Positions 1-64,000 of a DNA stretch of 64,000 nucleotides are shown here, piece by piece. Under the pieces are notes generated by a model. It made no database searches, was not told the origin of the DNA, and saw nothing but the letters and a program-made list of their open reading frames with translations. The DNA lies in contig NZ_CP115396.1 of the NCBI RefSeq assembly GCF_027625995.1, positions 3,782,501 to 3,846,500 of the forward strand, in the 5' to 3' direction. The stretch comes from Hymenobacter yonginensis (GTDB lineage: Bacteria; Bacteroidota; Bacteroidia; Cytophagales; Hymenobacteraceae). Position numbers and translations under genes: made by a program. Position 1 is the stretch's first letter. Every line of letters starts with the position of its first letter.

Positions 1-2445
1 GCTGGCAATGGGCACCAGCGGGTTGGCCTCGGGGAAGTAGGCGGCCACGTTGCCCTTCGGAATGTCGTAGGGAATGGCCAGGAACTTCTCCACGGTGCGG
101 GTGGAGCCCAGGTAGTGACTGGTGATGTCAATCAGGTCTTTGGACTTGAGGCCGCGCTCGGCCATATCCTGCTCGTTCATGAATAGCACACGCCGCTCGC
201 CCGTTACGCCCCGGTACCGGTCGTTATAGTCGTAGATGGTGGTGTTGAACTGGTCGTGGCTGCGCACGGTCATCATCACCAGCTGGCCGGGCTCCAGCTC
301 GCGCTGGTACTTCTGAAACTCGGTGGTGGTGAAGTTGGCCTTGCCGTTCTTGGTGGTGAATTTCCGCTCACGGGGGCCGTTGGGCAGATAGAACCCGCCG
401 GGGCGGCGCAGCTTCTCGTTGAAGTTCTCGAAGCCCGGAATCACGCGGCTGATATGGTCGCGGATGACGTCGTAGTTCTCCGTCATAGCCACCCAGTCGG
501 CAATGTTGGTTTTCTCGCCCAGGGTGGCAATGGCCACACCGGCAATGATGGCCACTTCGCTCATCATCTGGCCGGGCAGCGGCACCAAAATGCCTTTGTT
601 CTGGCTCACCACGCCCATCGAGTTTTCGCAGGAGGTCATCTGGTGACCGCTGCGCTGCATGTCCACGTCGGCGTGGGTGAAGCAGGGCAGCAGGAGGCTG
701 GTTTCGCCGGTCACGAGGTGGCCGCGGTTGAGCTTGGTGCCCACGAAGACGGTGAGCTTCTGCTTGCGCATGCCTTCAGCAATAACTTCGGTGTCGGGGC
801 CGGCGGCGAGCAGGTTGCCGCCTAGGCTAAAGTATACCTTGGTTTTGCCTTTATACATGGCTTTGATGGAATCGACTACGTCGAGGCCGTGCTCGTAGGG
901 CGGCTGGAAGTTGAACTCCTTGCCCAGCGCATCCTGGAACTCCTTGGTGGGCTGCTCCCATACGCCCATCGTCCGGTCGCCCTGCACGTTGGAGTGGCCG
1001 CGCACCGGGCAGGTGCCCGCACCGGGCTTGCCGATGGCGCCCTTCATGAGCTGCAGGTTCACGATTTCCTGAATAGTCTGCACGCCCTGGCGCTGTTGCG
1101 TCACGCCCATGGCCCAGCAGGTGATGATCTTCTGCTTGGGAGCAATGATGTTGGCCGCTTCCAGCAGCTGCGCCCGCGAAATGCCGCTCAACTCCTCGAT
1201 ATCCTCCCACGGCGTGTTGCGGATGTTCTGCTCGAACGACTCGAAGCCGGTGGTGTACTTGTCGATGAACGGGCGGTCCACTACCTGGCCGGGGTTGCGG
1301 TCCTCGGCCTCGAACAGGTGCTTCATGATGCCGCGCAACAGGGCCATGTCGCCATCTACGCGCACCTGCAGGAACAGGTCGGTGATTTGCGTACCGTCGC
1401 CCAGCAACGCGCCCAGCGCCTTGAAGGGGTTCATGAAGTCCTGCGGGTTCTTGAAGTGGTTGAGGCCGGCTTCCAACAGCGGGTTGATGCTGATGATTTT
1501 GGCCCCGTTCTTCTTGGCCTTCTGCAGGGCCGACAGCATGCGTGGGTGGTTGGTGCCCGGGTTCTGACCGATGATGAGAATCACCTCAGCCTCGTAGATG
1601 TCGTTGAGCGTGACGGAGCCTTTGCCCAAACCCAGGGTGGGGCTCAGGGCCGCGCCGCTGCTTTCGTGGCACATGTTGGAGCAGTCGGGCAGGTTGTTGG
1701 TGCCGAACTGCTTGGCGAAGAGCTGGAACAGGAAGGCCGGCTCGTTGGGCACTTTGCCCGATGTGTAGAACAGGGCCTCATCGGGCGAGTCCAGTGCGTT
1801 CAGCTCCTTGGCAATGATGTTGAAAGCATCGGCCCAAGCAATGGGCGAGTAGTGGTTGTCGCCGGGGCGCTTCACCATCGGGTGCGTGAGACGGCCGGCG
1901 TTGTTCTGGTCGCGGTCCGTCATCTGGGAGAGCTGGGCCAGGCTGTGCTTGGCGAAGAACTCGGGACCAGCGGCCTTGTCATCGGCATCCGAAGCGGTGG
2001 CTTTGGCGCCGTTCTCGCAGAACTCCGCTACCGAGCGGTGGTCGTCCGGATCAGGCCAAGCGCAGCTGGAGCAGTCGAAACCGTCCTTCTGGTTCATCTT
2101 GAGCAGGCCACGCGTGCCCCGGTCGAGGCCGCCTTCCTTCCAGCTGAACTCCATGCTTTTGAGCACGGCCGTTACGCCGGCCGCTATCTTGGCCGGGGCA
2201 TCCAGCGTCAGGCCGGTCAGGGCTTCCGGCGGCTGGGCCAGGATGGGGTTGGTGTATTTGGCGTTGGCCACTTCGGCCGGCGTGATGTTGCTTTCGTCGC
2301 GCATACTCTGGGGGTCGGGGCGGTAGTGGTCGGGAGCCGGAGCCTCGCCCTGGTCGCTCCGTTCGCCGCTTTTAGGGGCATTTTCCGCTTTTTGCTGCTG
2401 CTGGTTACCGGCCTTGGCGGGGTCGGATTTCGGGGAATCTTCCAT
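1..2445 (-). CDS. FdhF/YdeP family molybdopterin oxidoreductase alpha subunit (C-terminus cut by window edge)
   Basis: The minus-strand frame is open from ATG 2445 to the left edge, giving 815 codons without a stop. The last visible residues (PKGNVAAYFPEANPLVPIAS) resemble the family's C-terminal region, so only a few dozen residues should be missing. Near the N-terminus C125 and C128 sit in FDCSSCAWPDP, the YdeP-type Fe-S/entry motif. C259-H260 in NMCHESSGAAL occupies the place where formate dehydrogenase H carries selenocysteine-His, so this is a Cys form. The family binds bis-MGD molybdenum cofactor; its physiological substrate is not established (formate-dehydrogenase-like, linked to acid resistance in E. 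coli). The first roughly 50 residues are a charged, Gln/Lys-rich extension. The neighbours fdhD and the Moco genes fit an enzyme needing sulfurated Moco. Family assignment is firm; the substrate is unknown. Confidence 0.9.
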   Translation of the reverse strand, partial: MEDSPKSDPAKAGNQQQQKAENAPKSGERSDQGEAPAPDHYRPDPQSMRDESNITPAEVANAKYTNPILAQPPEALTGLTLDAPAKIAAGVTAVLKSMEFSWKEGGLDRGTRGLLKMNQKDGFDCSSCAWPDPDDHRSVAEFCENGAKATASDADDKAAGPEFFAKHSLAQLSQMTDRDQNNAGRLTHPMVKRPGDNHYSPIAWADAFNIIAKELNALDSPDEALFYTSGKVPNEPAFLFQLFAKQFGTNNLPDCSNMCHESSGAALSPTLGLGKGSVTLNDIYEAEVILIIGQNPGTNHPRMLSALQKAKKNGAKIISINPLLEAGLNHFKNPQDFMNPFKALGALLGDGTQITDLFLQVRVDGDMALLRGIMKHLFEAEDRNPGQVVDRPFIDKYTTGFESFEQNIRNTPWEDIEELSGISRAQLLEAANIIAPKQKIITCWAMGVTQQRQGVQTIQEIVNLQLMKGAIGKPGAGTCPVRGHSNVQGDRTMGVWEQPTKEFQDALGKEFNFQPPYEHGLDVVDSIKAMYKGKTKVYFSLGGNLLAAGPDTEVIAEGMRKQKLTVFVGTKLNRGHLVTGETSLLLPCFTHADVDMQRSGHQMTSCENSMGVVSQNKGILVPLPGQMMSEVAIIAGVAIATLGEKTNIADWVAMTENYDVIRDHISRVIPGFENFNEKLRRPGGFYLPNGPRERKFTTKNGKANFTTTEFQKYQRELEPGQLVMMTVRSHDQFNTTIYDYNDRYRGVTGERRVLFMNEQDMAERGLKSKDLIDITSHYLGSTRTVEKFLAIPYDIPKGNVAAYFPEANPLVPIAS

Positions 2446-2496
2446 GCGGAGTGGGATTTGAGCGGTGGTGGTAGAAATACAAAACGGCGCGGGCTA

Positions 2497-2823
2497 CTAA
2501 TGTTTGCAGCCCAAGTCCTTTTCTACCAAGATATGGACGACTTGGTTGTCAGTAACTTCCTGAGTGCCGCGCAGGCTGATGGCTTCCGAGGAAGTCCAGC
2601 CGTCGGCCACCGTGGCCGGCACCAGCACCCGCACGCGGCCCGCCTCGTGGCACACGGCCAGAGCCGGCACCGTTGGGTCGCGTTCGAGGGTATACGTAAG
2701 AGAGTCGGCGGCGGTCAGGCCCAGAGGCACAACCGTTTCCAGCCGGCCCTGCTGCCGGAAGGCGGCTACCTCCGGCTCATCCAGGCGCAGGCGCAGCGTA
2801 TTGTCTTCGAGGCGGAGCTTCAT
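2497..2823 (-). CDS. DUF7009-like small protein
   Basis: A 108-residue protein starting MKLRLEDNTLRLRLDEPEV. The reading frame continues upstream to 2883, but those codons read a low-complexity CATCACCCC-type repeat, so ATG 2823 is preferred. The pattern 'MKxRxxxNxxRxRLxxxEV' matches what I remember of DUF7009, a small Bacteroidota family of unknown function. No membrane segment or signal peptide is visible. It lies 51 bases upstream of the YdeP-type oxidoreductase on the same strand and is likely co-transcribed with it. A link to molybdenum enzymes is inferred from position only. Confidence 0.7.
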   Translation of the reverse strand: MKLRLEDNTLRLRLDEPEVAAFRQQGRLETVVPLGLTAADSLTYTLERDPTVPALAVCHEAGRVRVLVPATVADGWTSSEAISLRGTQEVTDNQVVHILVEKDLGCKH

Positions 2824-2873
2824 GTGGGGGTGATGGGGTGATAGAGGAATGGGGTGATGAGGGGAAGATAAGC

Positions 2874-3014
2874 AGAACGTCATTCCGAGCCTGCGAGGAA
2901 TCTCGCGTGCTGATGTTGTTAAACAACACCCACTCCGTAGCCCAGGGTTTAAACCCTGGGCTAGTGAAGCAATGTCAGCACGCGAGATGCTTCGGCTGCG
3001 CTCAGCATGACGTT
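2874..3014. repeat. Intergenic inverted repeat, GTCATGC/GTCATTCC family, with nested perfect palindrome
   Basis: The outer arms read AGAACGTCATTCCGAGCC at the left and the reverse complement of AGAACGTCATGCTGAGC at the right; inner arms share TCTCGCGTGCTGA / TCAGCACGCGAGA. A 26-base perfect palindrome (AGCCCAGGGTTTAAACCCTG and its completion, 2938-2963) is inserted in the middle. The element fills the gap between the DUF7009 gene and the end of fdhD. Relatives occur at 10751, 11336, 33050, 45880 and 58164. Confidence 0.85.
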
Positions 3015-3024
3015 CTATATTCTT

Positions 3025-3930
3025 TTACTTGGTACCGTCCCGCTCGCCACCGGCCTGCGTGATGCGCCAGTCGTGGCAGTAGATGTTGTAGCGGTTCTGG
3101 CGCACGAAGCCGCAGAGGGTCATGCCGAAGTCGCGGGCGGCGGAGACGGCCAGGGAGCTGGGGGCGCCCACGGCGGCCAGCACCGGAATGCCGGCCACGG
3201 CCGCTTTCTGCACCAGCTCGAACGAGGCCCGGCCGCTGACTAGCAGCACGGCGTTGTGCAGCGGCAGCAGCTCCTGGAACAGCGCCGCGCCAATTACTTT
3301 GTCGAGGGCGTTGTGGCGGCCTACGTCTTCGCGCAGCAGCAGCAGCTCGCCTTCCGGCGAAAACAGGGCCGCCGCGTGCAGGCCGCCAGTTTGCTCGAAC
3401 AGGTCCTGGGCGGCGCGCTGCCGCTCGGGCAGCTGGTGCAGCACGCCGGCCGGCACGTAGGGCCCCGCCGCGGGCAGCACCGGACAGGCCGCCGCGTGTA
3501 CCGCCTCGATGCTGGTTTTGCCGCAGACGCCGCAGCTGCTACTGGTGTAGAAGTGGCGCTCCAGGCGCGGCAGATCGGGGGAGGCGGTGGGGGCTAGCTC
3601 GGCGCGCACCACGTTTTCGCGCTCCTCTTCCTTCTCCACGTCGGGGCAGTAGATGACGCCCTGCAACTCCTGACGGCTGCGGATGATGCCTTCGGTGAAC
3701 AGGAAGCCGGCCGCCAGCTCGAAATCGTGGCCGGGCGTGCGCATCGTAATGCTGAGGGTGCGGTGCTGGCGCTGGTCGGCGGGGCCGTAGCCGAGGCGGA
3801 TTTCCAGCGGCTCCTCAGCGGCTAGCACATCGGAGGCTTCGGTTACAGTTTCGCCCTGCACCTTGTGCACGGTAACGTAGTCGTAACTGGTAGGGGGCAG
3901 GAAAACGGGAGCAGACACGGCAGGTAACAC
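3025..3930 (-). CDS. fdhD: Formate dehydrogenase accessory sulfurtransferase FdhD
   Basis: A 301-residue protein of usual family length. FdhD carries sulfur from a cysteine desulfurase (IscS in E. coli) to Moco before insertion into formate-dehydrogenase-type enzymes. The functional CXXC motif is visible as C133-G-V-C136-G. Other family blocks are GHDFELAAGFLFTEGII, LLREDVGRHNALDKVIG and SGRASFELVQKAA. The start is uncertain: the frame opens with GTG at 3930 and a second GTG at 3918 is possible, with no ATG nearby. It is the expected partner of the YdeP-type oxidoreductase on the same strand and is divergent from the MoeB gene. Confidence 0.95.
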   Translation of the reverse strand: MLPAVSAPVFLPPTSYDYVTVHKVQGETVTEASDVLAAEEPLEIRLGYGPADQRQHRTLSITMRTPGHDFELAAGFLFTEGIIRSRQELQGVIYCPDVEKEEERENVVRAELAPTASPDLPRLERHFYTSSSCGVCGKTSIEAVHAAACPVLPAAGPYVPAGVLHQLPERQRAAQDLFEQTGGLHAAALFSPEGELLLLREDVGRHNALDKVIGAALFQELLPLHNAVLLVSGRASFELVQKAAVAGIPVLAAVGAPSSLAVSAARDFGMTLCGFVRQNRYNIYCHDWRITQAGGERDGTK

Positions 3931-4178
3931 GTAAGAGGAAAGGAGCAGGAAGGCCGGGCCGAAGCCGTGGTCTTGTAATTAAGTAACCTTCCGAAGAGGT
4001 TGGGAGTTTTGAAGAGCCTGGCGCGACACAAAACCAAGCAGACCGGCCGCTGAGCCCGCGCCTGCACCGCCTGGCTCTGGGGCTTACGGCAGAACTAGCC
4101 TGGCCGATGCCTGCGGCGGTACTTGTCGGCCATTCGACGGCGGCGGCCCATCTTTACGACTTTCCTATTTCCCTTGCC

Positions 4179-5288
4179 ATGCTCACTTCCGAAGAACGCC
4201 AGATTTACCGTCGCCACCTGCAGCTGCCCGAAATCGGGGAGGCAGGCCAGGAGAAGCTGAAGGCGGCCCGAGTGCTGGTGGTGGGCGCCGGTGGCCTGGG
4301 CTGCCCCATTCTGCAGTACCTGGCCGCCGCCGGCGTGGGCACGCTCGGCATCGTGGATGCCGACAAAGTGGACCGCAGCAACCTGCAGCGGCAGATTCTG
4401 TACGGCCCCGCCGACCTGGGCCAGCCCAAAGCCGCTACCGCCGCCCAGGCCCTGCGCCGCCTCAACCCGCTCATCAACACGGAGGTATTCAACTGCCGCC
4501 TGACGCTGGGCAACGTGCGCGAGCTGGTCGGCAAATTCGACGTGGTGGTAGACGGCTCCGACAACTTCCCGACCCGCTACCTGCTCAACGATGCCTGCGT
4601 GAGCTTCAATAAGCCGCTGATTTCGGGGGCCATCTACAAATTTGAGGGGCAGGTATCGGTGTTCAACTACCAGGGCGGGCCCACCTACCGCTGCTTGTTT
4701 CCGCAGCCGCCCTCGGCTCAGGAAGCTCCCAACTGCGACGCTACCGGCGTGCTGGGCGTGCTGCCCGGTCTGGTGGGCATGGCCCAGGCCACCGAGGCGC
4801 TGAAGGTGGTGCTGGGTATTGGCGAAGTGCTCAGCGGCCGGCTCTGGCTGTTCGATGCCCTCACGTTTCAGACGCGCGCCCTCAAATTCGCCCGCCGCCC
4901 CGAGCAGGCCGCTATCAACCTCGACACCGCCAACACGGCCGACTACGCTGATTTGTGCGGGCCGGCAATTACGGGCATTACGGCCGATGAGCTGCGACTG
5001 GCGCTGGAATCGACCCAACCTCCGTTTTTGTTGGATGTGCGTGAGCCCCACGAATACGTGCAGGGCCACTTGCCGGGTGCTACGCTGCTGCCGCTCGGCA
5101 ACCTAGCCAGCGGGGTGGCTTCTATCCCGCGCCATCATCCGGTGGTGGTGTATTGCCGCAGTGGTGCCCGCAGCGCCAAGGCCATCGGACAGCTTCAGGC
5201 TACGTATGGCTTCACCAACCTGCTGAACCTGGAAGGAGGCCTGCTGGTCTGGGAAACCTCAGAACATGCCCAACTGGGGCAGGCCTGA
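4179..5288 (+). CDS. moeB: MoeB/ThiF-type adenylyltransferase with C-terminal rhodanese domain
   Basis: A 369-residue protein. The N-terminal E1-like domain (about 1-245) has the nucleotide loop GAGGLG at 36-41 and the blocks DxDxVdrSNLQRQ and VVDGSDNFPTRY. The C-terminal rhodanese domain (about 265-369) carries its active cysteine in VVVYCRSGARS (C326). MoeB adenylates the C-terminal Gly-Gly of MoaD; the rhodanese part can provide sulfur, as in MoeBR/MoeZ proteins. The paired zinc cysteines of E. coli MoeB are not all present. ATG 4179 is chosen because MLTSEERQIYRRH is the conserved family start; 24 upstream codons are unlikely to be used. ThiS activation is a possible alternative role, but the Moco setting favours MoaD. 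Confidence 0.92.
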   Translation: MLTSEERQIYRRHLQLPEIGEAGQEKLKAARVLVVGAGGLGCPILQYLAAAGVGTLGIVDADKVDRSNLQRQILYGPADLGQPKAATAAQALRRLNPLINTEVFNCRLTLGNVRELVGKFDVVVDGSDNFPTRYLLNDACVSFNKPLISGAIYKFEGQVSVFNYQGGPTYRCLFPQPPSAQEAPNCDATGVLGVLPGLVGMAQATEALKVVLGIGEVLSGRLWLFDALTFQTRALKFARRPEQAAINLDTANTADYADLCGPAITGITADELRLALESTQPPFLLDVREPHEYVQGHLPGATLLPLGNLASGVASIPRHHPVVVYCRSGARSAKAIGQLQATYGFTNLLNLEGGLLVWETSEHAQLGQA

Positions 5289-5367
5289 GTCAACCCCTTC
5301 GGTGAGCTGCGGCCCCGGCGACCTAGCGTCACTCCACCTCCCTTTCATTCAGCTGCTCAATCCTATA

Positions 5368-6531
5368 ATGCCACTTACCGCTTCCTCCCGCCCCCACCTA
5401 CGCATTCGGTTTGACCGAAACGAACTGGCCGGTGCGTTCGGGAACCTAGGCACCGACCTGCCCTTGCTCATCGGCATCATTGGGGCGTCGGGCATGGACA
5501 GTGCGGGGGTTCTGGTGATGTATGGGCTGATGCAGGTGTTTACGGGTCTGTGGTACGGCATGCCGATGCCGGTGCAGCCGCTGAAAGCGTTTGCCGCGCT
5601 GGTTATTGCCCAGAAAATTCCGGGGCGCATCATCTTCGGGGGCGGGCTGGCGATTGGCGTGAGTATGCTGGTGCTGTCGGTGACGGGGCTGATTGACGCC
5701 CTGGCGCGGCTGGTGCCCAAGCCGGTTATCCGGGGCATTCAGTTTGGGCTGGCCCTGCAGCTGGCCACGCTGGCGCTCAAAGACTATGTGCCTGCCGACG
5801 GCCTGCCAGGCTACATGCTGGCCGCCGCGGGCTTTCTGCTGACGGCGGTGCTGCTGGGCAACCGCCGTTGGCCGGCGGCGCTGGTGGTGCTGATGCTGGG
5901 CGTGGGCTACGGGCTGCTGTTCAAGCTGGATTTTGCCACGGCGCACCGAGCCCTGGGCTTGCACCTACCCACCTGGCACGTGCCGCAGTGGCCCGATATT
6001 GCCACCGGCGCAGTGTTGCTGGCGCTTCCCCAGATTCCGCTTTCCCTGGGCAACTCGGTGCTGGCGACCCGCCAAGTGGCGCACGACTACTTCCCGGAGC
6101 GTAACCTTACGGTCCGGCAGATCAGCCTCACCTACGCCCTTATGAACCTGGTAAACCCGTTTCTGGGCGGCTTTCCCTCGTGCCACGGCTCGGGTGGCAT
6201 GGTGGGGCACTACACGTTTGGCGGCCGCACGGGCGGGTCGGTGGTGCTGTATGGCGTGCTGTTCATGGCGCTGGGGCTATTTTTCAGCCAAGGATTCCGA
6301 CAGATAGTGGATATTTTTCCCCTCCCTATCCTGGGTGTATTGCTGCTGTTTGAAGCGCTGACGCTGGCCACCCTGCTGCGCGACATCAGCGAGTCGCGCG
6401 GCCACCTGCTGCTGGCGTTGCTGGTGGGCCTGCTGTGTAGCGGCCTGCCGTATGGCTACCTGATAGGCCTAGTGGTAGGCACGGCGCTCTATTACGCCAT
6501 GCAACGCGGCTGGGTGGGCCTGGGCAAGTAG
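5368..6531 (+). CDS. MOT1-type molybdate (sulfate-permease-like) transporter
   Basis: A 387-residue, very hydrophobic protein with about ten to twelve predicted membrane segments. The N-terminal block [17 protein letters not shown] and the later [13 protein letters not shown] match the MFS_MOT1 molybdate transporter family, related to SulP sulfate permeases but lacking a STAS domain. It should import molybdate across the inner membrane. ATG 5368 is chosen because the longer frame overlaps the end of moeB and adds an unconserved 34-residue leader. It follows moeB by 79 bases on the same strand, so the two are probably co-expressed. Confidence 0.88.
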
Positions 6532-6535
6532 CTCC

Positions 6536-7345
6536 TTAATCCGGCTGAGAGGGCACGAACTCGGGGGTAGTGGAGCTGATTTTGCGGCTCAAGCGGTAGA
6601 TGACGGACAGGGCCACGTTGTTTTTGGCCACGGTGGTCTGGGGCGTGAAGACGTTCTGCCGGTAGCTGGCGGGCGTGTAGTTGGCTTGGTTCAGCCAGCC
6701 GGCCTGCACCGTCAGGTGCTTATCGAACTGGTAGCCCAGGCCCGCAAACAGCCGGTTGCGCTCAAAGAACGGTCCGCGCGGGTTAAAGAACACCTCGTCA
6801 TACACCGTCAGGAACGCGGTGTGGTCGGTGAAGGTGGGGTGGTTGAGGGGCAGCAGCGTGTTGAAGCGGTAGCGCAGGCGCGTGCGGTAGCGGCGCTGGC
6901 CCGCGGGCACCACGTCGTCGCGGAAGCGGAACCACCGTTCCTCCATGCGGTAGCGGTGCTCCAGCTTGAGCCGGGACGTCAGCTGGGTGAGGGTGAGCTG
7001 TTGCCACAGGCGGCCTTCCACGTTCAGGGGACCGGCACTCAGGTCGCGGTAGTCGGCGGTGGAGTAGCGGCCGCCGGCCAGCATCAGCGTGAAGTTCTTG
7101 GCTACGTCGTAGCTCACGCCGCCTTTCAGCTCGGTGTAGAAAAACTGCCGCCCCAGGCCGTTGGCGCGGGTCTGTACCTCGGCGTAGCCACCCCAGTGCT
7201 TGGGGCCGCCGGGCAGCACCACGGTGCCGATGAGCCAGGTGCCCACCTGGCGGTCGGGAACGGCGTTGGTCTGGGCCGAGGCGGCAAGCGGCAGCAGGGC
7301 CAGCAGGCCGGTGAGCAGAAACGGGTGAGGGGAAGAAGGCAGCAT
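6536..7345 (-). CDS. DUF2490 family outer-membrane beta-barrel-like protein
   Basis: A 269-residue protein with a signal peptide ([16 protein letters not shown]). The rest alternates short hydrophobic and polar stretches rich in aromatic residues ([48 protein letters not shown]), typical of DUF2490 proteins predicted to form beta-barrels. Function is unknown. ATG 7345 is chosen because the signal peptide starts there. It converges with the molybdate transporter gene, leaving only 4 bases between stop codons. Confidence 0.8.
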
Positions 7346-7429
7346 CAGGGCCCGAAGGTAGAAAACCCGCGGGGCTCCACCCAAGCGCAAGCTCCTGCGT
7401 ACAGCCAGCTGCATCCAACCTTCCTTCTC

Positions 7430-7813
7430 ATGGCATCACCCAAGCAGAACAAACAAACGGCCATTGCCTTCTACCAGCTGATGTTCAACGACGGCCAGCC
7501 CGCCGAAGCCATCCGGCGCTACGTGGGCGACGAGTACATCCAGCACAACCCCCACGTAGCCGACGGCAAGCAGGGCTTTATCGACTATTTCGAGCGGATG
7601 CAGCGCGAGTACCCCGGCAAGCACGTCACCATCCGTCGGGCCCTGGCCGAAGCCGACCACGTAGTGCTGCACTGCCACCAGCACTGGCCCCACAACCACG
7701 ACTACGCCGGCATCGACATCTTCCGCTTCGACGAGGCTGGTAAAATCGTGGAGCACTGGGACGTGCTGCAGGTAATTCCCGCCGAGGACAAAAGCGGCAA
7801 CGGCATGTTTTGA
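7430..7813 (+). CDS. SnoaL-like (NTF2-fold) polyketide-cyclase family protein
   Basis: A 127-residue protein. Conserved SnoaL-like blocks are visible: [22 protein letters not shown], then [16 protein letters not shown], and at the end [19 protein letters not shown]. This fold binds small hydrophobic ligands; members act as cyclases, isomerases or have unknown functions. ATG 7430 gives the normal family length; the open frame extends far upstream but is antisense to the DUF2490 gene there. It is divergent from the DUF2490 gene, with 84 bases between starts. No specific substrate can be assigned. Confidence 0.85.
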
Positions 7814-7904
7814 GTGGTTAGACGTGAGTATCTAGTAGTTAGATTTTCTTCATCCGCCTGATCATCATATTGTTGATGATTTTCTGCATACTCACTACTG
7901 ATAT

Positions 7905-8705
7905 CTACTCCGCAAGCACCTGCCGGATGGCGCGCTGGTAGTCGGGGTTGTCGGTCATGCCGTTGTGGCCCGCACCGGGTAGGGTGATGAACTGGTCGCG
8001 GGGCTTGAGCTGCTGCCGGAGCCGGGCCGTGGAGGTGGGGCTGATAACCTCGTCCTGGTCGCCGTGGAAGATGACGATGGGGGCCGATACGCGAGACAGC
8101 ACCTCATCGGTGGCCAGTGGGTAGCGCACCAGGAGAGGCGGCACCCAGGGATAATGCTGGCGCGCCATGGCCCGCATGCTGGCGTAGGGGGCCTGCAACA
8201 CCAGTAGGCGCGGGTGGTGCCGGGCAGCCAGCCACGCCGCCGGCCCGGTGCCCAGCGAGTAGCCCAGCAGCACGGTTTTGGCTTCCGGGAATTCGCGCGT
8301 GAGTTGCCGGTAGGCCGTATCCACATCGGCGAGCAGCTGGGCCTGGCTGCTGATGCGGCCCCCGCTTTTGCCGTAGCCCCGATAATCGAGCAAAAACACG
8401 CTGTAGCCCAGCCGGGTGTAGGTAGCCGCCACCTCGCCCCAGCTATTTAGTGCCCCGCCGTTGCCGTGCAGGTAGAAAATCAGCCCCTTAGCAGCGGAAT
8501 CGGCCGGGAACAGCAGGCCGTGCAGGCGGGTGCCGTCGGCCGTCGGAATCCACCGTTCCTCAAACCGGTTGCTGAACCGGAAACGGTAATCGGCGGGCAG
8601 CTTGGCAGGAAAGAACAGCAGCCGCTCCTGCTGAAAATACAGCAGCCCGCACACCGCCACGTACAGCGCCGCCCCCACACCCAGTATCCAGAATACTACC
8701 TTCAT
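7905..8705 (-). CDS. Membrane-anchored alpha/beta hydrolase (YfhR/Bem46 family)
   Basis: A 266-residue protein. Residues 4-22 form one membrane segment, followed by QQERLLFFPAKLP, a hallmark of the Bem46/YfhR subgroup. The catalytic triad is readable: Ser150 in GYSLG, Asp218 in FHGDQDEVI and His247 in LPGAGHNGM. The oxyanion-region motif HGNGG follows the third strand. The substrate is unknown. The low-GC spacer downstream (7814-7904) contains two related GAGTATCTAGTAG-like blocks in opposite orientation. Confidence 0.88.
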   Translation of the reverse strand: MKVVFWILGVGAALYVAVCGLLYFQQERLLFFPAKLPADYRFRFSNRFEERWIPTADGTRLHGLLFPADSAAKGLIFYLHGNGGALNSWGEVAATYTRLGYSVFLLDYRGYGKSGGRISSQAQLLADVDTAYRQLTREFPEAKTVLLGYSLGTGPAAWLAARHHPRLLVLQAPYASMRAMARQHYPWVPPLLVRYPLATDEVLSRVSAPIVIFHGDQDEVISPTSTARLRQQLKPRDQFITLPGAGHNGMTDNPDYQRAIRQVLAE

Positions 8706-8779
8706 AGTAGGTCAAGGATACCGGATTTACACGGGATACTACATGGTCACACTAGTTTTATGCACGATGGAGGCAGCCT

Positions 8780-8865
8780 GTAGAGACGCGACACTTCGCG
8801 TCTCAGCGTTGGCCGATTTCGTTCGGACGGCGCATCCGAGGAGACGCGAAGTGTCGCGTCTCTAC
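8780..8865. repeat. REPIN-like element, GAGACGCGA family (copy 1)
   Basis: Two copies of a hairpin unit, GAGACGCGA-loop-TCGCGTCTC, stand in opposite orientation about 36 bases apart. The left unit reads GTAGAGACGCGACACTTCGC, and the right end mirrors it exactly. Each unit folds alone and the pair can also form one long cruciform. A second copy is at 13359-13455. It occupies the gap upstream of the alpha/beta hydrolase gene. Confidence 0.9.
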
Positions 8866-8925
8866 ACTGCTCAGGAAATGACCACAAAGGGCTTCTTCTC
8901 AGTCAGTAGTTTGTGTTCACCATAG

Positions 8926-9204
8926 CTATAGTGACACCGGCAGGTACGTCCACATAAAATAGAGCGCCGCCCCTTGCAGCAGCGTCAGTAGCAGCGTGAT
9001 GCTCCAGAAGGCGGCTTTGCGGTTTTTGTGGTGCAGCAGCAGGATGGCCGCCCACGCGCCGGGGGCCGCAGCCGGCAGCGTGGCGAGGTGCAACGTTTTT
9101 TCCGGAATGCGCCGCTGGCCGCGCTGGGCTTTCCGTTTATCGAGGGCGAATAGCAGGAAGCACAGCAGATTGAAGAACAGCAGGCAGATTAGGAGTACGG
9201 TCAT
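8926..9204 (-). CDS. DUF1294 membrane protein
   Basis: A 92-residue protein with three hydrophobic segments (about 3-20, 46-58 and 65-88). The central FALDKRKAQRGQRRIPEKTLH and the following small-residue loop AAAPGAWAAILLLHHKNRK are the DUF1294 signature. The function is unknown; the family also appears fused to cold-shock domains in other bacteria. ATG 9204 is the only reasonable start. It lies 58 bases downstream of moaA on the same strand and may be part of that transcript. Confidence 0.85.
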   Translation of the reverse strand: MTVLLICLLFFNLLCFLLFALDKRKAQRGQRRIPEKTLHLATLPAAAPGAWAAILLLHHKNRKAAFWSITLLLTLLQGAALYFMWTYLPVSL

Positions 9205-9262
9205 GGTGCGGGAGGCAAAACGTGCAGCAGTGGGGCCGCAAGTTATGCGTCAGCAACTCCGC

Positions 9263-10279
9263 TTACCCCCCAATCGTGCTCATCGATTCGAAACTGAGCT
9301 GGTGCAGGGGGCGCTGGCTTTCGGCCTCGAAGCCGTTGGCGGCGCGGTTGCGAAAGGCCGATTTCAGGGCGTCAGCAATCTGCTCATCCGAGGAGCCGCC
9401 GCGCAGCAGGGCCCGAATGTCGAGGACGCCCTGGTCGTAGAGGCAGGTTTTGAGGCCACCCTCGGCCGTGAGGCGGATACGGTTGCAGGTGCCGCAGAAG
9501 GTGCGCGAGTAGGCCGCAATGATGCCCAGGCGGCCCTGGTGGCCGGCCACGGTGTAGTGCGAGGCCGTGTCGCCGGAGCGGGTAGGCACCGGCGTCAGCT
9601 CGCCCAGGTTCAGCGCCAGATGTTCCCTAATGCGGTTGTGATTCCAGGGCAACGTGGCGGGCGTGGCTTCGTGGCTGTGGCCGTTGAAGGGCATTTCCTC
9701 GATGAAGCGCACATCCACCGGCAGGTCGCGGGTCAGCTCGGCCAGCGGCAGCAGGTCCTGAGTGTTCTGCCCGTCCATTACCACGGCGTTGATTTTCACC
9801 CGGATGCCGGCCGCCAGCAGCGCGTATAGCGTGTCGAGCACGCGGGGCAGCTCGTCGCGGCGGGTGATGCTAGCGAAACGGGCGCGGTCGAGGGTGTCAA
9901 GGCTCAGGTTTACTGCTTTCAGGCCCATGCGGGCCAGCTCGGGCACGTGGGGTGCGGTAAGCACGCCGTTGGTGGTCATGGTCAGCTCCGTGATGCCCGG
10001 AATCTGGCTGAGGCGGTCCATGAACGGCACTAGGTCGCGGCGCACGAACGGCTCCCCGCCCGTGAGGCGCACTTTGCGCACACCCAGTCCGGCCATGATG
10101 GCGACCAGCCGCTCCATTTCCTCATAGCTCAGCAGCTCCTGCTTGGGCAGGTACTTGATGCCTTCCTCGGGCATGCAGTAGAAGCAGCGCAGGTTGCACC
10201 GGTCCGTGACGGCCAACCGCAGGTATTCCAGCGGGCGACCATGGTTATCAAACAGAACGGAGGGTACGGCAGAAGACAT
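9263..10279 (-). CDS. moaA: GTP 3',8-cyclase MoaA (radical SAM)
   Basis: A 338-residue protein that converts GTP to (8S)-3',8-cyclo-7,8-dihydroguanosine 5'-triphosphate, the first Moco step, together with MoaC. The N-terminal SAM cluster motif is C28-x3-C32-x2-C35. The GTP-side cluster is in FCGTCNRIRLTAEGGLKTC near the C-terminus. The protein ends in Ile-Gly-Gly; the C-terminal GG of MoaA is needed for activity. ATG 10279 is chosen over an upstream codon because SVLFDNHGRPLEYLRLAVTD is the conserved start. It is divergent from moaD. Confidence 0.96.
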   Translation of the reverse strand: MSSAVPSVLFDNHGRPLEYLRLAVTDRCNLRCFYCMPEEGIKYLPKQELLSYEEMERLVAIMAGLGVRKVRLTGGEPFVRRDLVPFMDRLSQIPGITELTMTTNGVLTAPHVPELARMGLKAVNLSLDTLDRARFASITRRDELPRVLDTLYALLAAGIRVKINAVVMDGQNTQDLLPLAELTRDLPVDVRFIEEMPFNGHSHEATPATLPWNHNRIREHLALNLGELTPVPTRSGDTASHYTVAGHQGRLGIIAAYSRTFCGTCNRIRLTAEGGLKTCLYDQGVLDIRALLRGGSSDEQIADALKSAFRNRAANGFEAESQRPLHQLSFESMSTIGG

Positions 10280-10456
10280 AAGGGAAGGGGAGAAATAACG
10301 GCGCAGCAGGAGCCACGAAACAAACAACGTAAATCAGGCTTTTCCGTTCGGGTAAACAACCCACGGGCTCCGGCCCGGGTTTTGTCGGTTCGGTGCAAAC
10401 TTGCCGACCGACCCGAACCGGCCCCGCCGTTTCGCCCACGAATTACCAGATAACCC
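10280..10456. promoter_or_regulatory. moaA/moaD divergent intergenic region with two strong hairpins
   Basis: The 177-base gap between the divergent starts holds two GC-rich hairpins: CGGTTCGG (10386-10393) with CCGAACCG (10413-10420), and AACCCACGGGC (10358-10368) with GCCCGGGTT (10373-10381). In the moaA transcript both would lie in the 5' leader. I cannot match them to the known Moco riboswitch, so a regulatory role is only a possibility. Promoter elements must also be here, but I see no clear TAnnTTTG. Confidence 0.4.
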
Positions 10457-10699
10457 ATGAATCTGAAAATTGCTTTGTTCGGCATTGCCCGCGAAATCGT
10501 GGGGCAGCCCACACTAGAAGTTTCCGCGCCGGAAGGCCAGTCGGCCCAGGGCCTGCTCCAGAGCCTGCATGCTCGCTACCCCGAGCTGGCCCGCCTCAGC
10601 AGCCTGGCCGTAGCCGTCAACAACGAGTATGCTGCCGAGGATACCCCGCTGCAGGAGCGCGACGAAATAGCCCTGATTCCGCCGGTAAGCGGTGGGTAA
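10457..10699 (+). CDS. moaD: Molybdopterin synthase sulfur carrier subunit MoaD
   Basis: An 80-residue ubiquitin-fold protein ending in PPVSGG. The terminal Gly-Gly is adenylated by MoeB and thiocarboxylated, then donates sulfur in the MoaD-MoaE synthase. The length and the blocks MNLKIALFGIAREIVG and RDEIALIPPVSGG fit the family. ATG 10457 is unambiguous. moaE follows after a repeat-filled gap of about 180 bases. Confidence 0.95.
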   Translation: MNLKIALFGIAREIVGQPTLEVSAPEGQSAQGLLQSLHARYPELARLSSLAVAVNNEYAAEDTPLQERDEIALIPPVSGG

Positions 10700-10750
10700 T
10701 TTCCGCGTCAGTTGCTAGTTGTTGGTTGTCAGTTTTTAGGCAGTCCAGAA

Positions 10751-10843
10751 CGTCATGCTGAGCTTGCCGAAGCATCTCTACCGCTTCGTGTTCACAATTG
10801 AGTTAGTCTGAGGTAGAGATGCTTCGGCAAGCTCAGCATGACG
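10751..10843. repeat. REPIN-like element, GTCATGC family, between moaD and moaE
   Basis: A perfect 32-base inverted repeat (10751-10782 and 10812-10843) around a 29-base loop. The arms begin CGTCATGCTGAGCTTGCCGA and end CATCTCTACC. It lies inside the moaD-moaE transcript, so the RNA would carry a very stable hairpin. The right arm contains an ATG (10819) that opens a spurious N-terminal extension of moaE. Confidence 0.92.
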
Positions 10844-10881
10844 GCCATTTTTCACGACCTCAAATCAATCCCATTCCTCCC

Positions 10882-11301
10882 TTGATCCACATCGACCTCA
10901 CCGACCAACCCATCGACGTTCTGGCTGCCCTGCGCAGCGTGGAAGCCGACGGGGCGGGCGCCATTAACACGTTTATCGGCACGGTGCGCAACAAGAGTAC
11001 CGGCCGCCCCGTGGTGCGTCTCGAGTACGAAGCCTACGACAGCATGGCCCTGCACCAACTCCGCAAAGTAGCCGAGCAAGCCGCCGAGCAGTGGCCGATG
11101 GTGGAGAAAATAACCGTCATACACCGCAAAGGCACCCTCCACATCGGCGACGTGGCCGTGGTCGTAGCCGTCTCCACGCCCCACCGCGCCGAGAGCTTCG
11201 CTGCCTGCCAGTACATCATCGACACCCTGAAACAGGTGGTCACCATCTGGAAAAAGGAGTTCTACGAGGACGGTGACGTGTGGGTAGCGGCGCACCCGTA
11301 G
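10882..11301 (+). CDS. moaE: Molybdopterin synthase catalytic subunit MoaE
   Basis: A 139-residue protein if started at TTG 10882. MoaE converts cyclic pyranopterin monophosphate to molybdopterin with two MoaD thiocarboxylates. Family blocks seen are GAINTFIGTVRNKSTGR, LEYEAYDSMA, IHRKGTLHIGD and WKKEFYEDGDVWV. The in-frame ATG at 10819 lies in a dispersed repeat and would add 21 repeat-encoded residues. The conserved family N-terminus (M/L)IHIDLTDQPIDV begins at the TTG, so that start is preferred. It is co-directional with moaD. Confidence 0.93.
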   Translation: MIHIDLTDQPIDVLAALRSVEADGAGAINTFIGTVRNKSTGRPVVRLEYEAYDSMALHQLRKVAEQAAEQWPMVEKITVIHRKGTLHIGDVAVVVAVSTPHRAESFAACQYIIDTLKQVVTIWKKEFYEDGDVWVAAHP

Positions 11302-11335
11302 CAGCTAGTTAAGTCCATCGGCTTTAGGTAAAAGC

Positions 11336-11438
11336 AGAACGTCATGCTGAGCTTGCCGAAGCCTCTCGCGTGCTGACCTCGGGTTACTATCCCAACGTAA
11401 GCACGCGAGAGGCTTCGGCAAACTCAGCATGACGTTCT
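11336..11438. repeat. REPIN-like element, GTCATGC family; possible terminator of moaE
   Basis: The arms AGAACGTCATGCTGAGCTTG...CTCTCGCGTGCT are mirrored at the right end with one or two mismatches. On the plus strand the right arm is followed by TTCTTTTTTG, so in RNA from moaE this looks like a large stem with a U-rich tail. It sits between the convergent moaE and MobA-fusion genes. Confidence 0.85.
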
Positions 11439-11504
11439 TTTTTGCGTTTCAGCCTCAGCACGCTAGATTACTCGCAGGCTCTGCATGACGTTCTTGTGTA
11501 CGCG

Positions 11505-12680
11505 TTACTCCAGCTCCTGGCGCACCTGCTCGGCTTCCTCGGGCGTGTTCACGTTGCGCAGCTCCTGGGGGACAGGGGCGGGCAGCACGGCCACATCGGA
11601 GTTGATGAGGGTTTTGCGGGGGCAGCTGTAGCCCAGGCTTAGGAAGCGCAGCAGCTGCGGGTAGCTGGCCGGCTCCCAAATGGTAATCAGCGGCTCGGGC
11701 CACTCGTTTTCGGGGCTCTGGAAGGCGGTGGCCAGGCGGCCAGGCTGGCGGTGCTGCACCAGGTGGGCCAGAGTGGTTTCGGACAGAAACGGTAGGTCGC
11801 AGGCCACTACCAGCCAGGCGGCGTTGGGGTCCAGGCGCAAGGCCGAGAGGATGCCGCTGAGCGGGCCCAGGTCGGTGAAGGTATCAGGCAGGGGGCGCAG
11901 GCCGGCGTATTCCAGCTCCACCACCTGGTCGGGGCGGCAGGAAACGTGCACGTCCTGGCAGAAGGGGGCCAGCAGCTCGGCGGCGTAGGCGCGTTGCTCC
12001 TGGCCGTGGTAGACCAGCTTGCTTTTGTCCTGGCCCATGCGCTGGCTGCGGCCGCCGGCCAGCACCAGGCCCCGCAGCGGTGGCGCGGCGACGCGCCATT
12101 CATCCAGAATCAGTTGGGCAATAGCGGCAGTATCGTGCAGCGGCAGCACCGGCACGTTGGCTTCTCCCAAATGGGCGCGAAGGTAGGCGGGTACTTCCGT
12201 GACGCCTTCGGGGATCAGCAGGGCGCGCACGTCGGTGAGGCGGTCCAGCTTCTTTTCCACAGGCTTGGCGGGGTCCAGAATCACCAGCTGCTGGGCGGCG
12301 CGGAAGTGGTTGCCGTTTATCAGCACCAGGCTTTGATGCTGCAGCAATTCGGGCTGACTGAACCGGTCGAGGGGCCGCTTCACGTCGAGACGGGCGAAGC
12401 GGATGTTGTCGGTCAGCTCAGCGTTGGCGCCGGCGGCCAGCATGCCGGTTTCGGGAGTGGTGCCGTTGCGCACGGCATCGGCGGCGGCGTGGTCGGCGTC
12501 CACGTAGGCCACGCGCAGGGTATCGGTGAGCAGCGGCAGCAGCCGGGCGGCCAGCTCCTTGATGCGGCCACAGGGGGCACCCAGAATGGCCAGCTCGTGG
12601 CGGCCGAACTCGCCGCCGTGCGGGCGAGCCAACTGGGCATGCTTGGTGCGGGATTTGTCGGTGGGGGCGTTATCCAGCAT
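11505..12680 (-). CDS. mobA: Fusion of degenerate MobB-like domain with molybdenum cofactor guanylyltransferase MobA
   Basis: A 391-residue protein. Residues about 200-391 are a MobA-type nucleotidyltransferase with the signature LAGGRSQRMGQDKSKL (208-222) and VVACDLPFL; MobA transfers GMP to molybdopterin. Residues about 28-195 resemble MobB/ParA-like GTPase folds (LAILGAPCGRIKEL, then RVAYVDADHAAAD), but the phosphate loop, normally GxxxxGKT/S, is broken to GAPCGRIK. The N-terminal domain therefore probably does not bind GTP in the usual way. The start overlaps the end of moaC by 11 bases, a sign of translational coupling. Confidence 0.85.
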   Translation of the reverse strand: MLDNAPTDKSRTKHAQLARPHGGEFGRHELAILGAPCGRIKELAARLLPLLTDTLRVAYVDADHAAADAVRNGTTPETGMLAAGANAELTDNIRFARLDVKRPLDRFSQPELLQHQSLVLINGNHFRAAQQLVILDPAKPVEKKLDRLTDVRALLIPEGVTEVPAYLRAHLGEANVPVLPLHDTAAIAQLILDEWRVAAPPLRGLVLAGGRSQRMGQDKSKLVYHGQEQRAYAAELLAPFCQDVHVSCRPDQVVELEYAGLRPLPDTFTDLGPLSGILSALRLDPNAAWLVVACDLPFLSETTLAHLVQHRQPGRLATAFQSPENEWPEPLITIWEPASYPQLLRFLSLGYSCPRKTLINSDVAVLPAPVPQELRNVNTPEEAEQVRQELE

Positions 12681-13158
12681 GATGGAAGTCCTGTTTGCCG
12701 CCGGTTTTGCTGACGAGGCGGGTTTCCTGAATGAGAATGTCGTGCGAAAGGGCCTTGCACATGTCGTAGATGGTGAGGGCCGCCACCGACGCGCCGGTGA
12801 GGGCCTCCATTTCCACCCCGGTTTTGCCGGTCACGGTAGCCGTACACTCAATCAGCACGGCATCGGGGCCATCCACTTCTATGATTACCTGGCAATTATC
12901 CAGGCCCAGCGGGTGGCACAGCGGAATCAGCTCGGAGGTGCGCTTTGCCCCCATGATGCCGGCAAGAATAGCCGTCTGAAACACGGGGCCTTTGCGGGTC
13001 GGCAAGTCGCCTTCCTTCACCAGAGCCATGATTTCGGAGCCGAGTATCACCCGGCTGCGGGCCCGCGCCACACGGCGGGTCGGTTGTTTGGCGCCCACGT
13101 CCACCATGGCCGGCTGGCCGGCGTCGTTGAGGTGGGTGAGTTTAGCGGAGTCGGACAT
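12670..13158 (-). CDS. moaC: Cyclic pyranopterin monophosphate synthase MoaC
   Basis: A 162-residue protein of normal length. Family blocks include MVDVGAKQPTRRVARA, GPVFQTAILAGIMGAKRT, ELIPLCHPLGLD and TGKTGVEMEALTGASVAALTIYD (the last spans the active-site Lys/Asp region). It acts after MoaA in the first Moco step. ATG 13158 (MSDSAKLTHLN) is chosen; an upstream codon adds three residues. It is the first gene of a two-gene unit with the MobA fusion. Confidence 0.96.
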   Translation of the reverse strand: MSDSAKLTHLNDAGQPAMVDVGAKQPTRRVARARSRVILGSEIMALVKEGDLPTRKGPVFQTAILAGIMGAKRTSELIPLCHPLGLDNCQVIIEVDGPDAVLIECTATVTGKTGVEMEALTGASVAALTIYDMCKALSHDILIQETRLVSKTGGKQDFHHAG

Positions 13159-13161
13159 ACG

Positions 13162-13325
13162 GAGCACAAGCTTCAGCTTGTGGTTAGAGGAAAAGTAAAG
13201 GGTAAGGCCTGTACGAAAGTACCGCCCGGAAAGTAGCGCGAACTTTGCAGTTCGCGTCCCCGCGCCGTTTGGGCGGCTGTCGTCCGGTTATCGTTCGGGG
13301 GCGCGAACTACAAAGTTCGCGCTAC
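13162..13325. repeat. REPIN-like element, GCGCGAAC family, with outer CACAAGCT hairpin
   Basis: At 13233-13325 the unit GTAGCGCGAACTTTGCAGTT and its mirror GCGCGAACTACAAAGTTCGC form a head-to-head pair. Just left of it, 13165-13182, is a small hairpin CACAAGCT-TC-AGCTTGTG. A near copy of that hairpin lies at 13503-13520, so it seems to frame the whole gap between moaC and moeA. A second GCGCGAAC element is at 59516-59596. Confidence 0.88.
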
Positions 13326-13358
13326 TATTCGGTCAGCTACACAAGGTTACCGGCCGAT

Positions 13359-13526
13359 GTAGAGACGCGACACTTCGCGTCTCGTCGTTGCTGATATTGT
13401 TTGAATGGTACGGTTCCGAACTGTTCAACGACGAGACGCGAAGTGTCGCGTCTCTGTATCCGCCTTTCCAAACAACCAGCGGCCTTATTCGTTGGGAAAC
13501 GGCACAAGCTAAAGCTTGTGCTACAT
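13359..13526. repeat. REPIN-like element, GAGACGCGA family (copy 2), with outer CACAAGCT hairpin
   Basis: 13359-13455 repeats the unit of 8780-8865: GTAGAGACGCGACACTTCGC at the left and its mirror at the right. Here the arms extend inward through CGTCGTTG / CAACGACG. The hairpin CACAAGCT-AA-AGCTTGTG follows at 13503-13520, just before moeA. The moeA 5' leader would therefore contain or follow these structures. Confidence 0.88.
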
Positions 13527-13534
13527 TTATCCCT

Positions 13535-14764
13535 ATGATTTCTGTTGCTGAAGCCACCCGCCTTGTTGCCGCCACCATTCGCCCGCTGGGTGTGGAGCAT
13601 CTTTCCCTGAGCCTCACCACCGGCCGCGTGCTGCGCGAGGACCTGCGCGCCGACCGGGATTTTCCGCCCTTCAACCGGGTGGCTATGGACGGCATGGCCG
13701 TGCGCTACGAGGCCTTGGCAGCGGGCCAGACGGAGTTCCGCATCCACCACACCCAGTTTGCCGGCCAGCCGCCCCAGCCGCTTCCCGAGGCCACGGCCGC
13801 CGTGGAAATCATGACTGGGGCCATGCTGCCGCCCGGCGTGGATACCGTGATTCGCTACGAGGACCTCACGTTCCGTACCGATGCCGACGGCCAGCGCTGG
13901 GCCACCGTGCAGGCGCTGCCGCCCCGGGCCGGCCACAACGTGCACCCCCAGGCCGCCGACCGCCAGCAGGGCGACTTGCTGGTGCCCGTCGGCACCCGTC
14001 TGGAACCCGCCGAAGTAGCCGTGGCCGCCACCGTAGGCGCTGCCACCGTGGCCGTGTCGCGGCGGCCGCGGATAGCCGTGGTGAGCACCGGCGACGAGCT
14101 GGTGCCCATCACCGAGCAGCCCCAGGCTCACCAGATCCGCCGCTCCAACGCCATCATGCTCCAGGCCGCCGCCGAAGCCGCCGGGGCCCGCACCGAAATC
14201 TTCCACTTCGACGACGACCCTGCCGCCTTGCGCCAGGGTTTGCCCGCCCTGCTGGCCGGCTTCGATGCAGTGGTGCTCAGCGGGGGCGTGTCGATGGGCA
14301 AAGCTGATTTTCTGCCGGAAGTGCTGCGGGAGCTGGGCGTGGAGCAGGTATTTCACGAGGTGAAGCAGCGGCCGGGCAAACCGTTCTGGTTCGGGCAGCA
14401 GCCCGGTGGGGCGGTGGTGTTTGCGCTGCCCGGCAACCCGGTGTCCACGTTCGTGAACTTCTACCGCTACGCCCGGCCCTGGCTGCTGGCCGTACAGCAG
14501 CCCGCCGGCACCTCGGCCGCCGGAGCCGCGCCCGTGCCCGCCGTCCTCACCCACCCCATCGACTTCAAGCCGCCCATGACGCACTTCCTGCTGGTGAGCC
14601 TGGAGCCTAGCCCCGATGGCCGCCTGCTGGCCACCCCCGAGCGGGCCGGCGGCTCCGGCGATATGGCCAGCCTGCTCACCTCCAGCGGCTTCCTGGAGCT
14701 ACCGCCGGAACAGGAACATTTCCCCGCAGGCACGGTGCTGCCGGTGTGGCGGTTTCGGGGGTAG
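13535..14764 (+). CDS. moeA: Molybdopterin molybdotransferase MoeA
   Basis: A 409-residue protein that inserts molybdate into adenylylated molybdopterin. Typical blocks are RVLREDLRADRDFPPFNRVAMDG, AVEIMTGAMLPPGVDTVI, RIAVVSTGDELV, QIRRSNAIM, LSGGVSMGKADFL and FALPGNPVSTFV. ATG 13535 is chosen because the 49 upstream codons of the open frame read the dispersed repeats. It is divergent from moaC. Together with moaA, moaC, moaD, moaE, moeB and mobA this nearly completes the pathway; no mogA/moaB is seen. Confidence 0.95.
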   Translation: MISVAEATRLVAATIRPLGVEHLSLSLTTGRVLREDLRADRDFPPFNRVAMDGMAVRYEALAAGQTEFRIHHTQFAGQPPQPLPEATAAVEIMTGAMLPPGVDTVIRYEDLTFRTDADGQRWATVQALPPRAGHNVHPQAADRQQGDLLVPVGTRLEPAEVAVAATVGAATVAVSRRPRIAVVSTGDELVPITEQPQAHQIRRSNAIMLQAAAEAAGARTEIFHFDDDPAALRQGLPALLAGFDAVVLSGGVSMGKADFLPEVLRELGVEQVFHEVKQRPGKPFWFGQQPGGAVVFALPGNPVSTFVNFYRYARPWLLAVQQPAGTSAAGAAPVPAVLTHPIDFKPPMTHFLLVSLEPSPDGRLLATPERAGGSGDMASLLTSSGFLELPPEQEHFPAGTVLPVWRFRG

Positions 14765-14776
14765 TGAGCGAAGTCA

Positions 14777-14827
14777 AAAGGGAAAAGCCAGAGCTGACAG
14801 GGTGTAGGCGCTTCGGCTTTTCCCTTT
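14777..14827 (+). terminator. Stem-loop after moeA
   Basis: A 13-base perfect inverted repeat AAAGGGAAAAGCC / GGCTTTTCCCTTT around a 25-base loop, starting 13 bases after the moeA stop. The 3' arm itself is T-rich, which can serve as the release tract. It is symmetrical and may work in both directions. Confidence 0.6.
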
Positions 14828-14836
14828 CGGCTTAAC

Positions 14837-15045
14837 TAGCAAACTCAAGTTGCGGAGAAGCCGCGTAGCGGCGGCAGGTGTGTAGTTTATCAATCAACAA
14901 CCGGTAAAAGCCGCGTAGCGGCGACAGATTCGCTGGTAGATGGTCCCACAGACCTGCCGCCGCTATGCGGCTTGTTAGCAAATAGCACCTGACTTACTAC
15001 AAACCTGTCGCCGCTACGCGGCTCTTCCGCAACTTGGGTTTGCTA
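14837..15045. repeat. Nested REPIN cluster, GCCGCGTAGCGGC family
   Basis: Four hairpin units of the type AAGCCGCGTAGCGGCGGCAG occur, two in each orientation. The outermost arms (TAGCAAACTCAAGTTGCGGA and its near mirror) define 14837-15045. The last three bases, CTA at 15043-15045, read on the minus strand as TAG, the stop codon of the DUF2007 gene. A decayed relative is at 42998-43088. Confidence 0.88.
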
Positions 15046-15462
15046 CGCTTCAAAATCCAGCCCGCACTGGAAGCAGTGGCACTGGGGCTTCTCGGGGGCC
15101 AGCAGCCACAGGCGCAGCTTTACGAACAGGTTGTCCTGGGGCTGGGGCTGGTGGCGGCACACTACGTCGGGGTGATGGCAACGGGGGCAGCGGACTGTGG
15201 CGGGGGCTTCCTCGTCGTCGGAGCTGGCCAGAGCGTGCATGGTGGGGCGGCTGGCGTCCAGCAGTTCCTGGGCGGCGGCTAGGTCGGGCTGGCGCACGTG
15301 CAGGCGTACGCCGCCGGATATGGGGCCGTAGGGCCGGTTTTCGTTGCTCAGGAAGCTCGGGATGCCGGCGGCATCCAGCTGATTTTTGGCCAGATGCGCC
15401 GAGATGGTGTTGGCGAAGGAGGCCAGCAGCACAATGGGCTGGTCAGTGGGCTCGTCGAACAT
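15043..15462 (-). CDS. DUF2007 domain protein with C-terminal zinc ribbon
   Basis: A 139-residue protein. Residues 9-70 match the DUF2007 'putative signal transducing' fold (IVLLASFANTISAHLAKNQL, then ISGGVRLHVRQPDLAAAQELL). The C-terminal half has two zinc-ribbon knuckles, CPRCHHPDVVC and CHCFQCG. The function is unknown; the family is proposed to bind proteins such as PII-like partners, but this is not established. The stop codon lies within the end of a dispersed repeat, so the last codons may have been shaped by repeat insertion. Confidence 0.82.
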   Translation of the reverse strand: MFDEPTDQPIVLLASFANTISAHLAKNQLDAAGIPSFLSNENRPYGPISGGVRLHVRQPDLAAAQELLDASRPTMHALASSDDEEAPATVRCPRCHHPDVVCRHQPQPQDNLFVKLRLWLLAPEKPQCHCFQCGLDFEA

Positions 15463-15593
15463 GCGGCAGGGGTCGGTATTGAGTATCAGGTACTGAGTAT
15501 TTAGTATTTGAGGGCAACACTCAGTAGTGAGCTATACTGGTCACCAAAATAGCTCATACTCAGCGTTTGCCACTCCACATTGAACACGCAGTA

Positions 15594-15641
15594 CCCTAAA
15601 ACAAAAGAAGCACCCCGCGGGGTGCTTCTTTTGTTTTAGGG
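15594..15641. terminator. 48-base perfect palindrome, bidirectional terminator
   Basis: The arms CCCTAAAACAAAAGAAGCAC and mirror meet at CCCCGCGGGG. The stem is GC-rich at its tip and ends in A-rich/T-rich arms on both sides, the pattern of a bidirectional intrinsic terminator. On the minus strand it follows the MFS transporter pair (last stop at 15662) and precedes the DUF2007 gene. Confidence 0.9.
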
Positions 15642-15661
15642 CCATTTTATTTTGAAGGATG

Positions 15662-15805
15662 CTACTTAAACAGGGCCAGGGCCTTGATGAAGGTCTGGGA
15701 AACGCCCCAGGCCAGCGGCACGCCTACAAACAGCCAGGCAATCACCAGCGCGCCAGTGGAGCTGGGCGTGGCGTCGGCGTTGGAATTCTGCGTTCTTGGT
15801 TCCAT
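15662..15805 (-). CDS. MFS transporter small subunit (47 residues)
   Basis: A tiny protein starting MEPRTQNSNADA, with one membrane segment (about residues 19-37, ALVIAWLFVGVPLAWGVSQ) and the tail TFIKALALFK. Its position 36 bases after the OFA transporter and its sequence agree with the small families annotated as 'MFS transporter small subunit' beside OFA transporters. It may be an accessory helix for the transporter; no function is proven to my knowledge. It is easily missed because of its size. ATG 15805 is the only start. Confidence 0.82.
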   Translation of the reverse strand: MEPRTQNSNADATPSSTGALVIAWLFVGVPLAWGVSQTFIKALALFK

Positions 15806-15841
15806 ATCGAATTGAAAGTCAGGAAGTACGTGATACGGCGG

Positions 15842-17245
15842 TTAGGCCACTGTTTTTTTGGCGGGCTCCTTCTCAAAATACCGCTCGGCGACAGGTTTCA
15901 CCAGGAAGTTGGCAATCAGGCCCACCACCAGCAGCACTGCCATGGTGTAGAACACCGACTGATATGCCGCCGCGCCCACTAGGCCTTTGTCTTTGGCGCT
16001 GCCGTGCAGGTAGTTCACAATCACGGGGCCGAGTACGCCGGCCGTACTCCAGGCCGTGAGCAGACGCCCGTGGATGGCGCCCACCTGCAGCTTGCCGAAC
16101 AGGTCGGAGAGGTAGGCCGGGATGGTGGCGAAACCACCGCCGTACATGGTCAGAATCACGCAGGACACCACCACAAACAGCGTCAGCTGGGCGCCGGCGC
16201 CCAGGGTCGGAATCAGGGCGTAGAGCAGAATGCCCAGGCCGAAGTAGATGGCATACGTGGTTTTGCGGCCCAGCTTATCCGAAGCCGACGACCAGAAGAA
16301 GCGGCCCAGCAAATTGAACAAGCTCAGCAAACCCACGAAGCCGGCAGCGGCCGCCGCCGTTACGCCGCGTCCGGCGCCCATAGCGGCATCCGAAAACGAC
16401 TCCTGAATGAGTGGTGAAGCCGTTTCGAGCACGCCGATACCGGCCGTCACGTTCATGCACAGCACCACCCACAGCAGCCAGAACTGCGGCGTCTTGATGG
16501 CGTTGTCGGCCGTTACGTTGCCGGTGGTGATGAGGGCGTTGTGGTCGGTGGAAGGCGTATAGCCCTCCGGCTTCCAGTCGTCGGCAGGCACCCGAATGGT
16601 CCAGACGCCGAACTGCATGAACAGCAAATAGATAACCCCCATGGCCAGGAACGTAGCGGCCACGCCCAGCGAGCCGGTACCAGCCGCCTTGAAGTGGTCC
16701 ATGAGCGTAACGGCAAGCGGCGAGCCAATCATAGCGCCACCGCCGAAGCCCATGATGGCCATGCCCGTGGCCACGCCCTTGCGGTCGGGAAACCACTTGA
16801 TCAGGGTGCTCACCGGCGAGATATAGCCGATGCCCAGCCCGATGCCGCCCACGAAGCCGTAGCCGAAATACACCAGCCAGATGCTGTGCAGGTGCACGCC
16901 CAGCGCGGCAATGAAGAAGCCGCCGCCAAAGCACAGCGCCGACGCCATCATGGCCTTGCGCGGCCCAACGCGCTCCAGCCACTTACCAAAAATGGCGGCC
17001 GAAAGGCCCAGCAGCACAATGGCAATGGAGAAGATTACGCCCAGCTGCCCGGGCGTCCAGTCGGCCGGGGCCGGGGCGTCGGGGTTGCCGCTGATGAGGG
17101 CGCCCAGGGGCTTTTTGAACACGCTGAAGGCATATGCCTGCCCGATGGCCAGGTGCACTGCCAGCGCGGCCGGCGGCACCAGCCAGCGGTTGTAGCCGGG
17201 GCCGGCTACGGTGCGGCTACGGTCCAGTAAAGAATCTTCTGCCAT
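15842..17245 (-). CDS. OFA (oxalate/formate antiporter) family MFS transporter
   Basis: A 467-residue, 12-segment MFS protein. The N-terminal WLVPPAALAVHLAIGQAYAFSVF and the inter-helix motif ERVGPRKAMM are typical of OFA proteins. A cytosolic loop lies near residues 215-250. Members exchange oxalate and formate or related small carboxylates; the substrate here cannot be read from sequence. Its position at the end of a Moco/formate-dehydrogenase-like island makes formate an attractive guess (inference). It is probably co-transcribed with the 47-residue gene downstream. Confidence 0.87.
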   Translation of the reverse strand: MAEDSLLDRSRTVAGPGYNRWLVPPAALAVHLAIGQAYAFSVFKKPLGALISGNPDAPAPADWTPGQLGVIFSIAIVLLGLSAAIFGKWLERVGPRKAMMASALCFGGGFFIAALGVHLHSIWLVYFGYGFVGGIGLGIGYISPVSTLIKWFPDRKGVATGMAIMGFGGGAMIGSPLAVTLMDHFKAAGTGSLGVAATFLAMGVIYLLFMQFGVWTIRVPADDWKPEGYTPSTDHNALITTGNVTADNAIKTPQFWLLWVVLCMNVTAGIGVLETASPLIQESFSDAAMGAGRGVTAAAAAGFVGLLSLFNLLGRFFWSSASDKLGRKTTYAIYFGLGILLYALIPTLGAGAQLTLFVVVSCVILTMYGGGFATIPAYLSDLFGKLQVGAIHGRLLTAWSTAGVLGPVIVNYLHGSAKDKGLVGAAAYQSVFYTMAVLLVVGLIANFLVKPVAERYFEKEPAKKTVA

Positions 17246-17443
17246 GAGGAATGGTGGTTTTGGTGGTGAGGTAGAACAGAAACGCCCAAAGCACGACCGG
17301 AAGCCGTGCCTGATTTTTAGGAAGATATCGGCTTTGTACGCCGATTAGCGGCAAACGCCCAACTATTTTTTGCTAAAAAGCTATAGGTCCGGCTTCGCCC
17401 CCAGCAGCTCCCCTCCTACCCCGGCCACCCGATACCGCCGCGG

Positions 17444-18979
17444 CTACTCCCGGGCCGGCTGGCGCAGCAGCCAGCCGCGCAGGCCCTTTGCGCGCGAGGC
17501 CTGCAGAAAATCCTGCACCCCGGCGGCCATGGCCTGCGCCATGCGGCGCTGGGCGGCGGGGTCGGTCAGCACCTTTTCGTCTTCCGGGTTGGAGAGAAAG
17601 GCCGTTTCCACCAGTGCGTTGGGGTACTCGGTGGGGCCATTCAGGCCAAAGTTGAAATTGCCGACCAGCCCCCAGCCCGGCAGGCCGGTCTCGGCCTGCA
17701 TGCGCTGGTAGAGCGCCGCCGCCAGCGGCCGAAACGCCACGTAGCGGTAGAAAGCCGCCGTACCCCGTGCCGCCGCGCTGCCCGCCGAATTCACGTGGAT
17801 GCTCACCAGCAGCGCGGGCCGACGCTGGCGCAGCAGCAGCACCCGGTCGCCGTTGTCCACAGTGCGGTCGTCGGTGCGGGTCATGAGGACACGAGCGCCG
17901 CGGCGCTCCAGCTCCTGCTGTAGCTGCCGGGCAATGGAGAGCGTGAGGTCTTTTTCACGGATTCCGGCCGGGGTGGCCGCGCCGGTGTTGGTGCCGCCGT
18001 GGCCGGCGTCGATGGCGACCAGCAAGCCCTTCAGGCGCAGTTTGGCTGGCGGGCGCGCCACCTGCACCACCAGCGTATTGCGCACGTAGCCTACGTGGTA
18101 GCCCCAGCTTTGGCGGTGCCGCAGCGGCAGAACCATCCGAAACACGTCGGGCTGGGGCTGCTCGTAATACACGTCGCCCAGCTCCTGCAGGCCGGCGCGC
18201 TGCGTTATCCAGTTGGTGTTGGACGTGGCCCCGAACACATCCACGACCAGCCGGGTGGGGTTCTGGAGCAACTGGGTGCGGTAGGGCAGGCGCTGGCTGA
18301 GCGGCAGGCGCACGTAGTCGTAGAGCGAGTCGCCCTGCACACTCCACGAGCCGGTGAGCGTGGCCGGCACGAAGCCACCCGGCGGCAGCAGACGCACCAC
18401 TTCAGCGGGCACCCACGCGTGCTGGCCGGCCGCCAGCTGCACGCGGTACTGGCCCGCAGCCCGCCCTACCACGTGCAACACCACCAGCGAGTCGAGGTAG
18501 CCGAGCTTGGCGCCGCCCAGCCGGTCTTCACCCAGGCCATAGTTCAGGTAGGCCAGCCCGCCCTGGGTGAGGGCCAGCTGGGGTTGGTCGGGGCTGAGTA
18601 CCCGCACGGGCGCGGCGGTGGCCAGGGAATCGTGGCGGCCGTCGGGCAGGCGCAGGTGCAGCCACAGGGGCCGGCCGGCGGAGCCGCCGAGGGTGTCGGC
18701 AGCGGTGATGGTGTAGCTGCCCTGGTAGATGCCGCGCTGCCCGCCTGCTTGTTCGGGCGGCAGCTCAATCAGCGGCCGGCCGTTCAGGAACGTGGCCCGC
18801 CCGCCCGGTTCGCCGGTCAGGCGCACCTGCAGCTGGTCGCCGGGGCTGAGCCATAACTCACCGCCGGGCACAGTTTCCGCCGTTTTTATCGGGCGCTGGG
18901 CCGCCGCCGGATTGGCCCCCAACCATAGCAGCAGAGCCAGCCATCGGGCGGCAGAAATCCTTTCAAGAGCTTTTCGCAT
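17444..18979 (-). CDS. N-acetylmuramoyl-L-alanine amidase (Amidase_3) with long N-terminal region
   Basis: A 511-residue exported protein with a signal peptide (about 1-28). Residues about 318-493 form a zinc amidase: the ligands are H327 (DAGHGG), E342 (IREKD) and H395 (SIHVNS), and catalytic E458 is in VETAFLSN. It should cleave the lactyl-peptide bond in peptidoglycan during cell separation. The N-terminal 280 residues contain an SH3b/AMIN-like beta-rich region (RLVVDVFGATSNTNW is AMIN-like). The short basic tail SRAKGLRGWLLRQPARE is unusual. Confidence 0.9.
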   Translation of the reverse strand: MRKALERISAARWLALLLWLGANPAAAQRPIKTAETVPGGELWLSPGDQLQVRLTGEPGGRATFLNGRPLIELPPEQAGGQRGIYQGSYTITAADTLGGSAGRPLWLHLRLPDGRHDSLATAAPVRVLSPDQPQLALTQGGLAYLNYGLGEDRLGGAKLGYLDSLVVLHVVGRAAGQYRVQLAAGQHAWVPAEVVRLLPPGGFVPATLTGSWSVQGDSLYDYVRLPLSQRLPYRTQLLQNPTRLVVDVFGATSNTNWITQRAGLQELGDVYYEQPQPDVFRMVLPLRHRQSWGYHVGYVRNTLVVQVARPPAKLRLKGLLVAIDAGHGGTNTGAATPAGIREKDLTLSIARQLQQELERRGARVLMTRTDDRTVDNGDRVLLLRQRRPALLVSIHVNSAGSAAARGTAAFYRYVAFRPLAAALYQRMQAETGLPGWGLVGNFNFGLNGPTEYPNALVETAFLSNPEDEKVLTDPAAQRRMAQAMAAGVQDFLQASRAKGLRGWLLRQPARE

Positions 18980-19007
18980 CTGGCACCTCCCCTAATCAAC
19001 ATACATA

Positions 19008-19040
19008 AAAAGAGAGCCCCGCCAGGCGGCAGGGCTCTCC
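19008..19040 (-). terminator. Intrinsic terminator after the lipoprotein gene
   Basis: On the minus strand: GGAGAGCCCTGCCGCCTGGC then GGGGCTCTC followed by TTTTTAT. A strong GC stem with a clear T tract. It ends transcription of the 19059-19607 gene before the amidase gene. Confidence 0.9.
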
Positions 19041-19058
19041 GATACAAGGAAAAACAAG

Positions 19059-19607
19059 CTATTCCTCGCGCACGGCCTCGCGCAGATCTTTCACGTCGCG
19101 GCTGGTTTCCATGGCCGTAAACTCGGTCTGGAGGGCCCGGATGTGCAGTTCGTCGCGGCCTTTGATGTCAAGGCGGATTTTGCGGAACTGGGCGTTGAGG
19201 CGGCGGCTGATAACTGTGGCGTAGTCCCAGTCGCGCTGGGTCCAGGCCTTGCGGCGGGCCCGCACCTGCTGCATAAATTGCGTGAAGGCCGGCTCGATGG
19301 TGGCCGGCGTCAGCTGCTCGATACCAGCATAGGTGCCCAGCAGCTCGTTGGCGAAGGTACTGGCGTCGGCGTCGCTGATGGGCTGGCGCGCCCGGGCCCG
19401 CGACACGGAGTCGAAGCGGGCGGCGCGGCGGCCGGCCACGCGCAGCTTGGCGGCGGCGCGGTCGGCCAGCGTATCAAGGTTGCGGACTTCGTCGCGCACC
19501 ACTTCCTGGCGCTCACGCGGGGTGGTGTCGCAGGAGGTGAGCAACAGGGCAGCGCCGGCGGCCACGCCGGTAGCCGCCAGCAGGCGGAAGGTAGGAAACA
19601 GGTTCAT
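19059..19607 (-). CDS. Hypothetical lipoprotein
   Basis: A 182-residue protein with a lipoprotein signal: a hydrophobic segment followed by lipobox LLTSC at about residue 26. The mature part is highly charged and helical (many Arg/Glu; ERQEVVRDEVRNLDTLADRAAAK), suggestive of a coiled coil. I do not recognise a family. A sequence TACATTTC lies 14 bases before the ATG, near a Bacteroidota -7 element, so the leader may be very short. Confidence 0.75.
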   Translation of the reverse strand: MNLFPTFRLLAATGVAAGAALLLTSCDTTPRERQEVVRDEVRNLDTLADRAAAKLRVAGRRAARFDSVSRARARQPISDADASTFANELLGTYAGIEQLTPATIEPAFTQFMQQVRARRKAWTQRDWDYATVISRRLNAQFRKIRLDIKGRDELHIRALQTEFTAMETSRDVKDLREAVREE

Positions 19608-19663
19608 GGGCGAAATGTACGTAACCTACCCCTACTCAGGTTAGGCCTGCCGCCCCAGCCGGC

Positions 19664-20254
19664 CTAGCGCTGCTGCAGCCGAAACGTGAAGGGCAGCTCG
19701 TACACCACCGGCACGGCGCGCCCGGCCAGGCGGGCCGGAATCCACTGAGGCGGAATGGTGCGGCATAGGCGCAGCGCCTCTTCGTCGCAGCCGCCCCCGA
19801 TGCCCATCAGCACCTTGTGCCCGGAGGCACGGCCCAGCGTGTCGATGGCAAACGACACCAGCACCTTGCCCTGAATATTTTTGTTTTGGGCCTGCACCGG
19901 GTAGTTGAGCTTGGCCATATAAGCCGCCAGCGCGGCCTCGCCGCCCACAAACAGCGGCGGCTGCTGCACGCGGGTGCGGGTCCACTGGCCGGGGCTCACC
20001 TCCGCTTCGTACGGAATGTCCTCGATGGGACGGTAGAATAAGAGCTTGCCGGCGGTGTGGTCGTAGCGCTGCACCAGCACCTGACGGCCGTCGCGGGTGA
20101 GGCTGAAATACTCCCAGACGCCTACTTTACGGCCTTTGTCCATCTCGCCACTTTCCAGCTCGCTTTTGCGAATTCGTTGTTGCGCCGAAGCGCCGGGACA
20201 TAGCAATAGCAGCAACAGGGCGCAGAGCGCCGCGAAAGAGTAAAATTGTTTCAT
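19664..20254 (-). CDS. TonB C-terminal domain (energy-transducer-like) protein
   Basis: A 196-residue protein with a signal peptide ending ASAQ. The N-terminal half (GEMDKGRKVGVWEYFSLTRDG) resembles MORN-like 'toxin-antitoxin YwqK' motifs common in Bacteroidota. Residues about 105-193 form a TonB-type domain (GKVLVSFAIDTLGRASGHKV, then LPFTFRLQQR). It lacks the membrane anchor and proline-rich spacer of a true TonB, so it is a secreted TonB-domain protein of unknown role. Confidence 0.82.
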   Translation of the reverse strand: MKQFYSFAALCALLLLLLCPGASAQQRIRKSELESGEMDKGRKVGVWEYFSLTRDGRQVLVQRYDHTAGKLLFYRPIEDIPYEAEVSPGQWTRTRVQQPPLFVGGEAALAAYMAKLNYPVQAQNKNIQGKVLVSFAIDTLGRASGHKVLMGIGGGCDEEALRLCRTIPPQWIPARLAGRAVPVVYELPFTFRLQQR

Positions 20255-20502
20255 ACGGGTGGGAAGGAGGACGTTGCGGCCGGCTCAGGGGGGATAGAGC
20301 ACATTGCCGCCAGAGCAAAAAATTAGTGGCAAAGTTCAATTATATCTTCACCGCCGCTGCCCCCGTCACCTCCCGTTTTAGTATGCATAGGCCCCGGAAT
20401 GACCTGATTAGCTTTCGAAAACGACAACCTGCCGGGTAGAAGCAAGAAGTTAGATTCCGGAAATATACAAGTGTTATAGCAGATACACAAGCCGTTGCAG
20501 CC

Positions 20503-20979
20503 TCAGCTCTCCGGATTATCAAGCTGTTCGAGCAGGTCGCGGAGCTGCGCCTGCAGGCCCGGCTGGTGCGGGCAGATCTTCTCCAGGCGGCGCAGCAGCC
20601 GCAGGGCCCCAGCCGTGTCGCCAAGCATACGGCGCATAGTGGCCCAGCCCGCCAAAGCCCCGAAATGGCGGGGTTCCAGCCGCAGGGTTTGCTGCACGTC
20701 GCGGATGGAGGCGCGGTACTCGCCGCGCAGGTAATGGGCCGTCGCACGCTTGTTCCAGCCCTCAGCGTAGGCGGGCCGCGCCTGCACCAGCACGTCGAAC
20801 TCGGCAATGGCCAGGGTGTAGTCGCCGGCGGCCATGGCGCGCATGCCCACCTCCAGGTGCTTGTCGAGGCGGTGGTCGTGGGTGGTGAGCCAGTGCTGCC
20901 AGATGCCGTTCTGCAGCGCCTCAATCTCCGTGGGGGCGGTGGCCTCGCGCAGCCGCGCAAACAGGTCGTCGGGGTTCAT
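20503..20979 (-). CDS. TPR repeat protein
   Basis: A 158-residue soluble protein. Residues 39-140 contain about three tetratricopeptide-like repeats (MRAMAAGDYTLAIAEFDVLV, then YLRGEYRASIRDVQQTLRLE, then MLGDTAGALRLLRRLEKI). The N-terminal block DLFARLREATAPTEIEALQNGIWQHWL is conserved in my memory of Cytophagales TPR proteins. It is likely a protein-protein adaptor; partner unknown. The about 250-base gap to its left holds nothing I can name. Confidence 0.8.
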   Translation of the reverse strand: MNPDDLFARLREATAPTEIEALQNGIWQHWLTTHDHRLDKHLEVGMRAMAAGDYTLAIAEFDVLVQARPAYAEGWNKRATAHYLRGEYRASIRDVQQTLRLEPRHFGALAGWATMRRMLGDTAGALRLLRRLEKICPHQPGLQAQLRDLLEQLDNPES

Positions 20980-20993
20980 GGTCGTTAGTCGTG

Positions 20994-21064
20994 GTTTGTT
21001 TTTCGGTTTTCGATGCTGGCAACAACCCGTAGGCTTTCACTTCAACGAAAACCGAAAAACAAAC
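20994..21064. repeat. Word-like inverted repeat (TTTTTCGGTTTTCG)
   Basis: A perfect 19-base inverted repeat: GTTTGTTTTTCGGTTTTCG at 20994-21012 and its reverse complement at 21046-21064. The arms are low in complexity and flank a 33-base loop. It fills the gap between the TPR gene start and the metF stop. Similar in style, not in sequence, to elements at 29025, 45102 and 47213. Confidence 0.8.
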
Positions 21065-21077
21065 AACGAAAAACCCG

Positions 21078-22034
21078 TTAAAACAGCGCCGCCGCCACCT
21101 GCCGGATACTCTCCGACTTGCCCATGCTGTAGTAGTGCAGGCAGGGCACGCCGTGGGCCATCAGCTCGCGGCTCTGGTTGATGCACCACTCAATGCCGAT
21201 TTCGCGGGCCGCCGTGTTGTCGGGGGCCAGATGCACGGCATCGGCCAGCTCTTCCGGAATGTTGAGGTAGAAGGCCCGGGGCAGCATCGTGAGCTGGCTT
21301 TTGGTGGTGAGCGGCTTGAGGCCGGGGATGATGGGCACCGTAATGCCGGCCTCGCGGCAGCGCTTCTCGAAGGCAAAAAACTGCTCGTTGTCGAAAAACA
21401 TCTGCGTCACGATGTAGTCGGCGCCGCGGTCCACCTTGTGCTTGAGGTAGCGCAAATCGGCCCCGTAGTTCGGCGACTCGAAGTGCTTCTCAGGATAGCC
21501 AGCCGTGCCGATGCAGAAGTCCGTAGCCCAGGTATCGTCCTGCTTTTCATCCAGATAAGCACCCTTGTTCAGGTCCGACACCTGCCCAATCAGGTCGCAG
21601 GCGTAGGCGTGGCCGTCGGGGTCGGGCTTGAAGCTGCCTTCCGATTTAATAGGGTCGCCGCGCAGCGCCAGCACGTTGTCGATGCCCAGAAAGTGCAGGT
21701 CGATGAGGGCGTTTTCGGTTTCCTCCTTCGAGAAGCCACCACAAATAAGGTGGGGCACGGTGTCCACGTCGAAGCGGTTTTTGATGGCCGCGCAGATGCC
21801 CACGGTGCCGGGCCGCTTGCGCACGGTTTTCTTTTCCAGCAGGCCGTTGGGGTGCTGGCGGTACACGTACTCCTCGCGGTGGTAGGTCACGTCAATAAAC
21901 GGCGGCTTGAACTCCATCAGGGGCTCGATGTTGGAGAACAGGTTCTTGATGTTCTCGCCCTTTTTGGGGGGCAGGACCTCGAAGGAAAACAGCGTTTTGC
22001 CGTTGGCGCGGGTCAGGTGTTCGGTTACTTTCAT
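21078..22034 (-). CDS. metF: Methylenetetrahydrofolate reductase MetF
   Basis: A 318-residue flavoprotein reducing 5,10-methylene-THF to 5-methyl-THF, the methyl donor used by MetH. Family blocks seen are TLFSFEVLPPKKGENI, PPFIDVTYHREEYVY, ALRGDPI (folate-site region) and VTQMFFDNEQFFAF. ATG 22034 (MKVTEHLTRANGKTLFSFE) is chosen over a codon four residues upstream. It follows metH on the same strand after a 142-base gap that holds a REPIN-like element, so co-transcription under the same riboswitch is possible. Confidence 0.95.
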   Translation of the reverse strand: MKVTEHLTRANGKTLFSFEVLPPKKGENIKNLFSNIEPLMEFKPPFIDVTYHREEYVYRQHPNGLLEKKTVRKRPGTVGICAAIKNRFDVDTVPHLICGGFSKEETENALIDLHFLGIDNVLALRGDPIKSEGSFKPDPDGHAYACDLIGQVSDLNKGAYLDEKQDDTWATDFCIGTAGYPEKHFESPNYGADLRYLKHKVDRGADYIVTQMFFDNEQFFAFEKRCREAGITVPIIPGLKPLTTKSQLTMLPRAFYLNIPEELADAVHLAPDNTAAREIGIEWCINQSRELMAHGVPCLHYYSMGKSESIRQVAAALF

Positions 22035-22070
22035 CAGAAGCGCCAACTGGCAGGTGGCGAAGTATTGGAT

Positions 22071-22173
22071 GTAGCGCGAAGCTTTTGCTTCGCGTTTCGT
22101 TGATAAAAACAGATGCCGTGGCTGCGTGACAACACCATCAGCAACGGTACGCGAAGCAAAGGCTTCGCGCTAC
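22071..22173. repeat. REPIN-like element, GCGCGAAGC family, between metH and metF
   Basis: The left unit GTAGCGCGAAGCTTTTGCTT (a hairpin CGCGAAGC-TTTT-GCTTCGCG) is mirrored at the right by GCGAAGCAAAGGCTTCGCGC then TAC. The inner ends also pair through TTTCGTTG / CAACGGTA imperfectly. It ends four bases from the metH stop codon. Confidence 0.9.
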
Positions 22174-22176
22174 TGG

Positions 22177-25902
<3,726 letters not shown>

Positions 25903-25904
25903 AT

Positions 25905-25956
25905 CGGCTCTTCTAAAGAAAATCAGCAGCAAAAAGTGCCTATCCAGAAAGAGCCG
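25905..25956 (-). promoter_or_regulatory. Candidate translational expression platform of the metH riboswitch
   Basis: In the RNA, CGGCUCUU (25956-25949) can pair perfectly with AAGAGCCG (25912-25905), which ends two bases before the metH AUG, hiding the initiation region. The segment UCUUUCUGGAUA (25952-25941) overlaps that helix and is a perfect 12-base complement of UAUCCAGAAAGA at the 5' edge of the aptamer (26084-26073). The two pairings exclude each other. This is read from the sequence; the switching direction is inferred. Confidence 0.6.
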
Positions 25957-25976
25957 CGCGGGACGCGAATCCTGTT

Positions 25977-26086
25977 CTTATCTTCTTCCAGCGCCCGCAA
26001 AGGCCCTGAAAAGGGAATTAGCACCTTGTTTTATTTCAGGTTGCTAAGACGTCATCGGGCCCAATCCCTCGGTCTTTCTGGATAAG
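25977..26086 (-). ncRNA. SAM-I (S-box) riboswitch upstream of metH
   Basis: The minus strand carries the S-box core in order: P1 CTTATC (5') and GATAAG (3'), the P2/kink-turn region GAGGGATTGGGCCCGATGA, TTAGCAACC, and GGTGCTAATTCC, followed by a P4-like stem CCCTTTTCAGGG. All the strongly conserved blocks are present at normal spacing in 110 bases. When SAM is bound, methionine synthesis should fall. The aptamer ends 74 bases before the metH start codon. Confidence 0.95.
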
Positions 26087-26482
26087 TAACGCAGCGAAGA
26101 TACAACCGGAATTTCCGAAATTCAATTCCCCGATTTCCGGGCGTGTTCTGAAAGTGGCTTTTCCCGGCGGGTAATGGTGTCCGGACATTTATATGCACTC
26201 TGGGCTATACAGGCGGGCTATTCCACGGCGTTACTCGTCGGTTACCTGCTCGCTCCTTTTACACCGCTGGCTTATGCGCGCCCCCGCCGTTGCATGGTGG
26301 TGGCGCAGCAGCCGGCTCCATGCTAACAATTTGATAACCTGACGATAACCCTCTTCTGTATAAGGACTGCGGAACGTAGTAGGCGCTTTTTCGCTTGCGC
26401 TGTGTGAGAGGCATGGCAGGGCTATCCGAAAGCCGTATCTTACGCCTCGCCGTCTGTCATTTATCTGATTTCTAGCTGCCGA
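26087..26482. other. Intergenic region without recognised features
   Basis: About 400 bases between the metH leader and the DUF5686 gene. It must contain the metH promoter and that of the plus-strand gene. I see no convincing TAnnTTTG element, repeat pair or coding frame; a 93-codon minus-strand frame here has no protein-like composition. Confidence 0.5.
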
Positions 26483-29020
26483 TTGCCCTTGTTGCTTCCT
26501 TACCGCTACCACTTTCTGTTGTTGCTTTTGCTGCTGGCCGGCGCCGGTTCAACCCAGGCCCAGCAGCTGCTGCTGACCGGCCGCATCACGGAGGCCGCCA
26601 CGGGCAAGCCGGTGCCGTTTGCGTCGGTGTTTGTGCCCGGCACCACGGCTGGCGCCACCGCCGATGAAAACGGCCGCTACTCGCTCAGCACCGCCCCGGC
26701 CGACACGGTGGTGGCGTCGGCCATGGGCTTTGCGGCCCTCAAGAAGCCCATCCGGCGGGAGGCCGCTCGCCAGACCATCGACTTTGCGCTTGGGGCCGGG
26801 GCCGTGAGCTTGGGCGAGGTGGTGGTGCGGCCCCGCGAGAATCCGGCTTACGCCATCATGCGGCGCGTGCAGCAGCAGAAAAACCGCAACAACAAGGCCC
26901 GGCTGGATGCCTTCGAATTCGACTCTTACAACCGCACCGAAATCAGCCTCAATAACCTGCCCGCGCAGGTGAGCAACCGCAAGGTGCTGCGCCAGATGAC
27001 AGCCGTGGCCGACAGCCTAGGGCTGGAGCGCGGCGCCGACGGCAAGCCGGTGGTGCCCATTTTCGCCACCGAAATCGACTCGCGGTACTATGTGCTCCGC
27101 CAGCCGCTGCGCCGCCGCGAGGAAATCCGACACAGCCGCATGCGCGGCATGGCCCCGCGTGAGGGCTCGGTGATTTCGCAGGTGACAGGTTCCTCGTTTC
27201 AGGACTGGGACTTCTACCGCAACTGGCAGCAGATCATGGGCAAGGACTTTGTGTCGCCGATTGCCGACGGCTGGAAGTTCTCCTACGAATACGAGCTGCA
27301 GGACTCGGTTTTCATTGGCAAGGACTACTGCTACCAGCTGGCCGTGACGCCGCGCCGGGCGCAGGATCTGGCCTTCACGGGCACCATCTGGATTACGGCC
27401 GACAGCTACGCGCTGCGCCGTATCGACGTGTATGTCAGCCCCGAAGCCAACCTCAACTTCATCGACCAGATCAAAGTAAAGCAGGACCTGACGCCTACCG
27501 CGGCCGGCCCCTGGCTGCCGCTGCAGACGCGGGTGTTGGTGGGCATCCGGCCCAGCAAGCAAAGCACCGGCGTGGTAGCCCGCTTCGTCACCATCAACTC
27601 CAACTTCGAGGCCCAGAAAGAGCACCCACTGGCCTTCTACGACCGGCCGCTGGAAACCCTGGCCGCCCCGGTGGGCCCGGCCAGCAAGGAGCCCGACAAC
27701 TTCTTTGAACTGAACCGCCCCGATACGCTGAGCGTGCAGGAGGCGCGCACCCTGATGGTGCTGGATTCGGTGCGTAAGCTGCCGGCCGTGCGCTCGTTGC
27801 TGGAGGTGGCCGATGTGGTGGTGAACGGCTACTACCGGGTGGGCAAGTTCGACCTGGGCCCGGTGCTGGCCACCGTGGGCTACAACAACATCGAGGGGCT
27901 GCGGCCGCGCATCGGGTTCCGGACCACGCCCGAAATCAGCCGCGACTGGACGGTGCGCGCCTACCTGGCCTACGGCCTGCGCGACGGCCGCTTCAAGTAC
28001 GGCGCCCGCGCCACCCACGTCCTCGACCGCCGCTCCTGGACTACGCTGGGCTTCGAATACCGACACGACCTCGACCAGGTGGCGCTGCTCGACAACGACT
28101 ACGCGCTGGAAAACCCGCTGTTTGAGGCCTCGGCCCGCCTCGGCAACATCGACCGGGGCCGGCCCGTGCTCCGCGACCTGTCGGCGCTGTCGTTGCAGTC
28201 GGATCTGTTTCGGGGCTTCACCCAGAAGGTCACGTTCCGGCACCAGCAGTTCCGGCCGCTCTACCGTTTCGCCTACTACACCGGCGACGTGCGCGTGGGC
28301 GCCCCCACCGACGACCAGTTCAGCTTGTCGGAAATCGTGCTGGAGTCGCGCTACGCCCCCGACGAGGTGCTGGTGCAAAACGAAAACCAGAACCGCCGCA
28401 CCTCGTTTGGGCTCAAGCGCCTGCCCATCACCACGCTGCGCTACACGCTGGGCCTCAACCGGTTTCTGGGCGGCGACTTCCGCTACCACAAGCTCAACCT
28501 GCTGGTGGCGCAGAGCGTGCGCCTGGGCCAGCTGGGCCGCAGCACCTACACGCTGGATGCCGGTTACATCCCGAGCACGGTGCCCTACCCCATTCTGAAA
28601 GCTCACCTCGGCAACCAGTCGCCGTTCTACAACGCCGGGGCCTACAACCTGATGCGCTACTTCGAGTTCGTGAGTGACCGGTACGTGGCCCTGCGCCTCG
28701 ACCACCACTTCGAGGGCTTTCTGCTGAACTCGGTGCCGGCGCTCAAGCAGCTGAACTGGCGCCTGGTAGCTACCGGCAACGTGCTCTACGGCGGCGTAGC
28801 CCGCGCCAACGACGCCATCATCCCGGAACTAGACCCTGCCAGCGGCGAGCCGCTGCCCCGCTTCCAGCCGCTGGGCCGCCTGCCCTACGCCGAGGTGGGC
28901 TACGGCGTCGAAAACATCTTCCGGGTGGCCCGCGTTGACTTCCTGCACCGCCTCACATACCGTAGCTCGCCGGGAGCCCGTAACTTTGGGGTGAAATTCA
29001 GTCTGCAGTTTAGTTTGTAG
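26483..29020 (+). CDS. DUF5686 family outer-membrane protein with carboxypeptidase-regulatory-like domain
   Basis: An 845-residue exported protein. The signal peptide (HFLLLLLLLAGAGSTQAQ) is followed by a CarboxypepD_reg-like domain (about 28-110, LTGRITEAATGKPVPFASVF). Then comes the DUF5686 region with the characteristic EVVVRPRENPAYAIMRRV and FEFDSYNRTEISL blocks. The C-terminal half reads as a beta-barrel and ends in VKFSLQFSL with a terminal aromatic-rich strand. Function is unknown; such proteins are related to TonB-dependent-transport-era barrels of Bacteroidota. The start is TTG 26483 (or a nearby TTG); no ATG precedes the signal peptide. Confidence 0.85.
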   Translation: MPLLLPYRYHFLLLLLLLAGAGSTQAQQLLLTGRITEAATGKPVPFASVFVPGTTAGATADENGRYSLSTAPADTVVASAMGFAALKKPIRREAARQTIDFALGAGAVSLGEVVVRPRENPAYAIMRRVQQQKNRNNKARLDAFEFDSYNRTEISLNNLPAQVSNRKVLRQMTAVADSLGLERGADGKPVVPIFATEIDSRYYVLRQPLRRREEIRHSRMRGMAPREGSVISQVTGSSFQDWDFYRNWQQIMGKDFVSPIADGWKFSYEYELQDSVFIGKDYCYQLAVTPRRAQDLAFTGTIWITADSYALRRIDVYVSPEANLNFIDQIKVKQDLTPTAAGPWLPLQTRVLVGIRPSKQSTGVVARFVTINSNFEAQKEHPLAFYDRPLETLAAPVGPASKEPDNFFELNRPDTLSVQEARTLMVLDSVRKLPAVRSLLEVADVVVNGYYRVGKFDLGPVLATVGYNNIEGLRPRIGFRTTPEISRDWTVRAYLAYGLRDGRFKYGARATHVLDRRSWTTLGFEYRHDLDQVALLDNDYALENPLFEASARLGNIDRGRPVLRDLSALSLQSDLFRGFTQKVTFRHQQFRPLYRFAYYTGDVRVGAPTDDQFSLSEIVLESRYAPDEVLVQNENQNRRTSFGLKRLPITTLRYTLGLNRFLGGDFRYHKLNLLVAQSVRLGQLGRSTYTLDAGYIPSTVPYPILKAHLGNQSPFYNAGAYNLMRYFEFVSDRYVALRLDHHFEGFLLNSVPALKQLNWRLVATGNVLYGGVARANDAIIPELDPASGEPLPRFQPLGRLPYAEVGYGVENIFRVARVDFLHRLTYRSSPGARNFGVKFSLQFSL

Positions 29021-29024
29021 TTTC

Positions 29025-29180
29025 CAGTGATGGGGTAATGAGGTGAATGGTGAAACGTGACAAGCAATAGGTGACAGAAAAATAATTTTTCCGGCCGGCA
29101 TACCTTCTACTATGCCACTGTATATCTTACCTGTCACCATTTACCTTATCACCTCGTCACCCAAACATACCCCATCACCA
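29025..29180. repeat. Word-like inverted repeat (GATGGGGTAATGAGGTGA)
   Basis: The left part reads GATGGGGTAATGAGGTGAAT and the right part returns TCACCTCGTCACCC then CCCCATCACC. Inner arms AGGTGACAG / CTGTCACC match as well. The words GATGGGG and GAGGTGA recur in the same style at 2825-2870 and around 33001-33040 / 33222-33255. It spans nearly the whole gap between the DUF5686 gene and the 102-residue gene. Confidence 0.7.
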
Positions 29181-29221
29181 AACACACCTCCTGCAACCCC
29201 GGAGCCGCTTTGCGACTCTCA

Positions 29222-29530
29222 ATGAATCAAAACCTCACGCTTTTTGTACAAGAGCTTATGGCATACGAAGTAGATAACCTGACCCTGGCCGAAGCCACCC
29301 GGCACGCTCCCTTCGTCGATTACGCCCGCTGCGTAGACGACAGCCAACGCCCCTACAACCACGTAGGCGACTGGCCCGCGGAGGGCGAACTGTACCCGGT
29401 GCGCGTGGTCGACTCGCGCACCGAAGGCATACCGCTCATTCACGTGCTGGGCTTTCAGGGCGAAGCACCCTTTTACAACGCTTTTGCCCCCCACCGCTTC
29501 GAAGTAATTCTGACCGTGTGGCTGAACTAA
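29222..29530 (+). CDS. Small conserved-looking protein of unknown function
   Basis: A 102-residue soluble protein, MNQNLTLFVQELMAYEVDNL at the N-terminus and FNA..PHRFEVILTVWLN-like C-terminal strand. No signal peptide, no membrane segment, no motif that I recognise. Coding-like codon use and a strong terminator 21 bases after the stop support a real gene. ATG 29222 is preferred to a codon four residues upstream. Confidence 0.7.
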   Translation: MNQNLTLFVQELMAYEVDNLTLAEATRHAPFVDYARCVDDSQRPYNHVGDWPAEGELYPVRVVDSRTEGIPLIHVLGFQGEAPFYNAFAPHRFEVILTVWLN

Positions 29531-29551
29531 GCCCTTTCTAAATTTCTGACC

Positions 29552-29596
29552 CGCAAACTTCCCCGACCGGCCCTGTGCCGGCCGGGGAAGTTTGCG
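29552..29596 (+). terminator. Strong stem-loop terminator
   Basis: The arms CGCAAACTTCCCCGaCCGG and CCGGcCGGGGAAGTTTGCG pair over 19 bases with a single mismatch around a CCCTGTG loop. A T-rich TTTGCGTTTG follows. It ends the 29222-29530 gene. Confidence 0.85.
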
Positions 29597-29689
29597 TTTG
29601 GGCCTGTCTGCAAGGCGGTTCTCCATTTGTACCCTCACGCCTGTTGCTGCCGTCCGTGCAGGAGTCTGTGGCGGGCACTACTTTTCTGA

Positions 29690-29758
29690 CTTGACTGATA
29701 TTTTTATACTTAATTAATAATATATTATACAAAATATCGAATCAAATACCCTGACCCG
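29690..29758 (+). promoter_or_regulatory. AT-rich promoter region of the NTT/HEAT/cNMP gene
   Basis: A 69-base stretch rich in A and T (TATTTTTATACTTAATTAAT and TATATTATACAAAATATCG) in a GC-rich genome, immediately before the ATG at 29759. No exact TAnnTTTG box is seen, so the promoter position is an inference from composition. Similar AT-rich islands precede the receiver gene and the VOC array. Confidence 0.45.
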
Positions 29759-32700
29759 ATGAACGCAGCGCAGTACTGGCACCGGCTGCTCGGCATTCGC
29801 ACCCCGGAGGCAACTACCGTCTGGCTGTTTTTCCTGCACCACTTCCTGCTGGGGGCCGGCACCATGCTGGTGTACGTCACGGCCTCAGTGGTGCTACTGG
29901 AAAGCCACCCCGACCACAGCCTGCCGCTCTCGTACCTGGTGGCGGCGCTGGCGCTGGTGCTGGTGGGGCGCGCCTACGCCCGGCTGGAGCATCGGCTGTC
30001 GTTGCGGTACCTAGCGGTGTGGGTGCTGGTGGCGGTGCTGCTGCTCACGGGTGGAGTGGCGGCGCTGCTGCTGCTGGGCCACTCGCTGGCGGCGGTGCTG
30101 GCGCTGGTGGTGGGCTACCGCCTGATTTATCTGCTCACCAACCTGGAGTTCTGGGGGTTGTCGGCGCTGGTGTTTGATGTGCGGCAGAGCAAGCGCCTGT
30201 TCAGCCTCATCAGCGCCGGCGACCTGCCCGCCAAGGCCCTGGGGGCCGTGCTGGCCACCACCGTCTATGCCCATGCCCAGCTAACGCTGCTGCTGGCAAC
30301 GGCGCTGCTGCTGTATGCCAGCACGTTTTTCACGTTGCGCGCCATTCTGCGGCGGCACCCGCTGCACGCGCGCCACGTGCCGGCGCGGCCCTGGCAGCCG
30401 GCGGCCGTATCGTGGCTGCCGGGCGGCACCGCGCTGGTGAGGGCCATGGGGCTTGGCGTGCTGGCGCTGGCCGCCGTCATGGCCGGCACCGAGTACCTGT
30501 TTTTCGTGAACGTGAAGCAGCGCTACCATCACTCCACCGACCTGATTGTCTACATCGGGCAGATGCTGGCCATTACGTATCTGCTGGCCACGGTCTTTAA
30601 GCTTCTGGTTTCGAGGCCAGCGCTGGAGCGGCTGGGGGCGCGCTGGGCGCTGGCCGTGCTGCCGCTGGCGCTGCTGGTGGCAGTGCTGCTGTTTGTGCCG
30701 CTGCGGGCCCTGGGCCTCACCGAAAACCGGGTGCTGCTGTATTGCTGCACGCTGTATCTGCTGGTGGAAGTGCTGCGCCGGGCGGTGTTCGACCCCATAT
30801 TCTTGGTGCTGCTGCAGCCGCTGAGTGCGGTGCAGCGGCTGCAGGGCCACACTATGCTCAAGGGCCTGTATGAGCCGTTGGGCATGGCGCTGGCGGGGGG
30901 GCTGTTTCTGGGGCTGCCGCTGCTGGGGCTGCGCAGCACCTGGGGCCATCTGGTGTGGATGGGACTGCTGCTGCTGGCGGCGCTGTGGCTGCTGCACCGG
31001 GCCTACCAGCACTACCTGGCCGAACTCCACGAAGCGCTGGAGCTGCGTTTCATCGACCACCGGGAGCTGGCCCTGCCCGCCACGGCCCGGGCCCTGATGC
31101 TGCGCAGCCTTGGCAGTCCGCGCCCCGCCGAGGTGCTGCCCGCGCTGCAGTGGCTGCAGGTACACTTTCCGGAAGCCCTGGCCGAAGCGGCCCCTGCCCT
31201 GCTCCACTACCCCAACGACCAAGTGCGCAGCCAGGCCCTGCTGCTGCTGCCCAGCAGCCAGCTGCCTCCGGAGCTCCTGCACCGGCTGGCCACCTCCGAC
31301 CCCGCCCCACACCTGCGCCAGGCCGCGGCCCAGCGCCTCGGCAGCCACCCCTTGTTGGTATTGGAAACCCTGCAAGCCCTGCTGAACCCCGCCGACGTGG
31401 CGGCCTGCGCCGGGGCGCTGCATGGGCGGCTGGCCACCAAGCCTAACTGCGCACTTGCTCAGGAAAGCCTGGCCCGGCTGCTGGCGCTGCCAACGCCGGC
31501 CGCGCGGCAGGCCGCGCTGGGGCTCAGCCACTACCTGCCCGCCTCGCAGCAGGCGGCGCTGCTGCACCAGGCGCTCCGCAGCCCTGACCCCGGCGTGGTG
31601 CAGGCCGGCCTGCGCGCCGTGCTGCAGGTACCGGCCGCTGTGCACGCCACCCTCGACTTGGCTCCGGCTCTTCTGAAGCTGCTGCCGCACGCTGCCTTCA
31701 GGGCCCCGGCCACCGCCTGCCTCGTGCAGCTCGCCGATGCAGCCCTGCCGCACCTGCGGCAGGCGCTACGGCCGGTGCTACCGGTTACGCCGGCTATGCT
31801 GCACCTGCCGGCTATTCTGGGCCGCATCGGGAGTCCGGCGAGCCGGCTGCTGCTGCTGGAGCTGGTGCAACGCCCCGCGCTGGCGCTGCGCGCCGTTGCT
31901 TTGCGGGCCTTACGCAGCTTTCATCCCCACCCCACCGACCGGCCCCTGTTCAAAAAGCTGCTGCGCGAGGAAATCACGCTGGCGCACCGCCTGCTGCGGG
32001 GGCTGGGCACTGAGCCGGGCGGGCCGCTGGCTGCCAGCCTCGCCTATGAGCTGGCCAGCCTGCAGCAGCGCATCTTCGGCCTGCTGGTGCAGCTCTACGA
32101 AACCACCACCGTAGTGCAGGCGCAGCGCAACCTGGCGCAGGCCAGCCCGGAGCGGCGCGCCAACGCCCTGGAGCTGCTCGACAACGTGCTGCCGCGCAGC
32201 CTCTACCTGGCCCTGCAGGCCGTGCTCGACGACCACCTGCCCCCGGCCGAAAAGGCCCGCCTCCTCAACGACCTGCTGCCCCCGCTGCCCGGCACCGAAG
32301 CGCTGAGCGCGTTTGTGGTGCGCCAGGGCGAGGCCGTATTCTCTGCCTGGACGCTCAGCATGGCGCTGCGCCACTGGCAGCCCACCGCCCACGACCTGCG
32401 CTGGCTGCGGCCCTACCTGCACTCCAGCCAGCCTCTGCTGCAGGAAAGCGCCCTGCTGGCCCTGAACCACCTTCGCATCAATGGCTACGCGCATTTTCAG
32501 CAGCTGCTGGCTGCGCATCCCTCCCTTTCTACCTACCTCATGCACCCCGCCTCCGATACCGCCGCCGTTTCCATCATCGAGCAGGTGCTGCTGCTCAAAA
32601 GCACGGCCCTATTTGCCGAAACGCCCGAAAACGTGCTGACCAGTATTGTGGCCATCCTGCAGGAAGTCAGCTACGCCGATCAGCAGCTCATCTTCCGGAA

Positions 32701-32986
32701 AGGGGAGCTGGGTGCCTGCCTGTTTGTGGTGTACGCCGGCGAGGTCGACATCCTGGACGGGCCGCGGCAGCTGGCGCGCTTCGGCAAAGGCGAGTGTTTC
32801 GGCGAGCTGGCCTTGTTCGATGCCGAACCGCGCTCCGCCTCGGCGGTAGCCGCCGGCCCCGCCCGCCTGTTCCGACTGGATCAGGAGGATTTCTACGAGC
32901 TAATGGAGGAGCGCGGCGAGGTGCTGCGCAACGTAGTGCGGGTGCTTTGCCAGCGCCTGCGCCGCCAGAATGAAATGGTGGGGTGA
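29759..32986 (+). CDS. NTT/MFS-like membrane transporter fused to HEAT-like repeats and a cyclic-nucleotide-binding domain
   Basis: A 1075-residue protein. Residues 1-425 carry about eleven or twelve membrane segments and resemble the ATP/ADP (NTT) branch of the MFS fold. Residues about 440-900 are Leu/Ala-rich helical repeats of HEAT type, without membrane segments. Residues about 925-1060 are a cyclic-nucleotide-binding domain with the phosphate-binding cassette FGKGECFGELALFDAEPRSASAVA (Gly-Glu-Leu-Ala, and an Arg in PRSAS). NTT-HEAT fusions are known from free-living bacteria; their substrates are largely untested. Here the cNMP domain suggests gating or localisation by cAMP. It converges with a gene for a receiver-adenylate cyclase, which could provide the ligand. 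Confidence 0.85.
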   Translation: MNAAQYWHRLLGIRTPEATTVWLFFLHHFLLGAGTMLVYVTASVVLLESHPDHSLPLSYLVAALALVLVGRAYARLEHRLSLRYLAVWVLVAVLLLTGGVAALLLLGHSLAAVLALVVGYRLIYLLTNLEFWGLSALVFDVRQSKRLFSLISAGDLPAKALGAVLATTVYAHAQLTLLLATALLLYASTFFTLRAILRRHPLHARHVPARPWQPAAVSWLPGGTALVRAMGLGVLALAAVMAGTEYLFFVNVKQRYHHSTDLIVYIGQMLAITYLLATVFKLLVSRPALERLGARWALAVLPLALLVAVLLFVPLRALGLTENRVLLYCCTLYLLVEVLRRAVFDPIFLVLLQPLSAVQRLQGHTMLKGLYEPLGMALAGGLFLGLPLLGLRSTWGHLVWMGLLLLAALWLLHRAYQHYLAELHEALELRFIDHRELALPATARALMLRSLGSPRPAEVLPALQWLQVHFPEALAEAAPALLHYPNDQVRSQALLLLPSSQLPPELLHRLATSDPAPHLRQAAAQRLGSHPLLVLETLQALLNPADVAACAGALHGRLATKPNCALAQESLARLLALPTPAARQAALGLSHYLPASQQAALLHQALRSPDPGVVQAGLRAVLQVPAAVHATLDLAPALLKLLPHAAFRAPATACLVQLADAALPHLRQALRPVLPVTPAMLHLPAILGRIGSPASRLLLLELVQRPALALRAVALRALRSFHPHPTDRPLFKKLLREEITLAHRLLRGLGTEPGGPLAASLAYELASLQQRIFGLLVQLYETTTVVQAQRNLAQASPERRANALELLDNVLPRSLYLALQAVLDDHLPPAEKARLLNDLLPPLPGTEALSAFVVRQGEAVFSAWTLSMALRHWQPTAHDLRWLRPYLHSSQPLLQESALLALNHLRINGYAHFQQLLAAHPSLSTYLMHPASDTAAVSIIEQVLLLKSTALFAETPENVLTSIVAILQEVSYADQQLIFRKGELGACLFVVYAGEVDILDGPRQLARFGKGECFGELALFDAEPRSASAVAAGPARLFRLDQEDFYELMEERGEVLRNVVRVLCQRLRRQNEMVG

Positions 32987-33049
32987 CTTTTGGTGACTTT
33001 TGTTAATGAGGTGATGGGGCGATGGGGCGATGGGGTGACAGGTAAAGAA

Positions 33050-33219
33050 AGAACGTCATTCCGAGCAGCGCGAGGAATCTCGCCCGCGGGCTAATCCCAA
33101 AAAACACGGCCGTCTGAGCAAATACGTCAGCCCCCCCCCCTCTCTGAAGGAGAGGGGGCCGGGGGGTGAGGCCCACGTCAGCACGCGAGATGCTTCGGCT
33201 GCGCCTCTGCATGACGTTC
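33050..33219. repeat. Inverted repeat, GTCATTCC family, carrying a nested C-tract element
   Basis: The outer arms are GAACGTCATTCCGAGCAGCG at the left and the mirror of GAACGTCATGCAGAGGCGCA at the right. Nested inside is a second palindrome: a run of ten C (33131-33140) with TCTCTGAAGGAGAGGGGGCC and GGGGGG. Flanking words GATGGGG/CCCCATC-like extend the symmetry. It separates the transporter and cyclase genes, which converge here. Confidence 0.8.
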
Positions 33220-33259
33220 AACCATTCACCTCATCACCCCACTACCTCATCACTAACAA

Positions 33260-34306
33260 TCACTCCAATACCTCATACAGCAGCACCGGCTCGGCTTTGT
33301 TCTTGAGGCGCACCTCACCTACGGCCTGGCACCGGAATGAGTCCTGCACGCGGGTATGGATGGCGTCGGTGATGAGGATCTGGTGGCGCTGGGCGGCATC
33401 CTGCAGGCGCTGACCCAGGTTCACTACATCTCCAATGACGGTGTAGTCGAGGCGGCGCAGCGTGGCCGAGCCGATGTTACCGGACACCATTTCGCCGGAG
33501 CTGATGCCGATGGACACAGCCGGCTCATAGTCGAGGCTTTCGGGCAGGGCCCGCGGGATAGTCTGCACGAGGCTGCGCACGGCCAGCGCGGCATCAATGG
33601 CCCGGTCGAGGTGGTAGTCGCCGCGGAATACGGCCATGACGGCGTCGCCAATGAATTTATCGACGTAGCCGCCCTGCGTGATAATCTCTTTCACCATCTG
33701 GTCGAAGTAGGTGTTAAGCATGGCCACTACCTCCTGGGCCGGCATCTTCTCGGCCAGCATCGTGAAGCCGCAGATATCAATGAAAACCACCGTGGCCTGC
33801 ACGGTTTCGCTGGCCAGCAGCCGGTTGCTGAACTCGGGCCGGGCCATGAACTTGAGCACCGTTTCGTCGACGTAGAGGCGCAGCACCTTGTTTTCCTCCA
33901 TCATGTGCAGGGCCGTGCGCAGCTCCTGCACCTGGGCAATGGTTTTTTCGATGGTCAACTCCAGGTCGTTGAAATCCACCGGCTTGCACACGAAGTCGAA
34001 GGCCCCGCGGTTCATGGCCGTCCGGATGTTGGCCATGTCGCCGTAGGCCGAGACTATCACCGTTTTCACCACCGGGTTGGCCTCGCGCAGGTGCGTGAGC
34101 AGCGTCAGGCCGTCCATCACGGGCATGTTGATGTCGGCCAGCACCACGTCGATGTCGGGGTGGGCGGCCAGCACGGCCAGGGCCTCTTCGCCGTTGCCGG
34201 CAAACAGAAACTCGTAGGCTTCCTCCCGGATTTTGCGGCGGAAGCGCTGCCGGATCAGCAGCTGCAGGTCGGCCTCGTCGTCAACTACCAGAATCTTGGT
34301 TTTCAT
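33260..34306 (-). CDS. Response regulator with class III adenylate cyclase output
   Basis: A 348-residue soluble protein. The receiver domain (1-125) has D9/D10, phospho-acceptor D58 (LADINMP), S86 and K108 (CKPVDF). A short helix leads to a class III cyclase (about 168-348). Metal-binding D177 and D221 (FIDICGF, FIGDAVM), adenine-selecting K217 and D287 (YVDKF, LDYTVIGD) and transition-state N296 and R300 (VVNLGQR) are all present. It should therefore make cAMP when phosphorylation permits. The start overlaps the preceding receiver gene by ATGA, so the two are translationally coupled. Confidence 0.95.
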   Translation of the reverse strand: MKTKILVVDDEADLQLLIRQRFRRKIREEAYEFLFAGNGEEALAVLAAHPDIDVVLADINMPVMDGLTLLTHLREANPVVKTVIVSAYGDMANIRTAMNRGAFDFVCKPVDFNDLELTIEKTIAQVQELRTALHMMEENKVLRLYVDETVLKFMARPEFSNRLLASETVQATVVFIDICGFTMLAEKMPAQEVVAMLNTYFDQMVKEIITQGGYVDKFIGDAVMAVFRGDYHLDRAIDAALAVRSLVQTIPRALPESLDYEPAVSIGISSGEMVSGNIGSATLRRLDYTVIGDVVNLGQRLQDAAQRHQILITDAIHTRVQDSFRCQAVGEVRLKNKAEPVLLYEVLE

Positions 34307-34683
34307 GCGGCCGGCTCCAGGCTAAGCTTGTGTTTGAGGGCGGCAAAGTCCACGGGCTTGGCCAGCAGGTCTTCGGCGCCGTCGTAGCGGGCCTGCTGGC
34401 GGCTGGCGTCGTCGGCGTTGGCCGTGAGCATCAGCACGCGGGTGGCAGGCAGCTCGTGGCTGGCCCGGATGCGCCGCAACAGCTCCAGTCCGCTCATTCC
34501 CGGCATATTGATATCAGAAAGCACCACCACCGGCTCGGTGGGGTGCTGGTGCAGGTACTCCAGGGCGTCCTCGCCCGAAAACACGAACGTGAACAGGTGC
34601 TCCCCGCTGCGAATCTCGCGGCGGAAGCGCAGCTCAAACAACGGCTTCACGTCCGTTTCGTCGTCGACTACCAGTATGTTCAT
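34303..34683 (-). CDS. Single-domain response regulator (receiver)
   Basis: A 126-residue receiver without output domain. Acidic pair D7/D8, phospho-acceptor D57 (VLSDINMPGMSG), T87 and K109 (LAKPVDF) are all present. ATG 34683 (MNILVVDDE) is chosen over an upstream codon that would add 12 residues. It lies between the histidine kinase and the receiver-cyclase on the same strand and overlaps the latter by four bases. It may act as a phosphate shuttle or sink for the kinase. Confidence 0.93.
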   Translation of the reverse strand: MNILVVDDETDVKPLFELRFRREIRSGEHLFTFVFSGEDALEYLHQHPTEPVVVLSDINMPGMSGLELLRRIRASHELPATRVLMLTANADDASRQQARYDGAEDLLAKPVDFAALKHKLSLEPAA

Positions 34684-34779
34684 CGTAGCAGTCTTAATGA
34701 GTAAGAAAATGGCAGACACCTTTCAGAAGAGCAATTTACGTATACTTAACAAATAAATTTTATAACTATTTTACTTGAT
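34684..34779 (-). promoter_or_regulatory. AT-rich spacer, possible promoter of receiver and receiver-cyclase genes
   Basis: The gap after the histidine kinase stop contains TACGTATACTTAACAAATAA and further A/T-rich sequence, in contrast to the flanking GC-rich genes. This could start a separate transcript for the two receiver genes. No consensus -7 box is certain. Confidence 0.4.
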
Positions 34780-36954
34780 TTAGTCTTCAATATCCAGCGG
34801 CAGCCGGATGATAAATTCCGTGAACTCGCCTTCTTGCGTCTCCACCGACAGCGTGCCGCCATGCACGCGCGTTACCATGTCGTAGCTTAACGACAACCCC
34901 AGGCCGGTGCCTTCGCCAGGCGGCTTGGTGGTGAAAAACGGCTGAAACACCTTGTCGGTAAGGGCAGCGGCAATGCCAGTGCCGTTGTCGCGCACCCGGA
35001 TTTCCACTTCGTTCGGATGGCGGCGGGTGCACACCTTCACTTCTGGCTGGTAGGGCCGGGCCAGGTGGCGCTGCTTTTCGGCTACGGCGTAGAAAGCGTT
35101 GGTAAACAGGTTGAGCAGCACCCGGCTCAAATCCTGCGGCACCACTTCCACCAGGCCCATGTGGGGGTCGAGGTGGGTGGTTATGAGCACGTTGAAGTTT
35201 TTGTTTTTGGCCCGCAGGCCGTGGTAGCTCAGGCGCAGGTACTCATCGACCAAGGCGTTGAGGTCGGTGGGGCGGCGCTGGCCGGTGCTGGCGCGCGAGT
35301 GCTCCAGCATGCCCTTCACGATGCTGTCGGCGCGGTGGCCGTGCTCGGCTATCTTCTGCTGCATGCCGTCCAGGTCCTGCAGCAGGGCCCCCAGCACAGC
35401 GCGCCGGGGCGCAGGCAGGGGCTCGGCGTCCAGCTCCTGGCGCAGCTCGGCCAGCAGCTCGCCGCTCACCTCCGCAAAGTTGTTCACGAAGTTGAGCGGG
35501 TTCTGGATTTCGTGGGCCACGCCGGCCGTCAGCTCCCCGAGGCTGGCCATCTTCTCGCGCTGCACCAGCTGGCTCTGGGTGGCCTGCAGCTGGTGCAGGG
35601 CTTGGTCGAGGTTGTCGCGCTGTTGGGCAATCTGGTCGTTGCGCTCGTTTAGCTGACGGTTGGCGCGCTGCTTGAGCACGATGTTGCGCCACAGCAGCGA
35701 GGCCAGCACCAGCAGGCCGCCCAGCCCCGCCAGCAATGCATAGAGCTGCTGGCGCTGGCGGGCGCTTTTCTGGGCCTGCAGCTGGCGGGTTTTGGTGAGC
35801 AGGGCAATCTGCTGCTGCTTTTTATCCAGCTCGAAACCGTAGCGCAGGGCGCTGGTCTGCTCCTGCACCTGCTTGCCCGACAGCGTATCCTTGTATGCTA
35901 CAAATAGTTGCAGGTAGGTAAAGGCCCGCGCCGAATCGTGGCGGGCGGCGTAGGCGCGGGCCAGCACGTCGCTGGCGTTGCGGATGTTTTCGTTGTTGCG
36001 GTGCTGCTGGCTGAGCTGCAGGCCATGCCGGGCCAGCACAATGGCACTGTCGGGCTGGTTGAGGGCCAGGTACACGCGCGCCATAATCAGCTCTGCGGCG
36101 GGCAAACTGAACACGTCGTTGCCGGTGCGGGTAAGCTGGCGGGCACGCTGGCCGTGCAGCAGGGCCAGCGCATGGCGGCCCTGCTCCTCATGCAGCTCGG
36201 CCACGTCAATCTCATCAATGGCCTCGCTCTTGCTGTCACCGAGCTTGCGGTTGAGGGCAATGGCCTGCTGGTAGCTGGCCAGCGCCAGCCGGTAGCGCCG
36301 CTGCTGCTGGTAGGAGTTGCCCAGCACGTTCAGGGCGGAGGCCACAGCGCGCTCATCCCCAAGCTGGCGGGCGTCGCGCAGGGCGGTTTGCAGCACCAGC
36401 ACGGCACTGCGGTAGTCGCCCAGCTGATTGTAGATGTTGCCCAGCGTCACGCGCAGCCGCACCTGGGCCTGCTGGTCGTGCACCTGCTCGGCCAGATGCA
36501 GCCCTTTCAGGCCGGCCTGCATGGCGGGCACGGGGCTGCCCTGCACCATGTAAATCAGACTGAGCTGCATGTACACGTTGCTGAGGCCGGCGCGGTCGGC
36601 GCGGCGCGTAAACAGGCGGCGGGCCTGCTCGGTGTAGTACAGGGCCGGCGTGTAGTCGGCCTGGCGGCGGTAGAGCGTGCCCAGCCGAAGCAGCGCCTGG
36701 CCCTCGCCCATGGGGTCGGTAATCCGGCGGGCTAGGGCCAGCGCCTGCTTGGTTAGGGCAATGGCTTCTACCGGTTGCTGCTTGCCTACCTCCGTCGCCA
36801 GCGCCTGCAGGCTGCGCACCCGGGTGGTATCGGCCTGCGGGTGGGTGGCTACCACCTGGCGCAGACTATCGAGGGCGCGCGACTGCGCCCTTGCCCCGGG
36901 ACCGGTCAGCATTCCTGCCGCCAACAGCAAAACCAGTGGATGACAGCGCAGCAT
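34780..36954 (-). CDS. TPR-containing sensor histidine kinase
   Basis: A 724-residue protein. A signal peptide (about 1-24) is followed by a periplasmic TPR array (about 40-345, for example GNIYNQLGDYRSAVLVLQTA and GNSYQQQRRYRLALASYQQA). A membrane segment lies near 402-425, then a coiled coil with NDQIAQQRDNLDQALHQLQA. HisKA-type His481 is in GVAHEIQNPLNFVNNF. The ATPase domain has NLFTNAFYAV, DNGTGI, FFTTKPPGEGTGLGLSL. ATG 36954 is preferred to a GTG 15 codons upstream. The partner receivers are directly downstream. The periplasmic stimulus is unknown. Confidence 0.92.
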   Translation of the reverse strand: MLRCHPLVLLLAAGMLTGPGARAQSRALDSLRQVVATHPQADTTRVRSLQALATEVGKQQPVEAIALTKQALALARRITDPMGEGQALLRLGTLYRRQADYTPALYYTEQARRLFTRRADRAGLSNVYMQLSLIYMVQGSPVPAMQAGLKGLHLAEQVHDQQAQVRLRVTLGNIYNQLGDYRSAVLVLQTALRDARQLGDERAVASALNVLGNSYQQQRRYRLALASYQQAIALNRKLGDSKSEAIDEIDVAELHEEQGRHALALLHGQRARQLTRTGNDVFSLPAAELIMARVYLALNQPDSAIVLARHGLQLSQQHRNNENIRNASDVLARAYAARHDSARAFTYLQLFVAYKDTLSGKQVQEQTSALRYGFELDKKQQQIALLTKTRQLQAQKSARQRQQLYALLAGLGGLLVLASLLWRNIVLKQRANRQLNERNDQIAQQRDNLDQALHQLQATQSQLVQREKMASLGELTAGVAHEIQNPLNFVNNFAEVSGELLAELRQELDAEPLPAPRRAVLGALLQDLDGMQQKIAEHGHRADSIVKGMLEHSRASTGQRRPTDLNALVDEYLRLSYHGLRAKNKNFNVLITTHLDPHMGLVEVVPQDLSRVLLNLFTNAFYAVAEKQRHLARPYQPEVKVCTRRHPNEVEIRVRDNGTGIAAALTDKVFQPFFTTKPPGEGTGLGLSLSYDMVTRVHGGTLSVETQEGEFTEFIIRLPLDIED

Positions 36955-37041
36955 AAGCAGCAGGCACAAGATAGTGGCAGCATAGCCAGGGTAAAGCACC
37001 CGCGGAAAGCGGCCCGCAGGCTTCAGAAACGCCGGCCTGCG

Positions 37042-37548
37042 CTAGCCGCCGGCAGCACCCAGCAGTAGCAGCTTGCCCGCGCCACTGAGCAGCAGCAGCA
37101 GTGTAATCCATTCCTTCCGGCCCGGATAATCGGGATTGATGGCCACACCCATCCGGTAGCCCTGCACGTCTACCAGGCTGCCCAGCCGGGGGGTGGTATA
37201 CATGCCCGACGGGTCGGGCTGCACAGGTTCCTTGGTGGTTCCCGGCAGTTCGCCGGCGTGCTCAAGCTGCGCGAAGTCGCCGTCTACCTCATCGGAGCCC
37301 CAGTAAACGGCCGGGCTATGCTGCAGCGCCGGCGAGCCCGCCTTCACGCCCGTTACCCGCAGCTCGGCCTGGTAAGTGGTTTCGAGCGGGTCGATGTTGG
37401 CCGTGAACACCTTGAAAACAGCCAGCAGTGGCTTTTCCACGTCCGGCTTTTCCCGGTCCAGCAGCTTGCCGTAGTGCGCAACGGCCTTATCGAAGTCCGC
37501 TTCCGGCACCCGGTAGTCAACAATACATCTTCGCGGATTGTGCAGCAT
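37042..37548 (-). CDS. VOC/glyoxalase-like paralog A, with hydrophobic C-terminal tail
   Basis: A 168-residue protein. It shares with the next two genes the pattern 'IDYRVPxxDFxxAVxHYxxL' at the N-terminus, 'PAVYWGS' in the middle and 'VDVQGYRMGVAINPDYP' near the C-terminus, which resembles half of a VOC (glyoxalase/bleomycin-resistance) fold. Unlike the other two it ends in a strongly hydrophobic tail (residues 147-166, EWITLLLLLSGAGKLLLLG), so it could be tail-anchored in a membrane. ATG 37548 is chosen over codons upstream. The kinase gene follows 87 bases downstream on the same strand. Family assignment is tentative. Confidence 0.7.
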   Translation of the reverse strand: MLHNPRRCIVDYRVPEADFDKAVAHYGKLLDREKPDVEKPLLAVFKVFTANIDPLETTYQAELRVTGVKAGSPALQHSPAVYWGSDEVDGDFAQLEHAGELPGTTKEPVQPDPSGMYTTPRLGSLVDVQGYRMGVAINPDYPGRKEWITLLLLLSGAGKLLLLGAAGG

Positions 37549-37610
37549 GGCCAGTGGGCGGATAAGAAGGCAGACGCAGAAAGGCAACCGGGCAGTATGG
37601 CGCGCGGCGG

Positions 37611-38042
37611 CTATGGAAAGTCCGGATTGATGATGAAGCCCGTGCGGTTGCCAAACGCATCCACAATGCCCGCCTCCCGCTCAGCAAAGCTTCGGCGCCG
37701 CACCTGGCTGCCCGCCTCCGCAGGTTCCTCCGCCTCTGACGGCTCCTCGGCGGCTTCTTCCGGCGCGCGTGGCGCAACAACGTCCATGGCATCGGTGCCC
37801 CAGAATACAAGCGGCACGTTGTCGGTGGGGGTGGCGTCTTCGGGCACGCAGGTCAGGCACAGCTCGCACTGAAAATACTCGTCGTCGTTGGGCACCTTGA
37901 ATACTTCAATCACCAGCTGCTCCTCGGGCATAGGATCGGGCAGCTGCGGCAGAAACAGGCCGGCGTAATGGCGCACGGCTTGGGCGAAGTCCTTCTTCGG
38001 AATCCGGTATTCAATCAGTACCCGGCGGGCCGTGTCGCTCAT
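37611..38042 (-). CDS. VOC/glyoxalase-like paralog B
   Basis: A 143-residue soluble protein with the shared start 'VLIEYRIPKKDFAQAVRHYA', middle 'VPLVFWGTDA' and end 'IVDAFGNRTGFIINPDFP'. A Glu/Ala-rich insertion (about 90-115, RAPEEAAEEPSEAEEPAEAG) precedes the C-terminal block. ATG 38042 is used because the longer frame begins with TTG. It is 62 bases upstream of paralog A and 77 bases downstream of paralog C. Confidence 0.7.
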   Translation of the reverse strand: MSDTARRVLIEYRIPKKDFAQAVRHYAGLFLPQLPDPMPEEQLVIEVFKVPNDDEYFQCELCLTCVPEDATPTDNVPLVFWGTDAMDVVAPRAPEEAAEEPSEAEEPAEAGSQVRRRSFAEREAGIVDAFGNRTGFIINPDFP

Positions 38043-38119
38043 GGCTGCGTGCGTCAAGTCGTGTGGTATCTACTGAGGATGCGTCGGCTGGCATAGCCGT
38101 GGGGCTTGGGCACCCCGCT

Positions 38120-38554
38120 TTAGACCTCCGATGGTGGCTCTTTCGCCAGCGTCAGCGGGTAATCGGGATTGATGGACCCAAACCGGTTGTCGAAGGCATC
38201 GATGACACTGGTTCGGTAGTGCCCGCCTTGGTCGGATACTGGCGGCTCGTCCTGCGGGCCGGGTTTCTGGCCATTCAGGAGGTCGTCATATGCGTCCTGA
38301 ATACTGCTTTCGGTAAACCAGTACACCACCGGCCCCAGCACCGTGCTACCCTCTGCCATGGCCCGGATACCCACGTAAAATAGCCGTTCCTTCTTTTTCT
38401 TCTTGTAGGCCGTCAGCAACACCAGCTCCGGCTGGTCAGTTTTGCGGTGGCTGACGCCAAACACGCCTTCATAATAGAGGATGGCGTTGGCAAACTCCGC
38501 CTGCGTCACCCGAAACTCTATGGCACATTGCTTTACATTGTACTTGGCAGCCAT
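38120..38554 (-). CDS. VOC/glyoxalase-like paralog C
   Basis: A 144-residue protein. The shared blocks read 'CAIEFRVTQAEFANAILYYEG', 'PVVYWFTESS' and 'VIDAFDNRFGSINPDYP'. A Lys-rich stretch (YKKKKKER) lies in the first half. It is the first gene of a minus-strand run that continues through paralogs B and A into the kinase and receiver genes. No catalytic metal-ligand set can be read with confidence, so a binding rather than catalytic role is as likely. Confidence 0.7.
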   Translation of the reverse strand: MAAKYNVKQCAIEFRVTQAEFANAILYYEGVFGVSHRKTDQPELVLLTAYKKKKKERLFYVGIRAMAEGSTVLGPVVYWFTESSIQDAYDDLLNGQKPGPQDEPPVSDQGGHYRTSVIDAFDNRFGSINPDYPLTLAKEPPSEV

Positions 38555-38574
38555 GGCAGCAGGTGTTAGAGAAG

Positions 38575-38640
38575 AAGATAAAGGGAATATATAAAATATT
38601 ATTTATATAATAAATTTTTATCTTTTACGAAGCAACCACG
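38575..38640 (-). promoter_or_regulatory. AT-rich promoter region of the VOC array
   Basis: Immediately upstream of paralog C the sequence becomes very AT-rich (AATATATAAAATATTATTTA, then TATAATAAATTTTTATC). By composition this is the likely promoter for the minus-strand run. No exact consensus box is claimed. Confidence 0.45.
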
Positions 38641-38655
38641 ACACTTTCAGGCATG

Positions 38656-38696
38656 AAAAAAGGCCAGACAATTCCGAAGAACTATCTGGCCTTTTT
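38656..38696 (-). terminator. Intrinsic terminator of the initiator tRNA
   Basis: AAAAAGGCCAGA (38657-38668) pairs with TCTGGCCTTTTT (38685-38696). On the minus strand the stem ends in a run of six T, directly after the tRNA. Confidence 0.9.
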
Positions 38697-38701
38697 GAAG
38701 G

Positions 38702-38774
<73 letters not shown>

Positions 38775-39002
38775 CTGTTTGGTAATACAAATGTAAGAGG
38801 GTTTTCTGGAATAGCGACACCAGCGCGCACAAATACCGGCTGGCCGACGGTTGGCCCCTGATTGTCAGCCACAAAATTTTCATCTCACCCGGGCAAGTTT
38901 CCATTTAGTGTACACAATTGTGCCGTTCTGCCACCCCAGACACCAACCTGCCGTAAAGCCCCTCACTCTTTTGTACTACCGAACCCCAAGTAACTCCTAC
39001 TC

Positions 39003-40154
39003 ATGCACCACACGTCTCTCACGCGCAACACGCTGGCCGCCTCGCTGCTGCTAGCCGGCCTCGGTCTGGCATCCTGCAACACCACCCAAACCACCGACTC
39101 CGCCACTACTACCGCCTCCTCCGACTCGACCATGATGGCCACGGACACGGCGAAGGCCGCCGGTGCCATGGCCGTGCAGCCCACCGGCCCCGCCCCAGCC
39201 TGGGCTACCGGCATCAAGCCCGAAATGCAGGCCGTAATTGAAACGCTGGGCACGATGGGTGGCAAGCCTATCGAAACCCTGACCGCGCAGGAAGCCCGCC
39301 AGCAGCCCACGCCCGCCGACGCGGTGATGAAGCTGATGCGCGATAAGAACATTCCCGCGCCAGCCGTAACGGCCGATACCATGAGCCGCATGGTGATGCC
39401 CGGTGTGAAAGTGCGCATCTACACGCCTAAAGGCGCTACCGGCCCGCTGCCGGTGGTGGTGTACTACCACGGTGGCGGCTGGGTGATTGCCAACCTCGAT
39501 ACCTACGACGGTTCCGTGCGCGGGCTGGTGGAGAAAACCGGCGCCATCTTCGTGTCGGTGGCTTACCGCCAGGCACCCGAAAACAAGTTTCCGACGGCCC
39601 ACAACGACTCGTTTGCAGCCTACCAGTGGGTGCTGAAAAATGCTGCTTCGTTTAACGGAGACCCCAAGAAGATTGCGGTAGTGGGCGAAAGCGCCGGTGG
39701 CAACCTGGCCGCCTCGGTGAGCATGATGGCCCGCGACAAAAAGGTGATGATGCCCCTGCACCAGGTGCTGGTGTACCCCATTGCCGGCTACGACATGAAC
39801 ACGCCTTCGTACCAGAAAAACGCCGAGGCCAAGCCCCTGAACAAGGCCATGATGGGGTGGTTCTTCGACAAGTACCTGCGCAGCGCCGCCGACGGCAAGA
39901 GCCCGATGATTTCGCTGGTGAATGCCAACCTGAAAGGCCTGCCCGCCACCACCGTCATCACCGCCAGCCTCGACCCGCTGATGAGCGACGGCAGCATGCT
40001 GGCCGACAAGCTGAAAGCCGCCGGCGTAGCCACCAAGTACCAGAACTTCGAGGGCGTAACGCACGAGTTCTTCGGGATGGCCGCCGTAGTGCCCCAAGCC
40101 GCCCAGGCCCAGGATATGGCCGCCGCCGAGCTGAAAAGCGCTTTGATGAAGTAG
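39003..40154 (+). CDS. Lipoprotein alpha/beta hydrolase, HSL-type esterase
   Basis: A 383-residue protein. The lipobox LASC places the lipidated Cys at residue 25, followed by a Thr/Ser-rich linker (to about 65). The esterase domain has the oxyanion motif HGGG (156-159), nucleophile Ser230 in GESAGG, Asp324 and His354. This is the hormone-sensitive-lipase branch of alpha/beta hydrolases, acting on small esters. The mature enzyme should be tethered to a membrane in the envelope. A terminator follows. Confidence 0.9.
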   Translation: MHHTSLTRNTLAASLLLAGLGLASCNTTQTTDSATTTASSDSTMMATDTAKAAGAMAVQPTGPAPAWATGIKPEMQAVIETLGTMGGKPIETLTAQEARQQPTPADAVMKLMRDKNIPAPAVTADTMSRMVMPGVKVRIYTPKGATGPLPVVVYYHGGGWVIANLDTYDGSVRGLVEKTGAIFVSVAYRQAPENKFPTAHNDSFAAYQWVLKNAASFNGDPKKIAVVGESAGGNLAASVSMMARDKKVMMPLHQVLVYPIAGYDMNTPSYQKNAEAKPLNKAMMGWFFDKYLRSAADGKSPMISLVNANLKGLPATTVITASLDPLMSDGSMLADKLKAAGVATKYQNFEGVTHEFFGMAAVVPQAAQAQDMAAAELKSALMK

Positions 40155-40175
40155 TTGCCTTCAACTGCCATAACT

Positions 40176-40214
40176 AACAAGGCCCCGCTGCAATGCAGCG
40201 AGGCCTTGTTGTTT
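40176..40214 (+). terminator. Intrinsic terminator after the lipoprotein esterase
   Basis: AACAAGGCC and GGCCTTGTT pair with an inner CGCTGCAATGCAGCG helix; GTTTT follows. Confidence 0.88.
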
Positions 40215-40230
40215 TAAAGGAGCGTGTAAG

Positions 40231-40342
40231 TGTGGTGCCACGACTTTTTCTGTCGTGGTACCATTATCGTTGAACGACAACCAGCCGCGCCGTTCAACAA
40301 TAGTGGTACCACGAGGCCCTGCGGGCAACTCGTGGCACCACA
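40231..40342. repeat. REPIN-like element, GTGGTGCCACGAC family
   Basis: The left hairpin TGGTGCCACGAC-loop-GTCGTGGTACCA is mirrored at the right by GGTACCACGA...TCGTGGCACCACA. Inner arms CGTTGAACG / CGTTCAAC extend the pairing. A single copy in this window, of the same head-to-head design as the other families. Confidence 0.85.
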
Positions 40343-40352
40343 TCGTTCTACC

Positions 40353-42269
40353 CTAAAACCGGCTGGTGATGCCGAAGTGGATTTTGCCGGCGCCCAGGGC
40401 CAGCTTCTGCTGCCGGTCGCGGCCGAGGGCGTAGACGAACTGGAACTGGCCGGCGCCGGTGCGGAAGCTCAGGCCGGCGCCCAGGCCGGTAGGCGCGTCG
40501 TCGTTGGAGGCCGTCAGGATGTCGAGGCGCAGGTAGCCCTGGTCGACGAAGGCGAAGACGTAGGCGTCGGGGCCGGTGAACTGGCGGTATTCCAGGGTGC
40601 CGACGGCGTACTGGCTGGCGTAGAAGTTCAGCTCGTTGAAGCCGCGCAGCGTGGAGAGGCCGCCCAGCCGGAACAAGTCGTTCAGGAACAGCCGGCGGTT
40701 GAACAGGGCCTCGCCGCGCACCCGGGCCAGCAGCACCCCGCCCCGCCCGATGCGGTTGTAGCGCTCCAGCCGGGTGCTCACGCTCACCTGCGTGGTGCGC
40801 AGCGGCAGGCCCTGGTATAGCTCCTCCTTCAGCTCGGCGTTGCGGCTGATAAGCTTGCTGCCCACGGAGGCCTGCCCACTGGCCAGCACCCCGGTGCGCG
40901 GGAAAAACGGGTCGTCGAGCGTGGTCCAGACGTAGTCAAGGCCATAGGCAGTGAAGCGGGAGTCGATGTTCTGGGGCAGAGCCGTAGCCAGGCTGTCCAC
41001 GAGCAGCAGGCGCGAGCTACGCCACTCCGTGAAGAAGCCCACACGCCCGGCCCGCGCCGTGGGGTAAGTTATCTGCAGGCGCGGCCGCAGCGTCTGGAAG
41101 GCGTTGACGGGGTCGGTCTGGCGGTAGAGGTTGAAGTTGCCGTCGAGCTCCAGCGGCGTGCCGAAGAAGGTGGGGTGGCTGTATTGGGCGTCGAGCTGCT
41201 GCGAGTTGGCATCTACCTTGCGCCACTGCAGCCCCAGCCCTTTGCCGCCGCCCTTGAGGTTGCGCAGCGCAATCGTGACGTCGCCGGTGAGCTGCACGCG
41301 CTTCTGGCCGAGCGTGGGCGTGGGGTTAGGGAGCACGCCCACAATGGCATCGAACTGGTTGGCGGTGCGGTCTTCGAGCAGCAGGTACACCCGCGCCCGG
41401 CCCTGCGCAAACCGCACCTCTGGCTCGGCCTTGAGCTGCAGGTACGGCAGCTGCCGTAGCCGCCGCGCCGCCTCCTGCACCCGCTCCTGGCTGTAGGGCT
41501 GGTTGGGGAAAATCTGCAGATACTTGGTCAGGAAGCGTTTTTTGGTTTTGGTGTTGCCCACAATCTGCAGCGAGTCGAACACGATGGCCGGGCCGCGCTC
41601 CAGCACCACGCGGCCCTCAATATCGGCGCCGCGCAGCTGCACCGAGTCCAGGCGCACGATGGCGAACGGGAAGCCCTGGTTTTCGGCTTCGGTGAGGATG
41701 CGCTGCTGCAGCCGGCTCCACTCCTGCGGCTGAAATGGCTGCTCGCGGTACAGCTTTTCGCGGTAGCCGGCGCGCGTGAGCAGGCCGTCGCCGAGGTTGC
41801 CGTTGCGCAGCCGCGCCCACCGAAACTGCTCGCCGATGTAGAGCTGCACCCGCACCGTGTCGCGGCGCCAGCGCATGGCGTCGGCGGAGGCCGTGAGGTA
41901 GCTCTGGCCCTGCAGCGCCAGCACTAGCTCGCGCACTTCGCGCAGCACGGCCAGCGAATCGGGCAGCACCAGCTTGGTACGGTAGCGGCGCAGCACGGCG
42001 CGGTCGGCGGCTTCGGTTTCCAGCACCAGCACGCGGGGCTTGCGCACCGGCAGCGCCGCCCGGCGGGCGGGCACGGCGGCACGGGCGCTGTCGGGGCGGC
42101 TGGCCTGGGTGGTATCGGGGCGCAGGGCGCGCGTGGTGTCCGGTGGCATAGCCGGCATAGCCTGCGGCGGCAGGTTGAGGTTGAGCGGCGTGGTTTGGGC
42201 CCACGCGGCGCTCGGGCTGCCCGTCAGCAGCCAGCACCAACCCAGAAAAAGCAGTAAGCGGGCAGCCAT
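40353..42269 (-). CDS. BamA/TamA family outer-membrane protein with POTRA-like region
   Basis: A 638-residue protein with a signal peptide (LLLFLGWCWLLTGSPSAAWA). A Pro/Ala/Arg-rich linker (about 30-80) is followed by POTRA-like repeats (about 100-290, including FPFAIVRLDSVQLRGADIEG and the block IVFDSLQIVGNTKTKKRFL). The C-terminal half is an Omp85-type 16-strand barrel (LRGFNELNFYASQY resembles the L6 region) ending in GKIHFGITSRF with the terminal Phe. It should insert or translocate proteins at the outer membrane. ATG 42269 is chosen because the signal peptide begins there. Confidence 0.88.
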   Translation of the reverse strand: MAARLLLFLGWCWLLTGSPSAAWAQTTPLNLNLPPQAMPAMPPDTTRALRPDTTQASRPDSARAAVPARRAALPVRKPRVLVLETEAADRAVLRRYRTKLVLPDSLAVLREVRELVLALQGQSYLTASADAMRWRRDTVRVQLYIGEQFRWARLRNGNLGDGLLTRAGYREKLYREQPFQPQEWSRLQQRILTEAENQGFPFAIVRLDSVQLRGADIEGRVVLERGPAIVFDSLQIVGNTKTKKRFLTKYLQIFPNQPYSQERVQEAARRLRQLPYLQLKAEPEVRFAQGRARVYLLLEDRTANQFDAIVGVLPNPTPTLGQKRVQLTGDVTIALRNLKGGGKGLGLQWRKVDANSQQLDAQYSHPTFFGTPLELDGNFNLYRQTDPVNAFQTLRPRLQITYPTARAGRVGFFTEWRSSRLLLVDSLATALPQNIDSRFTAYGLDYVWTTLDDPFFPRTGVLASGQASVGSKLISRNAELKEELYQGLPLRTTQVSVSTRLERYNRIGRGGVLLARVRGEALFNRRLFLNDLFRLGGLSTLRGFNELNFYASQYAVGTLEYRQFTGPDAYVFAFVDQGYLRLDILTASNDDAPTGLGAGLSFRTGAGQFQFVYALGRDRQQKLALGAGKIHFGITSRF

Positions 42270-42439
42270 GATGGCAAGTAAACGCAAAACCAGGGTTTTC
42301 GTGCGTTCGTGGGATATAGCAGCTATTATAATTGAGGCGTTCTTGCTTCTCGGTATCAAACAGTAGATTTGATTCCTGCTATCCACTACTGGCTATAGAG
42401 GAACCCAATTTTACGCTTGGACATCGTTATTCAACATTC

Positions 42440-42943
42440 ATGAAGCCTACGTCAACAGATACAGTGAGAGGTAAACGCGCGAAGTACAGAAGAGGCGACT
42501 GCCTGATTATCAGCTACGACCAACTCACTTTCTACGCTGCTTTCGTCGCACAGAAAACCAGCAAGCATTACTATCTGACCCTGATTGATTATAAGGAAGC
42601 GAGAAGGCCGACGATGCAGGATTTTGCGTCCGCCCGATTCTTTGGCATACTGATTCCCGCAACAACAGGCTATGTACACGGCCTAGGAGAACATATGCTG
42701 CCTTGTCTGACCACGGATGCGGACAACGGACTGGAAAAGGTAGGAACACTTGATTTAGGCGCGGAAGATTTGCCTGGTTCCATCACAAACACAGGTTCTG
42801 TTGAAGCCTTAATCGCCAGCTACGATACCCGAATTGCTGCTCTGAATCAGAAGACGCAAGCTATAGCCGATGGCGCTTTGGCACCCAAGCTGCGCCTGCA
42901 ACTTCTGGATATCAGCACTATTCTGCACAGCGGCGCAGGATAA
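42440..42943 (+). CDS. Hypothetical protein with lower GC than its surroundings
   Basis: A 167-residue soluble protein (KRAKYRRGDCLIISYDQLTF near the N-terminus, TMQDFASARFFGILIPATTG in the middle). Codon choice is clearly less GC-biased than in neighbouring genes, which suggests recent acquisition. No family is recognised and no signal peptide is seen. ATG 42440 is used because 36 upstream codons lack protein character. Confidence 0.6.
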   Translation: MKPTSTDTVRGKRAKYRRGDCLIISYDQLTFYAAFVAQKTSKHYYLTLIDYKEARRPTMQDFASARFFGILIPATTGYVHGLGEHMLPCLTTDADNGLEKVGTLDLGAEDLPGSITNTGSVEALIASYDTRIAALNQKTQAIADGALAPKLRLQLLDISTILHSGAG

Positions 42944-42997
42944 GTTGTTTTCCTGGCCTGCCTACTGAATCACCAGCACATTGTGGAAAAGTCACCC

Positions 42998-43088
42998 AGC
43001 GGCAGCAGGTGTGTGGAACCCGAAAAAGAGCCACATAGCGACGCTAGGTTTGCCGGCGAATCTGCCGCCGCTACGCGCTTTTCGGCAA
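42998..43088. repeat. Decayed REPIN-like element, GCCGCGTAGCGGC family
   Basis: Left GCGGCAGCAGGTGTGTGGAA with GAGCCACATAGCGACGCTAG, and right TCTGCCGCCGCTACGCGCTT, are mismatched versions of the arms at 14837-15045. It lies between the low-GC gene and hemW. Confidence 0.65.
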
Positions 43089-43146
43089 CTATGGCCTGCT
43101 AGTATTCTTCGCTGACGCAGCTGCCTGCCGCCCACGCTCCCGGCCG

Positions 43147-43154
43147 TATCTTTG
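43147..43154 (+). promoter_or_regulatory. -7 element TATCTTTG upstream of hemW
   Basis: TATCTTTG fits the Bacteroidota -7 consensus TAnnTTTG and lies 48 bases before the hemW ATG. No clear -33 TTTG is visible 19-21 bases upstream, so strength is uncertain. Confidence 0.6.
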
Positions 43155-43202
43155 CCCCTGCGGTAGCGCCCGCCCCATTTCCGCGCCGCCCGCTACCCGC
43201 CC

Positions 43203-44348
43203 ATGCCCGGACTGTATCTCCACATCCCCTTCTGCAAGCAGGCCTGCCACTACTGCGACTTCCACTTCAGCACCAGCATGGCCCTGAAGAGCCGGCTCGT
43301 GGAGGCCATCACCCAGGAGCTGGCCTTGCGCGCCGACTACCTGGGCCCGCAGGCTACGCTGGACACCATCTACTTCGGTGGTGGCACGCCCTCGTTACTC
43401 ACCCAGGCCGAACTGAAACAGTTGTTCGACGCCATCCACCGGCATTTCCGGGTGGCCGCGGATGTGGAAATCACGCTAGAAGCCAACCCCGACGACCTGA
43501 CGCCGCAGAAGGTGCGGGAGCTGGCGGCCTCGCCCATCAACCGGCTCAGCATCGGACTGCAGAGCTTCCACGAGCCGCATTTGCGCCTGATGAACCGGGC
43601 GCACTCGGCCACGGAGTCGGGCGCGGCGGTGCGGCTGGCGCAGGACGCAGGCTTCGAGAATATTTCGGTGGATCTGATCTATGGGGTGCCCGCCGACAGC
43701 CACGCCATCTGGGAGCAGGACATGGCGGCGGCCTTCGCGCTGGGCGTGCCGCACCTCTCCTGCTACGCCCTCACCGTGGAGCCCGACACCGTGTTTGGCC
43801 GCCGCCAGCAGAAAGGCACGTTCCGCCCCCCGCCCGACGATTTCGTGGCCCGGCAGTTTGAGCTGCTACTCTCGGAAATGGCCCGCCACGGCTACCAGCA
43901 GTACGAAATCAGCAACTTCTGCCAGCCCGGCCGCGAGTCTAGGCACAACTCGGCGTACTGGCGCGGCGTGCCCTACCTGGGCCTGGGCCCGAGCGCCCAC
44001 TCCTTCAACGGCCACAGCCGCCAGTACACCCTCGCCAACAACCCGCAGTACGTGGCCGCCGTGCTGGAGCGGCAGGAGGTGCCCGCCACCATCGAAGTCC
44101 TCTCGCCGCTGGACCGCGCCAACGAGTACCTGATGACCAGTCTGCGCACCGCCTACGGCACCGACCTGTACCACCTGCGCGACACGCTCGGCGTGGATTT
44201 GCTGACCCAGCAGGCCGCCTACCTGCACGAGCTGCAGACCACCAACCTGGCCACCCTCGACGACGCCGGCACCCTGCGCCTCACCGACCAGGGCAAGCTC
44301 CTCGCCGACCACATCACCCTCACTCTGTTCCAGAGCCCGACGGAGTAA
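43203..44348 (+). CDS. hemW: Radical SAM heme chaperone HemW
   Basis: A 381-residue protein starting MPGLYLHIPFCKQACHYCDF; the SAM cluster cysteines are C11, C15 and C18. Further HemW blocks are IYFGGGTPSLL, TLEANPDDLT, RLSIGLQSF, YEISNFCQPG and SRHNSAYWRG. HemW delivers heme to respiratory proteins and is often misnamed coproporphyrinogen III oxidase; the HemN-specific features are missing. ATG 43203 is unambiguous. Its stop codon touches the start of a REPIN-like element. Confidence 0.94.
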   Translation: MPGLYLHIPFCKQACHYCDFHFSTSMALKSRLVEAITQELALRADYLGPQATLDTIYFGGGTPSLLTQAELKQLFDAIHRHFRVAADVEITLEANPDDLTPQKVRELAASPINRLSIGLQSFHEPHLRLMNRAHSATESGAAVRLAQDAGFENISVDLIYGVPADSHAIWEQDMAAAFALGVPHLSCYALTVEPDTVFGRRQQKGTFRPPPDDFVARQFELLLSEMARHGYQQYEISNFCQPGRESRHNSAYWRGVPYLGLGPSAHSFNGHSRQYTLANNPQYVAAVLERQEVPATIEVLSPLDRANEYLMTSLRTAYGTDLYHLRDTLGVDLLTQQAAYLHELQTTNLATLDDAGTLRLTDQGKLLADHITLTLFQSPTE

Positions 44349-44456
44349 CGCTAAGCTCCGGCTTGGCGAAGAGCGCAGCGAGTACGCGAAACCGCGCCAC
44401 TTGCGCCAACGCGTAGATACTCGCGTTGCTCGTCGCCAAACCGGAGCTTAGCGCTA
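44346..44456. repeat. REPIN-like element, GCTAAGCTCCGGCTTGGCGA family
   Basis: The left arm TAACGCTAAGCTCCGGCTTG is mirrored by AAACCGGAGCTTAGCGCTA at the right, with an inner pair GCGAGTACGCG / ACTCGCGTTGC. It begins at the hemW stop codon TAA (44346-44348). Confidence 0.85.
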
Positions 44457-44591
44457 CACGCATAGCCGGCGCAAAATTCTTACATTCCTACTACCCTAAC
44501 GCTCTGCGACTTCGCCACCGGCCGGATTCCGCTGGCTGTGCCCGCACAGCTTTGCTTCGGAGGATTCAAAAAATCCGCGTAATCTTCAAGT

Positions 44592-45098
44592 ATGAGAAGA
44601 CTGATTGATGCTTTGGCCGACGACACGGACTTTTTCATCGAACAGGTGCAGATTACGGCCATTGTGTTCGACAACTCCGATGACGTAACCATCTGGGCGA
44701 CTACCTTTTTTGACCAGGAACCGCACTTTTTTCACCTGGGCCTGCAGTTCCAGCAGCTCGACCTGCTGCTGCGCCTGGCCGCCGAGCGCGCCGACCGGCT
44801 GCAGGAAGACGTGGCCGACGCCTTGGCGACCGTCACGGAATGGCCCTGCCTGCTCGAATACACTTCTGAGGCTGAACCACCGGTGCCGCTGCCCAACGTG
44901 GCCCTCAAGCTCTCCTGCACCTATCCTGCCGACGGTCCTTTCGAAGACGATGAATCCGACGAGGACGACGGCGCCGACGACACGTTCAACATCAGCATCG
45001 ACCCCGACGCCGACGACGCGGATGCCGCAGAATACGAATCCAGCATGCCCCACAACATCTTCTACCTCGAAGACGTGTTTCTGCGGGTAGAGCCGTGA
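44592..45098 (+). CDS. Acidic hypothetical protein
   Basis: A 168-residue soluble protein. The first 110 residues look like a compact alpha/beta domain (DTDFFIEQVQITAIVFDNSD; LQFQQLDLLLRLAAERADRL). Residues about 115-150 are almost only Asp, Glu, Ala and Ser (DDESDEDDGADD), an acidic linker, followed by HNIFYLEDVFLRVEP. No family recognised. TAATCTTC lies 14 bases before the ATG, a weak -7 candidate. Confidence 0.7.
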   Translation: MRRLIDALADDTDFFIEQVQITAIVFDNSDDVTIWATTFFDQEPHFFHLGLQFQQLDLLLRLAAERADRLQEDVADALATVTEWPCLLEYTSEAEPPVPLPNVALKLSCTYPADGPFEDDESDEDDGADDTFNISIDPDADDADAAEYESSMPHNIFYLEDVFLRVEP

Positions 45099-45101
45099 GT
45101 A

Positions 45102-45230
45102 GTTGAATTGCTGGATGGCTGAATTGTTAAATGGCTTGATTACTAAATCGTTGTTCTTGTTAAGCAGTTGTACAGCTAGCCAGTTGACCATTCAACCATT
45201 TAACAATTCAACCATTAAGCCATTTAACCA
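45102..45230. repeat. Word-like inverted repeat (AATTGTTAAATGGCT)
   Basis: The left half repeats GAATTG, GGATGGC, GAATTGTTAAATGGC; the right half returns CCATTTAACAATTCAACC and GCCATTTAACC. Arms are low in GC. The element runs from the stop of the acidic protein to the ATG of the next hydrolase, so the downstream mRNA leader is made of it. Confidence 0.75.
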
Positions 45231-45914
45231 ATGTTCTACCTGATACCGGGTTTGGGGGCGGATGAGCGGGTTTTTCGGAACCTGCAGCCCTTGCTGCACG
45301 GCCCCACGCAGGTGCTGCAGTGGCTGCTGCCGGAGCCGGAGGAACTGCTGCCGCACTACGCGGCGCGCATGGCCGAGGCCATACCGGCCGGGCAGCCGTG
45401 TTTGCTAGTGGGCGTGTCGTTTGGCGGGGTGGTGGCGCTGGAAATCTGCCGGATCCGGCCGCTGGCGCGGGCCATCCTCATCAGTAGCGTGCCCGATGCC
45501 AGCTGCCTGCCGCCGCTGCTGCGCCTGATCCGGGGCAGCGGCGCCTACCGGCTGTTTCCGCCGCAGTGGCTGAAGCTATTTCCGCGGGCCGGCCAGTGGT
45601 ATTTTGGCGTTCGGAACGGTGAGGAATACCAGCTGTTTCACCAGATTCTGCAGGACATGGAGCCGCGCTACACGCGCTGGGCCATCCATCGGCTGCTGCA
45701 CTGGGACAGCACCAGCGCCGGCCGCAGCATCCAGATCCTGGGCACCCACGACCGGGTATTCCCGCCCGGCCCCACGCCCGTCGACTACCTTATCCCCGGC
45801 GGCGGCCACTTTATGGTCGTCAGCCACGCCCCCCAGATTGCCGAAATCCTAAACCAACTGGCAGCTGAGCTGCCCCTAGCACGTCATTCCGAGCAGCGCG
45901 AGGAATCCCGCTAG
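45231..45914 (+). CDS. Alpha/beta hydrolase with repeat-encoded C-terminus
   Basis: A 227-residue protein. The N-terminal FYLIPGLGADERVF and nucleophile elbow GVSFGG (Ser about 63) mark an alpha/beta hydrolase; the late motif LIPGGGHFMVVSHAP supplies His and LGTHDRVFPPGP the Asp. The substrate is unknown. The final eleven residues (ARHSEQREESR) are translated from the GTCATTCC dispersed repeat that begins at 45880, so the native C-terminus was probably altered by its insertion. Confidence 0.85.
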   Translation: MFYLIPGLGADERVFRNLQPLLHGPTQVLQWLLPEPEELLPHYAARMAEAIPAGQPCLLVGVSFGGVVALEICRIRPLARAILISSVPDASCLPPLLRLIRGSGAYRLFPPQWLKLFPRAGQWYFGVRNGEEYQLFHQILQDMEPRYTRWAIHRLLHWDSTSAGRSIQILGTHDRVFPPGPTPVDYLIPGGGHFMVVSHAPQIAEILNQLAAELPLARHSEQREESR

Positions 45915-46050
45915 CGTAGTATTGCCTTCACCGAACGCCTTGCCCCATCTGGTCATGCTAAGCTTGTCGAAGCATCTCTACCGCTTCGTTAGTCTAGTAC
46001 TGCAACGTCAGCACGCCAGATGCTTCGGCTGCGCCTCTGCATGACGTTCT
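45880..46050. repeat. GTCATGC-family repeat cluster overlapping a gene end
   Basis: It starts with CACGTCATTCCGAGCAGCGC inside the hydrolase gene. A second left-type arm (GGTCATGCTAAGCTTGTCGA with GCATCTCTACC) follows at about 45950, and the right arm ends CTCTGCATGACGTTCT at 46050. The unit looks like two nested insertions of the same family. Confidence 0.82.
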
Positions 46051-46090
46051 GCCACTCCACCCATCCACCACTCCACAAATCCACCGCTGC

Positions 46091-46861
46091 ATGCTTGCCA
46101 CTTACCCGCACCACGGCCGCGCCTACTCCTTCAACCCGGCCGCGCCGCTGGACATCTCCCTGCCGCTGGCGCCCGGCAAAAACCAGGTAAACTGCTTCTG
46201 GGCGGAACCGGTGCAGGTTGACGTGATTCGGGTGGGCGACTTTGTGGGCAGCGTAGCGCTGGGCGGCAGCACCAACTACCAGCGCGTGCACCTTACGCCC
46301 CACGGCAACGGCACCCACACTGAGTGCTACGGCCACATTTCGCCCGACCCACAAGCCACGCTCAACCGCTGCCTGCGCCGCTTCCTGTTTGTGGCCCGGC
46401 TGGTATCGGTGCAGCCCCGCCCGCAAGCCAACGGCGACGCGGTGGTATTACTGGAAGACGTGCGCCGCGAGCTGGAAGGCGGCCCAGATGCTACCGTTCC
46501 GCTGGAGGCGCTGGTGCTGCGCACCCTTCCCAACCACCGCGCCAAGCGCACCCGCCACTACTCCGGCACCAACCCCACCTACCTCGAGCCCGCCCTGGCC
46601 CACTACCTGGCCGAGCGCCACATCGAGCACCTGCTGCTGGATTTGCCCAGCGTCGACCGGGAGGAAGACGGCGGCCAGCTGCTGGCGCACCACGCCTTCT
46701 GGCAGTATCCGCATGCCACCCGCACCCACGCCACCATCACCGAGCTGATATTCGTGCCCGACGAGGTGGAAGACGGGCTGTTTCTGCTCAGCCTGCAGCC
46801 TACTAGCCTAGAGCTGGACGCCAGCCCCAGCAAGCCCGTGCTGTATGCGCTGGGCAGCTAA
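46091..46861 (+). CDS. Cyclase family (kynurenine formamidase-like) protein
   Basis: A 256-residue protein of the PF04199 metal-hydrolase fold. The metal motif reads HGNGTHTECYGH (71-82), where the usual HxGTHxDxPxH has Glu for Asp and no Pro. Other blocks are PLDISLPL near the start, YLAERHIEHLLLDLPSVD and GGQLLAHHAFW later. Kynurenine formamidase and isatin hydrolase belong here; the changed motif makes the exact activity unclear. ATG 46091 is chosen. A terminator follows. Confidence 0.8.
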   Translation: MLATYPHHGRAYSFNPAAPLDISLPLAPGKNQVNCFWAEPVQVDVIRVGDFVGSVALGGSTNYQRVHLTPHGNGTHTECYGHISPDPQATLNRCLRRFLFVARLVSVQPRPQANGDAVVLLEDVRRELEGGPDATVPLEALVLRTLPNHRAKRTRHYSGTNPTYLEPALAHYLAERHIEHLLLDLPSVDREEDGGQLLAHHAFWQYPHATRTHATITELIFVPDEVEDGLFLLSLQPTSLELDASPSKPVLYALGS

Positions 46862-46879
46862 TAGCACACCCCAACGCAC

Positions 46880-46910
46880 AAAGGGACGGCCCGTGAGAGC
46901 CGTCCCTTTT
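46880..46910. terminator. Bidirectional terminator
   Basis: AAAGGGACGGC and GCCGTCCCTTT form an 11-base stem with an 8-base loop, then TTGCTT. It lies between the convergent cyclase and rpmA genes. Confidence 0.88.
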
Positions 46911-46932
46911 GCTTGCGCTAGACTTATAGTTA

Positions 46933-47208
46933 CTACTCGGCGGTAGCTGCTTCAGCAACCGGAACTACCGATACGAACGAACGGTCTTTGCGGCCCTTGC
47001 GGAACTGCACCGTGCCGTCGATCATAGCGAACAGCGTGTGGTCCTTGCCGATACCCACGTTCTGGCCGGGGTGGTGCTTGGTGCCGCGCTGACGCACGAT
47101 GATGTTGCCGGAAATGATAGACTGACCACCGAAGATCTTCACGCCGAGGCGCTTGGATTCTGATTCGCGGCCGTTGTTGGAGCTACCTACGCCTTTCTTG
47201 TGTGCCAT
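46933..47208 (-). CDS. rpmA: 50S ribosomal protein bL27
   Basis: A 91-residue protein starting [20 protein letters not shown]. The N-terminal tail that reaches the peptidyl-transferase centre is present without a cleavable leader. Blocks GVKIFGGQ and [21 protein letters not shown] are family-typical. It follows rplU in the standard rplU-rpmA order. Confidence 0.98.
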
Positions 47209-47212
47209 GGTA

Positions 47213-47312
47213 TTTAGTGCTTAGTGCTTGGTTGTTAGTGCTTGGGAATTGTTGGGCCGAAACCGCTCAGTTGAACCAACCAAGCCTCAGGCACCAACAA
47301 CGAGGCACTAAA
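47213..47312. repeat. Word-like inverted repeat (TTTAGTGCTTAGTGCTTGG)
   Basis: The left part repeats TTAGTGCTTGG and TTGTTAGTGCTTGG; the right part gives CCAACCAAGCC, GCACCAACAAC and GAGGCACTAAAT in reverse complement. It fills the whole spacer between rplU and rpmA and would fold in their shared mRNA. Confidence 0.72.
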
Positions 47313-47618
47313 TTAACCGATGCTGTTGATCATTACTTTGGTGAACTGCTGACGGTGACCGTTCAGCTTCTTGTAGCCCTTGCGGCGCTTCTTCTTGAAC
47401 ACCAGCACCTTGTCGCCCTTTACGTGCGCCAGAATGGTACCAGTTACGGCTACGTCCAGCAGCGGCGAGCCGATGGTGATGGTTCCGTCGTTATCGGTGA
47501 GCATGGCTTTGCCCAGCTCCACACTGTCGCCGACGTTGCCAGCCAAACGGTGGGCGTATACAAATTTATTGGCTTCGACCTTAGTCTGCTTCCCGGCTAT
47601 GTTGACAATTGCGTACAT
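47313..47618 (-). CDS. rplU: 50S ribosomal protein bL21
   Basis: A 101-residue protein, MYAIVNIAGKQTKVEANKFV at the start and KVLVFKKKRRKGYKKLNGHR near the end (23S rRNA contact region). Length and sequence are standard. It is the first gene of rplU-rpmA and has a recognisable promoter upstream. Confidence 0.98.
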   Translation of the reverse strand: MYAIVNIAGKQTKVEANKFVYAHRLAGNVGDSVELGKAMLTDNDGTITIGSPLLDVAVTGTILAHVKGDKVLVFKKKRRKGYKKLNGHRQQFTKVMINSIG

Positions 47619-47650
47619 CGGCGTCTTCGCGGTTTCTGAAAAATGGAAGG

Positions 47651-47682
47651 CAAAAGTAGAAGTATCATTTTACAAATCCAAA
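47651..47682 (-). promoter_or_regulatory. Bacteroidota-type promoter of rplU-rpmA
   Basis: On the minus strand TTTG (47682-47679) is followed after exactly 20 bases by TACTTTTG (47658-47651), matching the -33 TTTG / -7 TAnnTTTG consensus. It ends 32 bases before the rplU ATG. Confidence 0.82.
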
Positions 47683-47773
47683 CCCTAACTCATTAAACAT
47701 CATTACTCCACCACGCAGGCGGCCTGCAGCCAGGTGTCAAGGAACGCGCCAGCGGGTACGCGAATAGCTTTTT

Positions 47774-47816
47774 TGTGGAAAACCACGATTGTCCACACGC
47801 AAAATGTGGAAAACTT
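47774..47816. promoter_or_regulatory. Cluster of TGTGGAAAA / TTGTCCACA boxes upstream of nrdB
   Basis: Three related 9-base words occur within 43 bases: TGTGGAAAA at 47774 and 47806, and TTGTCCACA at 47789. Each differs by one base from the DnaA box TTATCCACA or its complement. The 13-mer ATGTGGAAAACTT (47804-47816) recurs exactly upstream of nrdA at 52823. These are candidate operators shared by the two ribonucleotide reductase genes. Confidence 0.55.
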
Positions 47817-47950
47817 TTCCTGTTTCCAGGATTTTCCGCCGTTTTCCGCTTCTTTTCGGGAATATAGTGCCCCTAAAGTGCTTATGCGGCAACGAAAATT
47901 TAACACACAAAAAATGCCGCTGCCGTGCCGGGCAACCCGGGCGAGGAGGG

Positions 47951-47958
47951 TATATTTG
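47951..47958 (+). promoter_or_regulatory. -7 element TATATTTG upstream of nrdB
   Basis: TATATTTG matches TAnnTTTG. It would give a leader of about 125 bases before the nrdB ATG at 48089. No -33 TTTG is seen at the usual spacing. Confidence 0.5.
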
Positions 47959-48088
47959 GTGCCGGAGCCGGCCGCCGGCCAGCTCTGCCCGCCCGGAACA
48001 TTCTGCTTCCGCTGCTGGTTTCTGGCCTCCCGGGCGTATCCCGCCGGTGGGGCGCGCCAAGATCCTTTCACCCGTATTGCTTTCAGTT

Positions 48089-49051
48089 ATGGAACCGCTG
48101 CTTACCGAGAATCCCAACCGATTCGTCCTCTTCCCCATCCAGCACAACGATGTGTGGCAGATGTATAAGAAGGCGGAAGCCTCGTTCTGGACGGCCGAGG
48201 AAATTGACCTCTCGCAGGACCAGAAAGACTGGGAAGCCCTCAGCGACAACGAGCGGCACTTCATCAGCCACGTGCTGGCCTTCTTCGCGGCCTCCGACGG
48301 CATCGTGAACGAAAACTTGGCCGTGAACTTCATGCAGGAGGTGCAGATGGCCGAGGCCCGCTGCTTCTACGGCTTCCAGGTGATGATGGAAAACATCCAC
48401 TCCGAAACCTACTCGCTGCTGATCGACACCTACATCAAAGACCCCAAGCAGAAAGACTACCTCTTCAACGCCCTGGAAACGGTGCCGTGCGTGAAGAAGA
48501 AGGGCGACTGGGCCATCAAGTGGATCAACTCCGAGAACTTCACCGAGCGTCTCATTGCCTTCGCGGCCGTGGAAGGCATCTTCTTCTCGGGCTCGTTCTG
48601 CAGCATTTTCTGGCTGAAGAAGCGCGGCCTGATGCCCGGCCTCACGTTCTCCAACGAGCTGATTTCGCGCGACGAAGGCCTGCACTGCGACTTCGCATGC
48701 CTGCTCTACAAAGACCACCTGCAGAACAAGCTGCCCGAAGCCCGCGTGCACGAAATCATCAAGGATGCCGTGCAGATTGAGCAGGAGTTTGTAACCGACG
48801 CGCTGCCCGTGAACCTGATTGGCATGAACGCTAAGAGCATGAGCCAGTACATCGAGTTCGTGGCCGACCGCCTGCTGGAGTCGCTGGGCTACAGCAAGGT
48901 GTATGGCGCCTCCAACCCTTTCGACTTCATGGAGATGATTTCGCTGCAGGGCAAAACCAACTTCTTTGAGAAGCGCGTGGCCGAGTACCAGAAGGCCGGC
49001 GTGATGAGTGAGCGGACCGAAAACGCCTTCTCGCTGGACGAGGACTTTTAA
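48089..49051 (+). CDS. nrdB: Class Ia ribonucleotide reductase small subunit NrdB (eukaryote-like R2)
   Basis: A 320-residue protein closely resembling eukaryotic R2 ([39 protein letters not shown]). Di-iron ligands read D70, E101, H104, E162, E196 and H199, and the radical tyrosine is Y108 (HSETYSLL). The C-terminus NAFSLDEDF is the R1-binding tail. ATG 48089 ([12 protein letters not shown]) is chosen; the open frame upstream is 100 codons of non-coding leader. The large subunit gene lies 4 kb downstream, separated by two T9SS cargo genes. Confidence 0.96.
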
Positions 49052-49070
49052 GCTCTCTTCCTTCTCAGGA

Positions 49071-49157
49071 AGGCCCCAACAGAACAGCGCCCCTCCCAAC
49101 CGGCCCGCAGCTACTTGCTGCAAAGCCGCTGGGAGGGGCGCTGTTCTGTTGGGGCCT
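49071..49157. terminator. 28-base perfect inverted repeat, bidirectional terminator
   Basis: AGGCCCCAACAGAACAGCGC then CCCTCCCA (49071-49098) is mirrored exactly at 49130-49157 around a 31-base loop. It lies between convergent nrdB and the phosphoesterase gene. No long T run follows, so it may instead be a processing or repeat element. Confidence 0.75.
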
Positions 49158-49168
49158 GATGGCCGTTG

Positions 49169-50296
49169 CTACAAGGCTACCACCCGGGTGGTCTGCGAGA
49201 AGTTGCTGCCGAGCAGTTGCACGTAGTAGAGGCCCGCCGGCAGTGCGTCGCGGGTCCAGGGCAGCCGGTGGATGCCGGCGCGCACCGACGCCTTCTGCAG
49301 CACCGCAACCTGCTGCCCCAGGGCATTCAGCAGGCGTAGCTCCACTGCGCCGGCAGTCGGCAGAAAGTATTCTATCGTGGCGGATTGCTGCACCGGGTTG
49401 GGCGCTACCGGGTACAGCATGGGCTGGGTGCCCGGCACATAGTGCAGCACGTGCGTATCGACCAGCACACGGTTGCGGGTGTAGAACTGCAGCGTCAGGC
49501 TGTCGGGGGTGGCGCTGAGCAGCATGGCGCCGTAGTTGCCGGTGTAGGTGAACTGGCTTTGCGGCACCCGCTGCGGACGAACAGGGTAGAGACTGCGCCC
49601 GCCCAGCCCGTTCACGAAGTAGGCCAGCCCGTCCACGTCCAGCCGCTCGTAGTGGTGGTCGTGGCCGGCCAGCACCATCGAGGCACCCCACTCCCGAAAC
49701 GGCCACTGCAGCGCGGGTGTGTTGCCGTGGTAGCCCGACGAATAGGGCGCGTGGTGCAGATACACCACCTTCCAGCGCGACCGGGAGGCCGCCAGCCGCG
49801 CCTTCAGCCACTGCGCCTGCACCGAGGTGGCCCCGATGCCGTCGGGCTCGGCCGGGTCGCTGTTGAGGGCAAACAGGTGCACGTCGCCGCGCACGAAGTC
49901 GTAGTAGCGGCCGTTGCCGGGCAGCGTGAAATAGTCGCGGTAGGCCTCACCGTTGCGGGTGTAGTAGTCGTGGTTGCCGAGCGAGGGGAAGAACCGGTTG
50001 GTGGACGCCCGCGGCCCGTAGCGGCCCTTGTAGTTGCCGATGTAGGTGTGGTAGTACTGGCCGATGTTCTGGTCGATGGTGGTGGAGTCGCCCAGGTCGT
50101 AGTTGTTGTCGCCGAGGGTGATGATGAACTCCGGATTCCAGCTTTTCACCAGCTGCGACACGTCGCGCTCGGGCGTACCGGCAAAGCCATAGTCGCCGAT
50201 GGCGGCGAAGCGCTGGGCCGAGGCCTCCGTGGAAAATGCAAACAGGCCATAAAGCCAGGCGGCACAGCATAGTGTGTGGCAATAAAAAGACTTCAT
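49169..50296 (-). CDS. Secreted metallophosphoesterase with T9SS sorting domain
   Basis: A 375-residue protein. The signal peptide (to about 28, STEASAQ) is followed by a calcineurin-like domain with AIGDYG, LGDNNYDLG, LGNHDYY, YLHHAPYSSG and AGHDHHYER, the complete set of metal-binding motifs of purple-acid-phosphatase-type enzymes. Residues about 295-375 are a T9SS type A C-terminal domain (MLYPVAPNPVQQSATIEYF, then LPAGLYYVQLL). It should be exported and attached to the cell surface or released. ATG 50296 is preferred to a codon nine residues upstream. Confidence 0.9.
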   Translation of the reverse strand: MKSFYCHTLCCAAWLYGLFAFSTEASAQRFAAIGDYGFAGTPERDVSQLVKSWNPEFIITLGDNNYDLGDSTTIDQNIGQYYHTYIGNYKGRYGPRASTNRFFPSLGNHDYYTRNGEAYRDYFTLPGNGRYYDFVRGDVHLFALNSDPAEPDGIGATSVQAQWLKARLAASRSRWKVVYLHHAPYSSGYHGNTPALQWPFREWGASMVLAGHDHHYERLDVDGLAYFVNGLGGRSLYPVRPQRVPQSQFTYTGNYGAMLLSATPDSLTLQFYTRNRVLVDTHVLHYVPGTQPMLYPVAPNPVQQSATIEYFLPTAGAVELRLLNALGQQVAVLQKASVRAGIHRLPWTRDALPAGLYYVQLLGSNFSQTTRVVAL

Positions 50297-50398
50297 TAGG
50301 ACTGGCCTCACAACAAATAGCATTGGACAAAGAACATTATTCCATCTTACTCTAGAGTGGCGTTTTTGTTCTTATTTCGCAGCCTGATTTATAAAATA

Positions 50399-50424
50399 CT
50401 ACGCACTTCGGCGTAGCTTTTTTA
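50399..50424 (+). terminator. Orphan intrinsic terminator in the 50297-50882 gap
   Basis: CTACGC-ACTTCG-GCGTAG followed by CTTTTTTA is a textbook plus-strand terminator, but no plus-strand gene ends nearby (the nearest is nrdB, 1.3 kb upstream with its own stem-loop). It may end an antisense or small RNA, or attenuate a long cotH leader. The rest of this 586-base gap shows no coding frame, repeat or box I can support. Confidence 0.65.
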
Positions 50425-50882
50425 TTCTACCTCCCTGCTTCTATTCTGCTGGTACAGCAATAGTAGTTGCGTGATTTACGCAGCTTCAATCTACCCCGGT
50501 TTTCCTTCTATTTCCCTGTCTTCTTTCTATTCTTTTCAATCTATCCCGTGATGGTTATTTATTCTGCTACTGCGCCGGTATCCGGGCAGTTCAGCTCCTG
50601 CTTTTTCCGGCCCACGCTCTATCGGCCTGCACACTCCGGCCTGCTTCCGGCACCGTTGCCCGGTGCGGCTTCCCAGCTACCTGCGCTTTCCCCAATCGGC
50701 CGCTGACGCCTTAGCGGGCCGTTTTGCTGCGGCTGCCGGCCCCGTAGTTGCCGTGGTTTGGCGGCCTGCAGCTACGTGTAGCCCACTGCTTGCGCAGGAC
50801 CATGCAAACACATCAGGCGTCGGCAGATCATTCCATTTAGCCAGAAATATTTTTTTCTACTGTTTCCCTTACTACCTACTCC

Positions 50883-52607
50883 ATGTGTAAAAAAACTACC
50901 CTAAAAAATTACCTGCTTACGGCCGCTTTATTGCTGATAACGATGCTTAGCGCCGTTGCCTCCAACACGGATACGCTGGTGGTGGCCTCGAATTTTTACC
51001 ACATCGACCGCCAGAAAAATATCATTGTAATTAACAGTGGCCTGGCCGAATTAAATAGTAACGGCGAAAATATAAAAAGCCATATATTATTAGATAGTCT
51101 GTACACCTTCGACCAGACGGTGACGGGCGTAGCCACCAACGCGTCGTATCAGGTGAAGCTGGAGGGGGAGAGCTACACGCTCTACTTCACGCAGCTGCCC
51201 ATCGTGCGCATCACGGCTCGCCAGGACATTGTGGATAGTCCGAGCATCTACGCCACTTTCTCGCTTGCGCAGCCCAGCGGAGCCGTGGTGACGTCGGCTA
51301 TGGGCATTGAGTTTCGGGGCGGCTCTTCGCAGGCCAACCCCAAGAAATCGTTTGAGCTGAGCTTCTGGAACGACACGACCGGCGCCAGCAGCCGCGACGT
51401 GGCCTTGCTGGGCATGCGCACCGACAACAAGTACAACCTGCAGGCCCTCTACAACGAGCCGCTGCGGGTGCGCAGCAAGGTGTCCAACGAGCTGTGGCAG
51501 GACATCCACCAGATCTACTACAAAAACCTGGAGCCCGACGCCAAAAACGGCATCAACATGCAGTACGTGGAGGTGTTTGTCAACGGTGAGTACCGCGGCG
51601 TGTACGCCCTGAGTGAGCGGGTCGACCGCAAGCAGCTCAAGCTGAAGAAGCACAACAACGGCATTGTGGGGGAACTCTACAAAGGCGCCGACTGGCAAGG
51701 CGGCGCCACGACCTTCACGGCCCTGCCGCCCTTCGACAACGCCAGCGAAACCTGGGGCGGCTTCGAGTACAAGCACCCGGAAGAGGAAATCAACTGGACC
51801 AACCTCTACAACTTCGTTGATTTCGTGAAGAACAGCTCCGACCAGGAGTTCTTCAGCACCTACAAGCAGAAGTTTGAGCTGCGCAACGCCGTCGACTACT
51901 TCATTCTGCTGAACCTGCTGCGCGCCTCCGACAACACCGGCAAAAACCTCTACATCGCCAAATACAAGAAAGGCGAGCCCTACTACTACGTGCCGTGGGA
52001 CCTGGACGGCGTGTTCGGCACCGACTGGACGGGCGCCAACACCGGCCCGGTGGAGGACCTGCTGTCGAATGGCTTCTACGACCGGCTGCAGATGGACTGC
52101 TCACCCAACGGCTTCCGCGACCAGCTGCGCACCCGCTGGGCCGCGCTGCGCCAGAGCGTGATTACGCAGGAAAGCATCATGGCCCGCTTTGCGGCCAACA
52201 ACCAGTTTTTGCTCAAGAACAACGTGTACGAGCGGGAGCAGCGCGCCTGGGACGGCTACGAGGCCAGCAGCACCCAGCTTGACTACATGGCCACCTGGCT
52301 GAGCGCCCGCCTGCGCTACCTCGACGGCCGATTTGGAGCGGCGTGTGCGCCGCTGTCTGCCACCACGGCCAAGCAGCCCGCCCTGGTTAAGCTCTACCCC
52401 AACCCGGCCACCGACCACCTGACCGTGGAGTGCGAGGCCACGGCCTACCAGCTCACCCTGCGCGACCTGCAGGGCCGGGTAATGCTGCAAACCACGCTGC
52501 GCGGCCGCCTCAATCAGGTCAGCACGGCCCACCTGCCCAAGGGCATGTACGTGGCCACCATCCAGAGTGGCACGCTGCTGAAAACCGAAAAGGTGCTGCT
52601 CAACTAG
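50883..52607 (+). CDS. CotH kinase-family protein with T9SS sorting domain
   Basis: A 574-residue exported protein. After the signal peptide (to about 27), a beta-rich region is followed by the CotH domain (about 140-470) with MGIEFRGGSSQANPKKSFEL, ALYNEPLRVRSKVSNELW, YRGVYALSERVDRKQLKL and the active-site-like PWDLDGVFGTDW. CotH-type proteins are atypical kinases that phosphorylate extracellular proteins. The last about 75 residues form a T9SS type A sorting domain (VKLYPNPATDHLTVECEATA, LPKGMYVATIQSG). It should act outside the cell. The first 30 codons are AT-rich compared with the rest. Confidence 0.9.
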   Translation: MCKKTTLKNYLLTAALLLITMLSAVASNTDTLVVASNFYHIDRQKNIIVINSGLAELNSNGENIKSHILLDSLYTFDQTVTGVATNASYQVKLEGESYTLYFTQLPIVRITARQDIVDSPSIYATFSLAQPSGAVVTSAMGIEFRGGSSQANPKKSFELSFWNDTTGASSRDVALLGMRTDNKYNLQALYNEPLRVRSKVSNELWQDIHQIYYKNLEPDAKNGINMQYVEVFVNGEYRGVYALSERVDRKQLKLKKHNNGIVGELYKGADWQGGATTFTALPPFDNASETWGGFEYKHPEEEINWTNLYNFVDFVKNSSDQEFFSTYKQKFELRNAVDYFILLNLLRASDNTGKNLYIAKYKKGEPYYYVPWDLDGVFGTDWTGANTGPVEDLLSNGFYDRLQMDCSPNGFRDQLRTRWAALRQSVITQESIMARFAANNQFLLKNNVYEREQRAWDGYEASSTQLDYMATWLSARLRYLDGRFGAACAPLSATTAKQPALVKLYPNPATDHLTVECEATAYQLTLRDLQGRVMLQTTLRGRLNQVSTAHLPKGMYVATIQSGTLLKTEKVLLN

Positions 52608-52645
52608 CCCCCGGCGGCTGGTGCCGCGCCGCTTGTTTTCCCTCT

Positions 52646-52685
52646 CCAACGGTCTGCCGGTCTTCGGCAGACCGTTGGTATTTTG
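52646..52685 (+). terminator. Intrinsic terminator after the CotH gene
   Basis: CCAACGGTCTGCCG-GTCTT-CGGCAGACCGTTGG is a perfect 14-base stem followed by TATTTTG. Confidence 0.9.
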
Positions 52686-52822
52686 GGGGCGGGCGGCCGG
52701 GGCGGCTGGTGCCAGATAGCATTTCGCCGCCAATCTGCCAACCCCAATTTCGGGCGGCGCCTAAGGCTATATAGCGGCCTTCGGATTCCGAAAAAGCCCC
52801 TGAACTGCATTGCGTTAGGCTT

Positions 52823-52835
52823 ATGTGGAAAACTT
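52823..52835. promoter_or_regulatory. Box ATGTGGAAAACTT upstream of nrdA
   Basis: An exact copy of the 13-mer at 47804-47816 before nrdB. It lies 167 bases before the nrdA ATG. The rest of the 52686-53001 gap holds nothing else that I recognise. Confidence 0.5.
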
Positions 52836-53001
52836 CTGAAAAGAAGGTTTGTCCTACAGCCCAGATAGAAATAACTTCCGCTATCAATGGATACCGCGCC
52901 GTTACGAGCGGGCCTCCTTCGAGCTGTTTCCGACCTGCTGCCGCCTCCTGACCGAGCGGCTCTGCCATACCCCAACACTCCCCACATCAACTGCTACGCT
53001 T

Positions 53002-55383
53002 ATGTTGGTACTCAAACGCGACGGCCGCCGCGAATCCGTGAAATTCGATAAGGTTACGGCCCGCATCGAGAAGCTTTGCTACGGTCTCAACCAGAATTTC
53101 ATTTCCCCGATTGAGGTAGCCAAAAAGGTTATCGACGGGATTTACGACGGCGTGACCACCGTGGAGCTGGACAACCTGGCTGCCGAAACCGCCGCCTCGC
53201 TCACCACCAAGCACCCCGACTACGCCATCCTGGCCGCCCGCATTGCCGTGAGCAACCTGCACAAGGTCACCAGCAAGTCGTTCAGCAGCACCATGAAGCG
53301 GCTGCACACCTACGAGGACCCCAAAACCGGCGAAAACGCTTCCCTCATTGCCCAGGACGTGTGGGAAATCGTGCACGCCCACGCCGCTACCCTCGACTCG
53401 GCCATCATCTACGACCGGGACTACAACTACGACTACTTCGGCTTTAAGACGCTGGAGCGCAGCTACCTGCTGCGCCTCGACGGCAAGGTGGTGGAGCGGC
53501 CCCAGCACATGATTATGCGCGTGGCCGTGGGTATTCACAAAGAGGACATTGCCGCCGCCATCGAGACGTACAATCTGATGAGCGAGCGGTGGTTCACGCA
53601 CGCCACGCCTACGCTGTTCAACGCCGGCACGCCCAAGCCCCAGCTCAGCTCGTGCTTCCTGCTCACGATGAAGGACGACTCCATCGAGGGCATTTACGAC
53701 ACGCTGAAGAACTGCGCCCTGATTTCGCAGAGCGCCGGCGGCATTGGCCTGGCCGTGCACAACGTGCGCGCCACGGGCTCCTACATCAAAGGCACTAACG
53801 GCACCAGCAACGGCCTCACGCCCATGCTGAAGGTGTTCAACGACACGGCCCGCTACGTGGACCAGGGCGGCGGCAAGCGCAAAGGCGCTTTCGCCATCTA
53901 CCTGGAGCCCTGGCACGCCGACATCCTCGACTTCCTGGACCTGAAAAAGAACCACGGCAAGGAGGAAATGCGCGCCCGCGACCTGTTCTACGCCCTCTGG
54001 ACGCCCGACCTGTTCATGAAGCGCGTGGAAGCCAACGGCGACTGGACGCTGATGTGCCCCCACGAGTGCCCCGGCCTGGACACCACTTACGGCGAGGAGT
54101 TCGAGAAGCTCTACCAGAAGTATGAGCGCGAAGGCCGCGGCCGCAAGACCATCAAGGCCCAGGAGCTGTGGTTTGCCATTCTGGAAAGCCAGACCGAGAC
54201 CGGCACGCCCTACATGCTGTTCAAGGACGCCGCCAACAGCAAGAGCAACCAGAAAAACCTCGGCACCATCAAGAGCTCCAACCTCTGCACCGAGATTATG
54301 GAGTACACCGACGAGAACGAAATTGCCGTGTGCAACCTCGCCTCGCTGGCCCTGCCCCGCTACGTGCGCCCCAACGAAGCCGGCAACCTCATCTTCGACC
54401 ACCAGAAGCTCTACGAGGTTACCTACCACGCCACGCTGAACCTGAACAAGGTTATCGACATCAATTACTACCCCGTAATTGAGGCCGAGCGCAGCAACCG
54501 CCGCCACCGCCCCATCGGGCTAGGCGTGCAGGGCCTGGCCGATACGTTCATTGCCCTGCGCATGCCCTTCGAGAGCGACGAAGCCAGCGGCCTGAACAAG
54601 GACATCTTCGAGACCATCTACTTCGCGGCCATGACGGCCTCCAAGGATTTGGCCATCCGCGACGGCCACTACGAAACCTTCCCCGGCTCGCCGCTGAGCG
54701 AGGGCAAATTCCAGTTCGACCTCTGGAACGTGCAGCCCGACTCCGGCCGCTGGGACTGGGACACGCTGCGCGCTCAGGTAATGGAGCATGGCGTACGCAA
54801 CTCGCTGCTGGTAGCGCCTATGCCTACCGCTTCTACCGCTCAGATTCTGGGCAATAACGAGTCGTTTGAGCCTTACACCTCCAACATCTACGTGCGCCGC
54901 GTGCTGAGCGGCGAGTTCATGGTGGTGAACAAGCACCTGCTGAAAGACCTGGTGAAGCTGGGCCTGTGGAACGAGCAGATGAAAAACGCCATCATTGCCG
55001 CCAACGGCTCGGTGCAGGACATCCCCACCATCCCGCAGCACATCAAGGACCTGTACAAAACGGTGTGGGAGATTTCGCAGCGCCGCATCATTGACATGTC
55101 GGCCGACCGGGGCGCGTACATCTGCCAGAGCCAGAGCCTGAACCTGCACGTGCTGAATGTGAACTTCGGGAAGCTCACCAGCATGCACTTCCACTCGTGG
55201 AAGAAGGGCCTGAAAACCGGCATGTACTACCTGCGCACCAAAGCCGCCGCCGACGCCATCAAGTTCACGGTGCAGAAGCAAGCCGCCGAGACCCTGGAGC
55301 CGCTGAACGTATCGGCCCAGAACGCCTCCGACATGGCCTGCTCCCTGGATAACCCCGACGCCTGCGAGGCTTGCGGTTCGTAA
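53002..55383 (+). CDS. nrdA: Class Ia ribonucleotide reductase large subunit NrdA (eukaryote-like R1)
   Basis: A 793-residue protein close in length and sequence to eukaryotic R1. The N-terminal ATP-cone (about 1-95, [20 protein letters not shown]) indicates overall allosteric control. The catalytic region has SSCFLL (first redox Cys) and [12 protein letters not shown] (thiyl-radical Cys with neighbouring Asn and Glu). The C-terminus CEACGS carries the shuttle cysteine pair. ATG 53002 ([12 protein letters not shown]) is chosen; the 51 upstream codons are unlike the family. It forms the active enzyme with NrdB. Confidence 0.96.
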
Positions 55384-55396
55384 GGAGCTCATTTTA

Positions 55397-55438
55397 TATA
55401 AAGAAAAGGCTCGCTTTAAAGCGAGCCTTTTCTTTATA
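55397..55438. terminator. 42-base palindrome, terminator after nrdA
   Basis: TATAAAGAAAAGGCTCGC-TTTAAA-GCGAGCCTTTTCTTTATA is a perfect palindrome with a T-rich 3' arm. It lies between nrdA and the convergent 55510-57306 gene and can work in both directions. Confidence 0.92.
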
Positions 55439-55509
55439 TTCTTAATCATCCTTCTTTTTACGTCGCCTGCCGCAACTGCGGTGCCCATGGTCTTTGGTAA
55501 AAAGGCATT

Positions 55510-57306
55510 CTATTCCACAAGTAGCTGGCGCACGGCGTACTGTTGGCCGGCTTGCACGCGCAGTACATAAAACCCAGGAGCCAAGCCCAGCAGATCCAGT
55601 TCCGGCCCCCGGCCGCTGGCCGCCAACCCGTGGGTGCTGCTGCGCACCGCGCGACCTAAGGCGTCGGTTAGGGTAAGCGTAACCGGTCTGGCACTTGCCC
55701 CGGCTGGCAAGCTCACCCCGACACGACCGTGGGCCGGGTTAGGGGTGAGGTGCAGATCAGCAGCCCAGGCGGGAGTGCCACTGCGCAGAATGGTGTTGTC
55801 GGTCAGGCCCACCAGCAGGCCCGCGCTGCGGGAGCCGATTGGGGTGCTAGCGTTGGGGACGGTAACAGTATAATTGCCGAACGTGGCCGTCGGGCTGTTC
55901 AGGCTGCCGGCCGCGTAGACTTGCTGCCCTCGAACGGCTAAACTTGAAAGCGACACCCTGGTGGTTGAGTTGCTGGCCACCTGCACCCAGTTATAGCTGC
56001 TGGTAGCGCCGGCATCGGTAAGACGGGCAATTACCGGGATGATCTGGCCACCGGGCACCGGCAACGAAACGGAGCCGAGCTTCACCCCATTGTCGTTGTA
56101 ATTGGCCAGCAGAAAGAGGCCGGCGGCCGAGGCGTGCAGGGCGGAGCCGCGTATGCTGCCGCTTGAGCCCTCGTTGCCACGTACCCACGTCCAGCTGGCA
56201 CTGCTGCCGGCGTCGGTCAGCTTGGCCAGATACAGGTTTACATTGCCCACTCCCGGCATCGATTGGCTGCCGAAGACGGCCGGTGCCAGGTTGGTAAAAG
56301 AGCCGACTGAGTACACGCTTGAGCCGTACACGGCCAGACCAACGGGGTAGTTGATATCGGGGCTGCCGGCCTGTACGGCCCAGGCCCACTGGCGGGGGGC
56401 GCCATTGTCGGTAAGCTTGGCCACGTACAATGGGTAGCGGACGCTGGATGCCGTCAGGGTAGTGGTGCCGAAGGTAGTGGTGGCAGCGCCGGAAAGGGAG
56501 CTGAATACCCCGCTCAGGTAGATGTCATTGCCCTGGGCTGCTATCGCGACGCAGGACTCGTTGTTGACCCCACCGCCCCGCTCGGCCCAGGCAATGCCAC
56601 CGCTGCTGCCTGCATCGCTCAGCCGCGCCAAAAACACATCCGAAATGAAGCTCGGGACCGTGCCGCCCGGGTTGATGTTCGTGAGGGAAACCGTGCCAAG
56701 CGCCAGGGTGGGGCTGTTGAACTGGCCGGCCAGGTACACGTTGGTACCGCTGACCGCCAGGCCCGCCGCGGATTCCGTGTACTCTCCGCTCACGCGCAGA
56801 GCCCAGGCGAAGCTGGCGCTACTGCCCGTATCGGTGAGCTTAGCCACGAACACATCCTGGGGAATGTACATACCCTGGGGGGTTCCCTGGTTGATCAGCA
56901 CGGTGCTCCCGAAGGTTACCTGGGTGCTTCGGTAGTCGCCGGCCACGTACACATTGCTGCCCAGCACCGCCACCGACTTGCTGATATCGTCGTCGGAGCC
57001 GCCACCGCGTTGGGCCCAGACGAAGCTATTGCTGGACGCGTCCCATTTAGCTATAAACACATCCAGACCGCCCGCACTGGTCAGCGTGGTAGGGCCGAAG
57101 CTGATGGTGCCCGAGAACGTGCCGGCCAGGTACACATTGCCGGCTGCATCTACGGTGGAGGCGTTGACGCTGCTGCTGCTGCCCGTAGGCTGGCTCGGAA
57201 CTACGGCCATGTGCCAGGTTGAATTCTGCCCGAGCGCCATAACAGGCCCCATCAAGCTCAATAGCCAAAGTACTAAGCGGTGCGCCTTCAGGTAACTAAG
57301 ACTCAT
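55510..57306 (-). CDS. Secreted repeat protein (propeller-like) with T9SS sorting domain
   Basis: A 598-residue protein. The signal peptide (LVLWLLSLMGPVMALGQ) is followed by about eight repeats of roughly 55-60 residues built on 'xNVYLAGxFxxxxxFGxxxLxxxGxxDVFxAKLxDxGxxxxWAWA'. This resembles SBBP/beta-propeller repeat proteins of Bacteroidota. The last about 80 residues are a T9SS type A domain (LHLTPNPAHGRVGVSLPAGA, then LAPGFYVLRVQAG). It is likely a surface binding or matrix protein without catalytic residues. ATG 57306 gives a proper signal peptide; a second ATG at 57351 is possible. Confidence 0.85.
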   Translation of the reverse strand: MSLSYLKAHRLVLWLLSLMGPVMALGQNSTWHMAVVPSQPTGSSSSVNASTVDAAGNVYLAGTFSGTISFGPTTLTSAGGLDVFIAKWDASSNSFVWAQRGGGSDDDISKSVAVLGSNVYVAGDYRSTQVTFGSTVLINQGTPQGMYIPQDVFVAKLTDTGSSASFAWALRVSGEYTESAAGLAVSGTNVYLAGQFNSPTLALGTVSLTNINPGGTVPSFISDVFLARLSDAGSSGGIAWAERGGGVNNESCVAIAAQGNDIYLSGVFSSLSGAATTTFGTTTLTASSVRYPLYVAKLTDNGAPRQWAWAVQAGSPDINYPVGLAVYGSSVYSVGSFTNLAPAVFGSQSMPGVGNVNLYLAKLTDAGSSASWTWVRGNEGSSGSIRGSALHASAAGLFLLANYNDNGVKLGSVSLPVPGGQIIPVIARLTDAGATSSYNWVQVASNSTTRVSLSSLAVRGQQVYAAGSLNSPTATFGNYTVTVPNASTPIGSRSAGLLVGLTDNTILRSGTPAWAADLHLTPNPAHGRVGVSLPAGASARPVTLTLTDALGRAVRSSTHGLAASGRGPELDLLGLAPGFYVLRVQAGQQYAVRQLLVE

Positions 57307-57527
57307 ATGCCACGGAATAAAGAGTGTGAAAAAATTATTGGGTATGTACATAAGTACAAAACACCCTTCCCGGAACCTAGATTCTGAAACTGTTATTTTT
57401 TGGCGGCGCCGAAGAAGTAGAGCACTGCATGGCAGCCATTAATAACGCCGCCAAGTCTGCTGCGCGTACTACAGGGTCCGGCCCGTAAGGCTGCTGACAT
57501 TGTTGCGCCGTCGGTATCCTTGCCGTT

Positions 57528-57953
57528 GTGCGCTACCCAACTGTTGCTACCCCTTCCTATGCCTGGCCTATTCGGGTGGTACTGGCCATCTACGCCACGT
57601 GCTTCCTGATTGGCACCTACACCCACACGGCCAGCATTCTGCGGCGGGGGCTGCTGGCGTTTCCGGTGCCGGTGGGCATTGGGGTGTTCTGGGATACCCT
57701 GACGCTGCTGGACCCACTGACGGCAGGGCGGGTCTGGTGGCGGCCGCGCGTGGGCGTGCCGCTGGCGGCCGGTATTATGGCAGTGGACATCAGCGTGAAC
57801 ACCCACGTGTATCTGGCGGGCTACTTCAAGCCCCCGGTGGCGGGGCTGGTGCCGCTGAACCTGCTGGAGCAGGCGCTGTTTGGCGTGTTCATGTTCGTGA
57901 CGGCGCCGTGGGTGTATCGGCAGCTGGCGCGGCCAAGTACGTTGCCGGGCTAA
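57528..57953 (+). CDS. Hypothetical membrane protein
   Basis: A 141-residue protein with about four hydrophobic segments (VVLAIYATCFLIGTYTH, LLAFPVPVGIGVFWDTLTLL, VGVPLAAGIMAVDISVNTHV, and ALFGVFMFVTAPWVYRQL). It starts at GTG 57528. No family recognised. The about 340 bases that follow contain only the repeat at 58164-58252. Confidence 0.65.
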   Translation: MRYPTVATPSYAWPIRVVLAIYATCFLIGTYTHTASILRRGLLAFPVPVGIGVFWDTLTLLDPLTAGRVWWRPRVGVPLAAGIMAVDISVNTHVYLAGYFKPPVAGLVPLNLLEQALFGVFMFVTAPWVYRQLARPSTLPG

Positions 57954-58163
57954 CTATGGCCCCGCACTCGCTCGGCTATGCCAGGTGAGCCCTACGCCTG
58001 AGGGGCTATGCTCCGAATCCGGTCGCGCCACTAGCCCAGTTCCGGCGGACGCACGCAGCAGAGCTGCTGGGGCATAGTGGTCACTCGGCGCAGCCGAGCG
58101 ACTGCCCGGATAGCCCGGAGCAGCGGCCAGAATACCGAAACAAATGGCTCATCCATAAACGCA

Positions 58164-58252
58164 TCATGCTGCGCCTGCCGAAGCAGCTCTACCGTTCGTA
58201 ACTCATTCGTTACAACAAAGCGGTAGATCTGCTTCGGCAGGCGCAGCATGAC
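58164..58252. repeat. REPIN-like element, GTCATGC family (GCGCC variant)
   Basis: Left TCATGCTGCGCCTGCCGAAG then CAGCTCTACCG, right mirror CGGTAGATCTGCTTCGGCAG then GCGCAGCATGAC; about 31 of 32 arm positions pair. It lies between two convergent genes. Confidence 0.88.
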
Positions 58253-58296
58253 GCGTTACCTGGAAGGGCGTTCTGTTAGCTTGTTCGCCCGGCGCG

Positions 58297-59406
58297 CTAG
58301 TCGGGCAGCTCGTTGATGTCGCGCGGCTCGCGGCGGGGCTGGGCGTTCATGCGGTGGCGGTAGGCCGAGGACGTTTCGTAGGCCTTGATGCGCGCCCGGT
58401 TGATGGAGCCCAGCGGCAGGTGCTCGGGCAGGCAGTGGAACGGGTTGAACGACAGCACATCGTCGGCAAACACGCGGCGGGCGGGGCTGTAGGCGTCCTG
58501 GGCCGGAATGACGATTTTGCCGAGGGGCTGGTAGGGGCTCTGGTCCTGGGGCCAGTCCACGGAGCTGTCCTCCACGGGCATGGTTTTCAGGTCGGTGCAG
58601 AGCTGGGCGCGCAACTCGTACTCGGCGCTTTGGGTGCGGAAGAAGTCCACCACCAAATCGCGCAAGCCGGCAGGCTCCGTGATTTTTACTTGCTCGCCGG
58701 CCAGCGCCTGCACGTTGGCCGAGAGCGGGGCCACGCTGATTTTCGACACGTAGTCGCCGAAGCGGATGGAGCCGAGCGTGGTGTAGGTTTCGCCCAGCAG
58801 GTGGTTGTTGGGGTGCGGCGGCACCACCAGCGGAATTTCCTTTTTGATGCCCACGGCATCCAGCGCCTGATTCACCAGCGTGCCGGCCTCAGTCATGATT
58901 TTAGTAACGACTTCCGGCGCGTGCAGAAACACCTTTTCCTGGCGCAGCTGCATGTCGTGGTAGCTCTTGATGTCGCCGGTTGGAATGATGGTGTCGTTCA
59001 CCATCAGGAAGTCCTGGGTGATTTCGTCGGCCTGGTCGGCCAGAAACTTCCGGCCCTCCACCCCAATAATCTTCAGGGCCAGCCCCTTCACCGCCGACTG
59101 CGTATCGGGGTCGATGGCGCCGGGCGCGGACGACAGGCGCAGAATCACGGGGTACACCCGGGGCTCCCGGAACATGCCCTGGGCCAGGTGCGCGGGCAGG
59201 TTGGGGTAGATGTGCAGCTCGCCGCGCAGCACGCCGTGGCTTTTGGCGTGGGCGTCGCGGATGGCGTGGCGGTGCTTCTCGAACATAAAGCGGTTCACCC
59301 GCGCCATCGACTCCACGGTTTCGTTGGTGAGCTGCTCTTCGTTGGGCTGGATTTCCTCGACGCCGGAATCGAAGCGGACGTACTGGGTTGGAATGGTTGC
59401 GGGCAT
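58297..59406 (-). CDS. Catalase-like heme domain protein
   Basis: A 369-residue protein of the 'catalase family/catalase-related' group, shorter than true monofunctional catalases. The distal histidine is in RDAHAKSHGVLRGE (H53). The region KGLALKIIGVEG and QDFLMVNDTIIP correspond to core strands. Near the C-terminus RIKAY offers the proximal Tyr ligand pattern RxxxY. Members include peroxidases and allene-oxide-synthase-like enzymes, so the reaction is uncertain. ATG 59406 is chosen because the longer frame starts with TTG. Confidence 0.82.
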   Translation of the reverse strand: MPATIPTQYVRFDSGVEEIQPNEEQLTNETVESMARVNRFMFEKHRHAIRDAHAKSHGVLRGELHIYPNLPAHLAQGMFREPRVYPVILRLSSAPGAIDPDTQSAVKGLALKIIGVEGRKFLADQADEITQDFLMVNDTIIPTGDIKSYHDMQLRQEKVFLHAPEVVTKIMTEAGTLVNQALDAVGIKKEIPLVVPPHPNNHLLGETYTTLGSIRFGDYVSKISVAPLSANVQALAGEQVKITEPAGLRDLVVDFFRTQSAEYELRAQLCTDLKTMPVEDSSVDWPQDQSPYQPLGKIVIPAQDAYSPARRVFADDVLSFNPFHCLPEHLPLGSINRARIKAYETSSAYRHRMNAQPRREPRDINELPD

Positions 59407-59515
59407 AGGCCAGTTGGAAAACGCCCCGGGTTTGCTCCAGAGGCTGTTTTCCAATACGGACCAACTACGGCTTACGTTATAGCTGAGCTAGGCGCGCCAA
59501 TAGTAGCGCGGCACA

Positions 59516-59596
59516 GTAGCGCGAACTTTGTAGTTCGCGCCCCAGAACGAAATCACCCGAACGGCGCGGTGGCGCGAACTACAAAGTTCGCGCTAC
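59516..59596. repeat. REPIN-like element, GCGCGAAC family (copy 2)
   Basis: Left GTAGCGCGAACTTTGTAGTT and right GGCGCGAACTACAAAGTTCG then CGCTAC mirror each other. It matches 13233-13325 in both arms but has a different central spacer. Confidence 0.9.
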
Positions 59597-59617
59597 TGCC
59601 CTCTGCGGGCAGCGGGG

Positions 59618-60019
59618 CTACAGGATTTCGTAGCAGGGGTAGCGGCGCTGGCGGTAAATCAGGCCGTCCTTGAATTCGAAGATGAGGCAGAGGTGGGCGA
59701 TGATGCGCTGGCCGCGCAGCAGCGGGCCCAGGTCGCTGGTGGCGGTGGCCTGCCACTGGCCTTCCACCTGCACGCTGCCGTCGTCGCAGAGGCGGGTGTG
59801 GCTTACTTCGAAGTGGGGCTCCTGCAGTAGCTCGCGGCCCAGGCGCAGGTTGTGGAGAATATCGGCGAGCGAGCGAGTCTGCAGGGTTTTGTAGAGGCCG
59901 TTGGGATACTCCGTCTGCACTACCTCGGGGTGCAGTACGGCGGCGTAGGCGGCAGGGCTGGTTTCAAACGCATCAACCAGCGCGAAATATTCATTGACAA
60001 CAGCAAGCGGGTTGGACAT
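59618..60019 (-). CDS. NTF2/SnoaL-like protein
   Basis: A 133-residue protein, NPLAVVNEYFALVDAFETSP at the N-terminus, then VLHPEVVQTEYPNGLY and, later, HLCLIFEFKDGLIYRQRRYP, the usual pattern of small NTF2-fold proteins. The ligand is unknown. ATG 60019 is chosen. A -7-like TAGCTTTG is found on the minus strand at 60081-60074, about 55 bases upstream. Confidence 0.8.
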   Translation of the reverse strand: MSNPLAVVNEYFALVDAFETSPAAYAAVLHPEVVQTEYPNGLYKTLQTRSLADILHNLRLGRELLQEPHFEVSHTRLCDDGSVQVEGQWQATATSDLGPLLRGQRIIAHLCLIFEFKDGLIYRQRRYPCYEIL

Positions 60020-60236
60020 GGCGAAGAGGGGGAAAACAGCGCAAAATACGGGCGGCACATAGCCGCAGCCAAGCAAAGCTACTGCTTAGCCCCCACTCAA
60101 TTGCCGTATCCGGGGCCAGCCACCGGCGCCATCTGTTCGGGGTACTCCAGGGGTGGCCGGCTCTGTCATCCGGCAGAGCAAAGCCAGCGGCCGATGGTAC
60201 GGGCGGGCTGCTGTCTGGCGCGAAGAAGCCGGCGCC

Positions 60237-60650
60237 TTACTGTTTCTGCAGCCAGGCCAGCGCCTCAGCTTCGTCTTCAAACGAGCGGTAGACCAGCGGG
60301 CGGCTCTGAACCTGGGTGGTGATGAAGGCCGTAGCCAGGCGCACCATCACGTCCGGCGACACCACAATGGCCCCATGCCGGTAGCCGGCCGCAGTAGCCA
60401 GGGGCAGCCACTCGGCCCCTATCCATTGCTGTTCCTCGGGCGTGAAAGGCACCATTTGGGTCTGGTTGATCAGAACCCGGTGCCAGCCGTATCGTTGCAG
60501 CGCCAGGCGGGCGTGCGTCAGCAGCGCCTGCGTCTCATTCATCTTGCGGATCCCTGCCCGCCACACAATCCGGACCAGCTGCGTGGGGTCTTCAAGCACC
60601 TGGCCGGCAGGGTTTTCGAAATACACCAAAAGTTGTCGCCGGCCTGTCAT
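60237..60650 (-). CDS. STAS-like (SpoIIAA-like) hypothetical protein 1
   Basis: A 137-residue soluble protein. The end pattern 'YRSFEDEAEALAWLQKQ' and the middle 'WIGAEWLPLATAAGYRHGAIV' are typical of small Bacteroidota STAS/SpoIIAA-like proteins. A paralog of similar length lies at 61734-62147. Function unknown. The -7 element TATCTTTG ends only four bases before the ATG, which suggests a leaderless mRNA. Confidence 0.7.
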   Translation of the reverse strand: MTGRRQLLVYFENPAGQVLEDPTQLVRIVWRAGIRKMNETQALLTHARLALQRYGWHRVLINQTQMVPFTPEEQQWIGAEWLPLATAAGYRHGAIVVSPDVMVRLATAFITTQVQSRPLVYRSFEDEAEALAWLQKQ

Positions 60651-60654
60651 CGAG

Positions 60655-60662
60655 CAAAGATA
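60655..60662 (-). promoter_or_regulatory. -7 element TATCTTTG adjacent to a start codon
   Basis: On the minus strand TATCTTTG-CTCG-ATG. With transcription starting about seven bases after the box, the mRNA would begin at or next to the ATG of the STAS-like gene. Confidence 0.6.
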
Positions 60663-60701
60663 GTTCCCGTTGGTGTAGGTACATGCATTGGCGGCTCCAA
60701 T

Positions 60702-60734
60702 CCGGCAGCGGCCCTTTTCAAAGACCGCTGCCGG
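60702..60734. terminator. Hairpin after the Pro/Ala-rich secreted protein gene
   Basis: CCGGCAGCGG and CCGCTGCCGG pair perfectly over 10 bases. There is no clear T run on the minus strand after it, so its terminator role is uncertain. Confidence 0.5.
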
Positions 60735-60740
60735 GTGTTA

Positions 60741-61073
60741 TTAGGGCGTTTTTTTAGGGGCCGCCCCGGTGGTGGCGCGGGGAGGCGTGGCCAGCGGAGG
60801 GGCGGGCACTGGCTGGCGCAGCAGGCGCTCGGGCGAGGCTGTAGCCTGGCGGGCAGGCTGGCCGGTCAGGCCGGGGGCGGTGGTGGCATTCTGGCCCTGC
60901 CCGGCGGTAGTACCGGAGGCTGTAGAAGGAGCCGGCATGGGCGTATTGGGGGGCGGCACTTTCACGGCGCCCAGCTTGCGCTGGGTAGGCGTGGACGGGG
61001 CGCGGTTCTGGGCCGCGGCGGTGGTACCTGCCAGCAGGGCCAGCAGCAAGGCAGTGGAAAGCAGACGGAACAT
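60741..61073 (-). CDS. Small secreted Pro/Ala/Thr-rich protein
   Basis: A 110-residue protein: signal peptide FRLLSTALLLALLAGTTAAAQ, then a low-complexity mature part rich in Pro, Ala, Thr and Gln (VPPPNTPMPAPSTASGTTAG) with few hydrophobic residues, probably disordered. No family recognised. ATG 61073 is chosen because the signal peptide begins there. Confidence 0.65.
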   Translation of the reverse strand: MFRLLSTALLLALLAGTTAAAQNRAPSTPTQRKLGAVKVPPPNTPMPAPSTASGTTAGQGQNATTAPGLTGQPARQATASPERLLRQPVPAPPLATPPRATTGAAPKKTP

Positions 61074-61171
61074 AGCAGCTATAGGAAATGGTACAGCGCT
61101 GTATACGGGCGCCACTGCCTGAAAGGCGGCCTATGCGGCCAGCCTTTTCCGTTGCGGGCCGGCTACCACGC

Positions 61172-61206
61172 AAACGGCCGCTTTCCCGGGTAGGAAAAGC
61201 GGCCGT
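61172..61206. terminator. Stem-loop between two small secreted protein genes
   Basis: AACGGCCGCTTTCC and GGAAAAGCGGCCGT form a stem with small loop CGGGTA. On the minus strand it lies 30 bases after the stop of the basic protein gene. Confidence 0.65.
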
Positions 61207-61235
61207 CTGGGCACTTATTGTATTACTGAGGCGGA

Positions 61236-61550
61236 CTATTGGCGCGGCGGCATGGTGCCGGTTGGCGCATCTACCTGAATCCGGCCTTTGGGGGCGGCGG
61301 CTTTCTGCCGGCCTTTGCGCATGGCTTTGCGGCGGGCGGCCCGGCGGCGGAAGAAGCCCAGGCGGCGCTTTTTGCTGCGGCTGTTGCCACGGTAGCGCTT
61401 GTAGTTGGGGCGCGGAATCAGCGTTACGGCATCCGTGGCGGATACGGCAGCTTCCGTGAGCGGCGCCTCCGGGCTGGCAGCGGCCAGCACGGTTTCAGGC
61501 TCCAGCAACACCATGAAGGCACACAGAAGCAATAGTATTATTCTAAACAT
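61236..61550 (-). CDS. Small exported, strongly basic protein
   Basis: A 104-residue protein with a signal peptide (FRIILLLLCAFMVLLEPETVLA). The mature part begins acidic/neutral and then becomes extremely basic (RYRGNSRSKKRRLGFFRRRA, with about 20 Arg/Lys within 45 residues). No family recognised; binding to nucleic acid, LPS or acidic polymers is possible but untested. The upstream 61551-61733 DNA is AT-rich and probably holds its promoter. Confidence 0.65.
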   Translation of the reverse strand: MFRIILLLLCAFMVLLEPETVLAAASPEAPLTEAAVSATDAVTLIPRPNYKRYRGNSRSKKRRLGFFRRRAARRKAMRKGRQKAAAPKGRIQVDAPTGTMPPRQ

Positions 61551-61733
61551 GATCCGAAGAAAAAAGGGTGAAACAAGCCGAAAACAGGTGGTGCAGGCAG
61601 GTGCGAACAATGCCTATACTACCTCAATACCAAAGATAACGGCTATAATCGGGCCAATATTATATTTACCCTCAATATCCAATAGCTTATCTGAAAATTG
61701 CCTTTTTCAACGGCCGCCTGTTTTCGGCGAAAC

Positions 61734-62147
61734 CTAGCTGCGCGAGGTCAGCCAGCGCACCGCTTCGCCTTCGTCGATGAACTGGTTGAGGGAGCAGTAG
61801 TCGCCGTGGGTGTAGGGCAGCGGCGGCAGGGTGTCGTCCTGCACGTGGTCGGCCTGGTAAGGCGCAATCAGGAACGCCAGGTACACGTGCTCGTGGAGGT
61901 GGCGGCGCAGCGTGGGGTAAAACTCGGTGGTCAGCCAGTGTACGTCCTGGGCATCTACCTGCAGGCGGCGGCGCGAGTCAATCAGCCAGCGGTTGCAGCT
62001 GCCGCAGGAGGCGGCGTAGTGAAGCATGGCCTGGTAGCCGGCGCGCAGCTCGCCCGATTCCGCCGGCCGGGTCCAGCGGGCGGCCACGATGCCCAGATCG
62101 GGGCGGTGGCTGAGGTGGAGAAAGTCAGCTAGCGTGGTGGGCGTCAT
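61734..62147 (-). CDS. STAS-like hypothetical protein 2
   Basis: A 137-residue protein that shares length and the final pattern 'FIDEGEAVRWL' with the 60237-60650 protein, and a similar order of strands (ARWTRPAESGELRAGYQAML; RWLIDSRRRLQVDAQDVHWL). It contains a CGSC pair. Function unknown. ATG 62147 is chosen because the upstream extension is not protein-like. Confidence 0.68.
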   Translation of the reverse strand: MTPTTLADFLHLSHRPDLGIVAARWTRPAESGELRAGYQAMLHYAASCGSCNRWLIDSRRRLQVDAQDVHWLTTEFYPTLRRHLHEHVYLAFLIAPYQADHVQDDTLPPLPYTHGDYCSLNQFIDEGEAVRWLTSRS

Positions 62148-62249
62148 GCAAACAGGGGTAGGTGGCAGGCCGGGAAACAGGGCAGTGGTACCGATACGCA
62201 CCAACGGCACTTCGTGTTGGCTGTGCTGACCGCAGCCCCCCGTAAACGC

Positions 62250-62285
62250 GGCGGCCCGGCTCACTCCTGGGGAGGAAGCCGGGCC
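62250..62285 (-). terminator. GC-rich hairpin after the plug-like gene
   Basis: ACGGCCCGGCT and AGCCGGGCCGC pair on the minus strand around a 15-base loop, 10 bases after the stop of the 62294-62656 gene. No T tract follows. Confidence 0.5.
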
Positions 62286-62293
62286 GTCACAGG

Positions 62294-62656
62294 CTAGGGC
62301 CGCACCGGGGGCGCGGGCACCACCGGCGGCTGGATGTTGTAGCGGCGGTTGAACTCGGCCACAGCCTCGGAACTCACGTTGCGCTTGGTTACTACCACCA
62401 TCACGCCGCCAGTGGCACCGTCGCCGAAAATCCGGGTGGCCTCGGGGCCTTTCACCACATTCACGCTGGCAATGGTGCGGCGGTTGAGCTCGTTGATGGC
62501 CTGCTGGGTGGACGGCTGGCCGTCGAGGAAATACAGGCTGGGCGCGCTGGCCTGCACCGGGGCGGGTGCCGGCGCTGCCTGGGCAAATACGCCGGCCGGC
62601 AGCACCAGCAGGGCCGTGCGCAGCGCCAGCCGCAGGGAAACAGATAGAAGCTTCAT
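62294..62656 (-). CDS. Stand-alone TonB-plug-like secreted protein
   Basis: A 120-residue protein. The signal peptide (to about 26, LPAGVFAQ) is followed by a Pro/Ala linker and one plug-type module: LYFLDGQPS, ELNRRTIASVNVVKGPEATR, FGDGATGGVMVVVTK. This pattern is found in the plug domain of TonB-dependent receptors and twice in the neighbouring M56 protein. No barrel is attached, so the protein is not a receptor. It may bind the same partner as the M56 module. Confidence 0.75.
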   Translation of the reverse strand: MKLLSVSLRLALRTALLVLPAGVFAQAAPAPAPVQASAPSLYFLDGQPSTQQAINELNRRTIASVNVVKGPEATRIFGDGATGGVMVVVTKRNVSSEAVAEFNRRYNIQPPVVPAPPVRP

Positions 62657-62691
62657 AGTTGGGATATACGCCCCGGGGGCTCGTTTGACTG

Positions 62692-62730
62692 AAAAAAGAC
62701 GCTCCCGCAGCCTGGCAGGTTGCGGGAGCG
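62692..62730 (-). terminator. Intrinsic terminator of the M56 gene
   Basis: GCTCCCGCA (62701-62709) and TGCGGGAGC (62721-62729) pair; on the minus strand GTCTTTTTTC follows. It separates the M56 gene from the plug-like gene. Confidence 0.9.
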
Positions 62731-62753
62731 GAGTATCGGGCGGATGCTATCTG

Positions 62754-64000
62754 TTATTTGGTGATGATGACAATAGCCCCTTGTCGACCTTTTTCGCCGT
62801 ATTTCTTTACGGCGTGCTCGGCATCCAGTACAAACACTGACTCCAGCTTGTCGGGCGTCAGCTGCACGTCGGCCGGACTCACTTCGCGGCCATCCACCAT
62901 CAGCAGCCGGCCGTTCAGGTCGGCGGCCGTCAACGGCTTGCCTTGCTTGGCATTTTCCATAAGACGCGCATCGGCGCCGGAAGCGGGCTGCAGCACGATG
63001 CTGTGCGTTTTCATGAATGCCAGCACCTCGGCCGAGTTCCGGTTCTGCTTGGTAAAAACCAGGATTACGCCATTGCTGGCTTCGGGGCCGAAGGTGGCCG
63101 TAGCGGCGCCTTTCACCACGTTCATGCTTTCAATAGTGGCCGGATTCAGGTTATCCAGTGCTTTTTTTTCGATCCGCTCGCCATCCAGAAAGTAAATCGG
63201 CTCAGCTACCACCACCGGTTGCCCCTGAGCATCGAACAATACATTTTCCGGCCGGCGGCCAATGGCTATTTCGGCTTTGTAGCGCAGGTTGGTACCATCA
63301 GCGGCCCGTACTTCCGATACACCGATCAGCCGGTAGCCAGGGTACTGCTGCACGATGTGCCGCAACGCGGCCGGCGGCAGGGCGCTGATGGGAGCAGGCT
63401 TCTCTGTATCGGCCAGGGTGCTGGTTGCTACCGCAGGAGTAGCCTGGGTGGCGGCGGCGGTCAGGAGCAAGCCCAGCGCTATAGGCAGCACAGCGGCGTA
63501 GCGCAGCAGTTGCCGCCGGCCGGAAGGAAGGGAATTCATCATACGAATACGGTTTTTAAGGGTGATAAAGGAGAAAGGGGTTGTTAAAGGGGAGCCGGCC
63601 GCCAGCGTACTGAGCCGGACCAGGCTGTATTGATACTGTTTCGGGGCCAGCTGGCTTTCGCGCAGCACGGCGGCATCGGCAATGAACTCCAGATTTTCCT
63701 GGGTGGCGCGCAGCCACAGCCAGGCCGCCGGGCTGGCCCAGGCCAGCACCCGGTGCAGGTGGCCCAGCAGCACATCCAGCGTGTGGGCCTGGCGCACGTG
63801 CACCTGCTCGTGGAGCAAGGCCACCGGCAGTTCGGCCGGCGCGTGGTGGGCCGGGTTTAGGTAAATGGCGCGCCCGAAAGAAAACGGACTCACCTCCCCC
63901 GCCACCGCCCGAAACCGCACCCCCGCCGCCTCCACCGGCCGGGAAGCCCGGTGCAGCCGCCACAACGACGCGCCCTGCACCAGCAGCCGGAGCAGCAGCC
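62754..64000 (-). CDS. M56 (BlaR1-type) family metallopeptidase with two plug-like modules (N-terminus outside window)
   Basis: An open minus-strand frame of at least 415 residues that continues past the right edge; the first possible internal start is not the true one. The zinc motif is in LLHEQVHVRQAHTLD, followed by ENLEFIADAAVL. A membrane segment (LRYAAVLPIALGLLLTAA) leads to a periplasmic part. Two plug-like modules follow: YFLDGERI...TIESMNVVKG...GVILVFTKQN and LLMVDGREVSP...LESVFVLDAE...GAIVIITK. BlaR1/MecR1-type proteins sense a signal and cleave a BlaI/MecI repressor, whose gene is expected just right of the window. Confidence 0.88.
   Translation of the reverse strand, partial: LLLRLLVQGASLWRLHRASRPVEAAGVRFRAVAGEVSPFSFGRAIYLNPAHHAPAELPVALLHEQVHVRQAHTLDVLLGHLHRVLAWASPAAWLWLRATQENLEFIADAAVLRESQLAPKQYQYSLVRLSTLAAGSPLTTPFSFITLKNRIRMMNSLPSGRRQLLRYAAVLPIALGLLLTAAATQATPAVATSTLADTEKPAPISALPPAALRHIVQQYPGYRLIGVSEVRAADGTNLRYKAEIAIGRRPENVLFDAQGQPVVVAEPIYFLDGERIEKKALDNLNPATIESMNVVKGAATATFGPEASNGVILVFTKQNRNSAEVLAFMKTHSIVLQPASGADARLMENAKQGKPLTAADLNGRLLMVDGREVSPADVQLTPDKLESVFVLDAEHAVKKYGEKGRQGAIVIITK

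Follow-up and report, generated by a model that had tools for sequence, protein, structure and literature searches.

A sensor kinase, a receiver-adenylate cyclase and a transporter-like cyclic-nucleotide reader encoded side by side in Hymenobacter yonginensis suggest that cAMP controls a transporter

The locus described here spans positions 29759-36999 of the window, the name used below for the whole 64,000-nucleotide stretch of Hymenobacter yonginensis DNA that was analysed. It consists of four genes, with one gap between convergent stop codons:

29759..32986, plus strand: NTT-HEAT-cNMP membrane protein, 1075 aa; NTT-type transporter (about residues 1-430), HEAT-like helical solenoid (about 440-930) and cNMP-binding domain (970-1051), with cNMP-domain residues E1016/R1025 and, in the C-helix, R1066-x4-N1071
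32987..33259, no strand: gap of 273 bp
33260..34306, minus strand: receiver-adenylate cyclase, 348 aa; receiver 5-119 (D58) and class III cyclase 168-339
34303..34719, minus strand: lone receiver, 138 aa; D69 and K121
34780..36999, minus strand: TPR sensor histidine kinase, 739 aa; hydrophobic N-terminal segment, TPRs, hydrophobic segment 419-437, HisKA (H496) and HATPase 621-736

The minus-strand genes are transcribed in the order TPR histidine kinase, lone receiver and receiver-cyclase, the last two overlapping by 4 nt, and the plus-strand NTT-HEAT-cNMP gene points at the cyclase gene. A preliminary description of this DNA had listed the same kinase, lone receiver, receiver-cyclase and NTT-HEAT-cNMP neighbour, with the genes of cyclase and reader converging. 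Reading of the domains and residues confirmed the parts, and the two genes do lie on opposite strands with their stop codons 273 bp apart. A weak terminator-like hairpin (one found against 0.3 expected) is located at 32962-32981, within the end of the NTT gene. This gene is directly preceded by a frame of 106 aa (29210-29530) that has neither a Pfam nor an NCBIfam match and is found with 95% identity in locus L082 of genome G063. At 37042-38554 there are three adjacent minus-strand frames (181, 148 and 144 aa, the first one with no Pfam match) that look like tandem paralogues, because each contains a version of the motif 'I(E/D)YR(V/I)P..(D/E)F..A..HY' and ends near 'INPDYP'.

The kinase has the HisKA and HATPase domains and the receivers carry the Asp and Lys of two-component systems. 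The HisKA domain scored 25.9 where the Pfam threshold is 26.9, and contains the H-box His; the membrane segments of the kinase are predicted from hydropathy alone. The locus had been described as a phosphorelay, a term that we have abandoned, as a domain search of the four locus proteins found neither an HPt domain nor a hybrid kinase among them; direct transfer from the kinase to the receiver-cyclase would be the simpler arrangement.

In the cyclase the claim that every catalytic residue can be read was borne out, as the class III set is complete: two metal-binding Asp (D177 and D221), a Lys/Thr pair (K217 and T289), N296 and R300. The closest solved relative is Pseudomonas CyaB (4.5e-36, 128 bits), with the metal Asp, the Lys and the Thr at the same positions of the alignment. 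We take the Lys/Thr pair to be the class IIIb set and CyaB to be a class IIIb enzyme. Unlike CyaB, the window protein has an N-terminal receiver and its gene is linked to those of a kinase, a lone receiver and a transporter. The Thr of the pair was found in all 52 orthologous gene copies of the fetched loci, some genomes having more than one copy. According to the part of the source available to us (PMC3383692), a Thr of this kind is believed to be predictive of regulation by bicarbonate, and the window cyclase, having this residue, may respond in the same way.

The neighbouring membrane protein contains NTT, HEAT and cNMP parts in that order, although the HEAT_2 match and the TLC score of its NTT part both fall under their Pfam cut-offs. 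Used as sole query, the NTT part matched no solved chain up to an E value of 1. A profile (A6) matched Chlamydia NTT1 at 1.1e-26 and AtNTT1 at 2.7e-23, and the structural alignment recovered the full NTT variant of the MFS fold, at 15-16% identity to characterised NTTs. Sequence homology and fold thus support membership in the NTT family, with nucleotide transport as a putative activity. Compared with the plastid and chlamydial ATP/ADP translocators at this identity (AtNTT1 and Chlamydia pneumoniae NTT1), the window protein adds the HEAT and cNMP parts. SthK and CNG chains were matched by the cNMP domain, while the whole-length Foldseek rows against cyclic-nucleotide-gated proteins had a TM of about 0.11. 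SthK, the CNG channels and SpSLC9C1 have a membrane transport part under the control of a C-terminal cNMP domain, as we presume here, but the transport part of the window protein is of NTT/MFS type and not a channel or a Na+/H+ exchanger, and a HEAT solenoid lies in between. The divergence from characterised NTTs could also mean that the NTT part has ceased to carry a substrate and that the protein acts as a sensor of nucleotides or a scaffold in the membrane, with a HEAT-cNMP part that would signal onward on binding cAMP, and HEAT-cNMP proteins without any NTT part do exist (L183-L187), one of them (L187) encoded convergently with a second receiver-cyclase. We consider this quite improbable given the full NTT fold and the charged membrane-domain residues that are invariant in 19 aligned relatives (E17, E77, R142, R146, D155, K159, K253, K281, E337, R360, H364 and K368).

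The preliminary description had proposed conservation of the neighbourhood in Cytophagales as a check, and we counted the pair in 241 genomes of the order, taking a best match of 1e-70 or lower as a close transporter and at least 249 bits as a cyclase orthologue. The close NTT-HEAT-cNMP protein was found in 48 genomes and the receiver-cyclase in 64; both were present in 42, the transporter only in 6, the cyclase only in 22 and neither in 171 (Fisher p 2.8e-24, phylogeny ignored). The linkage proved to be kept, with the pair at 10 kb or less in 34 of the 42 genomes; in six others it was farther apart on the same contig (13 kb to 4 Mb) and in two on different contigs. Within the genus (111 genomes, phylogeny again ignored) both were found in 92, the transporter only in 1, a strong cyclase only in 2 and neither in 16, five genomes with nothing but weak PF00211 matches being scored as lacking the cyclase; scoring them as having it gives 92, 1, 7 and 11.

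The relative orientation of the pair is far from fixed. In 38 loci (the window plus 37 fetched ones that are not a random sample) it is convergent in 18, divergent in 3 and same-strand in 17, the cyclase being downstream in 9 of the latter and upstream in 8. A lone receiver was found near the cyclase in 33 of these loci and a kinase in 36, with a kinase profile built from the window kinase alone and gene lists made by a longest-frame rule from which short or overlapping genes can escape (for example the cNMP gene of L054). In L135 and L138, from the family f3 that we take to be Spirosomaceae, a single same-strand run contains NTT, kinase, second kinase, receiver and cyclase, and L111 has the same run plus a peptidase-like gene preceding the receiver. 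A linkage that outlasts rearrangement argues for joint function over mere inherited gene order. At the level of the class, the NTT-HEAT-cNMP protein was found in only 19 of 295 genomes, and among 20 stretches from 17 genomes, some ending at contig edges, the profile detected an adjoining cyclase only in L111 and L115. A separate scan of genome contigs yielded two loci, from Hymenobacter sp. BT190 and an uncultured Dyadobacter.

Cyclases of other architecture also adjoin the same protein. The neighbour in L049 (G028), L044 (G043) and L045 (G055) is a 388-aa receiver-cyclase that carries a Lys/Asp pair, comes with a TPR kinase of its own and has 28-29% identity to the window protein in the cyclase domain, and in L059 (G061) and L060 (G007) it is a Reg_prop-Y_Y_Y cyclase. 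Another Reg_prop-Y_Y_Y cyclase lies in L115, from the distant G395, where the frame coordinates place it on the same strand and 53 bases upstream. The cyclase domains of the 388-aa proteins and of the L059 and L060 proteins share 52-58% identity, so these cases are not all independent and represent one cyclase lineage with two kinds of sensor; that of L115 has 37-39% identity to both. Three of these genomes (G043, G061 and G007) also keep the Lys/Thr receiver-cyclase elsewhere. In L076 (G097) a ferredoxin-cyclase without the usual substrate lysine adjoins a second NTT copy, and it is in G066 that the second receiver-cyclase converges with L187.

The HEAT-cNMP proteins without NTT (L183, L184, L185, L186 and L187) have 479-552 aa and keep the Glu/Arg pair. 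Far NTT-HEAT paralogues of about 1050-1090 aa were found in L123-L127, L155-L157, L161 and L162, followed by a protein of 470-500 aa and one of about 1050 aa, sizes that recur in most of these loci; in L123 the followers are by Pfam DUF4062-like (under the cut-off) and nSTAND1-WD40. Their cNMP cassettes are degenerate where read. Nine rows of this far type (type B) were read for the cassette, none with Glu/Arg and one with Asp/Arg (L148), and in several further type-B proteins the profile found no cNMP match. The far paralogues of L121, L151, L152 and L153 adjoin a protein of 650-680 aa, a HAMP-SpoIIE phosphatase in L121 and L153, and in L153 a TIR/DUF4062-like protein comes next.

To see how many cyclases and readers share a genome we counted PF00211 and PF00027 matches. 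In G001, the nearest relative among the genomes compared, and in G063, G006 and G057 there is one PF00211 match, in G097 two, in G534 one, in G408 three, in G073 one (weak), and in G012 and G032 none, counts that a further class III cyclase may escape at the first pass of the genome search. No CYTH or class I cyclase was matched in G001, G063, G006, G097 or G057. Fifty of the 111 genus genomes have exactly one PF00211 match, a strong one, and 48 of these have the transporter. The five close genomes (G001, G063, G006, G097 and G057) contain 28 PF00027 matches, and the Glu/Arg pair is present in eight, seven NTT-HEAT-cNMP proteins and one HEAT-cNMP protein (G097); the other 20 are without it, including two Crp-type HTH proteins of G001 (L171 and L172). 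In three of the five (G001, G063 and G057) there is consequently a single class III cyclase and a single intact PF00027 reader, and the two adjoin, while G006 has one cyclase and two readers. Receiver-cNMP proteins whose cassette is of the FGY/LGY form, without Glu/Arg, occur in L172 (receiver-cNMP-HTH_Crp by Pfam), L173, L177, L180, L181 and L182, and proteins of this kind are also present where the genome has no strong class III cyclase (G012, G032 and G073).

These counts bear on a reading in which the kinase-receiver-cyclase cassette is a general source of cAMP, with the transporter as one of several targets or with the main targets elsewhere. The molecule is diffusible, larger genomes have more PF00027 matches (15 in G408 and 27 in G534, where the only cassettes read were the transporter's own), and 22 of the 241 order genomes have the cyclase without a close transporter (for example in L150, L158-L160 and L165-L168). 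We regard it as unlikely for the locus, since G001, G063 and G057 have no other PF00027 match that keeps Glu/Arg, the tight linkage persists through rearrangement and a strong cyclase lacks the transporter in just 2 of the 111 genus genomes. The first proposal is partly supported: its idea of a local unit of kinase, cyclase and reader gains strength from linkage, co-occurrence, the alternative cyclases and the one-to-one count in three of five genomes, and the description of it as self-contained fits G001, G063 and G057, but not those 22 order genomes.

The identity of the ligand depends on the reader. The phosphate-binding cassette has its Glu and Arg (E1016 and R1025), and among 73 related cNMP domains, those scoring above 120 bits in the fetched loci, the Glu/Arg pair is kept in 68, Asp/Arg is found in four (L120, L145, L147 and L148) and neither in one (L063). 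In this exception, which comes from G106, the NTT part is moreover divided over two frames, and the best match to the cyclase in this genome (2.0e-13) is not a close orthologue. The window protein has no Ser/Thr at the base-contact position of CRP, where N1071 stands by its spacing from R1066; in CRP numbering we take the compared positions to be R123/S128. Asn is found there in 42 of the 73 domains, Asp in 21 and Val in 1, with 9 unread by the pattern, and split readers, encoded as separate genes, have Asp instead of Asn. CRP-family proteins have Ser/Thr at the corresponding position for cAMP and PycTIR a cUMP-specific Asn, as stated in the part of the source available to us (PMC11224242). 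The Lys/Thr cyclase orthologue is found beside both Asn and Asp readers, which makes it unlikely that this residue marks cUMP alone. Judged from the residues, N1071 would make a CRP-like choice of ligand less secure, and not the binding of some cyclic nucleotide.

The same Asn recalls Pycsar, where, in the available part of its description (PMC11224242), a class III-type cyclase gene (PycC) likewise lies beside that of a cNMP-binding effector (PycTIR or PycTM). When a phage attacks, the cyclase would then produce cUMP or cCMP, and the membrane protein with the cNMP domain would harm the cell. PADLOC Pycsar models match both proteins, with best values of 5.6e-25 for the cyclase and 5.8e-13 for the cNMP domain, and the spacing R1066-x4-N1071 is that of R138/N143 in PsPycTIR, whose Asn is given as cUMP-specific in the portion of the literature available to us. 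Nevertheless we consider a defence role very improbable. The second metal Asp of the window cyclase is preceded by Lys four positions before and by Ile two before, where EaPycC has R142 and Q144 and AnPycC has K104 two before, so that the pyrimidine-selecting residues, as far as the accessible accounts of these two enzymes give them, are absent. The CyaB match (128 bits) is far above that to 7r65 (36 bits), which we take to be a PycC entry. No PycTIR or PycTM effector is present, the PADLOC matches covering only residues 952-1074 of the NTT-HEAT-cNMP protein found in its place. Furthermore, split readers beside the same orthologous cyclase carry Asp and not Asn, and the locus differs from Pycsar in its adenylate-cyclase residues, its two-component input, its transporter effector and its broad retention, the pair being kept in 92 of 111 genus genomes.

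The NTT-HEAT-cNBD fusion itself is not new. Major, Embley and Williams (2017) reported it with the same domain order, the cNBD having a gene of its own in some relatives but being fused in others, and guessed that cAMP from an adenylate cyclase adjusts its transport; they describe NTT-HEAT proteins as widely distributed among bacteria, and those of cyanobacteria and Chlamydia as uncharacterised (PMC5381601, of which part was available to us). In that part no cyclase, receiver or kinase partner is named, whereas here a partner was found and its conservation tested. No description of the cyclase-kinase neighbourhood appeared among literature titles and the starts of abstracts, a search that most subscription papers lay outside. 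The original claim that such a circuit is undescribed therefore holds for the cyclase and kinase neighbourhood, which is apparently unreported, but not for the fusion or the cAMP proposal.

Altogether, tests that could have failed have strengthened the idea of a circuit. We think it probable that the two-component system sets a level of cAMP that is read mainly by the adjacent transporter and gates it through the HEAT solenoid. With its TPRs the membrane kinase would sense some signal, probably in the periplasm, and it would phosphorylate the receiver of the receiver-cyclase; the lone receiver would be a further target or serve as a sink for phosphate. In the next step the class IIIb cyclase would make cAMP, which may bind the C-terminal domain of the NTT-HEAT-cNMP protein through E1016/R1025, and the resulting shift would travel along the solenoid, reach the NTT-type transporter on its cytoplasmic face and either open or close the exchange of a nucleotide-like substrate. 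More tentatively, it is possible that in at least part of the genus the sole class III cyclase and the sole intact PF00027 reader form a private, non-transcriptional circuit, in which a signal from outside would set the level of cAMP for the single purpose of gating a nucleotide transporter via the HEAT solenoid. As the same protein has linked cyclases of other architecture in relatives, such a wiring would be ancient and would have been used more than once.

The unusual feature of this locus is that in three of five close genomes it accounts for all the class III cyclases and intact PF00027 readers detected. A genome with one of each would offer unusually clean conditions for the study of cAMP, and the linkage provides the NTT-HEAT proteins with a testable partner and ligand. 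The side-by-side arrangement of sensor, cyclase and transporter-like reader suggests that cAMP here controls a transporter. If this is true, cAMP would be in these bacteria a dedicated transport signal and not a transcription signal of the CRP type, because the two Crp-type HTH proteins of G001 that were examined (L171 and L172) lack the phosphate-binding pair, and the locus would be a compact natural device through which a signal from outside comes to control nucleotide exchange.
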